From Hymenobacter sp. APR13 (GTDB lineage: Bacteria; Bacteroidota; Bacteroidia; Cytophagales; Hymenobacteraceae): DNA of 64,000 nt. A program made the translations under genes and the position numbers. Where the stretch lies: contig NZ_CP006587.1 of NCBI RefSeq assembly GCF_000737515.1, positions 372,001 through 436,000 on the forward strand, in the 5' to 3' direction. Below, piece after piece: positions 1-64,000 of this stretch; within the stretch, counting starts at the first letter, position 1; each line of letters starts with the position of its first letter. The notes under the pieces are model-generated. The model was not told the origin of the DNA and did not search any database. It worked only from the letters and a program-made list of their open reading frames with translations.

Positions 1-1245
1 GTTGACAATCAGAGACGGCATGAGCAGGCCGCGGCGCATGGTTTCCTGCAGAAATAAGGTCCGCAGGGCGGCCGAATGCTGGCCGTGGGCGTCGCGGGTG
101 GTGTAGATGAGGCCACAGGGCTGGCCCACGGCCTGCACCTGGGCGGCTACGCCCTGCTCGTGGGCGGCCTGCTGCAGACCGGCGGCCAGCTGCCGACCCA
201 CCTGCCACAGGTGGTCTACCACGGGCTGGGTGCGGTATTCGTGCATCACGGCGCGGGCAGCAGCCAGGGCGTGGGTTTCGGCCCCGTAGGTGGTGGAAAG
301 CAGAAACACCCGCTCCTGCGCGTGGTGCAGCCCGCCCAGCTCCATCAGCTCGCGCCGCCCGGTGAGGGCGGCCAAACTGAAGCCGTTGGCCAAGGCCTTG
401 CCCCAGGTGCTCAGGTCGGGCCGGACGCCGTGGTAGCCCTGCGCCCCCTGGTTGTGCCAGCGGAAGCCGGTGATGATTTCATCGAACACGAGCACCGCGC
501 CGTGCTGGTCGCAGAGGCGGCGCAGGCCGGCCAGGAAGCCCGGCGCCGGCGGCACGTCTTTTTCCACTTCCAGCAGCAGGCAGGCAATCTGGCCGGGGTG
601 CGCCGCAAACAGGGCTTCGGCGCTGGCCAGGTCGTTGTAGCGGAAGCCCACGGTGAGGGCCTGCACCGCCCGCGGAATGCCGGCGGCCAGCGGCGTAGTG
701 CCCATGAACCAGTCGTCGCAGGAAAAGAACGGGTGGTCGTGGCAGATAGCCACCAGGTCGCGGCCGGTGGCGGCGCGAGCCAGCTTGACGGCGGCGCTGG
801 TGGCATCAGAGCCGTTTTTGGCAAACTTCACCATGTCGCCGGCCTGGGTGAAGTCCAGGAAGTCTTCGGCGGTTTCCAGCTCCAGCACGGCCGGCCGGCC
901 GAAGTTCACGCCCAGCTCCAGCTGCCGGCGGGCGGCAGCCACCACCGGGGCGTAGGCATGGCCCAGCGTCACGGAGCGCAGCCCGGCCCCAAACTCGATG
1001 AACTCGTTGCCATCTAGGTCCCAGACCCGGCAGCCCTCCCCCCGCACAATGTACGGGGCCATGTGCTCTGGAAACTGGTCGTCGCCTTTGGCGTAGGTGT
1101 GCGCGCCCCCCGGAATAGCGGCATGAAAGCGGGCCTGCAGGGCCTGGGAGCCCGCAAAGCAGGGGCTGGCCTGGGCCTGAACAGGTGGCGGAGAAAGAAA
1201 GTCGGTTTCCATGAGCAGCGGTACGGAGTGAAAGGGCAAAACCAT
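1..1245 (-). CDS. Class III PLP aminotransferase (glutamate-1-semialdehyde aminomutase-like), partial at left edge
   Basis: The reading frame is open from an ATG at 1245 to the first base of the window, 415 codons, with no stop, so the C-terminus lies outside. Visible family marks are NGSDATSAAVKLARA, the cofactor aspartate in FDEIITGFR and the Schiff-base lysine in TWGKALANGF. Family members have about 430 residues, so little is missing. A second ATG at 1212 is an equally possible start. It is the last gene seen in a sugar-nucleotide operon and begins 12 nt after the DUF4910 gene, so the likely role is transamination of a keto-sugar rather than haem synthesis; that is inference from context. 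A housekeeping hemL cannot be excluded. Confidence 0.85.
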   Translation of the reverse strand, partial: MVLPFHSVPLLMETDFLSPPPVQAQASPCFAGSQALQARFHAAIPGGAHTYAKGDDQFPEHMAPYIVRGEGCRVWDLDGNEFIEFGAGLRSVTLGHAYAPVVAAARRQLELGVNFGRPAVLELETAEDFLDFTQAGDMVKFAKNGSDATSAAVKLARAATGRDLVAICHDHPFFSCDDWFMGTTPLAAGIPRAVQALTVGFRYNDLASAEALFAAHPGQIACLLLEVEKDVPPAPGFLAGLRRLCDQHGAVLVFDEIITGFRWHNQGAQGYHGVRPDLSTWGKALANGFSLAALTGRRELMELGGLHHAQERVFLLSTTYGAETHALAAARAVMHEYRTQPVVDHLWQVGRQLAAGLQQAAHEQGVAAQVQAVGQPCGLIYTTRDAHGQHSAALRTLFLQETMRRGLLMPSLIVN

Positions 1246-1257
1246 ACGGGCAAGGTG

Positions 1258-2616
1258 CTAGGCGGCTGGCTCGGGTGAAGCCACGGCCAGCAAATCGGTG
1301 GCGGCCAGGGCCTGGGCGGCGCGGTGCAGCAGCTCAAAGGGCAGCCCCGACCGGGCCGCCACGTCCAGCAGCGGGGTGCGGCCATCAGACAAACTCAGCA
1401 CCCACAGCAGGGCCATTTGCCAGTCGTGGCCCTCGGTGCCGCCGCCCACACCTTTGTAGAGGCCGCGGCGGCCCAGCTGGGGCTCGCCATAGGGCAGCAG
1501 GTTGCGGTAGCAGCGGTTCTGGTCGAGCGTCTGGCACAGGCGCAACACTAGCTCCAGCGACTCCTGCAGCTGGGCAGGCTGCACAAACTCCAGGTTGTCG
1601 GCCGAGGTGTGGTACTCGGCAAACTCGCCGAAGGGCGTGCGCGACAGGCAGCCCACAGGCAGGTTGAAACCCGGTGAGCAGTACTGCCGCTCGTCGTAGC
1701 CATAGGGCAGCCAGGGCCGGATTTCGGCGCCGGGGGCGTGGCGGGCCAGCATTAGCGCGGCGGCGGCATCTACCGCGGCGGCGCCTTGCCGGCTTTGCTT
1801 GTAGGTGAAGTGGCCCGGCCCGCCCAGCAGCGTGAGCACCAGCCCGTGCCGGATGCGGGCCACGGCCTCGGAGTTGCGCGCCAGCCACGTGATGCTGCCG
1901 ATGGTGCCCGGCCCAAACACAAACCGGTAGGCGTAGCGCCGCTCGGGCAGCGCGGCCAACTGCCGGGCCAGCGCCACGGCCACCACCAGCCCCGAGAGGT
2001 TGTCGTTGGCCAACGACGGATGGCAGCAGTGACACGAGAGCAGCACCTCGCCAGCATCGGGTTCGGGCGCGGTGGCGGGCAGCAGCAGCTCGGCGTATGT
2101 GAGCGAGCCGGCGGCGTCCAGCATACTATCGATGCACACTTCGTAGTAGTCGTCCTGGAGCTGCAGCCGGTCGTGGTGGCGCAGGCAGAAGCCCCAGGCG
2201 GGCTGGTAGTAGCTGGTGCGGTACGGAATGAGGTCGGGCTGCCCGGGCAGCGAGTACAGATGCTCTTCCAGCTCCGGCCTGGAAAACCAGCCCCGCACCG
2301 GCGTGCTGTAGCCCAGCACGTGCAGGTTGTGCTGCGCGAAGTCGATAACCCGCTCCCCGGCCGCGTTTTTCACCCATGCTTCCCGGATGTTCCACTCGGC
2401 CGGCACCGTCCAGTCGAGCACGGGCGTGCCGCTGGGCACCTCGTGCACCTGCAGCGCCGGCAGATACTCGCGCACGATGGCCAGGGTTTCGCGCACGCCG
2501 TCGCCCGTAATGCTCCGGCAGATCGGGAACAGGCGGCGCAGCAGCGCATGCATATCCGGGCCCGAAGCCAGAGCAACGGGGGCCACGCAGGAAGCAGGTG
2601 CGGCAAGTGCAGACAC
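1258..2616 (-). CDS. DUF4910/DUF2172 aminopeptidase-like protein
   Basis: 452 residues. The stretch FPICRSITGDGVRETL near residue 30 and SCHCCHPSLANDN at 194-206 are typical of the DUF4910 family, whose fold resembles M28 zinc aminopeptidases; His196, His199 and Asp205 could be metal ligands. The C-terminal part (EGHDWQMALLWVLSLSDG onward) fits the winged-helix domain usual in this family. A start at Met22 (2553) would match typical family N-termini better. The true substrate of the family is not established; it recurs in surface-glycan clusters, as here between a C-methyltransferase and an aminotransferase, so an amidase or deacylase acting on a sugar intermediate is possible but unproven. 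Confidence 0.8.
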   Translation of the reverse strand: MSALAAPASCVAPVALASGPDMHALLRRLFPICRSITGDGVRETLAIVREYLPALQVHEVPSGTPVLDWTVPAEWNIREAWVKNAAGERVIDFAQHNLHVLGYSTPVRGWFSRPELEEHLYSLPGQPDLIPYRTSYYQPAWGFCLRHHDRLQLQDDYYEVCIDSMLDAAGSLTYAELLLPATAPEPDAGEVLLSCHCCHPSLANDNLSGLVVAVALARQLAALPERRYAYRFVFGPGTIGSITWLARNSEAVARIRHGLVLTLLGGPGHFTYKQSRQGAAAVDAAAALMLARHAPGAEIRPWLPYGYDERQYCSPGFNLPVGCLSRTPFGEFAEYHTSADNLEFVQPAQLQESLELVLRLCQTLDQNRCYRNLLPYGEPQLGRRGLYKGVGGGTEGHDWQMALLWVLSLSDGRTPLLDVAARSGLPFELLHRAAQALAATDLLAVASPEPAA

Positions 2617-2712
2617 GAGGGGTAGCGTGAGGCGTGAAGAAAATGGAAATGGGGAAGATTGCTCTGAAATTCAACTAAGTACTCGATACTTACATCTTCC
2701 TACTTACCTGCC
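2617..2712. repeat. AGTA-rich degenerate intergenic tract
   Basis: The gap between the DUF4910 and methyltransferase genes holds AAGTA-CTCGA-TACTT (near 2675-2692) followed by further TACTTAC copies. The same style of tract flanks the terminator at 30060-30226. It may be a low-copy repeat family; function unknown. Confidence 0.3.
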
Positions 2713-4065
2713 CTATTCATAGACCTGCACCTCCGGGATGGGCACCACAAACTGGCCGCCCCATTCCCGGATGCCGCTCATCTGCTCCATGATTTCCTCG
2801 CGTAGGTTCCAGGGCAGCAGCAGCACGTAGTCGGGCCGGGTGCTGAAGATGCGGTCGGGGTGGCAGATGGGAATGCGGCTGCCGGGCAGGAAGTTGCCTT
2901 GCTTGTGCGGGCTCACATCGACGGTGTAATCGAGGAAGTCGGTGCGGATGCCGCAGTAGTTCAGCAGCGTGTTGCCCTTGCCGGGCGCCCCGTAGCCGAC
3001 CACCGTTTTGCCGGCCCGCTTGGCGTCAATCAGGAATTCGAGCAGCTTGCGCTTGGTTTCCTTGGCTTTCTCCTCGAAGTCGGCGTAGTAGGCCAGCTCC
3101 GTGATGCCTAGCGCCAGCTCCTGCTCCCGCAGCTCCGCTACGTGCGCCGTCACGGGCCACGCCGCGGAAGTGGCGTGCCGGGCGTAGATGCGCAGCGAGC
3201 CGCCATGCGTGGGCAGCTCTTCTACATCAAACAGCGTGAGGCCGTGATGCGCGAAGATGCGCTCCACGGTGTAAAACGACAGGTAGCTGAAATGCTCGTG
3301 GTAGATGGTGTCGAACTGGTTGCCTTCCATCAGCCGCAGCAGGTGCGGAAACTCCATCGTAATGACGCCATCGGGCTTGAGCAGCAGCTGCATACCGGCC
3401 ACGAAGTCGTTGATATCCGGCACGTGGGCCAGCACGTTGTTGCCCAGCAGCAGGTCGGCCTGGCCGGCGGTGGCCGCCACGTAGGCGGCGGTTTCGCGGC
3501 CGAAGAACTTGCCGAGCGTGTTGATGCCCTTGGCGCGGGCCACTTCGGCTACGTTGTGCGCGGGCTCCACGCCCAGCACTGGCACGCCCTTCTCCACAAA
3601 ATACTGCAGCAGGTAGCCATCATTGGAGGCCACTTCCACCACCAGGCTGTCTTTGGTGAGGCTAAACCGCTCGGCGGCCATATCAGTATAGCGGCGGGCG
3701 TGGCGCAGCCAGGAGGCCGAGTAGGACGAGAAGTAGGCGTAGTCGTTCTGGAAAATCTGCTCGGAGGTCACAAACTCATCCAGCTGCACCAGAAAACACT
3801 CGCGGCACACCCGGGCATGCAGCGGATAGAAGGCCTCGGCCCGGTTGAAATCGTGGGGGCGCACGTGGTGCTGGCACAGCGGCGACGTGCCCAGGTTCAC
3901 GAAGGTGACATCGAGGGGCGCCCCGCAGAAGCGGCAGGGGCTGGCAGGAGGCTCTACCGGGCTGGCGGCTTGCGCCACAGGTTCGCCAAGTGCAAATGCA
4001 TCTGCCGAATAAAGCGGGGCCGGAGCCGCTGCGGTAGTCGGATATGCAGGTAGCTTCGTCATCAT
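2713..4065 (-). CDS. NDP-sugar C-methyltransferase (TylCIII/NovU-type)
   Basis: 450 residues with the three-part layout of sugar C-methyltransferases. An N-terminal zinc-binding domain has two CxxC pairs (Cys44/Cys47 and Cys87/Cys90). A central Rossmann SAM domain starts at about residue 141 (VVEVASNDGYLLQY). The C-terminal domain contains VVGYGAPGKGNTLLNYCG. The first 35 residues are low-complexity and may be dispensable. Such enzymes add a methyl to C-3 of a 4-keto-6-deoxy sugar nucleotide, producing branched sugars. It lies in one operon with rfbF, rfbC and an SDR, supporting a branched CDP-sugar product. Confidence 0.85.
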   Translation of the reverse strand: MMTKLPAYPTTAAAPAPLYSADAFALGEPVAQAASPVEPPASPCRFCGAPLDVTFVNLGTSPLCQHHVRPHDFNRAEAFYPLHARVCRECFLVQLDEFVTSEQIFQNDYAYFSSYSASWLRHARRYTDMAAERFSLTKDSLVVEVASNDGYLLQYFVEKGVPVLGVEPAHNVAEVARAKGINTLGKFFGRETAAYVAATAGQADLLLGNNVLAHVPDINDFVAGMQLLLKPDGVITMEFPHLLRLMEGNQFDTIYHEHFSYLSFYTVERIFAHHGLTLFDVEELPTHGGSLRIYARHATSAAWPVTAHVAELREQELALGITELAYYADFEEKAKETKRKLLEFLIDAKRAGKTVVGYGAPGKGNTLLNYCGIRTDFLDYTVDVSPHKQGNFLPGSRIPICHPDRIFSTRPDYVLLLPWNLREEIMEQMSGIREWGGQFVVPIPEVQVYE

Positions 4066-4111
4066 AGCAGTAGTGTGGAGTGAACGGAATACTTGGTAAT
4101 TGGCCGCCGAC

Positions 4112-5455
4112 TTACTGCATCACCGGGGGCGCGGCCAGCCCGGCTGGCTGGGGTACATGGGCGGAAAAATGGGCAGCCTGCTCGGCCCGCAGCTGATCAA
4201 TAAGGCGGCCTTCCGGCAGCAGCACATCATCGTAGGTTAGCACTTGGTCGCGCTGGACGTCGTGGCGCAGCACGCAGCCTTCGGCCACGCCGATGGGCAG
4301 CAGGTTGTCGCGCTCCGTGACGTCGGCGTTTTCGGCCAGGCCGTAGGTGTGGTAGTGTCCGATGCCGTCGAGCGTCTGGCCCGCAAACAGGGCTACTTTG
4401 GCGGCCGTCACCACTTCCACCCGCATGGGACCGGCGGGTGCCAGGGCGGCATCCTGAAACAGCACGGCGCGGGCCACCGTGGTAGGCGTTTCGAAGTGGC
4501 ACAGGTGGTAGGGCGTGTAGAAGCAGTACAGCGGCCCCGGCCCCAGCTTGTAGAGCTTGAGGTAATGCTGCTGCACGGCGTCATCAATAGTGCCCAGCAC
4601 GAATACGCCCGGGCCGGGCTCGGCGCCCACCACGTAATCTACGAGGCCAGGGCCGCCGCCAAGCAGCAGCTCCTGCGGGTACCACTCGGCCGCTTTGTTG
4701 ATGGGCGTACCGGGCTCCACGGTGGGGCCCAGCATGCCGCGCCGCGCCACGCGCATGTCCAGCGCGTTGGCAATGACGGCCTGCTCGAAGCTGATTTTAC
4801 TGCCGTCGGCAAAGCTCGTAACCATGCTGGGGTTCTGGCCCCACTGTCGCGCAAAGCCTTCCTGGGTGGTGGGGTTGCGGTAGGGGTCGTGCAGGCCTTT
4901 GATGTTGCCGCACAGCACCGGCGTCACGCCCAGGCCCTTCACGAAGCGGGCCAGGTTGAGCGTCACGCCCGGCTGGTCGCCGTCCGACACGGAGTAGATA
5001 ACCCCGGCCCGGTCGGCGTACACCTTCAGAATGGGCCCCACGGTGCCGTCGAGCTCGGCATTGAGCAGGATGATGTGCTTGCCGTGCCGGATGGCCTCTA
5101 GCACCACCTGCGCGCCATGCTCCACGGCACCCGTCACCTCAATAATGGCGTCGATGCCGGCCGCGCGGCTCAGCAGCAGCGCATCGTCGGTGATGGCAGG
5201 CTGGCCCAGCGCAATGCAGGCTTCCAGTTGCGCTACCGACGCTACTTCGCGCACGTCCGGCACGCCAGCTTCGGCATAGATGGCGCGGGCCCGGTCGGGC
5301 GTGCGGTTGGCAATGGCCACGAGCTCCATGCCGGGCACGTAGCGGCAGATCTGCCGGGCCACGCCCCGCGCCATAAAGCCGGCCCCCACCATGCCCACCC
5401 GAATCGGGTTGCCGTCGCGCTGCCGCTTTTCTAGGGCTTTATCAATGATGAGCAT
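4112..5455 (-). CDS. NAD(P)-dependent homoserine-dehydrogenase-like oxidoreductase
   Basis: 447 residues. The N-terminal Rossmann motif is VGMVGAGFMARGVARQI (about residues 20-36). The later EVTGAVEHGAQVVLEAIRHGKHI resembles the homoserine dehydrogenase NAD-binding region, but the rest differs from threonine-pathway enzymes. Proteins of this type are common in LPS and capsule clusters, where their substrate is not defined. It is encoded between rfbC and the C-methyltransferase; the 96-bp gap before it is filled by an AT-rich inverted repeat. A ketosugar dehydrogenase or reductase is a reasonable guess only. Confidence 0.7.
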   Translation of the reverse strand: MLIIDKALEKRQRDGNPIRVGMVGAGFMARGVARQICRYVPGMELVAIANRTPDRARAIYAEAGVPDVREVASVAQLEACIALGQPAITDDALLLSRAAGIDAIIEVTGAVEHGAQVVLEAIRHGKHIILLNAELDGTVGPILKVYADRAGVIYSVSDGDQPGVTLNLARFVKGLGVTPVLCGNIKGLHDPYRNPTTQEGFARQWGQNPSMVTSFADGSKISFEQAVIANALDMRVARRGMLGPTVEPGTPINKAAEWYPQELLLGGGPGLVDYVVGAEPGPGVFVLGTIDDAVQQHYLKLYKLGPGPLYCFYTPYHLCHFETPTTVARAVLFQDAALAPAGPMRVEVVTAAKVALFAGQTLDGIGHYHTYGLAENADVTERDNLLPIGVAEGCVLRHDVQRDQVLTYDDVLLPEGRLIDQLRAEQAAHFSAHVPQPAGLAAPPVMQ

Positions 5456-5465
5456 GCTTCTTGAA

Positions 5466-5555
5466 TTAGTAATTGAGAATTAATAACCAGGAATTAAGGA
5501 CAGCTGGAACCGAGCCAATAGCCCGGAACCCCCATTATTAATTCTTAATTACTAA
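5466..5555. repeat. AT-rich inverted repeat filling the rfbC-oxidoreductase gap
   Basis: Two 21-nt arms (5466-5486 and 5535-5555) pair with one mismatch; each reads TTAGTAATT...AATAA. The interior is 48 nt. The right arm contains the rfbC stop codon (5552-5554, minus strand), and the left arm ends 10 nt before the next start codon. It looks like a repeat-family insertion that has become the gene boundary. Confidence 0.6.
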
Positions 5556-6118
5556 CTGTTTACCTCCTCCTGCACGCGCAGTTGGAAATCCGGATGGCGC
5601 TGGTCTTTCTCTGACACCAGATTGGGCTGAAAAGGCCACTGAATCCCGATGGCCGGGTCGTTCCAGCGCAGGCCCCGCTCGGCGCCCGGCGCATACTTGG
5701 CCGACACCTGGTAGCAGACGTCGGTGTTGTCGGTGAGGGTGAGGAAGCCGTGGGCGAAGCGTCCCGGCACGAACAGCATCCGAAACGAGTCGGCGGTCAG
5801 CTCCACACCCAGCCACTTGCCATAGGTTGGCGACTCTTCGCGCAGGTCCACTATCACGTCGTAGATGGCGCCGCGCGTGCAGCGCACCAGCTTGGTTTCC
5901 TCGTGCGGCGGCAGCTGGTAGTGCATGCCACGCAGGGTGCCGCGCCGGGGGTTGGAGGAGACGTTGGCCTGCAGCGGCGGCATCAGAATGCCGTGCGCCG
6001 CAAACTCGTCCTCGCACCAGGAGCGCGCGAAAAACCCACGCTCATCGGACATGCGCTCCACATCGATGATGAAAGCGCCTGGCAACTCGGTTTCAGTGAA
6101 AATCATACGGGAGTCCAT
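5552..6118 (-). CDS. rfbC: dTDP-4-dehydrorhamnose 3,5-epimerase family protein (RfbC-like)
   Basis: 188 residues, the usual length. It carries the cupin-fold signature: LRGMHYQ with catalytic His66, then RCTRGAIYDVIVDLR, VPGRFAHGF and RGLRWNDPAIGIQWP. The family epimerizes C-3 and/or C-5 of 4-keto-6-deoxy sugar nucleotides. In this cluster the activated sugar is probably CDP-linked, since the nucleotidyltransferase is RfbF and not RmlA, so the enzyme may act on a CDP sugar. Met5 is an alternative start. The stop codon lies inside an inverted repeat. Confidence 0.9.
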   Translation of the reverse strand: MDSRMIFTETELPGAFIIDVERMSDERGFFARSWCEDEFAAHGILMPPLQANVSSNPRRGTLRGMHYQLPPHEETKLVRCTRGAIYDVIVDLREESPTYGKWLGVELTADSFRMLFVPGRFAHGFLTLTDNTDVCYQVSAKYAPGAERGLRWNDPAIGIQWPFQPNLVSEKDQRHPDFQLRVQEEVNS

Positions 6119-6167
6119 TGGAGTGAGGAGAAACGGTGGGGTTTCGGACAGATGAGCGCAGGATTTG

Positions 6168-7250
6168 TCAGACCAGCAGGGCGGGGCCGGGCACCGCCGC
6201 CGGCAGCGCCCAGGTGAGGTCGTCGGTTAGCTCGCCGGAGTCGCGCAGGGCCGTGAGCACCCGCAGGCGCATCAGCTGGGACGTGCGGAACGAGGCGTCG
6301 CGGAAGTTCATGGCCAGCAGGCCGTCGCGGAGCTCGGCAATGGTATCGGGCAGCGTCCGCCGGGGCTGGTGGGCGGGCGCCAGGTCGCGGTAGAGGCTGA
6401 AGTCGACGCGGTAAGAGCGTTTGTCGGGCGGGGCGGCGGCGTTCAGGCTCACTTCGGTGCCCGGAATGCTCTCGGCAATGGCCTGGGCCAGGTCGCGCAC
6501 CTGGTAGTTCCAGCTGTCGGCCCCGGTATTGATGGCGAGAAAGGTGCCGCCGTGGCTGGCCTCGCGGCCGATGGCCCACTCAATGGCCCGGGCCATGTCC
6601 TGCACATGAATCAGGGGGCGCCAGGGCGTACCGTCGCTAAGGATGCTGATGGTGCCCGAAGCCACGGCCCCGGCCACGAAGTCGTTGACCACCAGATCCA
6701 GCCGCAGCCGGTCGCTCCAGCCGCAGGCCGTGGCAAACCGCAGGCAGGTCACGCAGAAGTCGTCGTCGGCCAGCGGGTGCAAATCCTGCTCGCTGCGCAC
6801 CTTAGAGCGGGCGTAGGCCGTCAGGGGGTTTACTTCGGAAGATTCGGTTTTGGCACCTTCGCCCCCGGCCCCGTAGATGCTACAGGAGCTGGCAAACACG
6901 AAAGCGCGCACGCCGGCCGCTTTGGCCCGCCGCGCCAGCCGGACGCCGGCCTCGTGGTTTACCTGCATGGTTACGTCCTCGTAGGTTTGGCCCATGGGGT
7001 CGTTGCTGATGGCGGCCAGGTGCACAATGGCATCCACGCCCTGCAGCACGTCCGCGGGCAGCTCGCGCACGTCGCCAAACAGCTGGCGGTCCAGCCGCGA
7101 CTCCGGCAGGCGGGTGGCGCCAGTCAGGCAGTGCGCAAAAAAACCCATGTCGTAGCCAATCAGCTCCGCCTGGGGAAACTGGCGGCGCAGGTGCTGTACC
7201 ACGCCGGGCCCTACGTAGCCCATGTTGCCGGTGATGAGGATGCGGTTCAT
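6168..7250 (-). CDS. NAD-dependent epimerase/dehydratase (extended SDR)
   Basis: 360 residues. The cofactor motif is ITGNMGYVGPG at residues 5-15. The substrate-binding and catalytic region shows VHLAAISNDPMG, FASSCSIYG and the YxxxK pair in TAYARSK. Extended SDRs act on nucleotide sugars as 4-epimerases, 4-reductases or dehydratases. It sits directly downstream of rfbF in the operon. No separate rfbG (CDP-glucose 4,6-dehydratase) is visible here, so either this enzyme or a gene beyond the left edge supplies that step. Confidence 0.85.
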   Translation of the reverse strand: MNRILITGNMGYVGPGVVQHLRRQFPQAELIGYDMGFFAHCLTGATRLPESRLDRQLFGDVRELPADVLQGVDAIVHLAAISNDPMGQTYEDVTMQVNHEAGVRLARRAKAAGVRAFVFASSCSIYGAGGEGAKTESSEVNPLTAYARSKVRSEQDLHPLADDDFCVTCLRFATACGWSDRLRLDLVVNDFVAGAVASGTISILSDGTPWRPLIHVQDMARAIEWAIGREASHGGTFLAINTGADSWNYQVRDLAQAIAESIPGTEVSLNAAAPPDKRSYRVDFSLYRDLAPAHQPRRTLPDTIAELRDGLLAMNFRDASFRTSQLMRLRVLTALRDSGELTDDLTWALPAAVPGPALLV

Positions 7251-7379
7251 TGCAGAAGGTGCAGAGGAAGAGAAATAGAGCAGAAAAGAGAGTTCAAGAG
7301 GCCAGGCACGGCCCTTTCAGCCCCTGTAGAGTAGGAGCCGACGGAAGGCAGACGGTGGGAATTGGGGGTCGGCAGCGGG

Positions 7380-8273
7380 TTAGCTGGCGGGCATTATGGT
7401 GGCCGCGGCCACGCGCTGGCCCTGCGGGGCCTGCACCGGGGCGGCCATTATTTCGGCCAGCACGGGGTCGGGAGCCAGCACAGGTGGCGCGGCATTGTCC
7501 CAGACTTTCCACTTGGCCTCATTTTTCTGCCAGAGCTCTTCCAGCATGTTCCGGTCGCGGAGCGTGTCCATGGGCTGCCAGAACCCGTTGTGGCGGAAAG
7601 CAGCCAGGCGGTTTTCGCGGGCCAGACGCTCCAAGGGCGCCTTTTCCCACATCGTGCTGTCGTCGTCGATGTAGTCCAGCACGCCGGGCTCCAGCACAAA
7701 GAAGCCACCGTTGATCCACGGCGTTTCGCCGCCTTCAGGCTTCTCGGTGAAGCTCTCGATTCGGTCGGCGCTGTCGTGCAGGTTGAAGACGCCAAAGCGC
7801 CCCGGCTGCCGTACGGCCGTGAGCGTAGCCAGCACGCCCTGCTCCTGGTGGTAGCGCACCGCCGCGCTGATGTCCACGTCCCCTACCCCGTCGCCGTAAG
7901 TGAGGCAGAAGGTGCTGTCGTCGAGGTACTCGCGCACCCGGCGCAGGCGGCCGCCGGTCATGGTTTCCTGGCCGGTATCCACCAGCGTCACGTTCCAGGG
8001 CTCGGTGTTGTTGCGGTGCACCTGCATTTCGTTGCGGTCCATCCGAAACGTCACGTCGGCGTTGTGTAGGAAGTAGTCGGAGAAGTACTGCTTGATCATA
8101 TGGCCCTTGTAGCCGCAGCAGATTACGAAGTCGCGGATGCCATGATGCGCGTAGATCTTCATAATGTGCCACAGAATAGGTTTTCCACCTATTTCTACCA
8201 TCGGCTTTGGGCGCACCCCGCTTTCTTCGCTGATGCGGGTGCCATAGCCCCCCGCCAGAATTACCGCTTTCAT
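7380..8273 (-). CDS. rfbF: Glucose-1-phosphate cytidylyltransferase
   Basis: 297 residues. The nucleotidyltransferase N-terminus [19 protein letters not shown], the [20 protein letters not shown] block and the later [22 protein letters not shown] and [15 protein letters not shown] all match RfbF. The reaction makes CDP-glucose from CTP and glucose 1-phosphate, the entry to CDP-3,6-dideoxy and branched sugars. It is the first gene of the operon, preceded by a good Bacteroidota promoter (8381-8410). The last 30 residues are an alanine/proline-rich extension. Confidence 0.93.
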
Positions 8274-8380
8274 GACTGCAACAGGTTAAGGAACAGGTGA
8301 TAGTCCGAGAAAAAAGAGCAGAAAGAACTTCCATCAACCGATACACCCAAGCATAGAAGCTCATGAATATACCAGTTAGT

Positions 8381-8410
8381 GAAAGATATGTATATTTATA
8401 ATATTGTCAA
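8381..8410 (-). promoter_or_regulatory. Predicted promoter of the rfbF sugar operon
   Basis: On the minus strand a -33 TTG (8410-8408), a 19-nt AT-rich spacer and TATCTTTC (8388-8381, seven of eight bases of TAnnTTTG) fit the Bacteroidota promoter. The transcript would start near 8376, leaving a leader of about 100 nt before rfbF. The 270-bp gap 8274-8543 is otherwise AT-rich with no gene seen. Confidence 0.5.
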
Positions 8411-8543
8411 TAATTTTTATGAATTATTTTTATAAAATAACAATAAAAATTAAACATAATACACAATTATCCACATTCCAAAGCCATGCACCTTGTGCAA
8501 AAGGAACCTGTGACGAAGCGGGTACCAGTGGCACCGCAGGCAA

Positions 8544-9326
8544 CTACTCGCTATACATTGCAGGCATTGGACGGCCAGCGCTTTGTGCTACCAGGCGGCG
8601 GGCCACCAGATACAGAAAGCGGGAGTTGGTGACCAGATACCGCCGCCACAAACGCCGGGGCTCCAGCCACAGCCGGTAAGCCCATTCCAGCCACAGCCGC
8701 CGGGCCCACTCGGGCAGGCGGCGCTCCAGCCCGGCATACACCGGGAAAGCCTGCCCCACACCCAGCATGCAGGCCCGAATCCGGCCGCGGTGGGCCGCCA
8801 TCCAGTTTTCCTGCTTGGGGCAGCCGAGGGCTACGAACAGCAGATCGGGGTCGGCGGCGTTGATGGCGGCGGTTTCGGCTTCGTCTTCTTCGGGCGTGAG
8901 TGGCCGGAACGGCGGCGCGTAGGCTCCCACAATCTGCAGGTTGGGCAGCTCCTGCCGGGCGCGGGCCACCATGGCCTCCAATACGCGCGGCGTAGTACCG
9001 TAGAAGTACACCGACTGCTGGCGCCGGGCGGCTTCGGTGAGCAGGGCCGGCAGCAAATCCATGCCGGCAATGCGGGCCTGCCGCTGGCCGGTGTTGAACC
9101 AGCCTACTGCGGCGGCCACCGGGCTGCCATCGGGCGCGGCAATGGTGGCTTGGTTGAGCACCTGCCGAAAGTCCGGGTCGCGCTGCGACTCCACCACCAT
9201 GTGCACATTGGCAAAACACACATAAGCCGAGCACCGGGCGGCTCCCAGCTGCAGAATAGCGTCTACAAAATGGGCCGTGGAGCCGGTGGAAATCCGGGAG
9301 TCGAGGACGTAGCGCTTGGGTAGCAT
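8544..9326 (-). CDS. WecG/TagA/CpsF family glycosyltransferase
   Basis: 260 residues from the ATG at 9326 (MLPKRYVLDSRIS); an upstream ATG at 9401 adds 25 residues that do not look like the family. Marks of the family are CFANVHMVVESQRDPDF, APDGSPVAAAVGWF, SVYFYGTT and LGCPKQENWMA. Members transfer N-acetylmannosaminuronic acid, N-acetylmannosamine or glucose onto lipid-linked intermediates at the cytoplasmic face of the membrane. It lies just downstream of the initiating phosphotransferase, so it probably adds the second sugar of the repeat unit. Confidence 0.88.
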   Translation of the reverse strand: MLPKRYVLDSRISTGSTAHFVDAILQLGAARCSAYVCFANVHMVVESQRDPDFRQVLNQATIAAPDGSPVAAAVGWFNTGQRQARIAGMDLLPALLTEAARRQQSVYFYGTTPRVLEAMVARARQELPNLQIVGAYAPPFRPLTPEEDEAETAAINAADPDLLFVALGCPKQENWMAAHRGRIRACMLGVGQAFPVYAGLERRLPEWARRLWLEWAYRLWLEPRRLWRRYLVTNSRFLYLVARRLVAQSAGRPMPAMYSE

Positions 9327-9425
9327 AGTGATTGAATGGTTGGATTGTTCAATGGGTAAATGGCGGGCTATTCTGCCAGACAACTCCGCACCACCAACCA
9401 CTTCCCCCTGCAGCCCTCAAGCCAT

Positions 9426-10823
9426 TCAATAGGCGTTTTTCTCGCCTCGCACCATGTTCCAGACAGTCTGCCCGATAATTTTCATATCCATCCCGAACGA
9501 CCAGTTTTCCACGTACTTCAGGTCGTATTCCACCCGTTTTTCCATGGTACCAGCCTCGCGGGTTTCGCCGCGGTAGCCGTTTACCTGCGCGTAGCCGGTG
9601 ATGCCTGGCGTAACGGCGTGGCGCATGTGGTAGGTGCGGATATGCTTGCTGTACTCTTCCAGCTGCGACACCATATTGGGCCGCGGCCCTACCACCGACA
9701 TATGCCCCAGCAGCACGTTGAAAAACTGCGGCAGCTCATCCAGATTATACTTGCGCAGATACTGGCCCACCCGCGTTACGCGCACGTCGTGCTTGGTGGC
9801 CTGCAGCTCGGGGCGGCCGTGGCTGGCCTGCATGGTGCGCAGCTTGTAGCACGGAAACAGCTGGTTGCGCTTACCCGGGCGCATCTGCCGGAAGAACACC
9901 GGCCCCGGCGAGTCCAGCTTGATCAGCAAGGCCAGGATGGGCATGATAACCGGGAAGATGGTGCAGATGACCAGCCCCGAAAACACGATATCAAATACCC
10001 GCTTTACTACCTGATTGGTGCGCATGCCCAGCGGCTCGTGCCGGATGGTCAGGATGGGCAGATGGTCGTAGAAATACACGTTGACGTCTTTGCGCATGGT
10101 GCCGCGGAAGTCGGGCACGATGCGGAAGGAGAGGAAATTGTCGTCGGCGAAGCGCGAGAGGTCTTCGATGAGATGGCGCCGGTCAAGCGGCAGCGCAAAG
10201 TAGATATCGTTGATTTGCTCGCGCAGGCAGTAGGCCTTCAGATCGGCCAGACGGCCGCGCACCAGGCCCTGGAATTCCGCGGGCAGCGCCTCGTCGGAGA
10301 AGAAGCCCATGAACTCGTTGCCGATAGGATCGTGCGAGGCCAGAAACCGGTACAGCTCCTGGCCGCTGTCACCGGCTCCGATGATAACGAAGCGGCTGTT
10401 GGCCCGCGCAAAATGCCGGTGATACGAGCGGTATAGGAACGTCAGCAGAAACCGGCCCGAAACGACCCCCACCATGGCGAGACTGTACACCGAAAACAGA
10501 TACTCGACCGGTGGCCAATGCACGCCACCCGCGGCCACCACCAGCAGCACCAAGGCCGCATGCAGCAGAAACGTCCGGATCAGATGCACCAGTTTCTCCG
10601 GGTATGTAATCAGCCGGTCAACCCGGTAGATGTTGGCATACTGGCCCGAAAGAATCCACCAGAGCAGCCCGAAGATGATAAAGAAAAACGGGTAGTATCC
10701 ACTGAAGGACCAGTGGCCCAAGGTGATACGGCCAGCCAGTCGGAAGGCTCCGAAGATCAGGAGCACATCAACTAACAACAGAGTGACGCGTGAGGCGTCT
10801 GTGTAGTGTCTGTAGCGTTCCAT
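9426..10823 (-). CDS. Polyprenyl glycosylphosphotransferase (undecaprenyl-phosphate glucose phosphotransferase, WcaJ-like)
   Basis: 465 residues. Several N-terminal membrane segments lie within residues 12-125, followed by a soluble nucleotide-binding-like domain ([16 protein letters not shown]). The C-terminal catalytic domain begins with [19 protein letters not shown] and contains [37 protein letters not shown] and [10 protein letters not shown]. This domain transfers a hexose-1-phosphate to undecaprenyl phosphate to start a polysaccharide unit. It is followed 99 nt later by the WecG-type gene. Confidence 0.92.
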
Positions 10824-11328
10824 GGAAACTGCTAAGTAAGAGAGGAGGCGCGGACAACAGGTGGGACGGTGAGCTAGTCTTCAGATCAGTGATAGAACAA
10901 ATAAACAATATTTATTCTTAAATCAATAATTTATATAACTTTATTTTACAAATAGATAATAATATCTAAGAATGATTCCCGAATTTTCCCAAAACAGGAT
11001 TTACTGTATCTTTTTCTCTCCTTTCTGCCCTTAACTCGCATTGCAGGCAGACTATAGGCTAAATCAGCCGAGATGCATGCGCCTCCGTCGGCGGCAGGAT
11101 GGGCTACTTTATACATGTGCCGAGAATCATTCATTTCCATCACGCCCGACGGCTGCTCCGTGAGAATCCTGACCGGAAATGCGGCCGTCGTCAAGCCGTT
11201 CAGTAGTGAACTGGCACCAGAAGAACTCAGCCTACATGATGTTGTAGCCGCCACCGATGGCAGTGCCTGTTTACGCTGGGCGTGAGCCCATCTCAAAGCC
11301 GCTGGTTTGAATTCGGTAACTTTGCGGC
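10824..11328. other. Intergenic region between divergent polysaccharide and AraC genes
   Basis: About 505 bp. The AT-rich part (10890-10980) has a weak minus-strand promoter for the phosphotransferase: TTG at 10926-10924, then TTTATTTG at 10905-10898. Short open frames near 11073-11296 on both strands have no recognizable content and are not called. Confidence 0.4.
11317..11324 (+). promoter_or_regulatory. TAACTTTG -7 box, four bases before the AraC start codon
   Basis: TAACTTTG matches TAnnTTTG exactly and is separated from the ATG at 11329 by CGGC only. Transcription would begin at or near the A of ATG, predicting a leaderless mRNA. Confidence 0.5.
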
Positions 11329-12231
11329 ATGTCCAAGCCTGAGAGCCTCCCCGACTTCTACCGGCACCATTTCAAGGATTTAGCCGCGCCACGCCCTTCA
11401 GAAAGGGGGCTTGTGAACGTGTTTCGGCTGGAGGACGTGCTGGCCCCCAGCGCCGAGCCGGTGCAGTACAGCCGCCGCGACTTTTACAAAATCACGCTTA
11501 TCCGGGGCCGCAACGCCTACCACTACGCCGACAAAAGCCTGGAAATAACCGGGCCGACGCTGCTGTTTTTCAACCCGCAGGTGCCCTATACCTGGCAGCC
11601 CCTTTCGGACGACACCACCGGGTTTTTCTGCATTTTCCGCGAAGAGTTTTTTCACGGCTGGGGCAACCCGACCCTCATCGAATTGCCGCTGTTTCAGCCG
11701 GGCAGTACTCCGGCTTATCCCCTCACGGCCGCGCAGGACGAAGCAGTCAGTGCACTATACGCAAAGATGCTGGCGGAGCTTGATTCCGATTATCCCCTCA
11801 AATATGAACTGCTGCGCAACTACGCCTCGGAGCTGATTCACTATGCTCTCAAGCTGCGGCCCTCCGAGGCCCGCTACCAGCACCCCGATGCCAGGTCGCG
11901 GCTGGCTGCCGTATTTCTGGAGCTGCTGGAGCGGCAGTTTCCCATTGAGTCGCCAAGCCGCCGGTTTGCTCTGCGCTCGGCTAGCGACTTTGCCCGGGAC
12001 CTGGCCGTGCACGTCAACCACCTCAACCGCTGCGTGCGCGACACCACCGGCAAAACCACCACCGCCCACATTGCCGAGCGCCTGGCCGCCGAGGCCCGGG
12101 CTCTGCTTCGGCACACCGACTGGAACATTGCTGAAGTCGGCTACAGCCTGGGCTTCGATGAGCCGGCCAACTTCAACTACTTTTTCAAGAAGCAGACCGG
12201 GCTGGTTCCGTCCGCTTTTCGGCGGGTTTGA
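11329..12231 (+). CDS. AraC family transcriptional regulator
   Basis: 300 residues. An N-terminal cupin-like sensor region includes YSRRDFYKITLIRGRNAYHYADK. The C-terminal double helix-turn-helix runs from about 210 to 300, with FARDLAVHVNHLNRCVRD, AHIAERLAAEARALL and the family signature GYSLGFDEPANFNYFFKKQTG. It closely resembles the regulator at 24806. The SDR gene follows in the same direction; a 14-nt direct repeat with 21-bp period begins at this gene's stop codon and is probably its binding site. Confidence 0.9.
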   Translation: MSKPESLPDFYRHHFKDLAAPRPSERGLVNVFRLEDVLAPSAEPVQYSRRDFYKITLIRGRNAYHYADKSLEITGPTLLFFNPQVPYTWQPLSDDTTGFFCIFREEFFHGWGNPTLIELPLFQPGSTPAYPLTAAQDEAVSALYAKMLAELDSDYPLKYELLRNYASELIHYALKLRPSEARYQHPDARSRLAAVFLELLERQFPIESPSRRFALRSASDFARDLAVHVNHLNRCVRDTTGKTTTAHIAERLAAEARALLRHTDWNIAEVGYSLGFDEPANFNYFFKKQTGLVPSAFRRV

Positions 12232-12315
12232 ATTTCATAAGTATCCGCTTGAATCTCATAAGGACCTGCCGGGATGGTGAGCTGACCTTTGCTGTAGTTA
12301 CTCGAGTTGCTCGAG
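12228..12315 (+). promoter_or_regulatory. Predicted AraC-type operator and promoter of the SDR gene
   Basis: TTGAATTTCATAAG (12228-12241) and TTGAATCTCATAAG (12249-12262) are direct repeats 21 bp apart, the geometry of AraC half-sites. After 21 nt comes GACCTTTG (12284-12291), a near-consensus -7 box without a -33 TTG. CTCGAG-TTG-CTCGAG follows at 12301-12315, a second palindrome near the expected start of transcription. Confidence 0.55.
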
Positions 12316-12352
12316 CTGACGCGCAAACTCTTACCCCAACCCTCATCTCCGC

Positions 12353-13222
12353 ATGGACACTCACGCAAACAATCCGCAAGTCTGGTTTATTACCGGAGCC
12401 TCCAAAGGCTTCGGGCTCGAACTGGTGAAACAACTGCTGGCGCAAGGCAACCAGGTAGCGGCCACCTCCCGCAACGTTGATGAGCTGCGGGCCGCCGTCG
12501 GCTCCTACTCTGCTAATTTTCTGCCGCTGGCCGTGGAGCTGACGGCCGAAATCGGCGTAGCCCAAGCCATTGCGGCCACCGTGCAGCAGTTCGGCCGCAT
12601 AGATGTGGTAGTCAACAATGCCGGCTATGGCCAGCTAGGCAGCTTGGAAGAAGTAACCGACACAGAGGCGCGCGAAAACTTCGATGTCAACGTGTTTGGC
12701 ACGCTCAACGTCATTCGCCAGGCCATGCCACAGCTGCGCCGGCAGCAGCAGGGTCACATCTTCAACTTCTCCTCCATTGCTGGTATTCAGGGCGGTTTCC
12801 CTGGCTGGGGAGTGTACTGCGCCACCAAATTTGCGGTCGAAGGTCTCTCCGAAGCACTGGCTGCGGAGGTCGCCCCGCTCGGGGTAAAAGTGACGGTTGT
12901 CGCACCCGGCTACTTCCGCACCAACTTTCTGCAGTCCGGCTCCCTGAAACTGGCCGCCGACAAACTGCCCGCGTACCAGATAGTGCGCGACAACGAAGCG
13001 TACCACGACCAAGTGCGGGAAGCCAACTCCCAGCTCGGTGACCCGGCGAAAGGAGCCGCGGCCCTGATTCGGATTGCCGCCGAGCCCAATCCGCCCCTGC
13101 ACCTGCTGCTGGGCGCTGACGCCTACGGCCTAGCCGAGGCGAAGATCAAGAGCTTGCAGGCAGATATGGCGACCTGGCAAGCCCTGTCGCACGCCACCGC
13201 TGCCGAGCCGGTCCACGCATAG
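12353..13222 (+). CDS. Classical short-chain dehydrogenase/reductase
   Basis: 289 residues. The cofactor motif is ITGASKGFG (residues 13-21), with VVNNAGYGQLG and the catalytic Ser (FSSIAG) and YCATK. The YCATKFAVEGLSEAL stretch is typical of the AKR/UcpA-like SDR group. It is a paralogue of the SDR at 16550. The substrate cannot be read from sequence. Placement behind an AraC regulator and its likely operator suggests inducible expression. Confidence 0.88.
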   Translation: MDTHANNPQVWFITGASKGFGLELVKQLLAQGNQVAATSRNVDELRAAVGSYSANFLPLAVELTAEIGVAQAIAATVQQFGRIDVVVNNAGYGQLGSLEEVTDTEARENFDVNVFGTLNVIRQAMPQLRRQQQGHIFNFSSIAGIQGGFPGWGVYCATKFAVEGLSEALAAEVAPLGVKVTVVAPGYFRTNFLQSGSLKLAADKLPAYQIVRDNEAYHDQVREANSQLGDPAKGAAALIRIAAEPNPPLHLLLGADAYGLAEAKIKSLQADMATWQALSHATAAEPVHA

Positions 13223-13255
13223 CTTTTTCGCAAGGTGGAGAGCATGAAAAAATAG

Positions 13256-13426
13256 ATGGCCGTAGACCTGCCCGGCATGGGCAACGATGACGCCACCCCG
13301 GTGGCCGATACCCGGACCGTGGCCCGGTTCCTGAAAGCCTTGTGCGACCAGTTGGGCCTGGGCCCGCTGCACCTGGTGGGACACGGTGTGGGCGCTTGGG
13401 TAGCCGTCACGTTTGGCCTTGGTTAA
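13256..13426 (+). pseudogene. Alpha/beta-hydrolase fragment
   Basis: A 56-codon frame (13256-13426) encodes DLPGMGNDDATP, then FLKALCDQLGLGPLHLVGHG and VGAWVAVTFGLG, the central part of an alpha/beta hydrolase around the nucleophile elbow. The expected GHSxG-type serine is replaced by glycine (VGHGVGAW), and both the N-terminal strands and the C-terminal half are missing. It is best read as a decayed remnant. Confidence 0.6.
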
Positions 13427-13796
13427 AAGTTTGGTATCAAGGCTAAACGAGTGGGCTGGTTGAGGGCTCTCACTGGAAGGCAAAAAGGGCCTCCACATCG
13501 AATCGGAGAGGCTCTTTCAGCACTTCGTCAGGACGGTTGTACTCGCCTTGCAGGTGACGTTCTGTTCGATATGGACCTGATTATCACCTGGCCGTCACCG
13601 AGCAAACTGGTGCAGGGACGAATCGGAGGTTTCTCCTTATTTGTTTAACAATACCCCAGGAGCTGGCTCCCAGCATGCGTTTCGGCCACCTGGTGGAGCA
13701 AGTAGTATCTGCGGGGGCGTGTGAGGGAGAATAAATACTGGCTGCTTGGTTGCGCAGCGGGTAAATCCCTTCCTTTGGGAGCCGAAAAACCTTCAC
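13427..13796. other. Non-coding stretch with possible gene remnants
   Basis: No intact gene is seen. On the minus strand 13580-13470 is open for 36 codons ending EPLRFDVEALFAFQ and a stop, which has the look of a protein C-terminus and may be another remnant. TTGTT-T-AACAA lies at about 13640-13650. The region supplies the upstream sequence of the next AraC gene. Confidence 0.35.
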
Positions 13797-13838
13797 CCGC
13801 CCCGCATGAAAGCCGCCCCGCATGAAAGCCGCCCCGCG
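13797..13838 (+). repeat. 16-nt tandem duplication over the AraC start codon
   Basis: CCGCCCCGCATGAAAG occurs at 13797-13812 and 13813-13828, with a third partial copy to 13838. Each full copy carries an ATG. Because 16 is not a multiple of three, the first ATG (13806) reads a 16-codon frame that stops inside the gene, while the second (13822) is the true start. Confidence 0.75.
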
Positions 13839-14691
13839 CACCATCCAGCAGTTTGAGCTGTCGCCCCTGGCAACCCGGGGCGTGCTGGTTCGGGCCATTG
13901 AGGACCCGGCCGAGCGGCAGCCCGAGCACCCGGTGGCCATGCCCCACCGCGACGCGCACTACCTGCTGCTGCTGGCCACCGCGGGCACCTTCACCCTGAG
14001 CCTGGACTTCGAGGCCTTCCCCGGCACCGGACCCGCGCTGGCCGTGGTTTTTCCGGGTCAGGTGCACGAGTTTCGCGCGCAGCCGGGCCTGCGGGGCTGG
14101 ATGCTCAGCTTCGACCCCACGCTGCTGGAGGCCGACCTGCAGCAGGCATTGGAGGAGGGCCTGCGCGGCCCGAGGCAACTTGAGCGGGATTCGGCGTTCT
14201 ATGCCCAGGCTACGGCCCTGCTGGCATTGCTGACCAGTGTGCAACAGACCGAGGCAGCCAATGCCCACGCGGCCCGGGCAGTGCAGGCGTTGCTGGCGGC
14301 CCTGCTGAGCCTGCTGGCCGGGCTGGTGCAGCCCGCCGAGCCTGCCCGCCCCGGCCGCCAGCCCCGCGGACCCTGGCTGGCGCGCGCCTTCCGGCAGCTG
14401 CTCCGGCAGCATTACCAGCACTGGAAGCAGCCCGCCCGCTACGCCGCGGAGCTGGCCGTTTCGGTGGCTCACCTCAACGATACGGTGAAGGAGCAAACGG
14501 GCGTGTCCGTATCCGGCCACATCCAGCAGCAGTCCATCCTGGAGGCCAAGCGGCTGCTGTGCTTCACGGATAGCAGCATCAAGGAAGTGGGCTACGCGGC
14601 CGGCTACGAGGAGCCGGTATACTTCAGCCGCCTGTTCCGCAAGGTAGCCGGCTGCACCCCGCTGGCGTTTCGCCAAAAATTCCGCGAATAG
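13822..14691 (+). CDS. AraC family transcriptional regulator
   Basis: 289 residues. The N-terminal half has cupin-like features (MPHRDAHYLLLLATAGTFTL, VVFPGQVHEF). The C-terminal double helix-turn-helix lies at about 190-289, with YAAELAVSVAHLNDTVKE and GYAAGYEEPVYFSRLFRKVAG. It is less similar to the other AraC proteins here. The start is within a 16-nt tandem duplication. A terminator hairpin follows at 14759, so it forms its own transcript. Target unknown. Confidence 0.88.
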   Translation: MKAAPRTIQQFELSPLATRGVLVRAIEDPAERQPEHPVAMPHRDAHYLLLLATAGTFTLSLDFEAFPGTGPALAVVFPGQVHEFRAQPGLRGWMLSFDPTLLEADLQQALEEGLRGPRQLERDSAFYAQATALLALLTSVQQTEAANAHAARAVQALLAALLSLLAGLVQPAEPARPGRQPRGPWLARAFRQLLRQHYQHWKQPARYAAELAVSVAHLNDTVKEQTGVSVSGHIQQQSILEAKRLLCFTDSSIKEVGYAAGYEEPVYFSRLFRKVAGCTPLAFRQKFRE

Positions 14692-14758
14692 GACTATCCT
14701 TCCCGCCAGGCGGCCTACTCCCGCCGCCACCGCTCCGGCTTCCTTTGTATGGTCAATC

Positions 14759-14818
14759 CGAAGCCCGCTGGCCGGCAGGCTGCCGTCCTTTCCGGGGTCG
14801 GCCGGCGGGCTTCCTTTT
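14759..14818 (+). terminator. Terminator hairpin after AraC gene
   Basis: GAAGCCCGCtGGCCGG pairs with CCGGCGGGCTTCC near 14801-14814, followed by TTTT. It overlaps the first ATG (14749) of the next open frame, showing that the real start there is further downstream. Confidence 0.65.
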
Positions 14819-14829
14819 CCTCGTGTTCC

Positions 14830-15633
14830 ATGTCATCACCTCTCAATGTAACGGCCGTGCTCACGGCTGTCAGACAAGCCGGCGACCTGTTTGTGCAAGG
14901 CTACAAACAGACGCCCATTCCGCAGGACTACGCGACCCTGCTCTCCCACCTGCAGCAGCAGAACGACCAGGCCCTGGCCTCGCTGCAGCAGCAGCTGGCC
15001 GCCGATTTTCCGGACACACCCTGGCTGGAAGGCGACGAGTTTGACAGCCAGGGGCAGAAACAGCCCCTCGACCAGCCCGAGTACTGGCTGTACGACGCCC
15101 TCGACGGGGCCGTGCAGTACCTGCAGCACCTGCCCGGCTGGACCCTGAACGTGGCGCTGGTACGCCAGGGCCGGCCGCAGCTGGCCGTTATCTACGCCCC
15201 GCTCGAGCGGGAGCTGTTCTGGGCGCAGGAAGGCGGCGGCGCGTTTCTGAACGGGGTGCCCCTGCACCCCAGCACCAAAACCGACCCGCGCCACATGGTG
15301 GCCGTGGTGAACTATGGCCACCAGGACGAGGCCTACCCCACGCCCGACCTGAACCGGAAAACCGGGGCCGCCGTCACCCGGCTGCTCGATACGTTTGGGG
15401 TGGTGCGCAACTACGGCCCCCACGGCCTGCAGCTGGCCCAGGTGGGGGCCGGTCGGCTCGACCTGTTTTACCAGGAAGGCCTCGATACCTACAACTGGCT
15501 GGCGGGCGTGCTGATTGCCCGCGAGGCCGGGGCCACCGTGCTGAACCTGGCCGGCCAGCCCTGGCAGTGGGGCGATGCGGGCCTGCTGGTAGCCGCCCCA
15601 AGCGCGGCCGAACGGTTCCTGGCCCCCCGTTAG
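14830..15633 (+). CDS. Inositol monophosphatase family protein
   Basis: 267 residues from ATG 14830 (MSSPLNVTAVLTAVRQAGDLF); the longer frame from 14749 would cross a terminator. The fold is recognised from LEGDEFDSQ, the WLYDALDGAVQYLQHLPGWTLNVALV motif (family DPxDGTxNF) and LAGVLIAREAGATVLNLAG (family WDxAAGxLLxxEAG). Two usual motif positions differ: DALDGA instead of DPxDGT and TYNWLAG where WD is expected, so metal binding may be altered. Possible roles are a sugar or nucleotide phosphatase; not decided by context. Confidence 0.8.
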   Translation: MSSPLNVTAVLTAVRQAGDLFVQGYKQTPIPQDYATLLSHLQQQNDQALASLQQQLAADFPDTPWLEGDEFDSQGQKQPLDQPEYWLYDALDGAVQYLQHLPGWTLNVALVRQGRPQLAVIYAPLERELFWAQEGGGAFLNGVPLHPSTKTDPRHMVAVVNYGHQDEAYPTPDLNRKTGAAVTRLLDTFGVVRNYGPHGLQLAQVGAGRLDLFYQEGLDTYNWLAGVLIAREAGATVLNLAGQPWQWGDAGLLVAAPSAAERFLAPR

Positions 15634-15712
15634 GCCCCGGGCCGGCGGGATAAGTCATCCTTTTACTTCATCCAGAGGGCGGCTCCAGGCCGCCCCCTAC
15701 GTTGCTTCTCTC

Positions 15713-16339
15713 ATGCAGATTACCATTCTCGGGGCCACGGCCGGCGTCGGGCTGCAGGCCGTGCAGCAGGCCCTGGCCGGCGGCCACACCGTGACGGCGC
15801 TGGCCCGCACCACCGCCTCCCTTCCCGACCATCCCCGGCTGCGCAAGCTCAACGGCAGCGCCACGGTAGTGGCCGACGTGCGGCAGGCCATTGCCGGGGC
15901 CGATGCCGTACTCATCACCATCGGCACGAAAAACAAAAAAGCCACCACGCTCTACAGCGACGCGGCACGGGCCCTGCTGGCAGCCACAGCCGACACCCAC
16001 TTCACGGCCCCCGTGCTGGCCATCACGGGCTTCGGCATTGGCCCCAGCGCCCCGTACCTGAACTGGCTGATGCGCCTGGTGGTGAAGGGGCTGTTGCGGA
16101 AGCAGTCCGCCGACAAGGAAATCATGGAGCAACTACTGGCCCATAGCGCGCTGAACTGGGAAATTGTGCAGCCCGGCATTCTGTCCGACGGCCCGCCGAC
16201 CCACAGCTACCGGGTCCTCACCGACCTGCACCCCGGCATGAAGGTGGGCAAAATAGCGCGCGCCGACGTGGCCCACTTCCTGCTGCAGGAAGCCGCGCGG
16301 CCCCGGCGGCTGCGTCAGCGCACGGTGCTCACCAGTTAA
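15713..16339 (+). CDS. NAD(P)-binding atypical SDR (NmrA-like)
   Basis: 208 residues. It begins MQITILGATAGVGLQAVQQAL, the glycine-rich NAD(P) motif of atypical SDRs, followed by VLITIGTKNK and ITGFGIGP. The IVQPGILSDGP segment resembles flavin-reductase or NmrA-like proteins. There is no YxxxK pair in the usual place. Its role is probably redox sensing or reduction of a small substrate; this is inference. Confidence 0.8.
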   Translation: MQITILGATAGVGLQAVQQALAGGHTVTALARTTASLPDHPRLRKLNGSATVVADVRQAIAGADAVLITIGTKNKKATTLYSDAARALLAATADTHFTAPVLAITGFGIGPSAPYLNWLMRLVVKGLLRKQSADKEIMEQLLAHSALNWEIVQPGILSDGPPTHSYRVLTDLHPGMKVGKIARADVAHFLLQEAARPRRLRQRTVLTS

Positions 16340-16549
16340 GCGGCGCGCAGCGCGTGCCAGCTATTCAGGCCGGCCGGCGCCCGCAGGCGGCTTGGTGCCG
16401 CTGCGGGCACGTCCGGACTGGGAGGTAAGGCTCAAGTCAGGAGTCAAATTCTCCAAACCGTAAACGGGCTACAACTTCCCCGCTTTGGACTACAAAACCC
16501 GGACGGTGAGGGCGGAATTTTGCCTTCGTAAAACTTCGCGACGCTTCTC

Positions 16550-17383
16550 ATGAACAAAGTATGGTTGATTACCGGTGCCAACCGCGGCATCGGGGCTGAA
16601 ATTGCCCGGGCGGCCCTCGCCGCCGGCGACTACGTGGTAGCCGCCAGCCGCCACCCAGAAACCGCCGCCGACACGTTCGGCCACCACCCTCACCTCACCG
16701 CCCTGCACCTGGACGTGACCCGCGAGGCCGACGCCGCGCGCGCCGTGCAGCAGGTCATCGACCAGCACGGCCGGCTCGATGTGGTGGTGAACAACGCCGG
16801 CTACCCCCTGCTCGGGGCCCTGGAAACCACCACCGATGCCGAGGTGCGCCGCCAGTTCGATACCAACGTGTTCGGGCTGCTGCACGTGACGCGGGCGGTG
16901 CTGCCGCAACTGCGCAAGCAGCGGGCCGGGCATATTATTAACATCTCCTCCATGCAGGGCGTCATCGGGGCCCCGGCCTCGTCGAGCTACAGCGCGTCCA
17001 AGTTTGCCGTGGAGGGCCTGAGTGAGTCGCTGCAGCAGGAAGTGGCGCCGCTGGGTATCAAGGTCACGCTGGTGGAGCCGGGCACCTTCCGCACGGAGCT
17101 GCTCAGCGACAAGTCGCTGCACAAGGCGCAGGATGTCTTGCCCGACTACGCCCCGACCGTGGGCCAGACGCTCAGCTACGTGGACCAGCTCAGCGGCCAG
17201 CAGCCCGGCGACCCGCAGCGGCTGGCCGCCGCCATCGTCCAACTCACCAACGAGGCGGAACCGCCGCTGCGCCTGCTGGCCGGCTCGGATGCCGTACAAT
17301 ACGTAACCCAGGCGCTGCGCCACCGCCTGGCGGAAGCCGAAAAGTGGCACGCGCTGTCCGTGTCGACCGATTTTCCGACCTGA
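16550..17383 (+). CDS. Classical short-chain dehydrogenase/reductase
   Basis: 277 residues with ITGANRGIGAEIARAAL at the N-terminus, VVNNAGYPLLGAL and catalytic ISSMQG and YSASKFAVEGLSESL. It resembles the SDR at 12353 along its length. An AraC gene follows 31 nt downstream in the same direction, so the two may be co-expressed. Substrate unknown. The 210-bp upstream gap has a GC-rich hairpin near 16378-16410 and no gene. Confidence 0.88.
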   Translation: MNKVWLITGANRGIGAEIARAALAAGDYVVAASRHPETAADTFGHHPHLTALHLDVTREADAARAVQQVIDQHGRLDVVVNNAGYPLLGALETTTDAEVRRQFDTNVFGLLHVTRAVLPQLRKQRAGHIINISSMQGVIGAPASSSYSASKFAVEGLSESLQQEVAPLGIKVTLVEPGTFRTELLSDKSLHKAQDVLPDYAPTVGQTLSYVDQLSGQQPGDPQRLAAAIVQLTNEAEPPLRLLAGSDAVQYVTQALRHRLAEAEKWHALSVSTDFPT

Positions 17384-17414
17384 TTTTTGTTCCTAAACTG
17401 GCCGGCGCCGGCCG

Positions 17415-18350
17415 GTGGTCCTGTTCTACTTTGCTCGTATGAAATCGTCCCGTCCGCCGCTGCATCATCTGCGCTCCATCTCGGCCCTGCACCAGACGCT
17501 GCAGGTACCCAAGCCCACGCACCCGCTCATCAGCGTGGTGGACCTGCGGGACATGCAGGCCCGCACCGAACAAACCATTTCCTACAGCTTCTATACCATT
17601 GCGTTCAAGAAGCTGACCGGGGGGCAGCTGCGCTACGGCCAGCAGCACTACGACTTCGACGAGGGCGTGCTGATTTTCACCGCCCCGCACCAGGCCGTGC
17701 GCCTGGAGTCGGAGGTGCCGGTGATGGTGGAAGGCTGCCTGGTGGTCGTGCACCCGGATTTTCTGCAGGGGTATCCCCTGGCCCGCAAAATCACGGAGTA
17801 CGGCTTTTTCGGCTACGCGGTCAACGAGGCCCTGCACCTCTCGGCCGCCGAGCAGCGGCAGGTGCTGGACATGATGCAGCGCCTGGCCCAGGAGGTGGCC
17901 GCGCCCATCACGGCCTTCACCCAGGACCTGCTGGTGGCCCACCTCGACCTGCTGCTGACCTACTGCAACCAGTTTTACCACCGGCAGTTTCTCACGCGCC
18001 GGGCGGCCAATCACGACGTGGTGAGCCGTTTCGAGCAGCTGCTGGCCGAGTACGTGGCCGGCGACCAGCTCCCCAGCCGGGGGCTGCCCAGCATGCAGGA
18101 GCTGGCCGGGCAGCTGAACTTATCGGCCAACTACCTCAGCGACCTGCTGCGCACCCATACGGGCCTCACCGCCCGGCAGCACGTGCAGCAGAAACTACTC
18201 GACTACGCCAAACAGCTGCTCACCACCACCACCCTCTCGGTGGGGGAAGTGGCCTACCGCCTGGGCTTCGAGCATTCCCAGTCGTTCAGCAAGTTTTTCA
18301 AGCAGCACGCCGCCGTCTCACCCCTCCAGTACCGGCTGTCTGTTCACTAA
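17415..18350 (+). CDS. AraC family transcriptional regulator
   Basis: 311 residues. The N-terminal domain contains YSFYTIAFKKLTGGQLRYGQ and FTAPHQAVRLE, typical of AraC ligand domains. The C-terminal part (about 210-311) has MQELAGQLNLSANYLSDLLRT and YRLGFEHSQSFSKFFKQHAA. It lies between an SDR and an ABM-domain gene, all in one direction with gaps of 27-31 nt, and is likely part of that small operon. Confidence 0.9.
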   Translation: MVLFYFARMKSSRPPLHHLRSISALHQTLQVPKPTHPLISVVDLRDMQARTEQTISYSFYTIAFKKLTGGQLRYGQQHYDFDEGVLIFTAPHQAVRLESEVPVMVEGCLVVVHPDFLQGYPLARKITEYGFFGYAVNEALHLSAAEQRQVLDMMQRLAQEVAAPITAFTQDLLVAHLDLLLTYCNQFYHRQFLTRRAANHDVVSRFEQLLAEYVAGDQLPSRGLPSMQELAGQLNLSANYLSDLLRTHTGLTARQHVQQKLLDYAKQLLTTTTLSVGEVAYRLGFEHSQSFSKFFKQHAAVSPLQYRLSVH

Positions 18351-18377
18351 CCCCCGTGCATCTCCCTCCTTCATTCC

Positions 18378-18722
18378 ATGGAAAACAAGACCGTTGATTT
18401 GATTTTTGCCTTCACCGTGCAGCCCGCCGACCAGGCGCGCTACGAGCAGGCGCTGGCCCAGCAGCTGGCCATCACCCAAACCGAGCCGCACGTGCTCAGC
18501 TACGAGATTTTCCGCCAGGCCGAGGGCAGCTACTGCCAGCACGAGCGCTACGCCGACGAGGCGGCCATCCGGCTGCACATGCAGAACACGGCCGTCCCGC
18601 TGAAAATCTGGGGCGAAGTCACCACCATCACCCACATGACGGCGCTGGGCCCGCTGAGCGACGAGTTCAAGCAGGAATTCGGGATGGACAGCTACCTGCC
18701 CTACGCGGCCGTTACGCGCTGA
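18378..18722 (+). CDS. Antibiotic biosynthesis monooxygenase (ABM) domain protein
   Basis: 114 residues. The dimeric alpha/beta barrel pattern is seen in DLIFAFTVQPADQARYEQAL, SYEIFRQAEGSYCQHERYAD and AIRLHMQNTAVPLKIWGEV. Members include YgiN-type quinol monooxygenases, which cycle quinones, and many uncharacterized proteins. It ends the small operon SDR-AraC-ABM. A strong hairpin follows. Confidence 0.82.
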   Translation: MENKTVDLIFAFTVQPADQARYEQALAQQLAITQTEPHVLSYEIFRQAEGSYCQHERYADEAAIRLHMQNTAVPLKIWGEVTTITHMTALGPLSDEFKQEFGMDSYLPYAAVTR

Positions 18723-18820
18723 TAGGCACTCTTCTTCCGGGAACAGCCTAAGGTGATTTCCCTCCCCGCTATCAGTAAAAAGGACGTGGTTGGAAGCCAC
18801 TTCCTTAGCTGATGTACCAA

Positions 18821-18874
18821 AAAAAGTCAGCACAAGTAAGCCGGACTCATCCGGTCTGCTTGTGCTGACTTTTG
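18821..18874. terminator. Bidirectional terminator between convergent genes
   Basis: A 25-nt arm from 18821 (AAAAAGTCAGCACAAG...) pairs with 18850-18874 around a CTCA loop, with A and T tracts at either side. It separates the ABM gene from the convergent MDR gene. Confidence 0.85.
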
Positions 18875-18942
18875 TCGAATACTTCGGGTCAGCTCCACTC
18901 GTGGCAACGCCTGTCCAACGCCGGCTAGCCCAAGGTCGAAGC

Positions 18943-19890
18943 TCAAAAGAGCAGCGCCACCTTTCCCTGCGTTTGGCGGGCTTCCAGCTCGCGCTGCGCG
19001 GTCCGGACTTCCGCAATCGGGTAAGTCTGGACGGGGAGCTGCAGCGTACCGGCCCGAAAGTACCCCAGCAGCTCCTCGGTGTATTCCCCGAATCGGGCCA
19101 TTTCGGCAAACACCGTGTAGCCCCGCACCAGCTGCCGCTGCCCGATAAGCTGCTGGGCGTCCAGCCGGGTAGGCTCGCCGCTGGCCGCGCCGTACACCAC
19201 GGCGGTGCCGCCGGCGCCCAGGGCCAGCAGGGCCTCGGCCCCCACACGGCCGCCCACGGCGTCGAACGAGGCGGCCACGCCCTGGCCGGCAGTGGCCGCG
19301 CGCACTTGCTGCACCCAGTCGGCTTCGGCGTAACTCACCACGGCGTCGGCTCCACTGGCTTGGGCAGCGGCTTTTTTCGCGTCGCTGCCCACGGCGGCCA
19401 CCACCCACAGGCCCCGGTTTTTGGCCACCTGCACCAGCAGCGAGCCCACGCCCCCGGCCGCGGCCAGCACCAGCACCGAGGCATAGCTTCCGGTGTTGAG
19501 CAGGCCCACGGCCGTGGGGCCCTGCGCCAGCAGGGCGGTGGCCTGCGCGTAGCCCAGCTCCGCCGGCAGGGGCATTGCCTGCGCGGCCGGGGCCACCACG
19601 TATTCGGCGTAGCCGCCGCGGGGGAGCATGGCCATCACCCGCTGGCCCGGCTGCCGCGTGGTTACGCCCTCGCCCAGGGCCTCGATGGTCCCCGCCACCT
19701 CGTAGCCCGACACGTAGGGCAGCGGGAGCGGCGTGGGGCTGCGGCCCTTGCGCTGCCAGATGTCGGCATAGTTGACCCCGGCGGCCGCCACTTTAATCAA
19801 TACTTCGCCCTTCTGGGGGCGGGGCATCGGCGCGTCGACCAGCTGTAATACGTCGGTGTCGCCGTGGGCGGCAAATTGAACTACTTGCAT
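18943..19890 (-). CDS. Quinone oxidoreductase-like MDR protein
   Basis: 315 residues, zinc-free MDR type. Marks are GVNYADIWQRKG, PYVSGYEVAGTIEALGEGV and the NADPH motif VLAAAGGVGSLLVQVAK. Proteins of this type reduce quinones or alpha,beta-unsaturated carbonyls with NADPH. It stands alone on the minus strand within the redox island. Confidence 0.88.
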   Translation of the reverse strand: MQVVQFAAHGDTDVLQLVDAPMPRPQKGEVLIKVAAAGVNYADIWQRKGRSPTPLPLPYVSGYEVAGTIEALGEGVTTRQPGQRVMAMLPRGGYAEYVVAPAAQAMPLPAELGYAQATALLAQGPTAVGLLNTGSYASVLVLAAAGGVGSLLVQVAKNRGLWVVAAVGSDAKKAAAQASGADAVVSYAEADWVQQVRAATAGQGVAASFDAVGGRVGAEALLALGAGGTAVVYGAASGEPTRLDAQQLIGQRQLVRGYTVFAEMARFGEYTEELLGYFRAGTLQLPVQTYPIAEVRTAQRELEARQTQGKVALLF

Positions 19891-20034
19891 AAGTGTGCTA
19901 GGGTAACCCTTCGGTTTCGGTTTGCTCGGAATGAATTCGGCCCGGGGTGGGCTTTCCGGCAGTGTCTGGCTTGGCCTGGCACTGCTGGAAAGTCGCTTCC
20001 TGGTCCGGCGGTAGGTAGTCAGTCATGCCCGGCG

Positions 20035-20772
20035 TTACCACGGAATTTCACCCGTTACGGGGGTGTTTTCTTCACTGATAAACCGGCCCGTGGGGCCGTC
20101 GTCGCCTACCAGCACGTATTTGGCAATTCGTATCCCAGCCTCCTGCACGGTGCCGGTGCCGCGGTGGCCGTTGAGGTCGGTGGCCGTGAAGCCCGGGTCC
20201 ACGGCATTCACCTTGAAGGGCGTGTCGCGCAGCTCGTAGGCCAGCACGATGGTATACATGTGCAGCGCCGCCTTGGAGGCCGGATAGACGGCGCCCTTGT
20301 GGTGGTAGTATTTCCAGGCCGGGTCGCTGCTCAGCGTCAGCGAGGCACCGCTGGAGCCCACGTTGACGATGCGGGGCTGGGGAGCCGGGCGCAGCAAGTC
20401 GATAAAGGCCTGCGTGACCTGCACCACCCCGAACACGTTGGTGGCAAACACCTCCTGAAACGTGGCCACTGCGGCCCCCAACGCGGCTTGCGGCATCCCG
20501 CCGGTAATGGCGGCATTGTTGACGAGGGCGTCGAGCACCGGCGTTTTGCGGCCAATTTCGGCCCGGGCGGCCTGTACCGAATCGGCATTGGTGACGTCGA
20601 GCTGGATGGCTTCTACTTCGGAGAGGCCTTCGGCGTGGAGCTGCTGGGCGGCCTGCTGGCCCCGGGCCAGGTCGCGGCTGCCCAGAAAGACGTGGTAGCC
20701 CTGCCGGGCCAGCTGCCGGGCGGTTTCCAGGCCGATGCCTTTGTTGGCGCCGGTGATGAGGACGGTTTTCAT
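20035..20772 (-). CDS. Short-chain dehydrogenase/reductase under the TTGCCA-type operator
   Basis: 245 residues: ITGANKGIGLETARQLARQG, LVNNAAITGG, VGSSGASLTL and YPASKAALHMYT. It resembles carbonyl-reductase-like SDRs. A TTGCCA-TT-TGGCAA palindrome lies 22 nt upstream of GACCTTTG (20803-20796), the same arrangement as in front of the neighbouring Crp/Fnr gene, so that regulator probably controls this enzyme. Confidence 0.88.
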   Translation of the reverse strand: MKTVLITGANKGIGLETARQLARQGYHVFLGSRDLARGQQAAQQLHAEGLSEVEAIQLDVTNADSVQAARAEIGRKTPVLDALVNNAAITGGMPQAALGAAVATFQEVFATNVFGVVQVTQAFIDLLRPAPQPRIVNVGSSGASLTLSSDPAWKYYHHKGAVYPASKAALHMYTIVLAYELRDTPFKVNAVDPGFTATDLNGHRGTGTVQEAGIRIAKYVLVGDDGPTGRFISEENTPVTGEIPW

Positions 20773-20825
20773 GGTCGTTGCGGTTGGTTATGTCGCAAAG
20801 GTCCCCCGCCCGAAAAGCCCCGGAG

Positions 20826-20839
20826 TTGCCATTTGGCAA
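20826..20839. promoter_or_regulatory. Crp/Fnr operator copy 1 (SDR promoter)
   Basis: TTGCCA-TT-TGGCAA. Exactly 22 nt separate it from the -7-like box GACCTTTG of the SDR gene, placing its centre near -41, the class II activator position. Confidence 0.7.
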
Positions 20840-20847
20840 AAAGCGCG

Positions 20848-21417
20848 TCAGCGGATGTTGCGCCGAATCCGGCTCAGCGACGACTGCGTCATGCCCAGAA
20901 ACGAGGCCAGGTAAGACAGCGGAATCCGGTTGGCCAGCTGCGGGTAGTTGGCCAGAAACTCCCGGTAGCGGGTGGTGGCATCCTGGCTGACCATGGGGCT
21001 GATGCGCGCCAGCTTCTCGTGCAGGTGCCGGGTGGTCATCTGGTGCACCATCTCGCGCCAGCCCACGATGGTGTGGGCCAGCTCGTCCCAGTCAGGCTTG
21101 GTGAACACCAGCAGCCGGCAATCGGTCACAGCCTGCACGTACTCGGCGGAGGCCAGGCCGTCTTCCAGACCGCGCAGGTTGGTGGTCAGGTGGTGCTCGT
21201 CGATGAAGTTGCGGGTGATTTCCTGGCCCTGGTTGTTGTAGTAGCAGATGCGCAGCACGCCCTCCAGCAGAAACCCGACCCGCCGCGACACCTGCCCTGC
21301 CTCCAGAAAGTAGGCGTCGCGGGGCAGCGCCAGCGGAGTGGCCTTGCTGGCAATCAGGTCCAGCTGCCGCGGGTTGAGCGAGCCGAACTGCAGCAGGTAG
21401 GTAAAGAGTTCGTCCAT
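20848..21417 (-). CDS. Crp/Fnr family transcriptional regulator
   Basis: 189 residues. The cyclic-nucleotide-binding-like domain shows LPRDAYFLEAGQVSRRVGFL and GVLRICYYNNQGQEITRNF. The helix-turn-helix at the C-terminus reads IPLSYLASFLGMTQSSLSR. There are no Fnr-type iron-sulfur cysteines in the N-terminus. Its promoter carries the same palindrome as the adjacent SDR, suggesting autoregulation. TACCTTG ends five bases before ATG, so the mRNA may be leaderless. A truncated near-copy lies at 25825. Confidence 0.9.
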   Translation of the reverse strand: MDELFTYLLQFGSLNPRQLDLIASKATPLALPRDAYFLEAGQVSRRVGFLLEGVLRICYYNNQGQEITRNFIDEHHLTTNLRGLEDGLASAEYVQAVTDCRLLVFTKPDWDELAHTIVGWREMVHQMTTRHLHEKLARISPMVSQDATTRYREFLANYPQLANRIPLSYLASFLGMTQSSLSRIRRNIR

Positions 21418-21451
21418 GGGGGCAAGGTACGCGGGCGCACCGGGGCATCAG

Positions 21452-21465
21452 TTGCCATTTGGCAA
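21452..21465. promoter_or_regulatory. Crp/Fnr operator copy 2 (own promoter)
   Basis: TTGCCA-TT-TGGCAA, identical to the copy at 20826. It lies 22 nt upstream of TACCTTG (21429-21423) of the Crp/Fnr gene. Confidence 0.7.
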
Positions 21466-21599
21466 AAACGCTTTTGCGTGCCCGGCAGGTACCCGTACGC
21501 GACGATGCCGGCTACCCAGCCCGGCCGCATAGCCCGAAAATGCTGCTTGCGGATTGCTCCGTCCGCCTCGATTGAGCGCGCCCGCAGGAGCAGTGAAAT

Positions 21600-21974
21600 T
21601 TAGGGTAGCGGTACGTGCGTCGGCAATCCGGAGAGGCTGTCCAGGCGCTGCTGGTGCTGCAGGCCCCACGCTTTGAGCACCTCAATCACGGGGTCGAGCG
21701 AACGGGCATAGGGCAAGAGCTGGTAGTCCACGACTACCGGCGGGCCGGGCGAAACCGTGCGGACGATGAACTGGTGGGCCTCCAATTCCTTGAGCTCCTT
21801 GGCCAGCACCTTGGTGGAGATGCCCGGCACGCTGCGCTCCAGGCCACGAAAATGGCGGGTGCCCGTCTGCAGTGCCACGATGATTTGCAGCTTCCACTTG
21901 CCATTCACAACCAGCAGGGCGTGGCGTAGGGCGTGCATGGTCTGAGCGCAGGAGGTCAGGTCGGAGTTGGTCAT
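21600..21974 (-). CDS. HxlR family transcriptional regulator
   Basis: 124 residues, single winged helix. CAQTMHALRHALLVVNGKWKL and HFRGLERSVPGISTKVLAKEL are family signatures, and a conserved cysteine (Cys9) near the N-terminus is the redox or electrophile sensor in relatives such as HypR. It is divergent from a flavin reductase gene, with two palindromes in the gap, a common layout for an electrophile-responsive repressor and its target. Confidence 0.9.
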   Translation of the reverse strand: MTNSDLTSCAQTMHALRHALLVVNGKWKLQIIVALQTGTRHFRGLERSVPGISTKVLAKELKELEAHQFIVRTVSPGPPVVVDYQLLPYARSLDPVIEVLKAWGLQHQQRLDSLSGLPTHVPLP

Positions 21975-22010
21975 AGCAATAACGGCAAGATGAGGAGCGG
22001 TATACCCGCC

Positions 22011-22030
22011 TGATTACCCGCAGGTAATCA
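22011..22030. promoter_or_regulatory. HxlR operator, site 1
   Basis: TGATTACC-CGCA-GGTAATCA, a perfect 8-bp palindrome with a 4-nt spacer, 36 nt upstream of the hxlR-type start codon. A half-site ACGTAATCTG follows at about 22041-22050. Confidence 0.6.
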
Positions 22031-22082
22031 GGCTACCGCCACGTAATCTGTAGTGGGCGCAAGTTACAAACAAAGGCCGGGC

Positions 22083-22101
22083 TGATTACTTGAGGTAATC
22101 A
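22083..22101. promoter_or_regulatory. HxlR operator, site 2
   Basis: TGATTAC-TTGAG-GTAATCA, the same arms as site 1 with a 5-nt spacer; both sites are followed by GTACC or CTACC. It faces the flavin reductase gene. Confidence 0.6.
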
Positions 22102-22211
22102 GAGTACCATACCACCACGGGGCTACGCAGTGGCCGGGCAGTTGGCCCCGGCGGGCAGGCCCCGGGTGGCGGGCTCGTATTCTTCACTTTCTTCCCCCCT
22201 TCCCTACGTTT

Positions 22212-22808
22212 ATGCAGATTCTGCAAATCATTTCCAGCGCCCGCGGGGCCGAATCGTACAGCACCCGCCTCAGCCAGGGCATCATCGACAAGCTGCTCGC
22301 GGCGCACCCCGGCAGCACCGTGGTGGTGCGCAACGTGGCGACCCACCCGTTTCCCCACCTCGAAGAGGCGCACCTGCAGGCCTACTTCACGCCCGCCGAA
22401 GGCCGCTCGCCCGAGCAGCAGCAGGCCGTGCGCCACTCCGACGAAGCCATTGCCGAGGTGCTGGCGGCCGACGTCCTCGTACTGGGGGTGCCGTTCTACA
22501 ATTTCACCATTGCCTCGTCGCTCAAGGCGTGGCTCGACCACCTCACGCGGGCGGGCATCACGTTCCGCTACACCCCCACGGGTCCGGAAGGACTTATCAC
22601 AGGCAAGAAAGTGTACCTGGCCGTGGCCAGCGGCGGCATCTACTCCGCAGGACCGCAGCAGGCCGCTGATTTTGCCGTGCCCTACCTGCGCTGGATGCTG
22701 GGCTTCCTGGGCATGACCGATGTGACGGTGGCCCGGGCCGAGGGCGTCAAATTGCCGGAATTCCAGGCTACCGCCCTGCAAAAGGGCATTGAAAGCGTTG
22801 CGGTATAA
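22212..22808 (+). CDS. FMN-dependent NADH-azoreductase family flavoprotein
   Basis: 198 residues, matching AzoR length. Marks are MQILQIISSARGAESYSTRLS, VLGVPFYNFTIASSLKAWLDH and TGKKVYLAVASGGIYSAG. Such enzymes reduce quinones and azo compounds by two electrons using FMN. The divergent HxlR gene and paired operators point to induction by electrophiles or disulfide stress. A strong terminator follows. Confidence 0.9.
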   Translation: MQILQIISSARGAESYSTRLSQGIIDKLLAAHPGSTVVVRNVATHPFPHLEEAHLQAYFTPAEGRSPEQQQAVRHSDEAIAEVLAADVLVLGVPFYNFTIASSLKAWLDHLTRAGITFRYTPTGPEGLITGKKVYLAVASGGIYSAGPQQAADFAVPYLRWMLGFLGMTDVTVARAEGVKLPEFQATALQKGIESVAV

Positions 22809-22835
22809 GCCCGGCTGGCCGCACGGCCAGTAGAC

Positions 22836-22886
22836 GTCCCGGCAAGTGCCGGCCATTGGCCAGAGCACCTGCCGGGACTTTTTTTA
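22836..22886 (+). terminator. Terminator after azoreductase
   Basis: GTCCCGGCA pairs with TGCCGGGAC at 22869-22877, then a T tract. Confidence 0.85.
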
Positions 22887-23090
22887 GGCTGAAGAAGGCG
22901 GCTCTATCTCGCGCGGCAGCTTTCGAAGGCTCTTTGCGTGATATTCATACTTTTTAGTTTGAATGACATTTTTCGTCGTTGCCAATGGACTGGACCTTTG
23001 TAGAAATAATCTGAGTGGGCCGGTCAGCGCCTGCTACACGACGAAAGTCGCAGTGATTCTAGCAAGTAACCACAGTCAAACGCAACAACC

Positions 23091-24203
23091 ATGGCAACCA
23101 CAGAAATGAAAGCGCAGTCCGAGGAAGGGCAATCCTTCGAACGGGCGCAGGAAGCAGGCAATGAATCTTCTGCTTCCCCGAAGGCCCCAACCGGGGCGAT
23201 GAATACGATGAAGGCGGTGCAGCAGCACGCGTTTGGCGGGCCCGAGGTGCTGCGTTACGAGGATGCGCCGGTGCCCGAGCTCCAGCCGGGCGAAGTGCTG
23301 GTACGGGTGCACGCCGTCGGCATCAACCCGCCCGACTGGTACCTGCGCGACGGCTACAAGGCCCTGCCGGCCGAGTGGCGCCCGTCGGTCACCTTTCCCC
23401 TCATGCTGGGCACGGACGTGTCGGGCGTCGTGGCGGCCGTGGCCGAGGATGTGACCGACTTCGCGGTGGGCGAGGAGGTCTTCGGCATGGTCCGCTTCCC
23501 AAGCGTTGGCGAGAGCCGCGGCTATGCCGAGTACGTGGCCGCGCCCGCCACGGACCTGGCCCGCAAGCCGGCCAGCCTCAGCCACGTACAGGCCGCCGGG
23601 GCTCCCATGTCCGGGCTTACGGCGTGGCAGTATCTCATCGAGCTGGGGCACACGGCTCCCAACCCGTTTCAGCCGGAGGCGCACCGGCCGGTGCCGCTGC
23701 GGGGTAAGCGGGTGCTCGTGAACGGGGCCGCCGGCGGCGTGGGCCACCTGGCGGTGCAGCTGGCCAAGTGGCAGGGCGCCTACGTCATTGCCGTGGCTTC
23801 GGGCGGGCAGGAAACGCTGCTGCGCGAGCTGGGCGTGGATGAGTTCATCGACTACGCCAAAACCCCGGCCGAGGACGCAGTGCAGGACCTGGACGTTGTG
23901 CTCGATACCCTCAGTGGCCCCACCACAGGCCGTTTCCTGCGCACCCTTAAGCGGGGCGGCGCGCTGTTTCCGGTATTTCTGGGCTTTACGGATGCCGAGG
24001 AAGCGGCCCGGCGGGGCATCACCGTGTCGATGACGCAGGTGCGCTCCAGCGGCGCGCAGCTGGCCGAGCTCGGGCGCCTGCTGGCAGCCGGGACGGTGCG
24101 CGTGGTCATCGACAGCACGTACCCGCTGGCCGAGGCACGCCAGGCCCACGAGCGCGCCGCCCGCGGGCACATCCAGGGCAAAATCGTGCTGACGGTCGCC
24201 TAA
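23091..24203 (+). CDS. NAD(P)-dependent MDR alcohol dehydrogenase/quinone reductase-like protein
   Basis: 370 residues. After a polar 40-residue N-terminal extension comes the MDR core: VLRYEDAPVPELQPGEVLVRVHAVGINPPDWY, TDVSGVVAAVAEDVTDF and VNGAAGGVGHLAVQLAKWQG. No catalytic zinc ligands are evident. Met38 or Met41 would give a start without the extension. It belongs to the island of NADPH-dependent reductases; substrate unknown. The 280-bp gap before it has a terminator and AT-rich sequence only. Confidence 0.87.
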   Translation: MATTEMKAQSEEGQSFERAQEAGNESSASPKAPTGAMNTMKAVQQHAFGGPEVLRYEDAPVPELQPGEVLVRVHAVGINPPDWYLRDGYKALPAEWRPSVTFPLMLGTDVSGVVAAVAEDVTDFAVGEEVFGMVRFPSVGESRGYAEYVAAPATDLARKPASLSHVQAAGAPMSGLTAWQYLIELGHTAPNPFQPEAHRPVPLRGKRVLVNGAAGGVGHLAVQLAKWQGAYVIAVASGGQETLLRELGVDEFIDYAKTPAEDAVQDLDVVLDTLSGPTTGRFLRTLKRGGALFPVFLGFTDAEEAARRGITVSMTQVRSSGAQLAELGRLLAAGTVRVVIDSTYPLAEARQAHERAARGHIQGKIVLTVA

Positions 24204-24213
24204 GCCCACACGC

Positions 24214-24285
24214 GGTACCGATAATCTGCCAACCTCTCCTACTGCCCCAAAGCGGCTTCACAGGGGTTGGCAGCTTATCGGTACC
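24214..24285. repeat. Long inverted repeat between MDR and ABM genes
   Basis: Arms 24214-24234 and 24265-24285 (21 nt, one mismatch, outer end GGTACCGATAA) enclose a 30-nt loop. There is no T tract after it, so it is not a standard terminator. It may be an operator pair, an attenuator or a repeat element. Confidence 0.7.
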
Positions 24286-24309
24286 CTTCCCCTATCCAGT
24301 TCTACTCCG

Positions 24310-24630
24310 ATGCCTACTTCCGATAAAGTCGCCGAACGGCACCTGCTCGTCACCGTGCAAAGCCAGCCCGCGCACCGCGCCCGTGTGCAGGAAATCCTGC
24401 TTGAACTCGTGGGCCTGGTGCGCGCGGAGCCGGGCTGCATCTACTACAATATCTTTCAGCAAGCCGAGGCCCCCGATACGTTCCTGATTGCCGCCGCCTG
24501 GCTCGATGACGAAGCCATAGCGGCCCACCCGACGCCGCCGCAGTCGCGCCTGGTCGAGCAGCTGCTGCCGTTGCTGACCGCCCCCATGCAGGTGCTTCCT
24601 ATCCGGCGGGTGAGCGAGAACCCCGCTTAA
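24310..24630 (+). CDS. ABM-domain protein, putative quinol monooxygenase
   Basis: 106 residues: HLLVTVQSQPAHRARVQEIL, LVGLVRAEPGCIYYNIFQQ and FLIAAAWLDDEAIAAH. This follows the YgiN pattern. It lies 106 nt behind the MDR gene with a long inverted repeat between them, and is followed by a terminator. Likely function is quinone or quinol turnover with the reductases nearby. Confidence 0.83.
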   Translation: MPTSDKVAERHLLVTVQSQPAHRARVQEILLELVGLVRAEPGCIYYNIFQQAEAPDTFLIAAAWLDDEAIAAHPTPPQSRLVEQLLPLLTAPMQVLPIRRVSENPA

Positions 24631-24651
24631 ACCACACCACTCGCAGCCAGG

Positions 24652-24702
24652 GCCCGGCTGGCTGGTACCGGACGTATCCGGTGCCGGCCAGTCGGGCTTT
24701 TG
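24652..24702 (+). terminator. Terminator after ABM gene
   Basis: GCCCGGCTGGCTGGTACCGGA and TCCGGTGCCGGCCAGTCGGGC fold into a long stem followed by TTTT. Confidence 0.7.
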
Positions 24703-24710
24703 CCGGCTGA

Positions 24711-24742
24711 GCAGCTTGGCCAGTTGGGCAGCTTGGCCAGTT
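24711..24742 (+). repeat. Tandem 17-bp-period repeat upstream of AraC
   Basis: GCAGCTTGGCCAGTT is at 24711-24725 and 24728-24742. The copies contain TTGGCCA and may be regulatory half-sites. Confidence 0.4.
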
Positions 24743-24793
24743 AGGCGGTACTGGGTTTTTGCCTTGCTGTCAATGCGCTCTACTTGATTTTCG

Positions 24794-24801
24794 TACTTTT
24801 G
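24794..24801 (+). promoter_or_regulatory. TACTTTTG -7 box, four bases before AraC start
   Basis: Exact TAnnTTTG followed by CCGC and the ATG at 24806, predicting a leaderless transcript. Confidence 0.5.
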
Positions 24802-24805
24802 CCGC

Positions 24806-25702
24806 ATGATGAACGCTGTTGCCAGCAGGCCGGCTCCGCGCCCCACCCGGGAGTTGAAACTGAAAGGGTTCAAAGTGTACGCGGTGGACCGCCCGTGCAC
24901 CACCCCGCCCTACTTCACCCGGCGCGACTACTATAAGGTCATGCTGCTCACGACCCGGGCCCGGCTGCACTACGGCCACCAGCACTGGGACCTCGACGGC
25001 ACGTACCTGCTGTTCTTCAACCCGCACATTCCGTATTCGCTGGAAATGCGCGGTGACCTCCGGCACGGCTTCATCAGCCTCTTTACCGAGGAGTTTATCA
25101 CCTCGCTCGACCGGTCGGAAAGCCTCCCCCAGTCGCCCCTTTTCAAAATCGGGAGCCCGCCGCTCTACCCGCTCGGCGAGACGCAGATACCCTTCATGAC
25201 CAGTATCTTCCAGAAGATGCTGACCGCGCAGGAAGGTGATTATCCCTTCAAGGCCGAGCTGATTCGCACCTACCTGCAACTTGCCATTCACGAGGCCCTG
25301 CACCGGCAGCCCGCCCACACCCTGGTCCAAGCGCACACGGCCGCCTCGCGCCTGGCGGCCCGGTTTTTGGACGTGCTGGAGCAGCAGTTTCCGGTAGAAA
25401 CGCCCGAGCAGACGCTGGAGCTGAAAACGGCCCAGGAGTTTGCCGACCGGCTGGCCGTGCACGTTAACCACCTCAACAAGGCCGTGAAAGAGGTAACCGG
25501 CAAGCCCACCAGCGCGCACATCACCGCCCGCCTCACCGACGAGGCGAAGGCTCTGTTGCAGCACACCACCTGGAGCGTGGCCGAAATTTCCACCTGCCTG
25601 GGCTTTGCCTACCCCACCTACTTCAACAACTTTTTCAAGAAGCAGACCAGCACTACCCCGCTGGCCTACCGCAAGGGGACCGGGGCGGTGCTACCGAGCT
25701 AG
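24806..25702 (+). CDS. AraC family transcriptional regulator
   Basis: 298 residues. The sensor half includes TPPYFTRRDYYKVMLLTTRARLHYG. The DNA-binding half includes FADRLAVHVNHLNKAVKEVTG and CLGFAYPTYFNNFFKKQTS. It is a close paralogue of the regulator at 11329 and shares the four-base distance between a TAnnTTTG box and the ATG. A second ATG follows directly (24809). Confidence 0.9.
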   Translation: MMNAVASRPAPRPTRELKLKGFKVYAVDRPCTTPPYFTRRDYYKVMLLTTRARLHYGHQHWDLDGTYLLFFNPHIPYSLEMRGDLRHGFISLFTEEFITSLDRSESLPQSPLFKIGSPPLYPLGETQIPFMTSIFQKMLTAQEGDYPFKAELIRTYLQLAIHEALHRQPAHTLVQAHTAASRLAARFLDVLEQQFPVETPEQTLELKTAQEFADRLAVHVNHLNKAVKEVTGKPTSAHITARLTDEAKALLQHTTWSVAEISTCLGFAYPTYFNNFFKKQTSTTPLAYRKGTGAVLPS

Positions 25703-25776
25703 CCAGCCACTGCGCTCCGTAATGCGTGAGCCTGGAAAACGCCTTTGAGCAACGTTTTCAGCCGCTAAATTCCTTT

Positions 25777-25790
25777 TTACCAAATGGCAA
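25777..25790. promoter_or_regulatory. Crp/Fnr operator copy 3 (in front of the truncated paralogue)
   Basis: TTACCA-AA-TGGCAA, one mismatch to the other copies and read on the opposite strand. Again exactly 22 nt precede TACCTTG (25813-25819). Confidence 0.65.
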
Positions 25791-25824
25791 GCCGTGCTTA
25801 CCCATGCCCGCGTACCTTGTCCTG

Positions 25825-26115
25825 ATGGATGACTTTTTCGCCTATCTGCTGCAGTTTGGCTCGCTCAATCAACACCAACTGGATCTGATTGCCCGCAAGA
25901 CCACGCCGCTATCCTTACCGAAGGAAGCCTATTTTCTGGAAGCAGGCCAGGTGTCGCGGCGGGTCGGGTTTCTGCTGGAGGGCGTGCTGCGGATTTGCTA
26001 TTACGACAAGCAGGGCCGGGAAATCACCCGCAACTTCATCGACGAGCATCACCTGACCACCAACCTGTGCGGTCTGGAAGCCGGTTTGGCGTCCGCCGAG
26101 CGTGCGCAGACCTTG
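25825..26115 (+). pseudogene. Truncated Crp/Fnr regulator, paralogue of 20848-21417
   Basis: From ATG 25825 the product MDDFFAYLLQFGSLNQHQLD follows the intact regulator almost residue for residue up to about residue 97 (ASAERAQTLTV), then diverges. The helix-turn-helix is absent. The frame stays open to 26331, but the added residues look like translated non-coding DNA. The promoter, operator and start spacing are intact, so a shortened ligand-domain protein might still be made. It looks like a duplication broken by recombination near 26115. Confidence 0.75.
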
Positions 26116-26388
26116 ACCGTTTTCGGCCGGTTACAAAGAGGGATTGCCGCAGCAGTACCGGTCCTTGCTTCCAGGTTATTGAAGAAACGTGACTTGGCTT
26201 TAAGCGCTGAATCTAAAGCGAATGAGCAAGCCAAGTGGTTCGCTTGTTTGGTTTTCGCTTTGGTTACCATCATAAACACACGACCCTGGCAATTTAGCCT
26301 ACCCGAAGCGGCATTTAGAGGTATGCATTAACAGTACTTGATGTTCGTTAGCAATTGATGCTACACGTATCGAAACTCATACAATAGT
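26116..26388. other. Region after the truncated regulator, no gene recognised
   Basis: The open frame continuing from the pseudogene runs through here to 26331 without family features. Base composition is less GC-rich than in the neighbours. Confidence 0.4.
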
Positions 26389-26434
26389 TAAAAAAAATAC
26401 GCCAACAACCTGTTAATAAGGATGTTGGCGTATT
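26389..26434 (-). terminator. Terminator of tRNA-Ile2
   Basis: AATACGCCAACA (26396-26407) pairs with TGTTGGCGTATT (26423-26434); on the minus strand an eight-T run follows. Confidence 0.85.
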
Positions 26435-26440
26435 CGCCTT

Positions 26441-26517
26441 TGGTGGGCCCAACTGGAATCGAACCAGTGACCTGCTGATTATGAGTCAGCTGCTCTAACC
26501 GATTGAGCTATAGGCCC
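26441..26517 (-). tRNA. tRNA-Ile2 (CAU, lysidine type), CCA encoded
   Basis: The minus strand folds into a full cloverleaf beginning GGGCCTATAGCTCAATC, with anticodon arm GCTGA-CTCATAA-TCAGC and T arm ending GTTGGGCCCACCA. The anticodon CAU could be Met or Ile. C4-G69 and C5-G68 in the acceptor stem are the pairs that TilS uses to select tRNA-Ile2, and the arm resembles E. coli ileX, so Ile2 is preferred. Automated tools may label it tRNA-Met. Confidence 0.85.
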
Positions 26518-26541
26518 TTGCCTTTACCGCCCACCGGATGG

Positions 26542-26572
26542 TTGGTTTCAGCCGTGCAAACTTCGACTTTTG
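26542..26572 (+). promoter_or_regulatory. Predicted promoter of HAD gene
   Basis: TTG (26542-26544), 20 nt, then GACTTTTG (26565-26572). It lies downstream of the first ATG of the frame (26538) and so supports the start at 26643. Confidence 0.45.
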
Positions 26573-26642
26573 CGGGCGGATTTGCAATTACACCGGGCAG
26601 GAAAAGCGTTGTTCCGGTGCCCAGCCTCAGATAGTCAGCCTC

Positions 26643-27320
26643 ATGCCACATCAACTGCCCAACCTGCTCTTCGATTTTGGGGGCGTCATCATCAACATCG
26701 ACTACCAGCGCACCCTGGCGGCTATGGGCCGCCTGCACCGGCACGGCAGCACCATCGAGTTTACGCAGGCAGCACAGGCCGAGCTGTTCGACCAGATGGA
26801 AACGGGCCGCCTGACGCCGGCGCAGTTCCGGGACGGCCTGCGCGCCACCTACGAGCTGGAGGCCACCGATGAGGAGCTGGATGCCGCCTGGAACGCCATG
26901 CTGCTGGACGTGCCGGCCGAGCGGCTGGCCCTGATTGCGGAACTGCGGGCCCAAGGCCACCAGACGGCGCTGCTCTCCAACACCAACCAGATTCACATCG
27001 ACCAAATCAACCAGGTGCTGCGTGCGCAATATGGCTTCGAGCACGGCATTGCCGACTGCCTCGACCGGGTGTTCTACTCGCAGCACGTGGGGTTGCGCAA
27101 GCCGGGCGAGGAAATTTTCCGGCACGCGCTGCGCGAGATGAACTGGAAGGCCGAGGAAACTCTTTTCATCGAGGACAGTTTTCAACACATCGAAACGGCC
27201 CAACGCCTGGGCCTGCACACGCTGTTTCTGGCCCCGCCCCTCACGCTCTCCGACGCCCTACCCGCTGCCCTTAGTGCCTTATCCAACCGACGACCCGCCG
27301 CCGCTCCTCCCCTTTCCTGA
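26643..27320 (+). CDS. HAD superfamily hydrolase
   Basis: 225 residues from ATG 26643 (MPHQLPNLLFDFGGVIINIDY). HAD motif I is degenerate, with DFGGVI in place of DxDxT, as in epoxide-hydrolase-N/YihX-like members; motif II is TALLSNTN and motifs III/IV are VGLRKPGEEIF and FIEDSFQHIETA. YihX-type enzymes dephosphorylate sugar phosphates. Its 3' end overlaps the next gene by 47 nt. Confidence 0.88.
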   Translation: MPHQLPNLLFDFGGVIINIDYQRTLAAMGRLHRHGSTIEFTQAAQAELFDQMETGRLTPAQFRDGLRATYELEATDEELDAAWNAMLLDVPAERLALIAELRAQGHQTALLSNTNQIHIDQINQVLRAQYGFEHGIADCLDRVFYSQHVGLRKPGEEIFRHALREMNWKAEETLFIEDSFQHIETAQRLGLHTLFLAPPLTLSDALPAALSALSNRRPAAAPPLS

Positions 27321-28503
27321 CGCGGCCAGCCCTGACCTGCCGCCGTCTGAACCGGACGAGCCCTGGCAGGATGGGTACGCTGAAAAACCAGAACCGCCGC
27401 GCTGGCGGCGCTATGCGCTGCACCTGGGACTGTTCCTACTGACGCTGCTGACCACCACCCTGGCCGGCGCTGAGTGGATGCATGACAAGTTCACGTTCGA
27501 GGGAGCGGGCCTGACGCTAGCCGAAATCCGGCAGGGCCTGTGGTTTTCGGTGCCGTTTCTGGGGGTGCTGACGGTGCACGAGTTTGGCCACTACTTCACG
27601 GCCCGGCACCACCGGGTGCGGGCCACGCTGCCTTACTACATTCCGTTCTTCACGGGCATGTTCAGCACCATCGGCACGTTCGGGGCTGTCATTCGGGTCA
27701 AGGACCGGATATTTTCGCGCAAGGAGTTTTTTGATATCGGGCTGGCCGGGCCGCTGGCGGGGTTTCTGCTGGCGGTGCCGGTGCTGATTTACGGCTTCAC
27801 GCACCTGCCGCCCGCTGACTATATCTTCCAGATTCATCCGCAATACGCTAAGTATGGCTCTGAGTATGCTCGCTATGTATATAGTGCAGGCCAAGGCATC
27901 ACGCTGGCCAAGCCGCTGCTGTACCAAGGCCTTGAATACCTGTTTGCTGACCCCGCCCGGCTGCCGCACCCCAACGAGCTGACGCACTACCCGGTGCTAC
28001 TGGCGGGTTCACTGGCGCTGTTTTTCACGGCCCTCAACCTGCTGCCCATCGGCCAGCTCGATGGCGGGCACATTCTGTACGGGTTGCTGGGCTTCCGGCG
28101 CTTCAACCGGCTGTCGGGGGTGCTGTTTGTGGGGTTTGTGTTCTATGCCGGGCTGGGGCTGTTTTCGCTGCGCACGTCCGGCCAAACGTGGCTGTACTGG
28201 GGCGCGCCGTACTTTGCCTATCTGTGTGTGGTGCTGCGGCCGGTGGTGCCGCGGCTCTGGCAGGCGCTGCTGCTGGCGGTGGGCGTGTGGGCGGTGCAGC
28301 TGGCCTGCACGGTGGCGGTGCCGGGCATTCTGGGCAATCCGGGCTGGCTGGGGTTCGGGCTGCTGCTAAGCCGCCTGATGGGCGTGTTTCACCCGCCGGC
28401 GCCCGACGAAACGCCGCTTTCCGGCGGGCGCAAGGTGCTGGGCTGGTTGATGCTGGCTATTTTTGTGCTGTGTTTCTCGCCCAGCCCGTTCGCCTTTATC
28501 TGA
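27274..28503 (+). CDS. Site-2 protease family (M50) membrane metalloprotease
   Basis: 409 residues starting with GTG at 27274, inside the end of the HAD gene. A proline-rich N-terminus is followed by about six or more membrane segments. The zinc motif HEFGH lies at about residues 105-109 and the third ligand region is NLLPIGQLDGGH. Such proteases cut within membrane helices and often serve in stress signalling. It is translationally coupled to the HAD gene by overlap. Confidence 0.9.
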   Translation: MPYPTDDPPPLLPFPDAASPDLPPSEPDEPWQDGYAEKPEPPRWRRYALHLGLFLLTLLTTTLAGAEWMHDKFTFEGAGLTLAEIRQGLWFSVPFLGVLTVHEFGHYFTARHHRVRATLPYYIPFFTGMFSTIGTFGAVIRVKDRIFSRKEFFDIGLAGPLAGFLLAVPVLIYGFTHLPPADYIFQIHPQYAKYGSEYARYVYSAGQGITLAKPLLYQGLEYLFADPARLPHPNELTHYPVLLAGSLALFFTALNLLPIGQLDGGHILYGLLGFRRFNRLSGVLFVGFVFYAGLGLFSLRTSGQTWLYWGAPYFAYLCVVLRPVVPRLWQALLLAVGVWAVQLACTVAVPGILGNPGWLGFGLLLSRLMGVFHPPAPDETPLSGGRKVLGWLMLAIFVLCFSPSPFAFI

Positions 28504-28560
28504 GTGGCCTGATTTCCTGTTTGTTTTTCGGGGCAGTTTCGCCCGTCGTTTTACTATTCC

Positions 28561-29202
28561 ATGCTTCTTGAACAACGCCGGTTGTGGGCCGGCAGTACCC
28601 TGGTGGCGTTGCGCCAGCATGGCCTCTACATCTGCCAGCGCGAAGCCGGCGGGCGGGCCGTGCTGGAAGTGGAGCTGCCCTACGAGGAAATTCTGCCCGT
28701 GCGGGTGGAGCGCCGCAACTTCGTGCCGCACAAAAAACTGCTTAGCCTGCTGGCCATTGTGGGCTGGTGCCTGTTCACCTTCACGCTCGACCACCGCCAG
28801 GAGGCCTCGTTTGTCGTCGACTTCTGGCTCTGGGCCCTGGGCCTCAGCGGCCCGCTGCTGGTATACGCCTGGTATGGCTGGCAGCACCGGTGGCGCGAGT
28901 TTGTGCTGCTCACGTCCCGCTCCAGCATCATCTTCGCCGACCGTTCGTCTGAGCAGGCCGCCCTGCAGGACTTTGCCGAAGCCCTGGACCGCCGCACCAA
29001 AAGCTACCTGCGCCACGAGTACGGCCAGGTGAATCCGCTCGGCCCCATCGAAATCCAACTGCACCGCCTGCAGTGGCTGCGCAACCTAGAGGTCCTCACC
29101 GATGCCGAGGCCCGCACTAGCGCCACCCGCCTCACCGGCCGCCTCTCCCTCGACACCATGCGCAGTATGGGCCAGGACCTGGAAACGCCTTACGTGAATT
29201 AG
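28561..29202 (+). CDS. Hypothetical membrane protein, two segments
   Basis: 213 residues. No family recognised. Two hydrophobic helices (LLSLLAIVGWCLFTFTL and LWALGLSGPLLVYAWYGW) separate two polar parts; the first resembles a small PH-like beta region (LYICQREAGGRAVLEVELPYEEI). The TAG stop is formed at the left border of an IS element: TA comes from the target and G from the IS. The uninterrupted gene would also have ended in TAG, so the protein is unchanged. Confidence 0.7.
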   Translation: MLLEQRRLWAGSTLVALRQHGLYICQREAGGRAVLEVELPYEEILPVRVERRNFVPHKKLLSLLAIVGWCLFTFTLDHRQEASFVVDFWLWALGLSGPLLVYAWYGWQHRWREFVLLTSRSSIIFADRSSEQAALQDFAEALDRRTKSYLRHEYGQVNPLGPIEIQLHRLQWLRNLEVLTDAEARTSATRLTGRLSLDTMRSMGQDLETPYVN

Positions 29203-30056
29203 GCTGTGTCTGAAAAGGGGTGTTATGTATCTTAGGGTATGGCAGCACGGTATGAGTTAACAGATGCCCAATGGGCCGCGGTGGAAAGCGAATTGCCCCC
29301 ACAACGTCTGGGGCGCCCCCGGCGCGATGACCGCCAGCAATGGAATGCCTTACTCTGGATCCTATGCACCGGAGCGCCCTGGCGGGATTTACCAGCACGC
29401 TACGGCCCCTGGCAAACGGCGTACGAACGATTTCGCCGGTGGGCCGCTGATGGCACCTTCGAGCGGGTGTTGCACCGCTTACGCCTGCGCCTGGATGCGG
29501 CCGGCTTGTTAGACCTGGACACGTGGCTGGTGGATTCGACCACGGTGCGGGCCACCAAAAGTGCGGCGGGCGGCACGAAAAAAAAGCCCAGTGCCTCGGG
29601 CGCAGCCGCGGCGGGCTGACCAGCAAGCTGCATGTAGTCTGTGATGGCGCGGGTACGCCGCTGGCCCTGCATCTGTCGGCCGGCCAGCGGCATGATGGGC
29701 CCCAGTTTGAACCGCTTTGTGAACAGGTGCGGGTGCGTCGACGCCCACGTCAACTCCTGGCCGACCGCGGCTACGACGCGGTCCACATTCGCCACTGGCT
29801 CCGTCGTCGTCGCATCCGGGCCGTCATTCCACGTCGGCAACCAGCCGCAGGCCGTCGCTGTCGGCGGCGAGGACGGCCACCCCGAATCGAGCCAACTCGC
29901 TATGCGCGGCGCAATGTGGTGGAACGCTTCTTTGGCTCGCTCAAAGAACATCGCCGCGTGGCCACGCGCTATGAGAAACACGACGCCCATTTCCTCAGCA
30001 TGGCCTCGCTGGCCTGTATCCGCCGTATTTTGCAGCATCACTTTTCAGACACAGCC
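29202..30056 (+). mobile_element. IS5-family insertion sequence (IS427-like), intact
   Basis: 855 bp with perfect 16-bp terminal inverted repeats GGCTGTGTCTGAAAAG (29202-29217 and 30041-30056). The flanking TA at 29200-29201 and 30057-30058 is a 2-bp target duplication. Two overlapping transposase frames are inside, joined by a -1 frameshift signal. Perfect termini and intact catalytic residues suggest a recent insertion. Confidence 0.92.
29239..29619 (+). CDS. IS5-family transposase, OrfA
   Basis: 126 residues. YELTDAQWAAVESELP, WILCTGAPWRDLPARYGPWQT and LVDSTTVRA, which carries the first catalytic Asp. Eight A residues at 29578-29585 followed by G contain the heptamer A_AAA_AAG in the zero frame, a classic -1 slippery site, so OrfA should be extended into OrfB as the active transposase. 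Confidence 0.88.
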   Translation: MAARYELTDAQWAAVESELPPQRLGRPRRDDRQQWNALLWILCTGAPWRDLPARYGPWQTAYERFRRWAADGTFERVLHRLRLRLDAAGLLDLDTWLVDSTTVRATKSAAGGTKKKPSASGAAAAG

Positions 30057-30059
30057 TAG
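29580..30059 (+). CDS. IS5-family transposase, OrfB part (made by -1 frameshift)
   Basis: From the slippery site the -1 frame reads GLTSKLHVVCDGAGTPLAL, then LLADRGYDAVHIR (second catalytic Asp) and NVVERFFGSLKEHRRVATRY with the catalytic Glu. The open frame extends upstream to 29523 but probably has no own start. Its TAG stop (30057-30059) lies outside the IS in the duplicated target. Confidence 0.85.
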   Translation, partial: KKAQCLGRSRGGLTSKLHVVCDGAGTPLALHLSAGQRHDGPQFEPLCEQVRVRRRPRQLLADRGYDAVHIRHWLRRRRIRAVIPRRQPAAGRRCRRRGRPPRIEPTRYARRNVVERFFGSLKEHRRVATRYEKHDAHFLSMASLACIRRILQHHFSDTA

Positions 30060-30226
30060 TGTGAGTATCAAGTAGGAAGTAATGAGTATGAAGTAGCCTG
30101 TTGCTGCCGACGCACGCAAAAAGGGCCTTTCTCTTCGGCAAACTGCCAAAAAGAAAGGCCCTTTTCCTTGCTAATACTAAGCACTGACTTCTCAGTACTC
30201 AATACTAAATACTCGCTACCAAATAC
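30060..30226. repeat. AGTA/TACT-rich tracts flanking a terminator
   Basis: About 10-nt degenerate units (GAGTATCAAGTAG..., TCAGTACTCAATACTAAATACTC) lie on both sides of the hairpin at 30118-30167. They resemble the tract at 2617-2712. Confidence 0.35.
30118..30167. terminator. Bidirectional terminator between IS and pgk
   Basis: AAAAAGGGCCTTTCT pairs with AGAAAGGCCCTTTTCC at 30152-30167. It serves pgk on the minus strand and the IS side on the plus strand. Confidence 0.85.
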
Positions 30227-31418
30227 TTACCGGCCTTCCAGCGCCGCTACGCCGGGCAGCTCCTTGCCTTCCATGTACTCCAGCAGCGCGCCGCCGCCGG
30301 TGCTGATGTAGCTCACCTTGTCGGAGAAGCCCATCTGGTTGACGGCCGCGGCCGAGTCGCCGCCGCCGATGAGGCTGAAGGCGCCGGCCTCGGTGGCGTC
30401 GGCAATGGCCTGGGCCACGGCCTGGGTGCCTTTGGCGAAGCTGGGCATTTCGAATACGCCCATCGGGCCGTTCCAGAGGATGGTTTTGGAGTTGCGCACC
30501 GACCTCAGTAAACGCCTTGCTGGACTCCGGGCCCAGGTCGAGGCCCATCCAGCCGTCCGGGATTTCGCTGTTGGCAGCTACTTTGGTTTGGGCGTCGTTG
30601 GCGAATTTGTCGGCAATGAGGCTGTCGGTGGGCAGCACCAGGTTCACGCCTTTGGCTTTGGCCTGCTCGATGAGGCGCAGGGCCAGGTCCATCTTGTCGG
30701 CTTCCAGCAGCGAGCTGCCGATGTGGCCGCCCTGGGCTTTGGCAAACGTGTAAGCCATGCCGCCCCCGATGAGCAGGTTGTCGACCTTGTCGAGCAGCTT
30801 CTCAATCAGCTGAATCTTGTCGGAAATCTTGGCGCCGCCCATGATGGCCGTGAAGGGCCGCTCGGCGTGCTCCAGCACCTTTTTGGCGTTGTCGAGCTCA
30901 CTCTGCAGCAGGTAGCCGGCCACGCGGTCAGCGGGCGCGAAGTGGCTGGCCATGACGGCCGTGGAGGCGTGCTTGCGGTGCGCTGCGCCGAAAGCGTCGT
31001 TCACGTACACGTTGCCGAGCGGGGCCAGCTTTTCGGCAAACGCGTCGTCGCCTTTCTCTTCCTCGGGGTAGAAGCGCACGTTTTCCACCAGCAGAATCTG
31101 GCCGGGCTGCAGCGCGTCGGCCTGGGCCTGGGCCTGCAGCGCATCGGTGGCAAACTGCACCTCGGTACCGTACTCCTCGCCCAGGCGGGCCACAATGTGC
31201 TTCAGCGAAAACTTGTCTTCGGGGCCGCCTTTGGGCCGGCCCAGGTGCGAGAGCAGCACCACGGAGCCCCCATCGGCCAGGATTTTCTTGATGGTCGGCG
31301 TAGCGGCCCGGATGCGGGTATCGTCGGTGATGGCGAAGCTCTTATCGAGCGGCACGTTGAAATCTACGCGCACCACGGCGCGCTTGCCGGCGAAGTTATA
31401 CTGATCGAGAGTTTGCAT
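30227..31418 (-). CDS. pgk: Phosphoglycerate kinase, interrupted by an apparent 1-nt insertion
   Basis: Start at ATG 31418 ([20 protein letters not shown]). Family blocks follow in order: [58 protein letters not shown], and after the break [12 protein letters not shown] and [11 protein letters not shown]. After ESSKAFTEV the frame changes: one extra C in the CC at 30499-30500 (plus strand) shifts GTGCGCAACTCC out of frame. Removing it restores [16 protein letters not shown] and a 396-residue protein, the usual length. Without correction the frame runs to 30216 with a nonsense C-terminus. Pgk makes ATP and 3-phosphoglycerate in glycolysis, so a sequencing error is the simplest explanation. Confidence 0.9.
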
Positions 31419-31447
31419 GAGCGGGTTGGTTGGATGACGGCGCGAAT

Positions 31448-31560
31448 GTAGCATAAGCTTTAGCTTGTGCCGTGCTGGCCGTGTACGAAAAACCGCCGGC
31501 CAGCGCTGACTGCTTTTTTCTGTTGGAGTGGTTTAGGGCACAAGCTAAAGCTTATGCTAC
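31448..31560. repeat. REP/BIME-like element A between pgk and ddl
   Basis: Perfect 24-nt inverted arms (31448-31471 and 31537-31560) start with GTAGC at the outer ends; each arm has an inner small palindrome AAGCT-TT-AGCTT. The interior of 65 nt is not repeated elsewhere. GTAG heads next to a palindrome are the hallmark of REP elements moved by RAYT transposases. Confidence 0.75.
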
Positions 31561-31567
31561 ATCCCCG

Positions 31568-31575
31568 TACCTTTG
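31568..31575 (+). promoter_or_regulatory. -7 box TACCTTTG of ddl
   Basis: Exact TAnnTTTG, 8 nt before the ATG at 31584 and 7 nt after the end of repeat element A. It supports the start at 31584 rather than the upstream in-frame codon. Confidence 0.5.
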
Positions 31576-31583
31576 CGCTACCT

Positions 31584-34316
31584 ATGAAAATCGGCATCTT
31601 CTTCGGCGGCCCGTCGCGTGAGCGGGAAATCAGCTTTGCGGGCGGCCGCACCGTATACGACAACCTCGACAAGGCCCTCTTTGAGGCCGTCCCCGTGTTT
31701 GTGGACAGCAGCGGAAACTTCATTCTGCTCGACTGGCACTTCATCTATAAAGGCACCATCCGCGACTTCTACCCGCCGGTATCGGCGCTGCCGCGCACCG
31801 AGCTACCGTGGCAGGTGTACCTGGAAAGCCTCGGCCACCTGAGCCTGGACGAGCAGGACCGCATTATCGCGGAGGTAGGCCGCCGCGTGCAGCCCCAGGA
31901 GCTGCGCGAGCTGATGGACTTCGCCTTCCTGGCCCTGCACGGCCCGGGCGGCGAAGACGGCGCCATTCAGGGCCTGCTGGAATGGTACGGCATTCCGTAC
32001 TCCGGCTCCGGCATTCTGCCCTCGGCGTTCGGCATTGATAAGATTGCGCAGAAAAAGCTACTCAAGGCCCTGAATCAGCCTACCCCGAAGTTTCGGGTGT
32101 TGGAAGAGTCGTGGGCTCTGAATGCCACTCACCCCAAGTATCTACGAGGCTTGGTAGAGGAGCTTGGGCTGCCGCTGGTTATCAAGGCCCCACGCCAAGG
32201 CAGCAGCTTGGGCATCAGCATTCTGAAAGAAGAAGATCCGGCCGCTTTTGCCAAAGCTATTGAGCGGGCCTTGTTTCAGCACACCATCACGCGGGAGGAA
32301 TGGGCAGCGCTGGACGAGCCGGCTCGCTTGGCTTGGGTGCGACAGGTGGCTGATATCCGGGAAGGCATTGGGTTGCCCGTTGCAGCGCATGCTGCCCAAG
32401 CCGGCTTCGGAGCCATCAGCTCCGACTATGTAATGCCGGTGCTGGAGCACCCGCAGGAACTGCTCACTTTCCTAAACGAGCACTTTCCGCAAGCCGATGT
32501 AGTTCACCTGCGCAGCACCACCGGCGAAACGCAGGTGTTGGTGGAAAGCTTTGTGGCCGGCCGCGAGTTCAGCTGCATTGTGGTGGAGAATGAGCGGGGC
32601 GAGCCGCTGGCTCTGCCTCCAACGGAGATTGTAAAGGGCGACGAAATGTTCGACTACCGCTCGAAGTATCTGCCGGGCTTGGCGCGCAAAGTGACGCCCA
32701 TTGACCTGCCGGAAGCTGATATTCAGCGCATCCGGCAGCAAGCCCAGACGATGTTTAGCACGTTCGGCTTTCAGGTATATGCCCGTCTCGACGGCTTCAT
32801 TCAGGCCGACGGCACGATCTTCCTCAACGACCCGAACACGACATCGGGGATGCTGCCAGCCTCGTTCTTCTTCCATCAAGCCGCTGAAATTGGCCTCAAT
32901 CCGAGCCAGTTCCTGACGTACATCATTCGGACTTCCCTGGCGGCGCGGCGCCGCAGCGGGATGGCCCCAACCAAGCTGGAAGCACAGTTGCGCCAGCTGG
33001 ACGCGGCCGTGGCGGCCCGGGCCAGCGAGGTGCGCACCCGCACGAAAGTGGCCGTGGTTATGGGCGGCTACTCGTCGGAGCGGCATATTTCGGTGGAAAG
33101 CGGCCGCAACATCTTCGAGAAGCTCAGCTCCTCGGTGAAGTACGAGCCGGTGCCCGTGTTCCTGACCGGCAACAGCGACGAGTTCCGCCTCTACGTGCTG
33201 CCCATCAACGTGATGCTCAAGGACAACGCCGACGACATCCGGGAGAAAGTGGAGCACATGGAGGCCGGCCACGGCCTGCACCCTATTTTGGAGCGCATCC
33301 GGCAGGAAGCTCAGGACATCACCCGCACCTTCGCGGGGCAGCTCACGGCCCAGCCGCGCCGCGTGTCGTTCGCGGAGCTGGCTGACATGGTGGACGAAGT
33401 GTTCATTGCCCTGCACGGCCGCCCCGGCGAAGACGGTGCCCTGCAGCGCGAGCTGGAGAAGTTCGGGTTGCCCTACAACGGCTCGGGCGTGGACAGTTCC
33501 TCGGTCACGATCAACAAGTTTGAAACCAACCGCCGCCTGCGCGAGGCCGGGCTGCGCGTGGCTGAGCACCGTATGGCCAGCCGCCTGGAGTGGGCCGCCG
33601 ACGCCGAAAGCTTCTACCGGAGCCTGGAAACGCAGTTCCCCTACCCCTTCATCGCCAAGCCCGCCGACGACGGCTGTTCTTCGGCCGTGAAGAAAATTAA
33701 GTCCCGGCCGGAGCTGGAGGCCTTCACCCGCCTCATCTTCCGCGACCAGCAGGACCTGATGCCCGCCGAGGCCACCACGCTCAGCCTGGGCTTCAAGGAG
33801 GAATTCCCGCAGAAGGACGCCTTCCTGGTGGAAACCCTGATTTCGCGCGACGGCGCGGCCCACTTCCTGGAAGTAACCGGCGGCCTGCTCACGCACTACG
33901 GCCCCGAGGGCGAGCTGCAGATTGAGGTGTTTGAGGCCTCGGAAGCTCTGGCCACCGGCGAGGTGCTGAGCCTGGAAGAGAAGTTTCTGGCCGGCGAAGG
34001 CCAGAACATCACCCCGGCCCGCTACGCGCCGGAGCCCCAAGAGCGCCAGCGCATCTCGGAGGAAGTGAAGCAGGAGCTGCGTCGCGTGGCCGAAATCCTG
34101 AACATTCAGGGCTACGCCCGCATCGATGCGTTTGTGCGCGTCCGCGACAACGGGGCGGTGGAAGTGCTCATCATCGAGGTGAACTCCTTGCCCGGCATGA
34201 CGCCCGCTACCTGCATTTTCCACCAGACCGCGCTGGCCGGCTACACGCCCTACCAGTTCATCGACCAGATTCTGGAGTTCGGCAAGCAGCGCAGTGAGCG
34301 GCAGATTGTAGCATAA
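31584..34316 (+). CDS. Tandem-fused double D-alanine-D-alanine ligase
   Basis: 910 residues, about 2.7 times a normal Ddl. Two complete Ddl-like units follow one another. Unit 1 begins MKIGIFFGGPSREREIS and has ALHGPGGEDGAIQG and IPYSGSG. Unit 2 begins near residue 487 with VAVVMGGYSSERHISVESG and has ALHGRPGEDGALQ and LPYNGSG. The metal/ATP motif is intact in unit 2 (IIEVNSLPGMTPAT) but changed in unit 1 (FLNDPNTTSGMLPAS), and the first unit has a long insert around 220-290. D-Ala-D-Ala ligase supplies the peptidoglycan dipeptide. Unit 1 may be regulatory or use another substrate. The last codons GTA GCA TAA are part of a repeat element. Confidence 0.88.
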   Translation: MKIGIFFGGPSREREISFAGGRTVYDNLDKALFEAVPVFVDSSGNFILLDWHFIYKGTIRDFYPPVSALPRTELPWQVYLESLGHLSLDEQDRIIAEVGRRVQPQELRELMDFAFLALHGPGGEDGAIQGLLEWYGIPYSGSGILPSAFGIDKIAQKKLLKALNQPTPKFRVLEESWALNATHPKYLRGLVEELGLPLVIKAPRQGSSLGISILKEEDPAAFAKAIERALFQHTITREEWAALDEPARLAWVRQVADIREGIGLPVAAHAAQAGFGAISSDYVMPVLEHPQELLTFLNEHFPQADVVHLRSTTGETQVLVESFVAGREFSCIVVENERGEPLALPPTEIVKGDEMFDYRSKYLPGLARKVTPIDLPEADIQRIRQQAQTMFSTFGFQVYARLDGFIQADGTIFLNDPNTTSGMLPASFFFHQAAEIGLNPSQFLTYIIRTSLAARRRSGMAPTKLEAQLRQLDAAVAARASEVRTRTKVAVVMGGYSSERHISVESGRNIFEKLSSSVKYEPVPVFLTGNSDEFRLYVLPINVMLKDNADDIREKVEHMEAGHGLHPILERIRQEAQDITRTFAGQLTAQPRRVSFAELADMVDEVFIALHGRPGEDGALQRELEKFGLPYNGSGVDSSSVTINKFETNRRLREAGLRVAEHRMASRLEWAADAESFYRSLETQFPYPFIAKPADDGCSSAVKKIKSRPELEAFTRLIFRDQQDLMPAEATTLSLGFKEEFPQKDAFLVETLISRDGAAHFLEVTGGLLTHYGPEGELQIEVFEASEALATGEVLSLEEKFLAGEGQNITPARYAPEPQERQRISEEVKQELRRVAEILNIQGYARIDAFVRVRDNGAVEVLIIEVNSLPGMTPATCIFHQTALAGYTPYQFIDQILEFGKQRSERQIVA

Positions 34317-34410
34317 GCTTTAGCTTGTGCCGTTAACCGCCTACCTCATTTTCATCTACCCTACCTGTCGCCAACTACCACCTGGCGGCGCAAGCTAAAG
34401 CTTACGCTAC
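34308..34410. repeat. REP/BIME-like element B, forms ddl stop and touches next start
   Basis: Arms 34308-34331 and 34387-34410 (24 nt, two mismatches) are nearly the same as those of element A; the 55-nt interior is unrelated. The left head GTAGCATAA encodes the last two residues and stop of the ligase; the right end GCTAC is followed directly by ATG of the PASTA gene. Confidence 0.75.
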
Positions 34411-35196
34411 ATGTCTTTTTTCAAATCTGATACGCCGCTTGATCTGGTGAAGCACCTGCTGGTGATTGGCCTGGCCACGGCGGCGCTGGTGTTCGGGTTC
34501 TTCTTCGTGTATCTGCCCCTCACCACCAACCACGGCGAAACCATCGTGGTGCCCAAAATCACGGGTATGAACCAGGCAGACCTCGAAGACTACCTCGATG
34601 AGCGCAACCTGCGCTTCTACGTCGACGACAGTTCCTATAATCCCGGCACGCGCCCGTTTACGGTGCTCAACCAGGACCCCGCGCCCGGCGAGAAGGTGAA
34701 GGAAGACCGCAAGATCTACATCACTGTGGCCATGAAGAACCCACCCGTCATCAAGATGCCCAAGCTGACGGATGGCTCGGTGAAAAACGCCCAGATGATT
34801 CTGAGCAGCTACGATTTGGTGGTAGGCCAGATCAAGCTGGTGCCCAACATTCAGCAGAACGCCGTGCTGCGGCAGCTGGTGGGCGGCAAGGAAATTGCGC
34901 CCGGCGCCGCCATTGCCAAAGGCACTAAAGTAGACCTGGAAGTGGGCGACGGCCTCGGCAACCAGGAATTCCCGGTGCCTAACCTCATCAACATGCCCGC
35001 CGACGAAGCCACCACCTTGCTCATCGGCCAGGGCCTGCAGCTGGGCGAAGTATTCTACCAGCCCGCCCAGGACGGCGAAACCGACGGCACCGTAGTGAAG
35101 CAGCGCCCCGTGGCCGCCCCCGACGCCACCATCCGCATGGGCCAGCTGGTCGACATCTGGGTGGCCGGCGACGAGCCAGTGAAACCAGTGAACTAG
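34411..35196 (+). CDS. PASTA-domain membrane protein
   Basis: 261 residues. One membrane segment at about 15-36 (LVIGLATAALVFGFFFVYLP), then three PASTA repeats (ETIVVPKITGMNQADLEDYL; PVIKMPKLTDGSVKNAQMIL; FPVPNLINMPADEATTLLIG) outside the cytoplasm. PASTA domains bind muropeptides or cell-wall polymers. There is no kinase or transpeptidase domain. Its place right behind the D-Ala-D-Ala ligase fits a cell-wall role. It starts at the edge of a repeat, with no room for a separate promoter. Confidence 0.87.
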   Translation: MSFFKSDTPLDLVKHLLVIGLATAALVFGFFFVYLPLTTNHGETIVVPKITGMNQADLEDYLDERNLRFYVDDSSYNPGTRPFTVLNQDPAPGEKVKEDRKIYITVAMKNPPVIKMPKLTDGSVKNAQMILSSYDLVVGQIKLVPNIQQNAVLRQLVGGKEIAPGAAIAKGTKVDLEVGDGLGNQEFPVPNLINMPADEATTLLIGQGLQLGEVFYQPAQDGETDGTVVKQRPVAAPDATIRMGQLVDIWVAGDEPVKPVN

Positions 35197-35197
35197 A

Positions 35198-35366
35198 ATC
35201 GCAGATTTTGCAGATTTAAGGCTGATTTCACAGATTGATTTCCCCCGAAAGAGCCGCGCTGTTGCGCGGCTCTTTTGCGTTGTATTGCCACCAGCAGGCG
35301 CATACCTCTACCGCCTGAATCCGCGAAATCCTTTTTCAATCTGCAAAATCTGTGATTGAAATTTTA
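35198..35366. repeat. CAGATTTTGCAGATT-type intergenic repeat with internal terminator
   Basis: CAGATTTTGCAGATT at 35202-35216 recurs inverted at 35338-35352. A terminator, AAAGAGCCGCGC-TGTT-GCGCGGCTCTTTT (35248-35275), is between them. Such sequences are common in Bacteroidota intergenic DNA. Confidence 0.55.
35248..35275 (+). terminator. Terminator after PASTA gene
   Basis: 12-bp perfect stem with a four-base loop and TTTT at the end. Confidence 0.85.
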
Positions 35367-35410
35367 AGCGGTGCCGGCGCGTTTCAAGCCCATATCCTAA
35401 CTTGCTTTCG

Positions 35411-37306
35411 ATGATGTATTCCAAAGTTCTACGCGTTTCTGTCTTATCGATTCTGGGTGTGCTGCCCTTGGCCACGGTGGCGCAGGAGCTACACTCGCTG
35501 GGCACCGACCCGGGCCGCACGGCGCCGGCCGCCCGCCCGGCCACCGCCCAGCGCGGGCAGGCCCTGACGCTGCCCTTCTTCGACGACTTCACGACGCCCC
35601 AGGAGGGCACGCCGAAAGCGGCGAACTGGCTGCCCGGCGGCGGGGTGCTCGTCAACAACCGGTTTCCACTGGCGCCGCCCACCCGCGGCGTGGCCACCTT
35701 CGACGGGCAGCAGGCCAACGGCCGCCCCTACGGCAGCGGCTACAGCGACATCGACTCGCTGGTGTCGCAGCCCATCGACCTGAGCGGCCGCACCGCCACC
35801 GACCGGCTGTATCTGGGCTTCTACTGGCAGGCGGGCAACATTTTCCGGCGGCCGTCGGCCAATGCCAGCACGGCCGCGGTGCAGCTGCAGCTGGAGTTCA
35901 AAGACCAGAATGGCCTGTGGGTGCCGGTCTGGACGCGCCGCAGCAACGGCACCCGCGAGGACTTCCGGCGCAAGTTCGTGGCCATTGATCAGGCGCGGTT
36001 TCTGCACGGTGATTTCCAGTTCCGGTTTCGGGCCAAGGGCAGCCTGGCCAACAACGACGACTCCTGGAGCATCGACTACGTGAAGCTGGCCCCGGTGCGG
36101 GTGCGCGCCGATTCGCTGTATCAGGACGTGGCCACTAGCCGCCCGCTGAGCAGCTTGCTGGCCCGCGGCACGGCCATGCCGGTGGGGCAGTTCAACGCCG
36201 CCCCCAACCCGACCGCGCAACTCAACCCGGCCACCTTCACCACCATCAACAACCTCTCCGACAGCGGCTTTCCGGTGCCCGGCCGCTGGGTGGGCCAGCT
36301 GGACGTGCTGCCCAGCGGCCCGTCGGCCCTGTTCCGTACTACCGACTTCCTCTCGCTGAGCAGCCCGCAGTTTCAGTTTCGGATTGCGGGCGACCTGCGT
36401 AGCAGCCCGCTGCCGGTGTCGGCGGCGGCCAAAACGGTGCGGCACCGCCTCACGCTCATCACCAACGAAGCCAACACCGACCCGCGCACCCTGCCCAACG
36501 ACACCATCTCGCGCGTGACCGAGTTGAGCGACTATTTCGCTTACGACGACGGCACCGCCGAAGCCTTCGTGAGCGTGCCGCCGTCTACCCTGAATCAGAG
36601 CTACTACGCTCTGCAGTTCGACCTCAACAAGCCCGACCAGGTGCGCAGCATCCGTATCTCGCCGGCGTATCCGAGTGCGGCGGGCCGCACCATCACCGTG
36701 AACGTGTGGGACGCCGACCCGGCCAACAGCGGGGCCCCTACCCGCTTGCCCAAAGCCACGCAGAGTGTGCAGATTCCGGCCTCGCTGCCGGCGGGCCAGA
36801 CGTTCATGGAAGTTGCGTTTGCAGCGCCGGTGCCGGTGAGTGGGCGGTTTTATGCCGGCTACGGCCACGGCCTCATTACCACGCCGCTTGGCATCAACAT
36901 CGACCTCAACAACGTGCCGCCCACGGATGCCTTCTGGCAGTTCACCCGCAACGTGTGGGAGCCGAGGCCCACGGTTTCGCCGGATGTGCCGCCGCAGTAC
37001 GAGGGCTGGGCCCTGATGCTGCGCCCGGTGATGACCAACACGGTGCTCAGCAGCGCCCCGGCGTCGGTGGCCGACTCGTACAGCCTCTACCCCAACCCGG
37101 CCTCGCAGGGGCAGGTGCGGGTGCAGGGCCGCTACGCCCATGCCCAGGTGCTCGATGCCCTGGGCCGCGTGGCCTGGCAGCAGCCCGCCAGCCAGCACGG
37201 CCAGCCCCTGCTGGAGCTGGGCGCGCTGCCCGCCGGCCTCTACCTGGTGCAGCTGACACTGGCCGATGGCCTGACCGTGAGCAAGCGCCTGATACTGAAC
37301 AAATAG
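35411..37306 (+). CDS. T9SS type A sorting-domain exported protein
   Basis: 631 residues from ATG 35411 (a TTG nine bases earlier is less likely). A signal peptide (VLRVSVLSILGVLPLATVAQ) is followed by a large extracellular region with no identified catalytic domain. The C-terminal 75 residues carry the type IX sorting pattern: YSLYPNPASQGQVRV, ALGRVAWQQ, LPAGLYLVQL and a KRLILNK end. The protein should pass the outer membrane through the type IX system. Function of the mature part is unknown. Confidence 0.85.
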   Translation: MMYSKVLRVSVLSILGVLPLATVAQELHSLGTDPGRTAPAARPATAQRGQALTLPFFDDFTTPQEGTPKAANWLPGGGVLVNNRFPLAPPTRGVATFDGQQANGRPYGSGYSDIDSLVSQPIDLSGRTATDRLYLGFYWQAGNIFRRPSANASTAAVQLQLEFKDQNGLWVPVWTRRSNGTREDFRRKFVAIDQARFLHGDFQFRFRAKGSLANNDDSWSIDYVKLAPVRVRADSLYQDVATSRPLSSLLARGTAMPVGQFNAAPNPTAQLNPATFTTINNLSDSGFPVPGRWVGQLDVLPSGPSALFRTTDFLSLSSPQFQFRIAGDLRSSPLPVSAAAKTVRHRLTLITNEANTDPRTLPNDTISRVTELSDYFAYDDGTAEAFVSVPPSTLNQSYYALQFDLNKPDQVRSIRISPAYPSAAGRTITVNVWDADPANSGAPTRLPKATQSVQIPASLPAGQTFMEVAFAAPVPVSGRFYAGYGHGLITTPLGINIDLNNVPPTDAFWQFTRNVWEPRPTVSPDVPPQYEGWALMLRPVMTNTVLSSAPASVADSYSLYPNPASQGQVRVQGRYAHAQVLDALGRVAWQQPASQHGQPLLELGALPAGLYLVQLTLADGLTVSKRLILNK

Positions 37307-37399
37307 ATAATCTGCGGGCCCTTTTTGCGTGGTACTTATGTGGAGTTTTGCCACCTTTACGCTCCACAATTTTCCTTCCACAACCCTTCACATAGCCCT

Positions 37400-37699
37400 A
37401 TGGCCGATATAACTCCTGCCGAGCTAAAACAACGCCAGGCCGCTGGCGAAAAACCTACCATTATTGACGTGCGCGAGCCTTGGGAAAACGAGGAAGGCCG
37501 CATCGAAGGCAGCCAGAATATTCCGCTTAACACGCTGCCGCAGAAGCTAGAAGAGCTGGAAGACCTCAAAGACCAGGAAATCATTGTGCACTGCAAAAGC
37601 GGCGGCCGTTCCACCTCGGCCAAAGCTTACCTCACCCAGCAGGGCTTTATGCAGGTTCGCAACCTGCTCGGCGGCTTCCAGGCCTACCAGCAGGCGTAG
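37400..37699 (+). CDS. Single-domain rhodanese-like sulfurtransferase
   Basis: 99 residues from ATG 37400 (MADITPAELKQRQ); the longer frame adds 25 non-conserved residues. IIDVREPWENEEGRIEGSQN and the active loop VHCKSGGRS with Cys65 identify a GlpE-like rhodanese. It may transfer sulfane sulfur in the cytoplasm. A terminator follows. Confidence 0.9.
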   Translation: MADITPAELKQRQAAGEKPTIIDVREPWENEEGRIEGSQNIPLNTLPQKLEELEDLKDQEIIVHCKSGGRSTSAKAYLTQQGFMQVRNLLGGFQAYQQA

Positions 37700-37720
37700 A
37701 TTTTTCGGTTGTATCTATCG

Positions 37721-37757
37721 GAGTCGTTTCCTCGTTTGGGGAAACGACTCTTTTTTT
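37721..37757 (+). terminator. Terminator after rhodanese
   Basis: GAGTCGTTTC and GAAACGACTC form a perfect 10-bp stem before seven T. Confidence 0.88.
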
Positions 37758-37787
37758 ATGCCTGTTTATCAACTACTTGACACAAAG

Positions 37788-37806
37788 TGCAATAATTAAT
37801 TGTGCA
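37788..37806. promoter_or_regulatory. Candidate OhrR operator
   Basis: TGCAATAATTAATTGTGCA, an imperfect palindrome similar to the TACAATT-AATTGTA boxes of OhrR; it overlaps the perfect TTGTGCACAA. It lies 47 nt before the MarR start codon. Confidence 0.45.
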
Positions 37807-37852
37807 CAACTAAACATTACACAACCACAGGCAGTTCACTATTCTGAAACCC

Positions 37853-38305
37853 ATGAGCGACACTCCATCCCTTCCTTCCGACGAAACGCTGCTGAAACTG
37901 GAAAGCCAGCTGTGCTTCCCCATCTATGCCGTTTCCAGGATGCTGACCAAGGCCTACCAGCCCTATCTGCAGGAGCTTGACCTGACCTATCCGCAATACC
38001 TGGTGCTGCTGCTGCTCTGGGAGCATGGCGAGCTGACCGTAAAGGCGCTGGGCGACAACCTGCTGCTCGACTCGGGCACGCTCACGCCGCTGCTCAAGCG
38101 GCTGGAGCAGAAGCAGTGGGTGAGCCGCCGCCGCGACCCGCGCGACGAGCGGTCCGTCATCATCGGCCTGCTGCCGGCTGGCCGCGAGCTGCAGAAGCGT
38201 GCTTGCCACGTTCCGGAGGCCCTGTTCGCCAGGCTGGGCATGCCGCCCGCCGAGTTTGAGGCCCTGCGCACCCAGCTTCAACAACTACTCATTCGGCTGT
38301 CCTGA
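37853..38305 (+). CDS. ohrR: MarR family regulator, OhrR-like
   Basis: 150 residues. LESQLCFPIYAVSRMLTKAY includes Cys21 at the position of the peroxide-sensing cysteine of OhrR, and the wing region DPRDERSVIIGL is typical. The winged helix is LTVKALGDNLLLDSGTLTPLLKRLEQ. It is followed by ohr 43 nt downstream. OhrR represses ohr until an organic hydroperoxide oxidizes the cysteine. A candidate operator precedes it. Confidence 0.9.
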   Translation: MSDTPSLPSDETLLKLESQLCFPIYAVSRMLTKAYQPYLQELDLTYPQYLVLLLLWEHGELTVKALGDNLLLDSGTLTPLLKRLEQKQWVSRRRDPRDERSVIIGLLPAGRELQKRACHVPEALFARLGMPPAEFEALRTQLQQLLIRLS

Positions 38306-38348
38306 GTCCTGGCCGGCTTTTTTTCTTCTTCCCTTCATTTTTTACCCG

Positions 38349-38786
38349 ATGAAAATCAACAAAGTCTTCACCGCACAGGCAAAAGCCAAAGGTGGCCGCG
38401 ACGGCCAGGTTACGTCCAAAGATGAGGTAATCAACATTCCGCTGAGCACGCCCAAGGAGATGGGCGGCCCCGGCAAGCCTAACTCCACCAATCCCGAGCA
38501 GCTGTTTGCCGCCGCCTATGCCTCGTGCTTCGAGGGTGCGCTGGGCGTAGCAGCCCGCCAGGCCAAAGTGAAGCTCGACGGCGTGACGGTGGAAGCCCTG
38601 ATTGGTTTCGGCCAAGCGGAAGACGGCGGCTACGGCATTTCGGCCGATCTGCACATCAACATCCCCGGCGTAGAGCAGGCCCAGGCCGAAGAGCTGGTGC
38701 AGGCCGCCCACGGCATCTGCCCTTACTCGCGCGCTACCCGCGGCAACATCGAGGTGAACCTGACTACCACCACCGAAGCTGCATAA
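38349..38786 (+). CDS. ohr: Organic hydroperoxide resistance protein
   Basis: 145 residues, OsmC/Ohr family. Both redox cysteines are present: Cys60 (AAYASCFEGAL) and Cys124 (GICPYSRATRGNIEV). The enzyme reduces organic and lipid hydroperoxides with lipoylated or thiol partners. Placed right behind the OhrR-like gene. Start ATG 38349; the longer frame enters the regulator gene. A second Ohr is at 48063. Confidence 0.93.
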   Translation: MKINKVFTAQAKAKGGRDGQVTSKDEVINIPLSTPKEMGGPGKPNSTNPEQLFAAAYASCFEGALGVAARQAKVKLDGVTVEALIGFGQAEDGGYGISADLHINIPGVEQAQAEELVQAAHGICPYSRATRGNIEVNLTTTTEAA

Positions 38787-38808
38787 CTGGCCTCCTGGCC
38801 TGAAGTAC

Positions 38809-38850
38809 AACCGTCATCCTGAGCAACCTTGGGATGACGGTTAATTTTTT
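38809..38850 (+). terminator. Terminator after ohr
   Basis: AACCGTCATCC and GGATGACGGTT form an 11-bp stem before a T-rich tail. The GTCATCCTGAGC sequence resembles known dispersed repeats. Confidence 0.75.
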
Positions 38851-38871
38851 CCTCGCTCTTTTCCCCACGCT

Positions 38872-39867
38872 ATGAAAACCCAAGCCATTGTGCTGGCCAG
38901 CCGCCCCCAGGGCACGCCGACCGCCGAACAGTTCCGATTTGAAACGCTGGAGCTGCCGCCGCTGGCAGCCGGTCAGGTGCTGCTGAAAACCCGCTATGTG
39001 TCGGTTGACCCGTATATGCGCGGCCGGATGAGCGCCGCCAAGTCGTACGTGGCGCCGTTTGAAGTGGGCCAGCCGATTGCAGGTGGCGTGGTGGCCGAGG
39101 TGGTGGAAAGCCAGTCTGACGCGCTGCCTGTGGGCAGCGTGGTGGTGGGCAACCTGCCCTGGCAGCAGCACAGCGTTGCGGATGGCAAGAGCCTGAACCA
39201 GATTCCGACGGACAAGGCGCCGGTGAGCTACTTTCTGGGGCTGCTGGGCATGCCCGGCCTCACGGCCTACTTCGGCCTGCTCGATATCTGCCAGCCCAAA
39301 GCGGGCGAAACGGTAGTGGTATCGGGTGCGGCCGGCGCGGTGGGCATGGTGGTGGGCCAGCTGGCCAAAATCCAGGGCTGCCGCGTGATTGGCACCGCCG
39401 GCTCCGACGAGAAGGTGGCCTACCTGAAAGAGCTGGGCTTCGATGAAGCCATCAACTACAAAACTGCCAACCTTGCCGAAGCCCTGGCTGCCGCCGCCCC
39501 CAACGGCGTCGACTGTTACTTCGACAACGTGGGCGGCCCCATCACCGACGCCGTGTACGACCTGCTGAATAAGCACGCCCGTATTGCGCTCTGCGGCCAG
39601 ATTTCCACCTACAACAGCACCGAAGCGCCGGTGGGCCCGCGCCCCGAGGGCAAGCTGCTCAAAACCAGTACCAAGCTGCAGGGCTTCATCGTGAGCGACT
39701 ACCTGCCACAGTGGCCCGAAGGCGTTGCCAAGCTCACGGAATGGTATGGCCAGGGCAAGCTGAAGTTCGAGGAAACCATCACCGACGGCTTCGACCAGAT
39801 TCCGGCGGCGTTCCTGGGCTTGTTTCAGGGCGACAACACCGGCAAGGCCATCGTGAAGGTCGCCTAG
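38872..39867 (+). CDS. NADP-dependent oxidoreductase, 2-alkenal/curcumin reductase-like MDR
   Basis: 331 residues. VLLKTRYVSVDPYMRGRM and the NADPH motif VVVSGAAGAVGMVVGQLAK, with FLGLLGMPGLTAYFGLL, are typical of leukotriene B4 dehydrogenase/CurA-type MDR. These reduce the double bond of alpha,beta-unsaturated aldehydes and ketones formed by lipid peroxidation, consistent with the adjacent ohr. Confidence 0.92.
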   Translation: MKTQAIVLASRPQGTPTAEQFRFETLELPPLAAGQVLLKTRYVSVDPYMRGRMSAAKSYVAPFEVGQPIAGGVVAEVVESQSDALPVGSVVVGNLPWQQHSVADGKSLNQIPTDKAPVSYFLGLLGMPGLTAYFGLLDICQPKAGETVVVSGAAGAVGMVVGQLAKIQGCRVIGTAGSDEKVAYLKELGFDEAINYKTANLAEALAAAAPNGVDCYFDNVGGPITDAVYDLLNKHARIALCGQISTYNSTEAPVGPRPEGKLLKTSTKLQGFIVSDYLPQWPEGVAKLTEWYGQGKLKFEETITDGFDQIPAAFLGLFQGDNTGKAIVKVA

Positions 39868-39893
39868 CTTTTTCCTTTCAAATCCCGCTTTTC

Positions 39894-40214
39894 ATGGCAA
39901 CTCCAGCTGAAATCTATTGCGTGGCCGCCGAGTGGCTGGTACCCGCTGAGCACATCGACACCGTCCGCGACCTGCTGATGCAAGCCGCCGCCGCCGTGCG
40001 CCAGCACGAGCCCGGCAACCTGCTCTACATTGCCCACGAGTCGGCCGACGAGCCCGGACGCTTCTTCGTGTATGAGCAGTACGCCAACCAGGAAGCGCAG
40101 ATTGCGCACCGCGCTGCGCCCCACTTCCAGGACCTCGTGCTGGGCCGCATAGTGCCGCTGCTGGCCGAGCGCAAAACCTCCTTCTACCGCCTGCTGCCCG
40201 TCCAGGGCCAGTAA
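39894..40214 (+). CDS. ABM-domain putative quinol monooxygenase
   Basis: 106 residues: EIYCVAAEWLVPAEHIDTV, HEPGNLLYIAHESADEPGRF and FFVYEQYANQEAQIAHR follow the YgiN pattern, including the conserved E-Q-Y. It is 26 nt behind the MDR gene, so probably the same transcript. Third ABM protein in the window. Confidence 0.87.
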   Translation: MATPAEIYCVAAEWLVPAEHIDTVRDLLMQAAAAVRQHEPGNLLYIAHESADEPGRFFVYEQYANQEAQIAHRAAPHFQDLVLGRIVPLLAERKTSFYRLLPVQGQ

Positions 40215-40219
40215 AAGCC

Positions 40220-40304
40220 GTAGCGCGAACTGTGTAGTTCGCGCCCCCGCGCCGTCCACACGATTTCAACGGCGCAATGGCACGAACTACACAGTTCGCG
40301 CTAC
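40220..40304. repeat. REP/BIME-like element C between ABM and DJ-1 genes
   Basis: 26-nt arms (40220-40245 and 40279-40304, one mismatch) start with GTAGC outward; each contains the palindrome GCGAACT-GTGT-AGTTCGC. The interior is 33 nt. GTAG heads and end-GCC match the layout of elements A and B although the palindrome differs. Confidence 0.75.
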
Positions 40305-40346
40305 TGAAACCAAACACCCGTTTTTCCCCTCCTTTTTCCTACAACC

Positions 40347-41027
40347 ATGAACATTCTGATGGTATTGACGTCCCACGACCAGCTGGGCGATACAGGACAT
40401 AAAACCGGCTTCTGGCTGGAAGAATTTGCCGCTCCCTACTACGTGTTCAAGGATGCCGGCGCCACGCTCACGCTGGCCTCGCCGGCCGGTGGCCAGCCGC
40501 CCCTCGACCCCAAGAGCGACGACCCCAGCGCCCAGACCGACGCCACCAAGCGCTTCAAAGCCGACACCGACGCCCAGCAGGCCCTGGCCAGCACCGTGAA
40601 GCTGGATACGGTAAACGCCGCTGATTTCGACGCCGTGTTCTACCCCGGCGGCCACGGCCCGCTGTGGGATTTGGCCGAGGACAAAAAGTCCATCGAGCTG
40701 ATCGAGAACTTCTACGCCGCCGGCAAGCCCGTAGCGGCCGTATGCCACGCCCCCGGCGTGCTGCGCCATGTGAAAGACGCCAACGGCGAGCCGCTGGTGA
40801 AAGGCAAATCGGTAGCAGGCTTCACCAACACCGAGGAAGAAGCCGTGCAGCTGACCAACGTGGTGCCATTCCTGGTGGAAGACATGCTGAAGCAGAACGG
40901 CGGCGACTACTCCAAAGGCGCCGACTGGGCTCCTTACGTAGTGAAAGCCGGCAACCTGATTACCGGCCAGAACCCCGCCTCGTCGGAGCCGGCCGCTGAA
41001 GAGCTGCTGAAACTGCTGAAGAAATAA
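40347..41027 (+). CDS. Type 1 glutamine amidotransferase domain protein (DJ-1/PfpI, Hsp31-like)
   Basis: 226 residues. MNILMVLTSHDQLGDTGHKTGFWLEE is the Hsp31-like N-terminus and AVCHAPGVLRHV holds the nucleophile Cys133. Relatives act as glutathione-independent glyoxalase (methylglyoxal to lactate) or as protein deglycases/chaperones. Neighbouring Ohr, alkenal reductase and ABM genes fit a carbonyl-stress role. Confidence 0.9.
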   Translation: MNILMVLTSHDQLGDTGHKTGFWLEEFAAPYYVFKDAGATLTLASPAGGQPPLDPKSDDPSAQTDATKRFKADTDAQQALASTVKLDTVNAADFDAVFYPGGHGPLWDLAEDKKSIELIENFYAAGKPVAAVCHAPGVLRHVKDANGEPLVKGKSVAGFTNTEEEAVQLTNVVPFLVEDMLKQNGGDYSKGADWAPYVVKAGNLITGQNPASSEPAAEELLKLLKK

Positions 41028-41044
41028 CTTCGAGCTTCCTCAAG

Positions 41045-41096
41045 AAAAAGCCGCCCCGGCTGTGCCTGTTTCAGGCGCGGCCGGGGCGGCTTTTTT
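41045..41096 (+). terminator. Terminator after DJ-1 gene
   Basis: AAGCCGCCCCGGC pairs with GCCGGGGCGGCTT, then T6. Confidence 0.88.
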
Positions 41097-41119
41097 GGGT
41101 GTTGGCACAGTGCATCGGG

Positions 41120-41244
41120 TCCGGTCCGGCGGCTTTTTTCAGCCGTCGGGCCGGTCGCTGTAAGCTGACGTTGCTTACTACTGTGCACCCTATATCGTTC
41201 AATCGGCAACCGGTCCGACGGCTGAAAAAAGCCGCCGGACCGGA
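41120..41244. repeat. 36-nt-arm inverted repeat before recQ end
   Basis: Arms 41120-41155 and 41209-41244 differ at one base. Each arm can fold on itself (CCGGCGGCT ... AGCCGTCGG), giving the same two-hairpin layout as the BIME-like elements but without GTAG heads. The interior is 53 nt. It lies between convergent genes. Confidence 0.75.
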
Positions 41245-41272
41245 GCCATTCCTGCAAGGCGCCAATAAATTT

Positions 41273-43195
41273 CTACCCCAGCCGCCCATCCGGCGCGTAC
41301 GCCAGCTCGCCCAGCTCCACCAGCTCCCGCAGCTGCTCCGTGACGGCCGTGGCCTGGCCGGGCGCGAAGTGCTTTAGCAGGTCGCGGGGCGTTTGGGGCG
41401 TGGCTTTGAGCAGCGTGAGCAACTGCTGGCGCAGGTCGGCGGACGGGGCGGGCGTTTGGCGGGCTTTCTTCTCGGCCAGGCAGAAGTCGCAGACGCGGCA
41501 GGGCGGCGCGTCCAGCTCGCCGAAATACTCCAGCAGCAGCTGCTGGCGGCAGCGGCCCCCGGCGGCGTAGCGCACCACGGCCTCGGTTTTGTGCAGGGCC
41601 AGGTCGCGGGCCTGCGTCAGGCGCTTCTGGTCCAGCGGCAGCTTGTCGGCATCGAAGCGCGGCGTGGTGAACAGCGCCTGCGGCGACTCCTGCCGCGGCT
41701 GGTACTGGATGATGCCCGAGCGGTGCAGGAACACCAGCGTTTTGCGCACGTCCACCACGCTCAGCTTGAGGTGCTGCGCCAGGCTATTTTCCGAAATCCG
41801 CTGAAACCCGCTGAACAGTTCCCCGCCATTGAAGCGCAGCAGGCTTTTGATGAGCTGGTCGTGCTGGGCGTTGGCCACCTGGAACCGGTACAGGTCCTGG
41901 TGGTCGATGGGGATGTGCACCCGGGCCGGCGTGTTCACGGCCTCGTTCAACTGCACAAACCCTTCGCGGGCCAGGGTGCGCAGGCTGTTGTGGGCGTCGA
42001 GGGCCTTGATGCGGTAGGTTTCGGCGAAGTGCTGAATGTCGAAGTCGAAGGCCACCAGCTCGCCACCGCCCACGGCCGTGCGCGAGAAGTTGGCCAGCGC
42101 TTGGTACACCCGGCGCACAGTGTCCAGCGGCGGGTAGCCCTGCTGGGTGCGGCGGCGCAGCTCGGCGGCATCGTTGGGTCCCTGCAGCAGCACGGCAAAG
42201 GCGTATTTCTCGTCGCGGCCGGCGCGGCCGGCTTCCTGGTAGTAGGCCTCCAGGTTGTCGGGCGCTTCCAGGTGCACCACCAGCCGCACGTCGGGCTTGT
42301 CGATGCCCATGCCGAAGGCGTTGGTAGCTACGATGCAGTGGATGCGGTTCTGCATCCAGTCCTGCTGGGTGCGGGTGCGCTGGTCACTGGGCAGGCCGGC
42401 GTGGTAGGCGGCGGCGCGCACGCCCTGCTGCTGCAAATAAGCAGCAGTGTCCTCAGTCTGGCGGCGGGTGCGGGCGTACACGATGCTGGTTTTGCCGGCC
42501 CCCACGCCCCGCACCACTTCCAGCAGCCGGCGCAGCTTGTCCTCGGTGGCCAGCGCCGAATACGACAGGTTGGGCCGGGCAAAGCTCTGCTGAAACACGC
42601 GTTGGCCGGGCCGAAACAGCAGCTTTTCCACGATGTCCAGCTTCACCTGCTCGGTGGCCGTGGCCGTGAGGGCAATGCACGGCACGCCGGGCAGCAGCTC
42701 CCGCAGCGCCGCAATCTGCAGGTACGGCGGCCGGAAATCGTAGCCCCACTGCGAGAGGCAGTGGGCCTCGTCGATGGCCAGCAGACTCACCTTCATGCGG
42801 CCCACCCGGGCCCGGAACATGTCGGTCTGCAGCCGCTCGGGACTCACGTACAGAAACTTCACCGGCCCGTACACGCAGTTGTCCAGGGTCTGGTCGATTT
42901 CCTGGTGGCTCATGCCCGAAAACACGGCCTCGGCCTTGATGCCGCGCTTGCGCAGGTTTTCCACCTGGTCCTTCATCAGCGCAATCAGCGGCGACACCAC
43001 CACGCACAGCCCCGGCCGGGCCAGGGCCGGCACCTGAAAGCAGATACTTTTGCCGCCGCCAGTGGGCAGCAGCGCCAGCGTATCCTGCCCCGCCAGCACC
43101 GACCGGATAATATCTTCCTGCAGCGGCCGGAACGCCGCATGGCCCCAGTGCTGGCGCAGTACGTGCAGAATATCGTCGGTGGCGTGCTCGAGCAT
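41273..43195 (-). CDS. recQ: ATP-dependent DNA helicase RecQ family
   Basis: 640 residues from ATG 43195 (MLEHATDDILHVLRQHWGH); 59 upstream codons are non-conserved. Motif I ALLPTGGGKSICFQ, motif II AIDEAHCLSQWGYDFRP, motif III ALTATAT and motif VI QEAGRAGRDEKYA are all present, with the RecQ zinc cysteines in the CRQQLLLEYFGE and PPCRVCDFC region. No HRDC domain is visible. RecQ unwinds DNA 3' to 5' in repair and fork restart. The -7 box TACTTTTG (43207-43200) is four bases from the ATG. Confidence 0.93.
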   Translation of the reverse strand: MLEHATDDILHVLRQHWGHAAFRPLQEDIIRSVLAGQDTLALLPTGGGKSICFQVPALARPGLCVVVSPLIALMKDQVENLRKRGIKAEAVFSGMSHQEIDQTLDNCVYGPVKFLYVSPERLQTDMFRARVGRMKVSLLAIDEAHCLSQWGYDFRPPYLQIAALRELLPGVPCIALTATATEQVKLDIVEKLLFRPGQRVFQQSFARPNLSYSALATEDKLRRLLEVVRGVGAGKTSIVYARTRRQTEDTAAYLQQQGVRAAAYHAGLPSDQRTRTQQDWMQNRIHCIVATNAFGMGIDKPDVRLVVHLEAPDNLEAYYQEAGRAGRDEKYAFAVLLQGPNDAAELRRRTQQGYPPLDTVRRVYQALANFSRTAVGGGELVAFDFDIQHFAETYRIKALDAHNSLRTLAREGFVQLNEAVNTPARVHIPIDHQDLYRFQVANAQHDQLIKSLLRFNGGELFSGFQRISENSLAQHLKLSVVDVRKTLVFLHRSGIIQYQPRQESPQALFTTPRFDADKLPLDQKRLTQARDLALHKTEAVVRYAAGGRCRQQLLLEYFGELDAPPCRVCDFCLAEKKARQTPAPSADLRQQLLTLLKATPQTPRDLLKHFAPGQATAVTEQLRELVELGELAYAPDGRLG

Positions 43196-43199
43196 GGCG

Positions 43200-43207
43200 C
43201 AAAAGTA
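43200..43207 (-). promoter_or_regulatory. TACTTTTG -7 box, four bases before recQ start
   Basis: Exact TAnnTTTG on the minus strand; CGCC separates it from the ATG, predicting a leaderless mRNA. Confidence 0.5.
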
Positions 43208-43237
43208 ACGCGAAGCGCCGCTTCGCCGGGCACAAAA

Positions 43238-43270
43238 AAAGCCCGGCACCAAGCGGCACCGGGCTTTCGA
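43238..43270 (-). terminator. Terminator of the 43290 gene
   Basis: On the minus strand AAAGCCCGGTGCC and GGTGCCGGGCTTT form a stem followed by T7. Confidence 0.85.
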
Positions 43271-43289
43271 TATATGTAGTGGGGTGTAT

Positions 43290-44093
43290 TTAGGCGGCAG
43301 CGGCCTGGCCGTTCTCACGGTCCTCGATGGCCTTGCGGAGCTTGGCAATGGCCTGAGTGGCACGCTCCTCATCGAGGCGGTTGATGTTGAGCAGCATCTT
43401 GGTTTTCTCGGGGCGCGAGATAACCGGATGGTTCAGCAGCCGGATGATTTCCTCTTTCTGCGACGCCGAGGCGTAGGCCGGAGCCGAAACCTCAGCAGCA
43501 GGCGCGTCGGCGGCTACGGCTTTCATCGGGGCCGGAGCTTCAGCAGCTACAACGGCCGGCGCGGAAGCCGGCACCACGGCCATAGCGGGTTGCGCGGCAG
43601 CGGGTGTGTTTCCGCCGTAGTCCATTTCCTCAGCCGGCGTGGGCTCGTAGCCGGCGGCGCGGATAATCCAGGCCAGGATATTGCGGTAAGCCTTGCCAAT
43701 GGCCCGGGTCTGGGCCATGCTCATGATGGCAAACTCCTGGTAGAACTTCTTGCCCTGCTCTTTATTGGAGCAGATGGCGAAGCCCGCCCCTACCGTGTGG
43801 CCCGACTTCATGTCGAACAGCGTCACCTTGGCCTGGTACTTAATTTCCTGGTCCGTAGACACGTTAATCACGTGGTCGACGATGGGCACGATGCCCAGGC
43901 GCGAGCCAGCATACTGCCAGCCTTCCACGTTCACGAACTCCTTGCCCTGCACGGTGGTCGTGAGCTTGTTTTCCTTGATGAACTTGGCCAAGTCAGTCGC
44001 CAAGTGCAGCGTCTCGTCGGAGCGCGAGATGTCAAAGCTCTCTACTTTGGTCTTGCGAACCGGCTCTTTGATGGTCTTGGTTGCTTCGCTCAT
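43290..44093 (-). CDS. Conserved protein with AQTRAIGKAYRN motif, role uncertain
   Basis: 267 residues. The first 160 residues form a compact domain with FVNVEGWQYAGSRLGIVPIV, VGAGFAICSNKE and SMAQTRAIGKAYRNILAWII. The TRAxGKAxR element recalls phage and archaeal single-strand-annealing or recombination proteins, but that is a weak similarity. An Ala/Pro-rich linker (about 165-210) leads to a C-terminal helical part, EEIIRLLNHPVISRPEKTKML. An upstream -7-like CACCTTTG (44168-44161) and TTG (44193-44191) may be its promoter. Confidence 0.55.
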   Translation of the reverse strand: MSEATKTIKEPVRKTKVESFDISRSDETLHLATDLAKFIKENKLTTTVQGKEFVNVEGWQYAGSRLGIVPIVDHVINVSTDQEIKYQAKVTLFDMKSGHTVGAGFAICSNKEQGKKFYQEFAIMSMAQTRAIGKAYRNILAWIIRAAGYEPTPAEEMDYGGNTPAAAQPAMAVVPASAPAVVAAEAPAPMKAVAADAPAAEVSAPAYASASQKEEIIRLLNHPVISRPEKTKMLLNINRLDEERATQAIAKLRKAIEDRENGQAAAA

Positions 44094-44553
44094 GGCGTCT
44101 GTCGTTTTGATGTCCTGTAATACCGTTGTGTGTTCTGGATATGTAACGCCCCAGCCTTAGCAAAGGTGCAAAAAATGACAGATTTTTTATCAATTTTTAC
44201 CCTTGATATTCAACAACTTACAAACAATATTTCCAACAAGGTTAGTCGACTAATATTTTTGGGCTTTCCCGGCCGGTTTTCCACCCTGTTTTGCTGCTTC
44301 CGCGGCAGCTTGGCGGGGCAAAAACAAACCCCTTGCTCCGTTCCGGTGACGGGGCAAGGGGTTGGGCTGCATGGTCCGGGGCGGGTCGGACGCATGACCT
44401 GAGCCGGGGCCAAAGCCCGCGGCGTCGTAGAAGGTTCTGGTAGCTTCAACGCCCAGCGCCGCGCCGGGGTTCCGCCGGCCCTGCCGCCCAAACGCAACAG
44501 CGCCTCTCCCTGCAGCAGGAAGAGGCGCCGAAACAAGGCAGGTGTGCAGCCAG
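44094..44553. other. Intergenic region with palindrome and hairpins
   Basis: About 460 bp without a supported gene. AT-rich 44160-44265 includes the perfect palindrome TTAGTCGACTAA (44242-44253), a possible operator for the 43290 gene. A GC hairpin (AACCCCTTGC ... CAAGGGGTT, about 44328-44364) follows, and GCGCCTCT...AGAGGCGC (44500-44529) probably ends the ABC transporter transcript. Confidence 0.5.
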
Positions 44554-45216
44554 CTAGTTCTGGCCTTCCCAGATGTAGCCGTCCTTCATGGTGATCTTGC
44601 GGTCGGCCATTTCCGCCAGCTGGTCGTTGTGCGTCACGATGACGAAGGTCTGGCCCAGCTCCTTGCGCAGCAGAAAGAAAATCTGGTGCAGCTCCTGGGC
44701 GTTCTGCGAGTCAAGGTTGCCGCTGGGCTCGTCGGCGAAGATAATTTCGGGCGAGTTGATGAGGGCGCGGGCCACGGCCGTACGCTGCTGCTCGCCGCCG
44801 CTCATTTCCGAGGGCTTATGGTCGGCGCGGCGCTCCAAGTTCAGCATCCCGAGCAATTCTCGGGCCCGCACCCGGGTTTCCTTCTCCGAGCGGCCGGCCA
44901 GATACGCCGGCAGACACACGTTTTCGAGGGCCGTAAACTCGGGCAGCAGGTTGTGAAACTGGAAGATGAAGCCGATGTGGCGGTTGCGGAACCGCGCCAG
45001 CTCCGACCGCCGTAGCGAGCTGACCGACTGGCCGTCGAAGAGGATTTCGCCGGAATCGGGGTTATCGAGCGTGCCCAGAATGTGCAGCAACGTGCTCTTG
45101 CCAGCCCCCGAAGACCCCACAATGGACACGATTTCGGCCTTTTCGATGGTCAGGTCGATGCCCTTGAGGACTTCCAGCGTATTGTATTTCTTACGAACGT
45201 TGATGGCTTGCAGCAA
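44554..45216 (-). CDS. lolD: ABC transporter ATP-binding protein, LolD-like
   Basis: 220 residues if started at TTG 45216. Walker A is [15 protein letters not shown], signature [14 protein letters not shown], Walker [14 protein letters not shown] and H-loop [17 protein letters not shown] and the overall length fit LolD/MacB-type ATPases that power lipoprotein release or tripartite export. The frame is open to 45255, but TAGATTTG (45260-45253), an exact -7 box, overlaps that codon, so translation must begin further in. No permease gene adjoins. Confidence 0.88.
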
Positions 45217-45252
45217 AACGGAACCAGGTAAAGTGAGCCGGAGTACGAAAAA

Positions 45253-45260
45253 CAAATCTA
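45253..45260 (-). promoter_or_regulatory. TAGATTTG -7 box of the LolD-like gene
   Basis: Exact TAnnTTTG. Transcription would start near 45248, excluding the first in-frame TTG at 45255 and favouring TTG 45216. Confidence 0.5.
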
Positions 45261-45393
45261 CAGTTTGCCGCGCAGATTACACCGGCTTGCGGCCGGCCCA
45301 CCTGCCGTATATGCCGCTGGCCGGCCCCACCGGCCAGCCGCAGATGCAAGCGGATTTCTGCAATTTGAGCCCTATACGCTGACGCACCTCCTT

Positions 45394-46533
45394 ATGGCTA
45401 TGGCTGTTTTTCCTTCTTCCCCCCGCTGGTCGTGGCTTTGGCTGGGGCTGGTGGCGGTGGCCCTGCTGTCAGCCTTGAGCCTAGCCCGGCGCCCGGCGCA
45501 GCCGGCAGACCTGAATTTGCCAGCCAACCCCGGCCGCCCGGCACCTGCCGGCACCTCGCTGACCAAACCGGAGAACCGCCTGAAGGGCGTCAACTGGGTG
45601 GGGGCCGACTCGGTGGCCAGCCAGGACCTGGAGCCGCTGGTGCGGGCCCACGTCAACTGGATAGCCCAGACGCCGTTTGGCTGGCAGGCCGGCGCTGCCT
45701 CGCCCGAAATCCGGATGCACACCGGCGCCGGCAGCCGCCACTACTGGGGTGAAAGTGACCGGGGCCTCGTGCGCACCGCCCAACAGGCCCGGCAGCGCGG
45801 CATCCATACGCTGCTCAAGCCCCACCTGTGGCTGCGCGGCCCCGGCGGCACCTGGCCCGGCGACATCAGCATGACCAACGAAGCCGACTGGCAGACGTGG
45901 TTTGCGGCCTACACCACGTTTATCGTGCACTACGCCGAGCTGGCCGAGGCCAACGGCATGGAGGCGCTGTGCATTGGGACGGAGCTGGAAAAAACCGTGG
46001 GCCACGAAACCGAGTGGCGCGCCCTCATCGGGCGAGTGCGCCAGGTGTACCATGGCCCGCTCACGTACGCCGCCAACTGGAGCGGCGAGTTCGAGCAGGT
46101 GAAGTTCTGGGACGCGCTGGACTACATCGGGGTGCAGGCCTACTTCCCGCTCAGCACCACCGAGCGGCCCACCAAAGCTGCCCTCCTCAAGGCCTGGCGT
46201 GAGCCGCTGGCCCGCATTGCCGCCGTGCAGAAGCGCTACGGCAGGCCCGTGCTGTTCACCGAGGCCGGCTACAAAACCACGCCCGACGCGGCCATCCAAC
46301 CCTGGGTGTGGCCCGACCGCAACGCCCTGCCCGCCACCCCCGACGAAACCACGCAACGCGTGTGCTACGAGGCCATGTTCGAGACGTTCTGGCCGCAGCC
46401 CTGGTTCCGGGGCATCTTCATCTGGAAGTGGTACCCCGGCCTGCAGCCCACCGGCCCCGCCCACCGCCACCTCGACTTTACCCCCCAGCACAAACCCGCC
46501 GAGCAGGTAATGGCGCAATGGTATGGCAGGTAA
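45394..46533 (+). CDS. Glycoside hydrolase family 113-like protein, membrane-anchored
   Basis: 379 residues from ATG 45394 (MAMAVF; 45400 also possible). An N-terminal hydrophobic anchor (WLWLGLVAVALLSALSLA) precedes a TIM barrel: KGVNWVGADSV, TLLKPHLWLRG, CIGTELEKTVGHE with the likely acid/base Glu, YIGVQAYFPLS and VLFTEAGYKTTPDA with the likely nucleophile Glu. GH113 contains beta-mannanases; other substrates are possible. Probably faces the periplasm. It is divergent from the LolD-like gene. Confidence 0.82.
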   Translation: MAMAVFPSSPRWSWLWLGLVAVALLSALSLARRPAQPADLNLPANPGRPAPAGTSLTKPENRLKGVNWVGADSVASQDLEPLVRAHVNWIAQTPFGWQAGAASPEIRMHTGAGSRHYWGESDRGLVRTAQQARQRGIHTLLKPHLWLRGPGGTWPGDISMTNEADWQTWFAAYTTFIVHYAELAEANGMEALCIGTELEKTVGHETEWRALIGRVRQVYHGPLTYAANWSGEFEQVKFWDALDYIGVQAYFPLSTTERPTKAALLKAWREPLARIAAVQKRYGRPVLFTEAGYKTTPDAAIQPWVWPDRNALPATPDETTQRVCYEAMFETFWPQPWFRGIFIWKWYPGLQPTGPAHRHLDFTPQHKPAEQVMAQWYGR

Positions 46534-46534
46534 A

Positions 46535-46702
46535 TGTCATTGCGAGGAGGCACGACGAAGCAATCCTTCTTCTCGTCGCCGACATTATCCTTACAGCAAA
46601 GCCCTCCGGCAACAGGTTGCTAATCCGGCGTTGGAGAGGTTATCGGAAAGGAAAGCTTCGAGCAAATAGAGGAAAGATTGCTTCGCTCCGCTCGCAATGA
46701 CA
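46535..46702. repeat. TGTCATTGCGAG-type dispersed inverted repeat
   Basis: Left arm from 46535 (TGTCATTGCGAGGAGGC... GAAGCAATCCTT) and right arm 46669-46702 (GAAAGATTGCTTCG...CTCGCAATGACA) are imperfect inverted copies, separated by about 95 nt. Related repeats occur widely in bacterial intergenic DNA. It lies between the glycosidase and sucC. Confidence 0.75.
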
Positions 46703-46774
46703 GCGCGGTTCAGCCTATAATTGCCTACTTTCGCGCTCAGTAACCCACCCCGAACTTCTCTTTAACCGACCTTT

Positions 46775-47977
46775 ATGAACATTCACGAGTATCAGGGCAA
46801 AGAAATTCTGAAGCGCTACGGCGTGCGCGTGCAGGAAGGCATCACGGCCGACACTGCCGAGCAGGCGGTAGAAGCGGCCAAGAAGCTGACTGAAGAAACC
46901 GGCACGAGCTGGTACGTTATCAAAGCCCAGATTCATGCGGGCGGCCGTGGCAAAGGCGGTGGGGTGAAACTCGCCAAAAACCTGGAGCAGGTGAAAGAAA
47001 TTGCTGGCCAGATCATCGGCATGCAGCTCGTAACCAAGCAAACCGGCGCCGAAGGCCGCAAGGTGCACAAGGTGCTGATTGCCCAGGACGTGTACTACCC
47101 CGGTGCTTCGGAAACCAAGGAGTACTACATGAGCGTGCTGCTGGACCGTGCCACCGGCAAAAACGTCATCATCTACACCACCGAAGGCGGTATGGACATC
47201 GAGGAGGTAGCCGAGGCGCACCCCGAGAAAATCCACCGCGAGCATATCGACCCGCGCGTGGGTCTGCGTCCGTTCCAGGCCGCTAAGATTGCCTTCAACC
47301 TGGGCCTGACCGGCGCGGCGCAGAAGGAGATGGTGAAGTTCGTGCAGGCCCTGTACAAGGCCTACGACGAGACGGACTCGGCCATGTTCGAAATCAACCC
47401 CGTTCTGAAAACCTCGGACGACAAGATTCTGGCTGTTGACGCCAAAGTAACCCTCGACGAAAACGCCCTCTACCGCCACAAGGACTTCGTGGAGCTGCGC
47501 GACACCAACGAAGAAGACCCGCTGGAAGTGGAAGCTTCGGCCTCGCACCTGAACTACGTGAAGCTCGACGGCAACGTGGGCTGCATGGTGAACGGCGCCG
47601 GCCTGGCCATGGCCACCATGGACATCATCAAGCTGAGCGGCGGCGAGCCGGCCAACTTCCTCGACGTAGGGGGTGGAGCCAACGCCCAGACCGTAGAAGC
47701 TGGTTTCCGCATCATCCTGAAGGACCCGAACGTGAAAGCCATCCTCATCAACATCTTCGGTGGCATCGTACGCTGCGACCGGGTGGCGAATGGCGTGGTA
47801 GAAGCCTACAAGAACATCGGCGACATTAAAGTGCCGATCATCGTGCGTCTGCAGGGCACCAACGCCGAAGAAGGCGCCCGCATCATCGACGAAAGCGGCC
47901 TGAAAGTGTACTCGGCCGTGTTGCTGAAGGATGCCGCTGAGCGCGTGAAGGAAGTGCTGGCTGCCCAGGGCATCTAG
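46775..47977 (+). CDS. sucC: Succinyl-CoA ligase (ADP-forming) subunit beta
   Basis: 400 residues. [53 protein letters not shown] and [16 protein letters not shown] are hallmarks of SucC. With SucD it converts succinyl-CoA to succinate while making ATP in the TCA cycle. sucD is not adjacent, which is common in Bacteroidota. A terminator follows within 30 nt. Confidence 0.96.
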
Positions 47978-48005
47978 TCTCTCCAGACCAACTGCTTAGC
48001 ATAGA

Positions 48006-48039
48006 AAAGGCCCGTCCGGATATCCGGACGGGCCTTTTT
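48006..48039. terminator. Bidirectional terminator between sucC and second ohr
   Basis: GGCCCGTCCGGATATCCGGACGGGCC is a perfect palindrome with A and T tails. Confidence 0.9.
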
Positions 48040-48062
48040 CGTTGGGCTATTGAAAGCTGCGG

Positions 48063-48545
48063 TTAGCCTTTGGCAGCTACGCCGGCGTTTTCCTCGGCTT
48101 CTACGGGCAGGGCCTCGCCTTTCACGCGCAGCTCTACTTCCATGTTGCCGCGGGTGCCTACCGAGTATGGGCAGATTTTGTGGGCCTGGCGCACCATTTC
48201 CACGGTTTTCTGCTGGTCGAACGATTTCAGGTCGACGTCGAGCACAGCCGACAGACCGTAGCCTTCGCCTTCCTGAAACAGGGTCACCGAGCATTTCACT
48301 TCGGTTTGCGGGTCGAGCTTGTCGCCGGCGCGCTGGGCAATAACGAGAAGCGCCTGCTGGAAGCACGACGAGTAGCCAGCCGCAAACAGCTCTTCGGGGT
48401 TAGTGGCGTTTTTCTTGCCGCCCAGCCCTTCTGGCACCGACATATCCATGTCGATGATGCCGGTGGCGGAGCGCACGTGGCCGCTACGGCCGCCTACTGC
48501 GGTGGCGTCGGCGGTATACAGGTTCTTTTTTTCGGTGGAAGCCAT
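48063..48545 (-). CDS. Organic hydroperoxide resistance protein, second copy
   Basis: 160 residues, Ohr/OsmC family. Catalytic Cys61 (AGYSSCFQQAL) and Cys125 (KICPYSVGTRGNMEVEL) are conserved; an extra Cys85 is present. A C-terminal tail of about 20 acidic/alanine residues is added. Unlike the 38349 copy it has no MarR neighbour, so it may be constitutive or under another stress regulator, as with OsmC-like paralogues. Confidence 0.93.
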   Translation of the reverse strand: MASTEKKNLYTADATAVGGRSGHVRSATGIIDMDMSVPEGLGGKKNATNPEELFAAGYSSCFQQALLVIAQRAGDKLDPQTEVKCSVTLFQEGEGYGLSAVLDVDLKSFDQQKTVEMVRQAHKICPYSVGTRGNMEVELRVKGEALPVEAEENAGVAAKG

Positions 48546-48690
48546 ACAGTAAATAAATTCGGGTTGTGTGGTTAGGCTAACTGCTTTACCGGCCGGAAGG
48601 TTGTGTGCGGGCTGAACATGATTTTGCAGAAAATGGCCTGTATTGTTTTGCGCGGCCGCATTTTCTCTCTAGTTTTGCGCCTCCTAACCG

Positions 48691-48762
48691 GGTCGCGTAG
48701 TACAACGGATAGTATAGGAGTCTCCGAAGCTCTTGATCCAGGTTCGATTCCTGGCGCGACCA
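48691..48762 (+). tRNA. tRNA-Arg (CCG)
   Basis: Acceptor GGTCGCG pairs with CGCGACC, the T arm is CCAGG-TTCGATT-CCTGG and the anticodon loop CTCCGAA gives CCG, reading CGG. The CCA end is not encoded. An open minus-strand frame over it (48572-48763) is spurious. Confidence 0.9.
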
Positions 48763-48765
48763 CAG

Positions 48766-48797
48766 AAAGCCCCTTAGCGCACCGCTAAGGGGCTTTT
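48766..48797 (+). terminator. Terminator after tRNA-Arg
   Basis: AAAGCCCCTTAGCG-CACC-CGCTAAGGGGCTTT-type hairpin with T5. Confidence 0.88.
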
Positions 48798-48828
48798 TCC
48801 ATTTTTATCCAGCTGCTGGTAAAACAAG

Positions 48829-48996
48829 TCAGTCACGCCCTGGCTCAAGCGCAGAGCGGGGCGGGGTTTCCGGGCTTGTGGTGGTGTCGGGCGCAGGTGC
48901 GGCGGTTAGCCGGCGGGCAGCCAGAAAGAAATACCAGACCACGAACCCAATCAGGGCCGCGCCGCTCAGCGTTACGATGATTTCTGCGGTGTCCAT
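48829..48996 (-). CDS. Small single-pass membrane protein downstream of copA
   Basis: 55 residues, starting MDTAEIIVTLSGAALIGFVV, with one transmembrane helix through WYFFLAARR and then a Pro/Thr-rich cytoplasmic or periplasmic tail. It starts 6 nt after the copA stop, so it should be co-transcribed and perhaps translationally coupled. The N-terminus resembles membrane anchors of cupredoxin-like proteins, but no copper ligands are present. Function unknown; probably a copA accessory. Confidence 0.7.
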   Translation of the reverse strand: MDTAEIIVTLSGAALIGFVVWYFFLAARRLTAAPAPDTTTSPETPPRSALEPGRD

Positions 48997-49002
48997 GCGG
49001 AG

Positions 49003-51276
49003 TTAGGATTTGGAAGGCTTGAAGCCGCGCAGGCGCAGCGAGTTGGTCAGTACCGATACCGAGCTCAGGGCCATAGCCCCGGCCGCCAGCATCGGCGACA
49101 GTAGCCACCCGAAAACCGGGTACAGCAGCCCGGCGGCTACGGGAATGCCCAGCGCGTTGTAGAAGAACGCAAAAAACAGGTTCTGGCGGATGATGCGCAT
49201 GGTTTGGCGTGAGAGCTGCAGGGCCGTCACCACGCCCTGCAGGTCAGAGCGCATGAGGGTGATGCCGGCCGCTTCCATTGCCACATCGGTGCCGCCGCCC
49301 ATGGCCAGCCCCACGTCGGCGCGGGCCAGCGCAGGCGCATCGTTGATACCGTCGCCGACCATGGCCACCGTGCGGCCTTCGGCCTGCAGGGTTTGCACCT
49401 TGGCGGCCTTGTCCTGGGGCAGCACCTCGGCAAAGTAGCGCGTGATGCCCACCTGCTGGGCTATCTGGGCGGCCACCTGCGGGTTGTCGCCGGTCATCAT
49501 CACCACTTCCAGGCCCATGCGCTGCAGCTGCCGGATGGCCGCGGCGGAGGTATCGCGCACGGTGTCGGCCACGCCGATAAGCCCGGCGGCCTCGCCGGCC
49601 ACGGCCACGTAGAGCACGGTTTTGGCCTGAGCCAGCAGCACTTCGGCCTGCTGAAGCACGGCGGGCGGTAAACTGATACCGACCTCCGCCAGCAGCCGGG
49701 CATTGCCGACGAGCACCAGCTGGCCGTTTACGGTGGCCTGGGCGCCCTTCCCTTCCACGGCCCTGAAGCCGCTGGCCGGCAGCGCAGCGGCCTGCTGGCT
49801 GTCGGCGTAGCGCACCACGGCGGCGGCCAGCGGGTGCTCACTCTGCCGCTCTACGGCCGCCACCAACGGCAGCAGCTGGGCGGCAGCCTGGCCGGCAGCG
49901 GGCACAAAATCCGTGACGGTCGGCTCGCCGCGGGTGATGGTGCCGGTTTTGTCGAGCAGCACGGTGGTTACCTGATAGGCCTTTTCCAGCACTTCGGCGT
50001 TGCGGATCAGTACGCCGTGCTCGGCGCCATTGCCGGTGCCCACCATGATGGCCGTGGGCGTGGCCAGCCCCAGCGCGCACGGGCAGGCAATGATGAGCAC
50101 GGCCACAAAGTTGACCAGCGCCAGCGGCAGCCGGGTTTCGATGGGGGCCAGATCAAACCAAAGCACGAAGGTGAGGATGGCAATGACGACCACCGTGGGC
50201 ACGAAAATGGCGCTGACCTTATCGGCGAGGCGCTGGATGGGGGCACGACTGCCTTGAGCGTCTTCCACCAGCTGCACAATGCGGGCCAGCATGGTGTCGG
50301 CGCCGGTTTTGGTGACGCGGAAGCGGAAGGAGCCGGTTTTGTTGAGCGTGGCCCCGAACACCGGGTCGCCGGGCCGCTTTTCCACCGGCAGGCTTTCGCC
50401 GGTGAGCATGGCTTCCTCCACGGCCGAGTGGCCTTCTTCGAGGATGCCGTCGGTGGCGACTTTCTCGCCGGGCCGCACCAGCACCAAGTCGCCGGGGCGC
50501 ACCTGCTCGATGGGGACGTCCACTTCCTGGCCGCCGGGCCGCACGAGGCGGGCCGTTTTCGCCTGCAGCCCCATCAGCGCCCGGATGGCGGCCGAGGTCT
50601 GGGTTTTGGCCCGCAGCTCCAGCACCTTGCCCAGCAGAATCAGGGCAATGATGGTGGCCGTGGTGTCGTAGTAGACTTCGGGCATGATGCCGCGCTGCCG
50701 GAAAAAGTTGGGCAGCAGCGTGGCGGCCAGGCTGTAGAGGAAGGCCGCGCCGGTGCCCACGGCAATGAGCGTGTCCATGTTGGCGGCGCGGTGCCGGAAG
50801 CCATTCCAGGCGGCGGTGTAGAACTCGCGGCCGCTGTAGAGCAGCACAGGCAGCGTGAGCAGCAGCAGGCCGTAGTTGAGCCATTGCATGTTGATACGCT
50901 GCATGGCCGCAGGCCACAGCATGAGCATGCTCAGGGGCATGATGACGAGCGCCAACCCGGCCGCCACCCAGAACCGGCGCTGCAGGTGCTGGTAGGCCAG
51001 GGCTTTCTGCTGGTCGAGCTCCAGCTGCCGGTCGGCGGCGCTGGTGTCGGGGGCGCGCTCCAGCACGCCGTAGCCGGCCTGCACCACGGCCTGCTTCAGG
51101 GAGGCCGGGCTGGCCTCGGCGGGCAGGTAGTCGATGGTGGCTTTTTCGGTGGCGAAATTCACGACGGCCCGCTGCACGCCGGGCGTGCGGGCTAGGGACT
51201 TCTCCACGAAGGAGGCGCACGAAGCGCAGGTCATGCCTTCGATGTCGAGGGTTTCGGTTTTAAGGTCGGGTTCCAT
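49003..51276 (-). CDS. copA: Copper-translocating P-type ATPase
   Basis: 757 residues from ATG 51276 ([20 protein letters not shown]). One N-terminal HMA domain with CASC, then membrane segments, TGESLPVEK, the metal-transport motif ACPCALG, the phosphorylated Asp in [24 protein letters not shown] (HP motif), [10 protein letters not shown] and [13 protein letters not shown]. This is a P1B-type Cu(I) exporter of the inner membrane. The longer frame (to 51543) lacks conserved sequence. It diverges from the DUF305 gene. Confidence 0.94.
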
Positions 51277-51597
51277 AGGGTTGGGCACGCGTAACGCCGG
51301 CCGGGGTTGGGCCCGGCCGCAAGGCGGCAATGCACTTACAAAGGAACACTGCCAGAAGGTCCGGGACCGTACGGAATCCAACCGAATAGTTGCATAATTC
51401 TCCCTCGCCCGGATCGGCAACCGGCCCTGGCGTGGCCTGGAGGCCGTTTTCCTGTTGGCTCGGTCTACCGCCTGCCGCGCCCTGCGTATCGGCTGTATCC
51501 GAAGCTGCGTAAACGGGTGCAGCACACGTTGCGCTTCTGGCACCTGCTTTTTGCCGGGCGCTGGCCTTTCCTTCTTTTCGCCTTTCTGTCTTCTTCT
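51277..51597. other. Divergent promoter region of copA and DUF305 gene
   Basis: About 320 bp. On the minus strand TTCCTTTG (51345-51338) is one base from a -7 box and may drive copA. No regulator gene or clear CueR-type palindrome was seen. Confidence 0.4.
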
Positions 51598-52296
51598 ATG
51601 AAAAAACCTGCTTTCCCCCTGGCCCTACTTTGCGCGAGCCTGCTGCTGGCTGGCTGCAACCCCGACGCCAAGACTCCCACCACCGCCGACTCCGCTCCGG
51701 CCGCCCACGATATGGCCGGCATGGACCACTCGGCTATGGCCCACAACACCGACAGCGCCGCCTCGCCGCAGCTCACGGCCATGAACGAGATGATGCAGCA
51801 GATGCACGCGGTGCCCATGCGCGGCAATACCGACCACGACTTCGCCCGCCACATGCTGGCGCACCACAAAGGCGCCGTGGTGATGGCCGACCTGGAGCTG
51901 CGCGACGGCAAAGACGCGACCATGCGCCGGCTGGCCGAGGAAATCAAGGCCGGCCAGCAGCAGGAAATAACGGCGCTGGAAGCCGCGGCCACCCGCCTCG
52001 CCGACGCCCCCACCAACTACAACCCGGAGCAGGCCACGGACCCGTTCGCCAGCAAAATGGCGGCTTCCATGAGCGGCATGATGCGCAACATGCCCCAGCC
52101 GGTGGCCGACCCCGACATGAACTTCAACATGCTGATGACCGTGCATCACCAGAGTGCCGTGGACATGGCGCAGGCCGAGGTGGCCCACGGCCAAGACGCG
52201 CAACTCAAGGCCCTGGCCCGGCAGATGATAGCCACCCAGCAAAAGGAAATTGCGGCGTTCAAAGCCTGGCACAATCAGAACCCAGAGAAGATGTAG
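51598..52296 (+). CDS. DUF305 lipoprotein with two repeat halves
   Basis: 232 residues. A lipoprotein signal ends in LLLAGC (Cys about 19). A Met/His-rich linker ([14 protein letters not shown]) leads to two ferritin-like DUF305 halves, [21 protein letters not shown] and [21 protein letters not shown]. Many DUF305 proteins accompany copper genes, and the Met/His content suggests metal binding in the periplasm; the exact role is not known. Terminator at 52314-52350. Confidence 0.88.
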
Positions 52297-52313
52297 CTGC
52301 ATGCCCTCCCACG

Positions 52314-52350
52314 AAAAGCCCTGGTCCTGCGCTGGAACCGGGGCTTTTTC
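52314..52350 (+). terminator. Terminator after DUF305 gene
   Basis: AAAAGCCC... GGGGCTTTTT hairpin with T tail. Confidence 0.65.
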
Positions 52351-52419
52351 GTTTCTTGAAGGGGCTGTTGCACCTGCGGGGTGTGGCCGGCTGAATAGAA
52401 AACGTGTTAACCTGGCAGC

Positions 52420-53211
52420 ATGCGGTACAGTACGTTCGAGGTTTTGTGGTTTGTGCTGGCCTACCCGGCGTCGTTGCTGCTGGCCGTGGCGGTGGGCTAC
52501 CTGTTTGCCGAGGTGTACTACCGCCGCCGCCAGCGCGTCTGGAAGCCGTCGGGCATCGAAAGCGCCCTGATTACGGTGTTCGGCTTGCTGCTGTCGTTCA
52601 CGCTGCTCTCGTCCAACAACTCGCTCAAGGAGCGCACCGGCCTCATTCACCAGACTTCGGATGCCATTGCCGAGCTCTACCGCGAAAGCCAGCTGCTGCC
52701 GGCTCCGGAGCGCGCCGCCGTGCAGCGGTTTCTGCTGCAGCTGCTGCAGCTGGAGCTCAACGAGCACCGCCCCCGCCGCCCCCACGACCCCGCCCACCTC
52801 CGCCGCCTGGAGCGCCTCGACCAGCAGTTCTGGCAGCAGCTCAGTGCCGCCGGGCGTACCTCCCCGGCCCGTGCCGACAGTGTGCGGCGGCTGTTGCCGG
52901 CCTTCAACAAGCTTGATTCCAACACGTTTCGGCTGCACTATTCTTACCGGGAGGGCACGCCCTATTCTATTCTGTCGCTGCTGTTTGTCTCGTCGTGGGC
53001 CATTGGCATTCTGGTGGGCTTCACCAACAGCGCCCAGGAAACCCGCCACTATTTCGTACCCATCCTGTTCGTGGTAATTTCCGTGCTGACCATCCAGTCG
53101 ATTCGCGACCTGGACAATCCGGAGCTGGGCTTCATTCGGCCCGACTACGGCAACCTGCAGGATCTGCAGCGCATCATCTCCCGCAGCCACCCGCCCGCGC
53201 CGCGGCCCTGA
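52420..53211 (+). CDS. DUF4239-like membrane protein
   Basis: 263 residues. Two N-terminal membrane helices (VLWFVLAYPASLLLAVAVGY and SALITVFGLLLSFTLLSS) and two C-terminal ones (ILSLLFVSSWAIGILVGF and HYFVPILFVVISVLTIQSI) frame a charged central helix region. This is the DUF4239 (bestrophin-like) layout. The family's function is not established. It is followed by a 147-nt gap before the two-component regulator. Confidence 0.75.
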   Translation: MRYSTFEVLWFVLAYPASLLLAVAVGYLFAEVYYRRRQRVWKPSGIESALITVFGLLLSFTLLSSNNSLKERTGLIHQTSDAIAELYRESQLLPAPERAAVQRFLLQLLQLELNEHRPRRPHDPAHLRRLERLDQQFWQQLSAAGRTSPARADSVRRLLPAFNKLDSNTFRLHYSYREGTPYSILSLLFVSSWAIGILVGFTNSAQETRHYFVPILFVVISVLTIQSIRDLDNPELGFIRPDYGNLQDLQRIISRSHPPAPRP

Positions 53212-53282
53212 AATCCCTGGGCGCCATCGTTCAGCTTGGTGGGTCTGGGGCTAGGCAGGCGTATGCGGGCGTTTCTATATTC

Positions 53283-53314
53283 TTGGCAGGGTGCAGAAGA
53301 ATCCGGTATATTTG
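53283..53314 (+). promoter_or_regulatory. Promoter of the hybrid two-component regulator
   Basis: TTG (53283-53285), 21 nt, then TATATTTG (53307-53314), a full Bacteroidota consensus. The leader would be about 40 nt. Confidence 0.6.
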
Positions 53315-53358
53315 ATTAGGCCGGGCCAGTTCCCACCCCTGGCAGGGCCTGTTGTTAC

Positions 53359-56187
53359 TTGAGAAAAGCAGAACTCTTTCGGGAGCTTCAACTGCTGCTA
53401 TGCCTGCTGACCGGGGCGCTGCTGGCGGGCTGTGCGGAGCCGGCCAAAACGCCGGCCTACCGCATCGGGTTTTCGCAGTGCAGCACGTCGGGGCCATGGC
53501 GCGAGGCCATGCTCAACGGCATCAACCGGGAGCTGAGCTTCCACCCCGAAGTGCAGCTGCGCACCACCGACGCCCACGACAACAGCGACCTGCAGCAGCA
53601 GCAGATCCGCACGCTGGTACAAGGCGGCCTCGACCTGCTGATTGTGTCGCCGTATGAAGCTGGGCCCGTAACGCCGGCCGTGGAGGAAGCCTACGCCCAG
53701 GGCATTCCGGTGCTGCTGCTTGACCGCCGCACGGCCTCGCAACGCTACACCGCCTACGTGGGCGGCGACAACCTGGAAGTGGGCCAGACGGCGGCCCGCT
53801 ACGGCGCCCGCCTGCTGGGTCGCCCGCAGGGCGAAGTCGTTGAGATTGTGGGCACACCCGGCTCCTCGGCTACTTCGGAGCGCCACCAGGGCTTCGCCGA
53901 GGGCCTGAAAGCCTTTCCCGGCCTTCGGGTGGTGGCCCAGGTGACCGGCAACTGGCAGGAAAAAACCCTGAAGCCGGCCCTCGTGGAGGCGTTGCGCGCC
54001 CACCCCAACGTGGCGCTGATTTTCGCCCACAACGACGCCATGGGCCGCGGCGCCTACGAAGTGTGCCAGCAGCTCGGGCTGACCGGCAAGGTGCGCATCA
54101 TTGGCGTGGATGGGCTGGTGGGCAAGGGTGAAGGCATTGACCTGGTGCAGCGCGGCATCCTTGATGCGTCTATCCTGTACTCGCCAGGCGGCGAGGACGC
54201 CATGCGCACGGCCCTGAAAATCCTCAACAAGCAGCCCTACGACAAGGAAAACACGCTCGGCACCATTGTCATCGACTCCACGAACGTGCTGACCCTGCAG
54301 CAGCAGACCGACAAGATGACCAGCCAGCAGCACGACATCGAGCGGCAGCAGGGCCTGCTGCAGCGGCTGCGCGCCACCTACGCCAGCCAGCAAACCATCC
54401 TCTACGGCCTGCTGGCGACGCTACTCGGGGCCTTGGTGCTGGGGGCGTTGGCCTGGCACTCGGCCCGCAAAAACCGGCAGATCAACCGGCAGCTGGCGCT
54501 GCGCAATGCCGAAAACGACAAAATCAACCAGCAGCTGCAGCAGCAGAACGAGGAAATCCGGCTGCAGCGCAACCAGTTGGAGGCCCTGGCCGAGCAGTCG
54601 CGCGCCGACACGGAGGCCAAGCTGCGCTTCTTCACCAACTTCTCGCACGAGCTGCGCACCCCGCTCACCCTGATTCTGGGGCCCGTGGAAGAGCTGCTCA
54701 CCAGCACGCCCGACCTCACCGCCGCCCAGCACCAGGACCTGGCTTTGGTGCGTCGCAATACCCAGCGCCTGCTGCAGCTCGTAAACCAGCTGCTGGATTT
54801 CCGCAAAATTGAAGTGGGCAAAATGGCCGTGCGCGCCACCTACGGCAACCTGGTGGCCTTTGTGCGCGAAATCGTGGATGCCTTCGAGAAGCCGGCCCGG
54901 CTACGCGGCGTGCAGCTGCGGTTTCTGGCCGCCGAGCCCGAGTTGCTGGCCTGGTTTGATGGCAACATCCTCGACAAGGTGTTCTTCAACCTGCTCTCCA
55001 ACGCCCTGAAGTTCACGCCCGAGCAAGGCCGCATTACCATCAGCCTGCAGGCTAGCCCCAACGGCCAGGGCCTGCGCGTGAGCATCGCCGACACGGGCCG
55101 CGGCATCAGCGACCAGGACCAGGCCCACATTTTCGAGTGGTTTTACCAAGGCGACCAGGGCGCCGTGGCCAAGGGCTCGGGCATGGGACTGGCGCTGGCC
55201 CAGGGCCTCGTGCGCCTGCACCAGGGCCAGCTCACGTTCAGCAGCCAGCCCGGCCAGGGCAGCACCTTTGTGGTGGCGCTGCCCCGCGAGCTGCCCGAAG
55301 CCCTGCGCTCCACCAGCGAGGCGCCCACCGCCAGCTTCCTGCTCGATGAGCCTGAGGCCATTGCCGCCACCTTCAGCCCCGAGCTGGAAGCCACCACGGC
55401 CGCCCCGGCCGATGGCGGCAGCGAGACACTGGTGTTGGTGATTGAAGACAACGCCGAAGTCAACGACTTTCTGGCGCGGCGGCTGCGCACCGATTTCCGG
55501 GTGCAAAGCGCCACCGACGGCCACACCGGCTTCCGCATGGCCACCGACCTGATTCCGGACCTGATTGTGTGCGACGTGATGATGCCCGGCCTGAGCGGTT
55601 TGGAAGTGGTGACCCAGCTGCGGGCCGACTGGCGCACCAGCCACATTCCGGTGGTGCTCCTCACGGCGCGCAGCGCGCCCGAGCAGCAGGTGGAAGGCGT
55701 GCAGGCCGGCGCCGACCTCTACCTCACCAAGCCCTTCAACCCCACCTTCCTGCTGGAAAGCGTGCGGACGCTGCTGGCTAACCGCGCCCGCCAGCGCGAG
55801 CATTTCCGGCGCGAGCTGTCCGTGGATACGGCCACGGTGGCCACCAACCCCGACCAGAAATTCCTGGCCGACCTCACGGCCATCGTGGAGGCCCACCTCA
55901 CCCGCACCGACCTGAGCGTGGAAGACATTGCCCGCAGCCTGGGCATTTCGCGCATGCAGCTCTACCGCAAAGTGAAGGCCGTGCTGGGCACCGGCGTCAC
56001 CGACTTCATCCAGAACCTGCGCCTCACCAAAGCCCGCGAGCTGCTGCTTGATGATGCCCTCAGCATTGCCGACGTCGCCTACGAGCTGGGCTTCTCTTCG
56101 CCCTCCTACTTCTCCACCAGCTTTAAGGGGCGCTACCAGATTTCGCCTTCCGAGTTCCGGGCCCTGCACATCACCCCGCACCACTGA
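53359..56187 (+). CDS. Hybrid two-component system regulator (HTCS) with sugar-binding sensor
   Basis: 942 residues from TTG 53359; there is no in-frame ATG nearby. Order: signal or anchor ending LLAGC (about 24); RbsB/LacI-type periplasmic sugar-binding domain (about 32-330: YRIGFSQCSTSGPW, LLLDRRT, FAHNDAMGRGAY); membrane helix (about 352-370); histidine kinase with His430 in FSHELRTPL and DTGRGIS; receiver domain with Asp739 (LIVCDVMMPG); AraC domain (about 850-940). HTCS proteins bind a sugar outside and switch on PUL genes inside. The sensor type and the kinase next door resemble fructose-sensing loci. The lipobox-like cysteine is unusual. Confidence 0.92.
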   Translation: MRKAELFRELQLLLCLLTGALLAGCAEPAKTPAYRIGFSQCSTSGPWREAMLNGINRELSFHPEVQLRTTDAHDNSDLQQQQIRTLVQGGLDLLIVSPYEAGPVTPAVEEAYAQGIPVLLLDRRTASQRYTAYVGGDNLEVGQTAARYGARLLGRPQGEVVEIVGTPGSSATSERHQGFAEGLKAFPGLRVVAQVTGNWQEKTLKPALVEALRAHPNVALIFAHNDAMGRGAYEVCQQLGLTGKVRIIGVDGLVGKGEGIDLVQRGILDASILYSPGGEDAMRTALKILNKQPYDKENTLGTIVIDSTNVLTLQQQTDKMTSQQHDIERQQGLLQRLRATYASQQTILYGLLATLLGALVLGALAWHSARKNRQINRQLALRNAENDKINQQLQQQNEEIRLQRNQLEALAEQSRADTEAKLRFFTNFSHELRTPLTLILGPVEELLTSTPDLTAAQHQDLALVRRNTQRLLQLVNQLLDFRKIEVGKMAVRATYGNLVAFVREIVDAFEKPARLRGVQLRFLAAEPELLAWFDGNILDKVFFNLLSNALKFTPEQGRITISLQASPNGQGLRVSIADTGRGISDQDQAHIFEWFYQGDQGAVAKGSGMGLALAQGLVRLHQGQLTFSSQPGQGSTFVVALPRELPEALRSTSEAPTASFLLDEPEAIAATFSPELEATTAAPADGGSETLVLVIEDNAEVNDFLARRLRTDFRVQSATDGHTGFRMATDLIPDLIVCDVMMPGLSGLEVVTQLRADWRTSHIPVVLLTARSAPEQQVEGVQAGADLYLTKPFNPTFLLESVRTLLANRARQREHFRRELSVDTATVATNPDQKFLADLTAIVEAHLTRTDLSVEDIARSLGISRMQLYRKVKAVLGTGVTDFIQNLRLTKARELLLDDALSIADVAYELGFSSPSYFSTSFKGRYQISPSEFRALHITPHH

Positions 56188-56217
56188 TACAATCCTGAAA
56201 GCCGTGTGCTAAAAACG

Positions 56218-56248
56218 AAACCGCGCCTGTAACAGGCGCGGTTTTTTT
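56218..56248 (+). terminator. Terminator after HTCS
   Basis: AACCGCGCCTGT-AACAGGCGCGGTT with seven T. Confidence 0.88.
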
Positions 56249-56369
56249 ATTTTTAATCAATTGATATTCAATTTATTATACCACATTATGATACTGTTCG
56301 ATTTTTGAAATAAATCAGCAAGCCTTCGGGGTAGCAGCAGACGACTTTTGTTGAAATCGTCCTGCGTCC

Positions 56370-57245
56370 ATGAACCCATCTGCCCCCATTGTCTGCCTCG
56401 GCGAGTTCCTTTGGGACATGCTGCCCGATGGCCGCCAGCCCGGCGGCGCGCCGTTCAATGTGGCGCGGCACCTGCGGCAGCTGGGCCAGCCGGTGCAGCT
56501 CATCAGCCGCGTCGGCGACGATGAGCTGGGCACAGATCTGCTGGAGCAGCTGGCCGCGCAGGGTCTGGGCCAGGAGCTGATTCAGCGCAGCCAGACCCAC
56601 CTGACGGGCGTGGTGAAAGTGACGCTGCGCCACGGCCGCACCACCTACAAAGTGGTAGAGCCCGTGGCCTGGGACTACCTCCAGCACACCGACGAGCTGC
56701 GCGATACCGTGGCCGGCGCCCGCATGCTGGTGTATGGGTCGGTGGCGGCTCGCAGCCTGGCTACCCGCGAAACGCTGTACCGCCTGCTGCAAGTGGCGCC
56801 CTACAAGGTGTTCGACGTGAACATGCGCGCCCCGCACTACACCCGCTCGGTGGTGCAGTACCTACTCCGCCAGGCCGATCTGGTGAAGCTCAACGAAGCT
56901 GAACTCACCGAAATAATGGGCTGGCTGGGCCAGCCCGCTACCCCGGCTACAGCGCTGCCGTGGCTGGCGGCGCACTTCGGGCTGCAGGCCGTGTGCCTCA
57001 CCCGAGGCGCGGCCGGCGCCACTCTCTGGCACGGCGGCCACCTGCTGGAGCAGCCCGGCTTTGCGGTGGCTGTGCAGGACACACTGGGCAGCAGCGACGC
57101 CTTCCTGGCCGCGCTGCTGGCCGACTGGCCCACTGCCTCTCCTGCCGCCAGTTTGCGGCGGGCCTGTGCGGCGGCCGCGCTGGTGGCCACGCACCGCGGC
57201 GCCGCGCCGCTTTCGGAAACCGCCATTCTAGACCTTACCGGCTAA
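56370..57245 (+). CDS. PfkB family carbohydrate kinase (fructokinase-like)
   Basis: 291 residues. PfkB motif 1 GGAPFNVARHLRQLGQPVQLISRVGDDELG is at the N-terminus; the C-terminal motif reads VQDTLGSSDAFLAALL, where the usual DTxGAGD is DTLGSSD, still with the catalytic Asp. Fructokinases phosphorylate the sugar released by the PUL. GACTTTTG at 56343-56350 is a near-consensus -7 box without a -33 element, as expected for a promoter that needs the HTCS. Confidence 0.88.
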   Translation: MNPSAPIVCLGEFLWDMLPDGRQPGGAPFNVARHLRQLGQPVQLISRVGDDELGTDLLEQLAAQGLGQELIQRSQTHLTGVVKVTLRHGRTTYKVVEPVAWDYLQHTDELRDTVAGARMLVYGSVAARSLATRETLYRLLQVAPYKVFDVNMRAPHYTRSVVQYLLRQADLVKLNEAELTEIMGWLGQPATPATALPWLAAHFGLQAVCLTRGAAGATLWHGGHLLEQPGFAVAVQDTLGSSDAFLAALLADWPTASPAASLRRACAAAALVATHRGAAPLSETAILDLTG

Positions 57246-57326
57246 CCCGGCCCGCAACGCCTGCCACCAGCAGGCGGGCGCCGCTTCTGCTCTTCCACTA
57301 CTTCGTCTCACCTAACCCACTTTCTC

Positions 57327-60300
57327 ATGTCGTTCCCTTTACAATCTCCGCAGGGCAACCGGCCCTTCCGGCGCCTGCTGCTGACGCCGGCCGTGGGCAG
57401 CTTGCTGCTCACGGGCCTGGCCGCCGCCCAGCCGGGCGCGGCGCTGGCCTACGCTCCCACCCTACCGGCCCCTACGGCCGGCAAAGACCTGACTGCCGCC
57501 TTCAACGGCCCCGTTTCGGGGCGGGTGGTGGATGCCAAGGGCGAGGCCCTGCCCGGCGTAACGGTGGTGGTGGAAGGCACTACCCTGGGTAGCGCCACCG
57601 ACGCCAACGGCAACTACACTATCCCGAACGTGCCGGCCGGCCCGCACACCCTGGTTATTTCCTCCATCGGCTTCACCACGGTACGCCTGCCGATTACGGT
57701 GGTGGATGGCCAGACCACGCAGGTGGCCGCCGCCACCCTGGCAGAAAACACCCAGGCCCTGAACGAAGTGGTGGTGGTAGGCTACGGCACCCAGACCCGG
57801 CAGGAGCTGACCACGGCCGTTTCGTCGGTGGGGGCGCGGCAGATTGAGCGGCAGACGGTGGCCGGCTTCGACCAGGCACTGCAGGGCCAGACGCCCGGCG
57901 TGCAGGTGACCTCGCCGAGCGGCGCGCCCGGCGCGGGTATCAACGTCCGTATTCGGGGCAACTCCTCGGTGAGCTTGTCGAACAGCCCGCTGTATGTGAT
58001 TGACGGCGTGCCGGTTTTACCCTCCTATAATCGGGAGCTGGGCGGCTTGAGCAACCAGTCGCCGAACCCGCTGAACGCCCTCAACCCCAGCGACATCGAA
58101 AGCATCGACGTGCTGAAGGACGGCGCGGCGGCCGCTATTTACGGCGTGCGCGCTTCCAACGGCGTGGTGGTGATTACGACCAAGCGTGGCAAGGCCGGCA
58201 AGGCCCAGGTCGGCCTAAGCATGTACTACGGCCAGCAGCAGCTGCGCAAAAAGCTGGACGTGCTCAACGCCCGCCAGTTTGCCGAGTACTACAACGAAGC
58301 CCTGATCAACGGTGGCCGCACCGCCGCGTATCCTGACCTCAACAACCTGCCCGCCAACACCGACTGGCAGGACGAGGTGTACCGCACGGCCGCCATCCAG
58401 AACTACCAGCTCAACGTGAGCGGCGGCTCCGACAAAACCCGCTATTATGTGAGCGGCGGCTACTTCAAGCAGGACGGTATCTTCCGCAACTCGGGCTTCG
58501 ACCGGTTTAGCTTCCGCATCAACCTGGATCAGGAAGTGAGCAAGCGGTTCCGTATCGGCACCAATCTGAACCTGAGCCGCACCAACAACAACGGCTCAGT
58601 GCGCTCGGAGCGCGGCTCCGGCAACGGCGGCACGGTGCTGGGCACCATCACCCAGATTCCGACGCTGCCCGTGCGCAACGCCGACGGCACCTACGCCACC
58701 AACCCCTTCAACAGCAGCTTCGACAACCCTGTGGGCAACCTGCTGGAAACCCGCAACAAGGCCCTGATTTATCAGGCCATCGGCAACATCTACGGCGAGC
58801 TGGACATCCTCGACAACCTGCAGTTCCGCTCGTCGCTGGGCATTGATTTCCGCTCGCAGGTGGAGAATGAGTACGTGACCCGCGAGTACCCCGGCAACCG
58901 CCAGACCAGCACGCCCGACCCGGCCACGCTCGGCCAGGCCCGCACCGGCACCGACCAGCAGGTGATCTGGCTGAACGAAAACACGCTGACCTATAACCTC
59001 ACACTGGGTGAGAAAAGCCGCCTGACGCTGCTGGCCGGCCAGTCGGTGCAGGCGTCCAACCGGTTCACGTCCAACGCCCGCGCCACGGGCTTCCCGTCCA
59101 ACGCCGTGCCGTACCTCTTTGCCGGCACCGCCAACCGCTCGGTGAGCAGCTTCGAGTCGGAGTGGGCGCTGCTGAGCGCGTTCGGGCGCGCCATCTACAA
59201 CTACGACGACCGGTACCTGGCCACCGTCAGCTTCCGGGCCGACGGCTCCAGCCGCTTTGCCAAAAACAAGCGCTTCGGCTATTTCCCGGCCGTCAGCGCG
59301 GGCTGGAACATCAGCAAGGAAAGCTTCTTCCCGCAGATTGACGCCATTAATAGCCTGAAGCTGCGCGCTTCCTACGGCGAAAACGGCAACCAGGAAATCG
59401 GTGACTACGTGCGCTTCTCCACCTACGGCTCGGGCTTCGGCTACCAGGGCAACGGCAGCATTTCGGGCGGTATCGCGCCGGAGCGCATCGGTAACGCCGA
59501 CGTGAGCTGGGAGGTAACCAAGCAAACCAACCTGGGCCTCGACCTGAGCTTGCTGGAAGACCGCCTGACCTTCAACGCCGACCTGTACCGCAAGCGCAGC
59601 ACCGACCTGCTGTTTGAGGTGCCGCTGCCGCTGAGCACCGGCGCCCAGACGCTCAACATCATCCAGAACCTGGGCGAAGTGGAAAATAAGGGCCTGGAGC
59701 TGGGCTTGAACACGGTGAACGTGCGCGCCGAGGACAACGGCTTCGCCTGGAGCACCAACCTGAACTTCACGCTCAACCGCGGCAAGGTCATCAACATCGG
59801 GACCGTGCGCAACGAGCAGGGCCAGGAGAGCGGCCGCCAGATCATCAACGACTACAACATTGTGCGCAATGGCTCGCCGCTGGGCACTTTCTACGGCCTG
59901 AAAGCCGACGGCATCTTCCAGACCGACGCCGAGGCCCGCGCCCAGAACCCTAATGCCCGCGCCGGCGACCAGCGGTTTGCGGACCTGAACGGCGACGGCC
60001 GCATCAACGACCAGGACCGCACGGTGATTGGCAATGCCAACCCCAACTCCATTGCGGGTGTCACGAACACCTTCTCGTTTAAGGGACTGGAGCTGAGCGT
60101 GTTCTTCCAGGGCTCGTTTGGCAACGACATCTACAACGAAAACCGCCGCACCACCGAGGGCATGAGCCAGGCCCTCAACCAGACCACCCGCGTGCTGAAC
60201 CGCTGGACCCCGACCAACACCAACACCGACGTACCCCGCGCCGTGTTCGGCGACCCGGCCGGCAACAACCAGGTGTCCAGCCGCTTCATCGAGGACGGCT

Positions 60301-60542
60301 CATATGTGCGCCTCAAGAACCTGACGCTGGCCTACGGCCTGCCGCAGAGCGTGCTGCAGAAGTCCGGCATCAGCGGCGTGCGCGTCTACGTGACGGGCCA
60401 GAACCTGCTCACTTGGACCGACTACTCCGGCTATGACCCCGAAGTAAGCGCCGACCCCTTCTCCAGCACTGGCTTCGGCCGCGACCTGGGCGTGTATCCG
60501 CAGGCCCGCACCTACACGGTAGGTCTGAACGCCACTTTCTAA
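57327..60542 (+). CDS. SusC/RagA family TonB-linked outer membrane protein
   Basis: 1071 residues. A signal region is followed by a CarboxypepD_reg-like domain (GRVVDAKGEALPGVTVVVEG), a TonB-box-like stretch (NEVVVVGYGTQTRQELT), the plug with VRIRGNSSVSLSNSPLYVID and the SusC beta barrel to the C-terminal TYTVGLNATF. It imports oligosaccharides with the SusD partner 13 nt downstream, powered by TonB. Confidence 0.95.
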   Translation: MSFPLQSPQGNRPFRRLLLTPAVGSLLLTGLAAAQPGAALAYAPTLPAPTAGKDLTAAFNGPVSGRVVDAKGEALPGVTVVVEGTTLGSATDANGNYTIPNVPAGPHTLVISSIGFTTVRLPITVVDGQTTQVAAATLAENTQALNEVVVVGYGTQTRQELTTAVSSVGARQIERQTVAGFDQALQGQTPGVQVTSPSGAPGAGINVRIRGNSSVSLSNSPLYVIDGVPVLPSYNRELGGLSNQSPNPLNALNPSDIESIDVLKDGAAAAIYGVRASNGVVVITTKRGKAGKAQVGLSMYYGQQQLRKKLDVLNARQFAEYYNEALINGGRTAAYPDLNNLPANTDWQDEVYRTAAIQNYQLNVSGGSDKTRYYVSGGYFKQDGIFRNSGFDRFSFRINLDQEVSKRFRIGTNLNLSRTNNNGSVRSERGSGNGGTVLGTITQIPTLPVRNADGTYATNPFNSSFDNPVGNLLETRNKALIYQAIGNIYGELDILDNLQFRSSLGIDFRSQVENEYVTREYPGNRQTSTPDPATLGQARTGTDQQVIWLNENTLTYNLTLGEKSRLTLLAGQSVQASNRFTSNARATGFPSNAVPYLFAGTANRSVSSFESEWALLSAFGRAIYNYDDRYLATVSFRADGSSRFAKNKRFGYFPAVSAGWNISKESFFPQIDAINSLKLRASYGENGNQEIGDYVRFSTYGSGFGYQGNGSISGGIAPERIGNADVSWEVTKQTNLGLDLSLLEDRLTFNADLYRKRSTDLLFEVPLPLSTGAQTLNIIQNLGEVENKGLELGLNTVNVRAEDNGFAWSTNLNFTLNRGKVINIGTVRNEQGQESGRQIINDYNIVRNGSPLGTFYGLKADGIFQTDAEARAQNPNARAGDQRFADLNGDGRINDQDRTVIGNANPNSIAGVTNTFSFKGLELSVFFQGSFGNDIYNENRRTTEGMSQALNQTTRVLNRWTPTNTNTDVPRAVFGDPAGNNQVSSRFIEDGSYVRLKNLTLAYGLPQSVLQKSGISGVRVYVTGQNLLTWTDYSGYDPEVSADPFSSTGFGRDLGVYPQARTYTVGLNATF

Positions 60543-60555
60543 CCGACTCCCACTC

Positions 60556-62058
60556 ATGAAAAAGATACTGTACCCTATTCTGGCGGCCCTGCTGGTTACG
60601 ACCAGCTGCGACATCCTCGACAAGGAGCCGCTGCCCAGCGTCACGCCCGTCAACTTTTTTCAGAACGCCGACGACGCCGAGGCCGGCATTTCGGCCGCCT
60701 ACGACGCCCTGCAGCAGGAAGGCACCTACGGCCTGGATTTGATTGCCGTGGGCGAAATGCCGACCGACAACGCTAGCAGCACCAACGGCGACGTGACCGA
60801 TCTGGACCGCTTCACGTGGCGCCCCACCACCAAGCAGGTGCGCACCGTGTACACGGCCTCCTACATCGGCATCAACCGCGCTAACGCTGTGCTGAAGTAC
60901 GTGCCCACCATCACGATGCCGGAAGCCCGCCGCAACCAGATTCTGGGCGAGGCCCGCTTCCTGCGCGCCCTGCACTACTTCAACCTGGTGCGCCTCTACG
61001 GCGGCGTGCCGCTGCGCCTGGAGCCCACCGAAACCGGCGACCCGGCCGTGCTGAACCTGAGCCGCGCCAGCGCCGACCAGGTGTACGCGCAGATTGTGGA
61101 CGACCTCACGCAGGCCGCCGAGCTGGCCCCAACGGGCAATGCCACGGCCCGCACCCGCGCCACGCGCGGCTCGGTGAACGGCCTGCTGGCCCGCGTGCAA
61201 CTCACGCAGCGCAACTGGGCCGCGGCCGGCACTGCGGCCGCGCAGGTGGTATCCAGCGGCTTCTACGGCCTCGAAAGCACGCCCAAAGCCCTGTATCCGG
61301 CCAACAACCGCCGCGAGTCGGTGTTTGAGGTGCAGTTTGCGGGAGCTGACGACGGGGGCAACATCTTCCCCGACGTGGCCTTGCCCGCGCCGCCCGCTAC
61401 TTTCTCGTTTCCGAAGTTCAACATCCCTACGCCTGAGCTGCTGGGTGGCGGCCCCAACGGCGCCGACACCACCACCTACGCCCCCAACAACCCGCAGCAG
61501 CGCCGCACCGACCTGCGCTGGGCCTATATCGGCAACGTGACGGGCGGCCGCGACCATGTGAGCTACGTAGACGGCGGCCCTGGCACCGGCAACGACGACG
61601 GCCCCTTCGTGTACAAGTGGCCCGGCAACCCCAACAGCTTCAACTCCGCCGACAACACCTACGTCATCCGCTACGCCGATGTGCTGCTGATGCAGGCCGA
61701 AGCTGCCAACGAACAGGGCCAGACGGCTGCTGCGCTGCCGCCCCTCAACCAAGTACGGACCCGCGCCGGGCTGGCGGCACTCACGGCTGCCTCGCCGGAA
61801 GCCGCCAGCCAGGCCACGCTGCGCAACGAAATCGACCGGCAGCGCCGACTGGAGCTGGCCTTCGAGGGCGAGCGGTGGTTTGACTTGCTGCGCTACACCC
61901 GCCACGAAGCCGCCCAGTCCGGCGTCAACCACCCCAAGGATGCCCTCGACGCCATCCAGGAGAAGCTGACCCGCCGCGACGTGAACTACCTGCTGCTGCC
62001 CATTCCGCAGCAGGAAACCAACACCAACCCCAACGTAACCCAGAACCCGGGGTACTAA
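60556..62058 (+). CDS. RagB/SusD family nutrient-binding outer membrane lipoprotein
   Basis: 500 residues. Lipoprotein signal MKKILYPILAALLVTTSC, then DILDKEPLPSVTPVNFFQN, the SusD N-terminal pattern, the TPR-like region GEARFLRALHYFNLVRLYG and C-terminal FEGERWFDLLRYTRHEA. It caps the SusC barrel and binds the glycan at the cell surface. Confidence 0.95.
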   Translation: MKKILYPILAALLVTTSCDILDKEPLPSVTPVNFFQNADDAEAGISAAYDALQQEGTYGLDLIAVGEMPTDNASSTNGDVTDLDRFTWRPTTKQVRTVYTASYIGINRANAVLKYVPTITMPEARRNQILGEARFLRALHYFNLVRLYGGVPLRLEPTETGDPAVLNLSRASADQVYAQIVDDLTQAAELAPTGNATARTRATRGSVNGLLARVQLTQRNWAAAGTAAAQVVSSGFYGLESTPKALYPANNRRESVFEVQFAGADDGGNIFPDVALPAPPATFSFPKFNIPTPELLGGGPNGADTTTYAPNNPQQRRTDLRWAYIGNVTGGRDHVSYVDGGPGTGNDDGPFVYKWPGNPNSFNSADNTYVIRYADVLLMQAEAANEQGQTAAALPPLNQVRTRAGLAALTAASPEAASQATLRNEIDRQRRLELAFEGERWFDLLRYTRHEAAQSGVNHPKDALDAIQEKLTRRDVNYLLLPIPQQETNTNPNVTQNPGY

Positions 62059-62345
62059 CAGCAGGGCTGCCGCTGTCATGCCGACGAAAAAAGGAGCCTG
62101 GTTGAATCTGCTGAACGACCCTGGTATGGCTTCAATTTTCGGCGGAAGGCAGCGGTAGCTTCCTGTGCTCGGGGCGCTGCAACGCCCCGGGACAAGCTGC
62201 GCGGTCCGGCGCATTTCCGGCCAACAGGAACCAGGGCCGGTTTCGTGGGGGGACACCTCGGAATCGGCCCTCGGGGCCTGGGCTGGCGGCGGAAGCCGCT
62301 GGGCCTGGCTGCCACTCCTGCCCTTTTCTGCTTTTCCGACTTGCT
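62059..62345. other. Gap between SusD and GH30 genes
   Basis: 287 bp with the dispersed-repeat-like GTCATGCCGACGAAAAAAGG near 62077 and a GC hairpin CGGGGCG-CTGCAA-CGCCCCGG (about 62170-62192). No gene is seen. The hairpin may reduce readthrough into the enzyme gene. Confidence 0.4.
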
Positions 62346-63782
62346 ATGATTTCCACTTTCCGATCTACCAGCTTTTCGCTGCTGCTGCTGCTGGGCCTCG
62401 GCGCAGGCTGCCAGCGGCCACCCCAGGCCAGCACCGCCCCGGCTCCGGCCAGCACCAGCCGTTCGGCCGCATTCTGGCTCACCACTCCCGATAAATCGGC
62501 TTTGTTTCAGCTGCAGCCGGCGCCCACCTGGAGCGCCAGCCCGGCTGCCGGGGCGGTTATTGAAGTCGATGACAGCCAGACCTTTCAGCCGATTGACGGC
62601 TTCGGGTACTGCCTGACGGGCGGCAGCGCCGAGCTGCTACACCGCATGGATGCACCCAAACGCGCCGCGTTGCTGCAGGAGCTGTTCGGCACCACCGGCA
62701 ACGCTATTGGCGTCAGCTACTTACGCCTGAGCATTGGGGCTTCCGACCTCGATGCCCAGGTTTTCAGCTACGACGACCTGCCCGCCGGCCAGACCGACCC
62801 TACCCTCGCTAAGTTCAGCCTCGCCCCCGACCGGGCCCACCTGCTGCCCATCCTGAAGGAGATTCTGGCCATCAACCCGGCCATCAAGCTGCTCGGCTCG
62901 CCCTGGTCGCCGCCGACCTGGATGAAAACCAACGGCAACTCCAAAGGCGGCTCGCTGAAGCCTGAGTTTTACGACGCCTACGCCCGCTACTTCGTGAAAT
63001 ACGTGCAGCAGATGAAGGCTGAGGGCGTGCGGATTGACGCCATTACCATCCAGAACGAGCCTTTGCACCCCGGCAACAACCCCAGCTTGCTGATGCTGGC
63101 CGAGCAGCAGGCCGAGTTCGTGAAGAAGCACCTCGGCCCCACATTCAAAGCGGCAAAGCTGGACACCAAAATCATCGTCTACGACCACAACGCCGACCGG
63201 CCCGACTACCCGATTACCATCCTCAACGACCCCGAGGCCAAGCAGTACGTGGACGGCTCGGCGTTTCACCTCTACGCCGGCCCCATTGAGGCCCTGAGCC
63301 AGGTGCACGACGCCCACCCCGACAAGAACCTGTACTTCACGGAGCAGTGGGTAGGCTCGAAGAGCAACTTCTCGGAAAACCTGCCCTGGCACGTGCGCAC
63401 GCTCATCATTGGAGGCACGCGCAACTGGGCCCGCACGGTGCTGGAGTGGAACCTGGCCGCCGATCCGCAGCAGAACCCGCACACGCCCGGCGGCTGTACC
63501 GAGTGCCGCGGCGCCCTCACGCTGGACGGCAACACCGTCAGCCGCGAAGATGCTTACTACATCATTGCGCACGCCAGCAAGTTTGTGCGGCCCGGTTCGG
63601 TGCGCATTGGCTCTAGTGTAACCGGCAAGCTGGCCAACGTGGCCTTCAAGGCGCCCAACGGCGACCGGGTGCTGATTGTGCAGAACGACAACCCCACCGC
63701 CCAAACCTTCAGCGTGCGCCACGCCGGCCGCACGTTTGCCTCCACCCTGGCCCCCGGCGCCGTGGGCACCTATGTGTGGTAG
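62346..63782 (+). CDS. Glycoside hydrolase family 30 (beta-glucanase/glucosylceramidase-like) lipoprotein
   Basis: 478 residues. Lipoprotein signal SFSLLLLLGLGAGC. The (beta/alpha)8 domain has FQPIDGFGYCLTGGSAELL, LLGSPWSPPTWMKTN, acid/base Glu238 (ITIQNEPLHP) and nucleophile Glu333 (YFTEQWVG); the C-terminal beta domain carries KFVRPGSVRIGSS. The stretch NPHTPGGCTECRGALTLDG recalls the GH30 subfamily of beta-1,6-glucanases, so beta-1,6-glucan is a candidate substrate. It acts at the cell surface or in the periplasm. Confidence 0.92.
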   Translation: MISTFRSTSFSLLLLLGLGAGCQRPPQASTAPAPASTSRSAAFWLTTPDKSALFQLQPAPTWSASPAAGAVIEVDDSQTFQPIDGFGYCLTGGSAELLHRMDAPKRAALLQELFGTTGNAIGVSYLRLSIGASDLDAQVFSYDDLPAGQTDPTLAKFSLAPDRAHLLPILKEILAINPAIKLLGSPWSPPTWMKTNGNSKGGSLKPEFYDAYARYFVKYVQQMKAEGVRIDAITIQNEPLHPGNNPSLLMLAEQQAEFVKKHLGPTFKAAKLDTKIIVYDHNADRPDYPITILNDPEAKQYVDGSAFHLYAGPIEALSQVHDAHPDKNLYFTEQWVGSKSNFSENLPWHVRTLIIGGTRNWARTVLEWNLAADPQQNPHTPGGCTECRGALTLDGNTVSREDAYYIIAHASKFVRPGSVRIGSSVTGKLANVAFKAPNGDRVLIVQNDNPTAQTFSVRHAGRTFASTLAPGAVGTYVW

Positions 63783-63825
63783 AATTCTGACTTGAAACTA
63801 CTTACACCAACCTTTCTTAATTCCC

Positions 63826-64000
63826 ATGAAAAACCTATTTACCCTTTCTGCCACCGTAGCCTTGGCGGCCACGGCACTGAGCGCCCAGGCGCAGTTCACG
63901 GTTGATGGTACGCTGGCGCCCGCCGAGGTGGGCACCGGCGTAGGCAAATACCAATTGGTGGGCACGTACACCAACTCGCACTCGGTAGCCGACCGGGGCC
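63826..64000 (+). CDS. Exported protein of the PUL, partial at right edge
   Basis: 58 codons are visible. A signal peptide (MKNLFTLSATVALAATALSA, cut near AQA-QF) is followed by FTVDGTLAPAEVGTGVGKYQ, resembling the start of CBM9-like or surface glycan-binding proteins in Hymenobacter-type PULs. The gene continues beyond the window, so its family is open. Confidence 0.6.
   Translation, partial: MKNLFTLSATVALAATALSAQAQFTVDGTLAPAEVGTGVGKYQLVGTYTNSHSVADRG

What the first reader, a model, noticed from the sequence alone, without database searches (positions are those of the whole stretch)
20826..25819. A Crp/Fnr regulon marked by TTGCCA-TT-TGGCAA at a fixed 22-nt distance from the -7 box
The palindrome occurs at 20826-20839 (SDR), 21452-21465 (Crp/Fnr gene) and, with one mismatch, at 25777-25790 (truncated Crp/Fnr copy). 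In each case exactly 22 nt separate it from GACCTTTG, TACCTTG and TACCTTG. None has a -33 TTG. The centre would be near -41, the class II position for Crp-type activators. This predicts an autoregulated activator that also controls the SDR, with an operator unlike TGTGA-N6-TCACA.
Basis: partly seen in the sequence, partly recalled or inferred. Interest (0 to 1): 0.85.

Follow-up and report, generated by a model that had tools for sequence, protein, structure and literature searches.

The report
Self-regulating Crp/Fnr switch, one-residue code
A small regulator gene in this bacterium very probably switches on itself and the enzyme gene next to it through a fixed DNA mark, and across its relatives a single amino acid in the regulator goes hand in hand with which version of the mark is used.

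Summary
TTGCCA-N2-TGGCAA stands at 20826, 21452 and (one mismatch) 25777, each 22 nt before a Bacteroidota -7 box. A comparison of 272 related regulator genes supports most of the reading. The 20848-21417 product is a Crp/Fnr-fold regulator without a wing. Relatives across Bacteroidota keep the circuit: one site before the regulator's own ATG, one just after its stop, before a neighbouring gene that is usually an oxidoreductase. With the -12..-5 box position published for F. psychrophilum, the operator spans -48..-35, centre -41.5 (class II). The regulator's ATG then falls on +1, which predicts a leaderless mRNA. Corrections: it is not a broad regulon (one matching promoter in the genome, the self site, and a relic that is not independent); the operator has the ordinary FNR layout (5-4-5) with altered bases; activation is inferred. 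Bonus: a nearly perfect one-residue code at the CRP-181/FNR-209 position. Ser/Thr go with TTGYC, Gln with TTACC, Glu with TTGAY. Sixteen genomes hold at least two types, with matching operators apart from three odd sites. A correlation at this residue was already published for a few HcpR2 proteins. I judge it a new variant of a known kind, directly testable.

The parts
20848..21417 (-). Crp/Fnr-fold regulator, 189 aa, no wing
20881..20883 (-). Ser179 codon, equivalent of CRP Glu181 and FNR Glu209
   Evidence: Profile alignment to FNR; structural end points model 189 = CRP 191 (1g6n) and = FNR 219, position 179 inferred from these without a gap; mutual information with operator base 0.960 of 0.995 bits
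21452..21465 (-). Operator of the regulator's own promoter, TTGCCAAATGGCAA
   Evidence: upstream of 86 ortholog-like proteins 65 operator-like sites were counted, 64 at -47..-51 of the start, 50 of them at -48
21422..21429 (-). -7 box TACCTTGC, 4 nt before the ATG; predicts a leaderless mRNA
   Evidence: sequence; TAnnTTGY and TAnnTTTG boxes lie at -12..-5 in F. psychrophilum (PMC9723704, passages)
20826..20839 (-). Operator of the SDR promoter, 8 nt after the regulator's stop
20796..20803 (-). -7 box GACCTTTG of the SDR promoter
20035..20772 (-). Target: short-chain dehydrogenase/reductase, 245 aa
   Evidence: Pfam adh_short 2.5e-43
25777..25790 (+). Relic operator TTACCAAATGGCAA, one half-site altered
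25813..25820 (+). Relic -7 box TACCTTGT
   Evidence: sequence
25825..26118 (+). Truncated copy of the regulator, codons 1-98, without the DNA-binding part
   Evidence: 81% protein identity over residues 1-98; DNA homology from operator to codon 98 only

Best explanation
The locus is a compact self-regulating switch. The wingless Crp/Fnr-type protein binds as a dimer to TTGCCA-N2-TGGCAA. One copy lies at -48..-35 of its own promoter, whose ATG is predicted to be +1 (leaderless mRNA). A second copy lies 8 nt behind its stop codon at the same position of the SDR promoter. Both promoters lack a -33 TTG and the SDR -7 box lacks the leading T, so RNA polymerase is probably recruited by contact with the regulator at -41.5 (class II). 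An unknown signal, perhaps an electrophile or redox stress in view of the oxidoreductase targets and Cys100, would raise the SDR and, by feedback, the regulator. Residue 179 (Ser here) goes with the operator version. Shown by sequence: sites, spacing, conservation, code. Inferred: binding, activation, start sites, signal.
For: Both sites are kept in relatives from Hymenobacter to Flavobacterium (L172), Chryseobacterium (L173), Pedobacter (L180) and Ginsengibacter (L174). Box offsets 25-27 dominate 181 palindromes. Half-sites beside Ser proteins: 152 of 156 begin TTG; beside Gln proteins 150 of 156 begin TTA; beside Glu proteins 40 of 42 are TTGAC or TTGAT. Operator base against each alignment column of 122 proteins: residue 179 scores 0.960 of 0.995 bits, next best 0.571. 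A protein-blind scan of 101 genus genomes gave 23 TTGCC-type places (1 in the reversed control) and 15 TTACC-type (0): of 22 TTGCC places read, 19 lie beside a Ser/Thr-type regulator and none beside a Gln type; of 15 TTACC places, 10 lie beside a Gln type and none beside a Ser/Thr type. Both sites of a locus have the same class in 35 of 37 loci. Own genome: the paralogue L003 is Glu-type and has TTGATATAGATCAA 22 nt before CAACTTTG.
Against: No binding, expression or start-site data exist here. Many family members show no site by these criteria: 7 of 63 Ser, 20 of 79 Gln, 3 of 14 Thr, 52 of 73 Glu and 9 of 9 Arg proteins. 29 of 66 self-promoter sites had no strict TAnnTTTG or TAnnTTGY box. The number of independent Ser/Gln changes is small: in the first tree 3 supported pairs, p 0.25; in the second 5 supported pairs, operator follows in 4.9 on average, median p 0.0625, the best reachable with five. 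Exceptions exist: TTTAC with PTQLSR, TTCAC or TTAAC halves with some PQSLSR, and hybrid sites at L102, L124, L136. Seven of 37 blind-scan places read had no regulator within the fetched flanks.
Confidence: 0.82

Rival explanations
1. Same binding sites, but the regulator represses: it covers the upstream promoter region and a signal releases it.
For: Autoregulation next to one target is typical of local repressors (general knowledge); no expression data were available.
Against: Centre at -41.5 at both promoters (from the box position), no conserved -33 TTG in the spacers of 42 Ser-type target promoters (at most 9 of 42 at any one position; 5 of 52 for Gln-type), and a target -7 box whose first base is G in 50% of those 42.
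Confidence: 0.14
2. The palindromes are hairpin terminators or members of a repeat family, not operators.
For: Nine of 12 other fetched places with the 14-mer (up to 1 mismatch) in the own genome are hairpins, in one measured case with 19-nt perfect arms.
Against: The three sites of the finding lack the long arms and a following T-run and are tied to a -7 box; the class follows the neighbouring regulator's residue 179.
Confidence: 0.02
3. Another regulator nearby (HxlR-type 21600-21974 or AraC-type 24806-25702) owns the sites.
For: Both lie within 5 kb.
Against: The site follows Crp/Fnr homologues across many genomes, and its bases follow their recognition helix; the HxlR neighbourhood has its own different repeats.
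Confidence: 0.02

Closest known systems
FNR/DNR/HcpR1-type sites TTGAT/C-N4-A/GTCAA (Crp/Fnr superfamily)
   Same: Fold, recognition helix ending in Ser-Arg, 14-bp operator of 5-4-5 layout beginning TT and ending AA (motifs as given in PMC1274295)
   Different: Operator bases 3-5 differ (TTGCC, or TTACC in relatives); residue 209 equivalent is Ser or Gln, not Glu; no iron-sulphur cysteine cluster; no wing
HcpR2 with Ser or Gln at position 181 (Rodionov et al. 2005, PMC1274295; passages and section 8 seen)
   Same: A correlation between residue 181 of Crp/Fnr proteins and operator bases, including Ser and Gln variants, was described there
   Different: There three species of one regulator of hcp; here many genomes, other targets, a fixed promoter geometry, and one class per paralogue inside single cells
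E. coli CRP at class II promoters
   Different: CRP site is TGTGA-N6-TCACA; the cAMP contact Arg82 is not kept; local circuit of two promoters, not a global regulon

Membership tests
Crp/Fnr superfamily | N-terminal cyclic-nucleotide-type beta roll | tested here: met
   Pfam PF00027 2.8e-07; model
Crp/Fnr superfamily | C-terminal helix-turn-helix with the recognition helix of CRP/FNR | tested here: met
Crp/Fnr superfamily | Palindromic dimer operator | tested here: met
   by sequence only; binding not tested
FNR proper (oxygen sensor) | N-terminal cysteine cluster for 4Fe-4S (recalled) | tested here: not met
   The window protein has only Cys58 and Cys100, both in strands of the beta roll
CRP proper (cAMP receptor) | cAMP contacts, Arg82 above all (recalled) | tested here: not met
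   Profile alignment puts Ala89 opposite Arg82; none of the 12 aligned rows has Arg in the three residues before Glu92
CRP proper (cAMP receptor) | Operator TGTGA-N6-TCACA | tested here: not met
   Conserved operator is TTGYC/TTACC in 5-4-5 layout
HcpR/HcpR2 | Regulates hcp, next to the gene | tested here: inconclusive
   The window neighbour is an SDR and none of nine proteins scanned nearby is annotated as hcp; no search for hcp itself was made
Class II activator promoter | Operator centred near -41.5 | tested here: met
   From box position only: operator -48..-35 if the box is at -12..-5; start sites not measured
Class II activator promoter | Regulator contacts RNA polymerase and activates | not testable with these tools
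   needs in vitro transcription

The most novel reading that the evidence does not exclude
Across Bacteroidota a wingless Crp/Fnr subfamily runs many private regulator-oxidoreductase switches at one fixed promoter geometry, and a single residue (CRP-181 equivalent: Glu, Ser/Thr or Gln) is enough to set the operator version and so keeps paralogous switches in one cell from crossing, while the regulator itself is made from a leaderless mRNA.
Probability: 0.5. Interest if true: 0.7.

Novelty: new variant of a known kind. Interest (0 to 1): 0.62.

Why it matters
The ligands and sites of the many Crp/Fnr paralogues in Bacteroidota are mostly unknown (general knowledge). The rule found here names operator, promoter and first target for a large share of the Ser- and Gln-type ones from sequence alone. 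It also gives a natural one-residue specificity switch with ready-made test pairs: related regulators with Ser and with Gln, and paralogues of both kinds in one cell. The predicted leaderless mRNA of the regulator would be unusual: 5.5% leaderless mRNAs are reported in F. psychrophilum (PMC9723704) and about 3.7% of leaders under 10 nt in B. thetaiotaomicron (PMC7366714), passages seen.

Tried and rejected
Rejected: a broad regulon. Rejected: the other palindromes of the genome as operators (9 of 12 fetched are hairpins, 3 have no box; 11 of the 23 other places were not read). Rejected: the truncated copy as independent support. Considered and left open: a thiol sensor (Cys100 in 78 of 80, Cys58 in 72 of 80 ortholog-like proteins).

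Led nowhere: a plasmid search with the tail of the truncated copy (no match). Ten literature searches ran; two returned no paper. None of the listings shows a paper on these operators; PMC1274295 (listed) bears on the code, PMC9723704 and PMC7366714 on promoters. I saw passages of all three and section 8 of the first. The library lacks most subscription papers. The first tree warned of joined long branches, so the rows of five loci were dropped.

Limits of the counts: homologues came from searches seeded with members of the family; operators were accepted only with TT at the start, AA at the end, at least 5 of 7 complementary pairs and a box at offset 25-27, so the layout is selected but bases 3-5 are not. 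For the trees and the column test a C at base 5 or its partner was also required. Sixteen loci (palindrome loci and duplicates, the relic L002 and L013 among them) were left out of the 272-protein set, and proteins with identical last 80 residues were counted once. 'Ortholog-like' means score at least 195: 80 proteins (those with a typed operator), 86.
Full report
OBSERVATION. The palindrome alone is not unusual (5 in the window with up to 2 mismatches, 4.16 expected). The combination with spacing and -7 box is: one place in the 5.0-Mb genome, none for the reversed pattern. That one place is the SDR promoter; the self promoter has CTTG instead of TTTG and so escapes that pattern.

OTHER PALINDROMES IN THE GENOME. 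One search found 26 places with up to one mismatch, against 6 for the reversed pattern. Three are those of the finding. Of the other 23, 12 were fetched. Nine of these are hairpins of the form GGC-TTGCCA-N2-TGGCAA-GCC with longer arms, most with AATCCG-rich flanks (arms of 19 nt in L007). Three (L015, L016, L018) have neither such arms nor a box at the right place. Eleven were not read.

THE CIRCUIT IN RELATIVES. Homologues were sought in the genus (37 of 101 genomes at 1e-20), family (84 of 120 at 1e-15), order (46 of 194 at 1e-20 with another query), class (98 of 295 at 1e-15) and phylum (25 of 395 at 1e-30 with a Chryseobacterium query), the own genome counted in each; 30 named loci came. 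Loci were held for part of the matches. Deduplicated, they gave 272 regulator ORFs. Around them 181 palindromes with at least 6 of 7 pairs put TTTG, CTTG or ATTG at offset 25, 26 or 27 in 19, 99 and 13 cases; no other offset has more than 8. Upstream of 86 ortholog-like proteins 65 operator-like sites were counted: 64 start within -47..-51 of the start codon, 50 of them at -48; shuffled sequence gives 0.755 in all. A second site follows the stop by about 6-12 nt in most of the orthologues listed.

GEOMETRY. In F. psychrophilum TAnnTTTG and TAnnTTGY boxes occupy -12 to -5 (PMC9723704, passages). This places the operators at -48..-35, centre -41.5, at both promoters of the window. In the self promoter the A of the ATG is then +1. 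The same paper gives 5.5% leaderless mRNAs; PMC7366714 (passages) gives about 3.7% of leaders under 10 nt in B. thetaiotaomicron. Strict boxes were found at 37 of 66 self sites, 23 of them exactly 22 nt after the operator and 4 nt before the start codon (one of the 37 stood at 13 nt, probably by chance); the other 29 had no strict box. At target promoters no TTG stands at a fixed place between operator and box: at most 9 of 42 (Ser type) and 5 of 52 (Gln type) at any one position.

THE CODE. Half-sites beside regulators, by residue 179 equivalent: Ser (56 of 63 proteins with a site) TTGCC 119, TTGTC 32, others 5. Thr (11 of 14) TTGCC 13, TTGTC 4, TTTAC 6, TTACC 1. Gln (59 of 79) TTACC 128, TTAAC 12, TTATC 8, TTCAC 6, two others. 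Glu (21 of 73) TTGAC 21, TTGAT 19, TTATC 2. Tyr (4 of 8) TTGCC 8. Arg 0 of 9. The remaining 26 proteins (no helix read, Val, His, Phe, Pro, Ala, Lys) gave mixed sites or none. Among 122 non-Glu proteins, residue 179 carries 0.960 of the 0.995 bits of the operator base; the next column carries 0.571. In 80 ortholog-like proteins T177, S180, L181, S182, R183 and R185 do not vary and I184 is kept in 79. Both sites of one locus agree in 35 of 37.

BLIND TEST. Patterns without any protein in 101 genus genomes: TTGCC type 23 places, control 1; TTACC type 15 places, control 0. Of 22 TTGCC places read, 19 lie beside a Ser/Thr-type regulator and 3 beside none. The 23rd (L322) lies before the start of a regulator gene whose helix was not read. 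Of 15 TTACC places, 10 lie near a Gln type, 1 near a homologue whose helix was not read, and 4 near none. 'None' means within the flanks of about 1.5 kb. No place lies beside a regulator read as the other class.

INDEPENDENCE. On a tree without the helix-turn-helix, residue and operator agree in 116 of 117: residue changes 7, operator changes 8, 3 supported independent pairs, p 0.25. With Glu and other types added and the rows of five long-branched loci dropped, they agree in 123 of 125: residue changes 5, operator 7, five supported pairs, the operator follows in 4.9 on average, median p 0.0625 (range to 0.125), the floor for five. Sixteen of 124 genomes (by source title) hold two or more of the Ser/Thr, Gln and Glu classes; judged by the first site listed for each protein they match, apart from L133 in G014 and L270 in G290 and one imperfect half-site of L112 in G286. 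The window's own genome is one of the sixteen: Ser-type with TTGCC and Glu-type L003 with TTGAT.

TARGETS. Of 58 first genes after the site, hand-picked for variety from the list, 36 match SDR, 10 aldo-keto reductase, 1 nitroreductase, 4 polyketide-cyclase-like and 1 adenylosuccinate synthetase (which lists 25 families). The shares are therefore not an unbiased census.

MECHANISM. Binding by the neighbour regulator is the only reading I found that explains the code. Activation is the likelier sign: class II place, no -33 TTG, weak target -7 box. The signal is unknown. cAMP is unlikely (Arg82 not kept) and an FNR-type cluster is excluded by lack of cysteines. Cys100 (78 of 80) could sense thiol-reactive compounds, which is speculation.

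NOVELTY. Rodionov et al. 2005 (PMC1274295, passages, section 8) reported that residues 180 and 181 of Crp/Fnr proteins correlate with operator bases, including Ser and Gln at 181 in three HcpR2 proteins. Classical CAP work on residue 181 is recalled only. So the principle is known. New here, as far as ten searches of an open-access library show, are the scale, the explicit letters, the fixed promoter architecture with a predicted leaderless regulator mRNA, and the coexistence of classes in one cell.

Noticed in passing
22011-22030 and 22083-22101: Two near-identical inverted repeats TGATTAC..GTAATCA, 71-72 nt apart, in the divergent region between an HxlR-type regulator (21600-21974, minus) and a flavodoxin-fold gene (22212-22808, plus): probable HxlR operators.
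   Followed up: partly
L004, L007-L012, L014, L017 (same genome, outside the window): A family of long hairpins GGC-TTGCCA-N2-TGGCAA-GCC, most with AATCCG-rich flanks; looks like a repeat element or two-way terminator and mimics the operator.
   Followed up: partly
25704-26517: Synteny with the close relative G006 stops at 25704, just before the truncated regulator copy, which is followed by a tRNA-Met gene (26441-26517, minus); a likely insertion or rearrangement spot.
   Followed up: partly
L034/L340 and L322 (other genomes of the genus): Other regulator starts with a self operator: L034/L340 is truncated near residue 93, L322 was only read at its start. Repeated decay of duplicates, or something selected, is open.
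   Followed up: partly
L339 9457-11960: The relative G006 carries about 2.5 kb of extra DNA between the Crp/Fnr gene and the HxlR gene that the window lacks.
   Followed up: no
L217 (G934), L131, L241, L261, L110, L112: A Pro variant (QPSLSR) has TTCAC..GTGAA, and some PQSLSR or QQSLSR proteins have mixed TTAAC/TTCAC halves: further operator classes.
   Followed up: no
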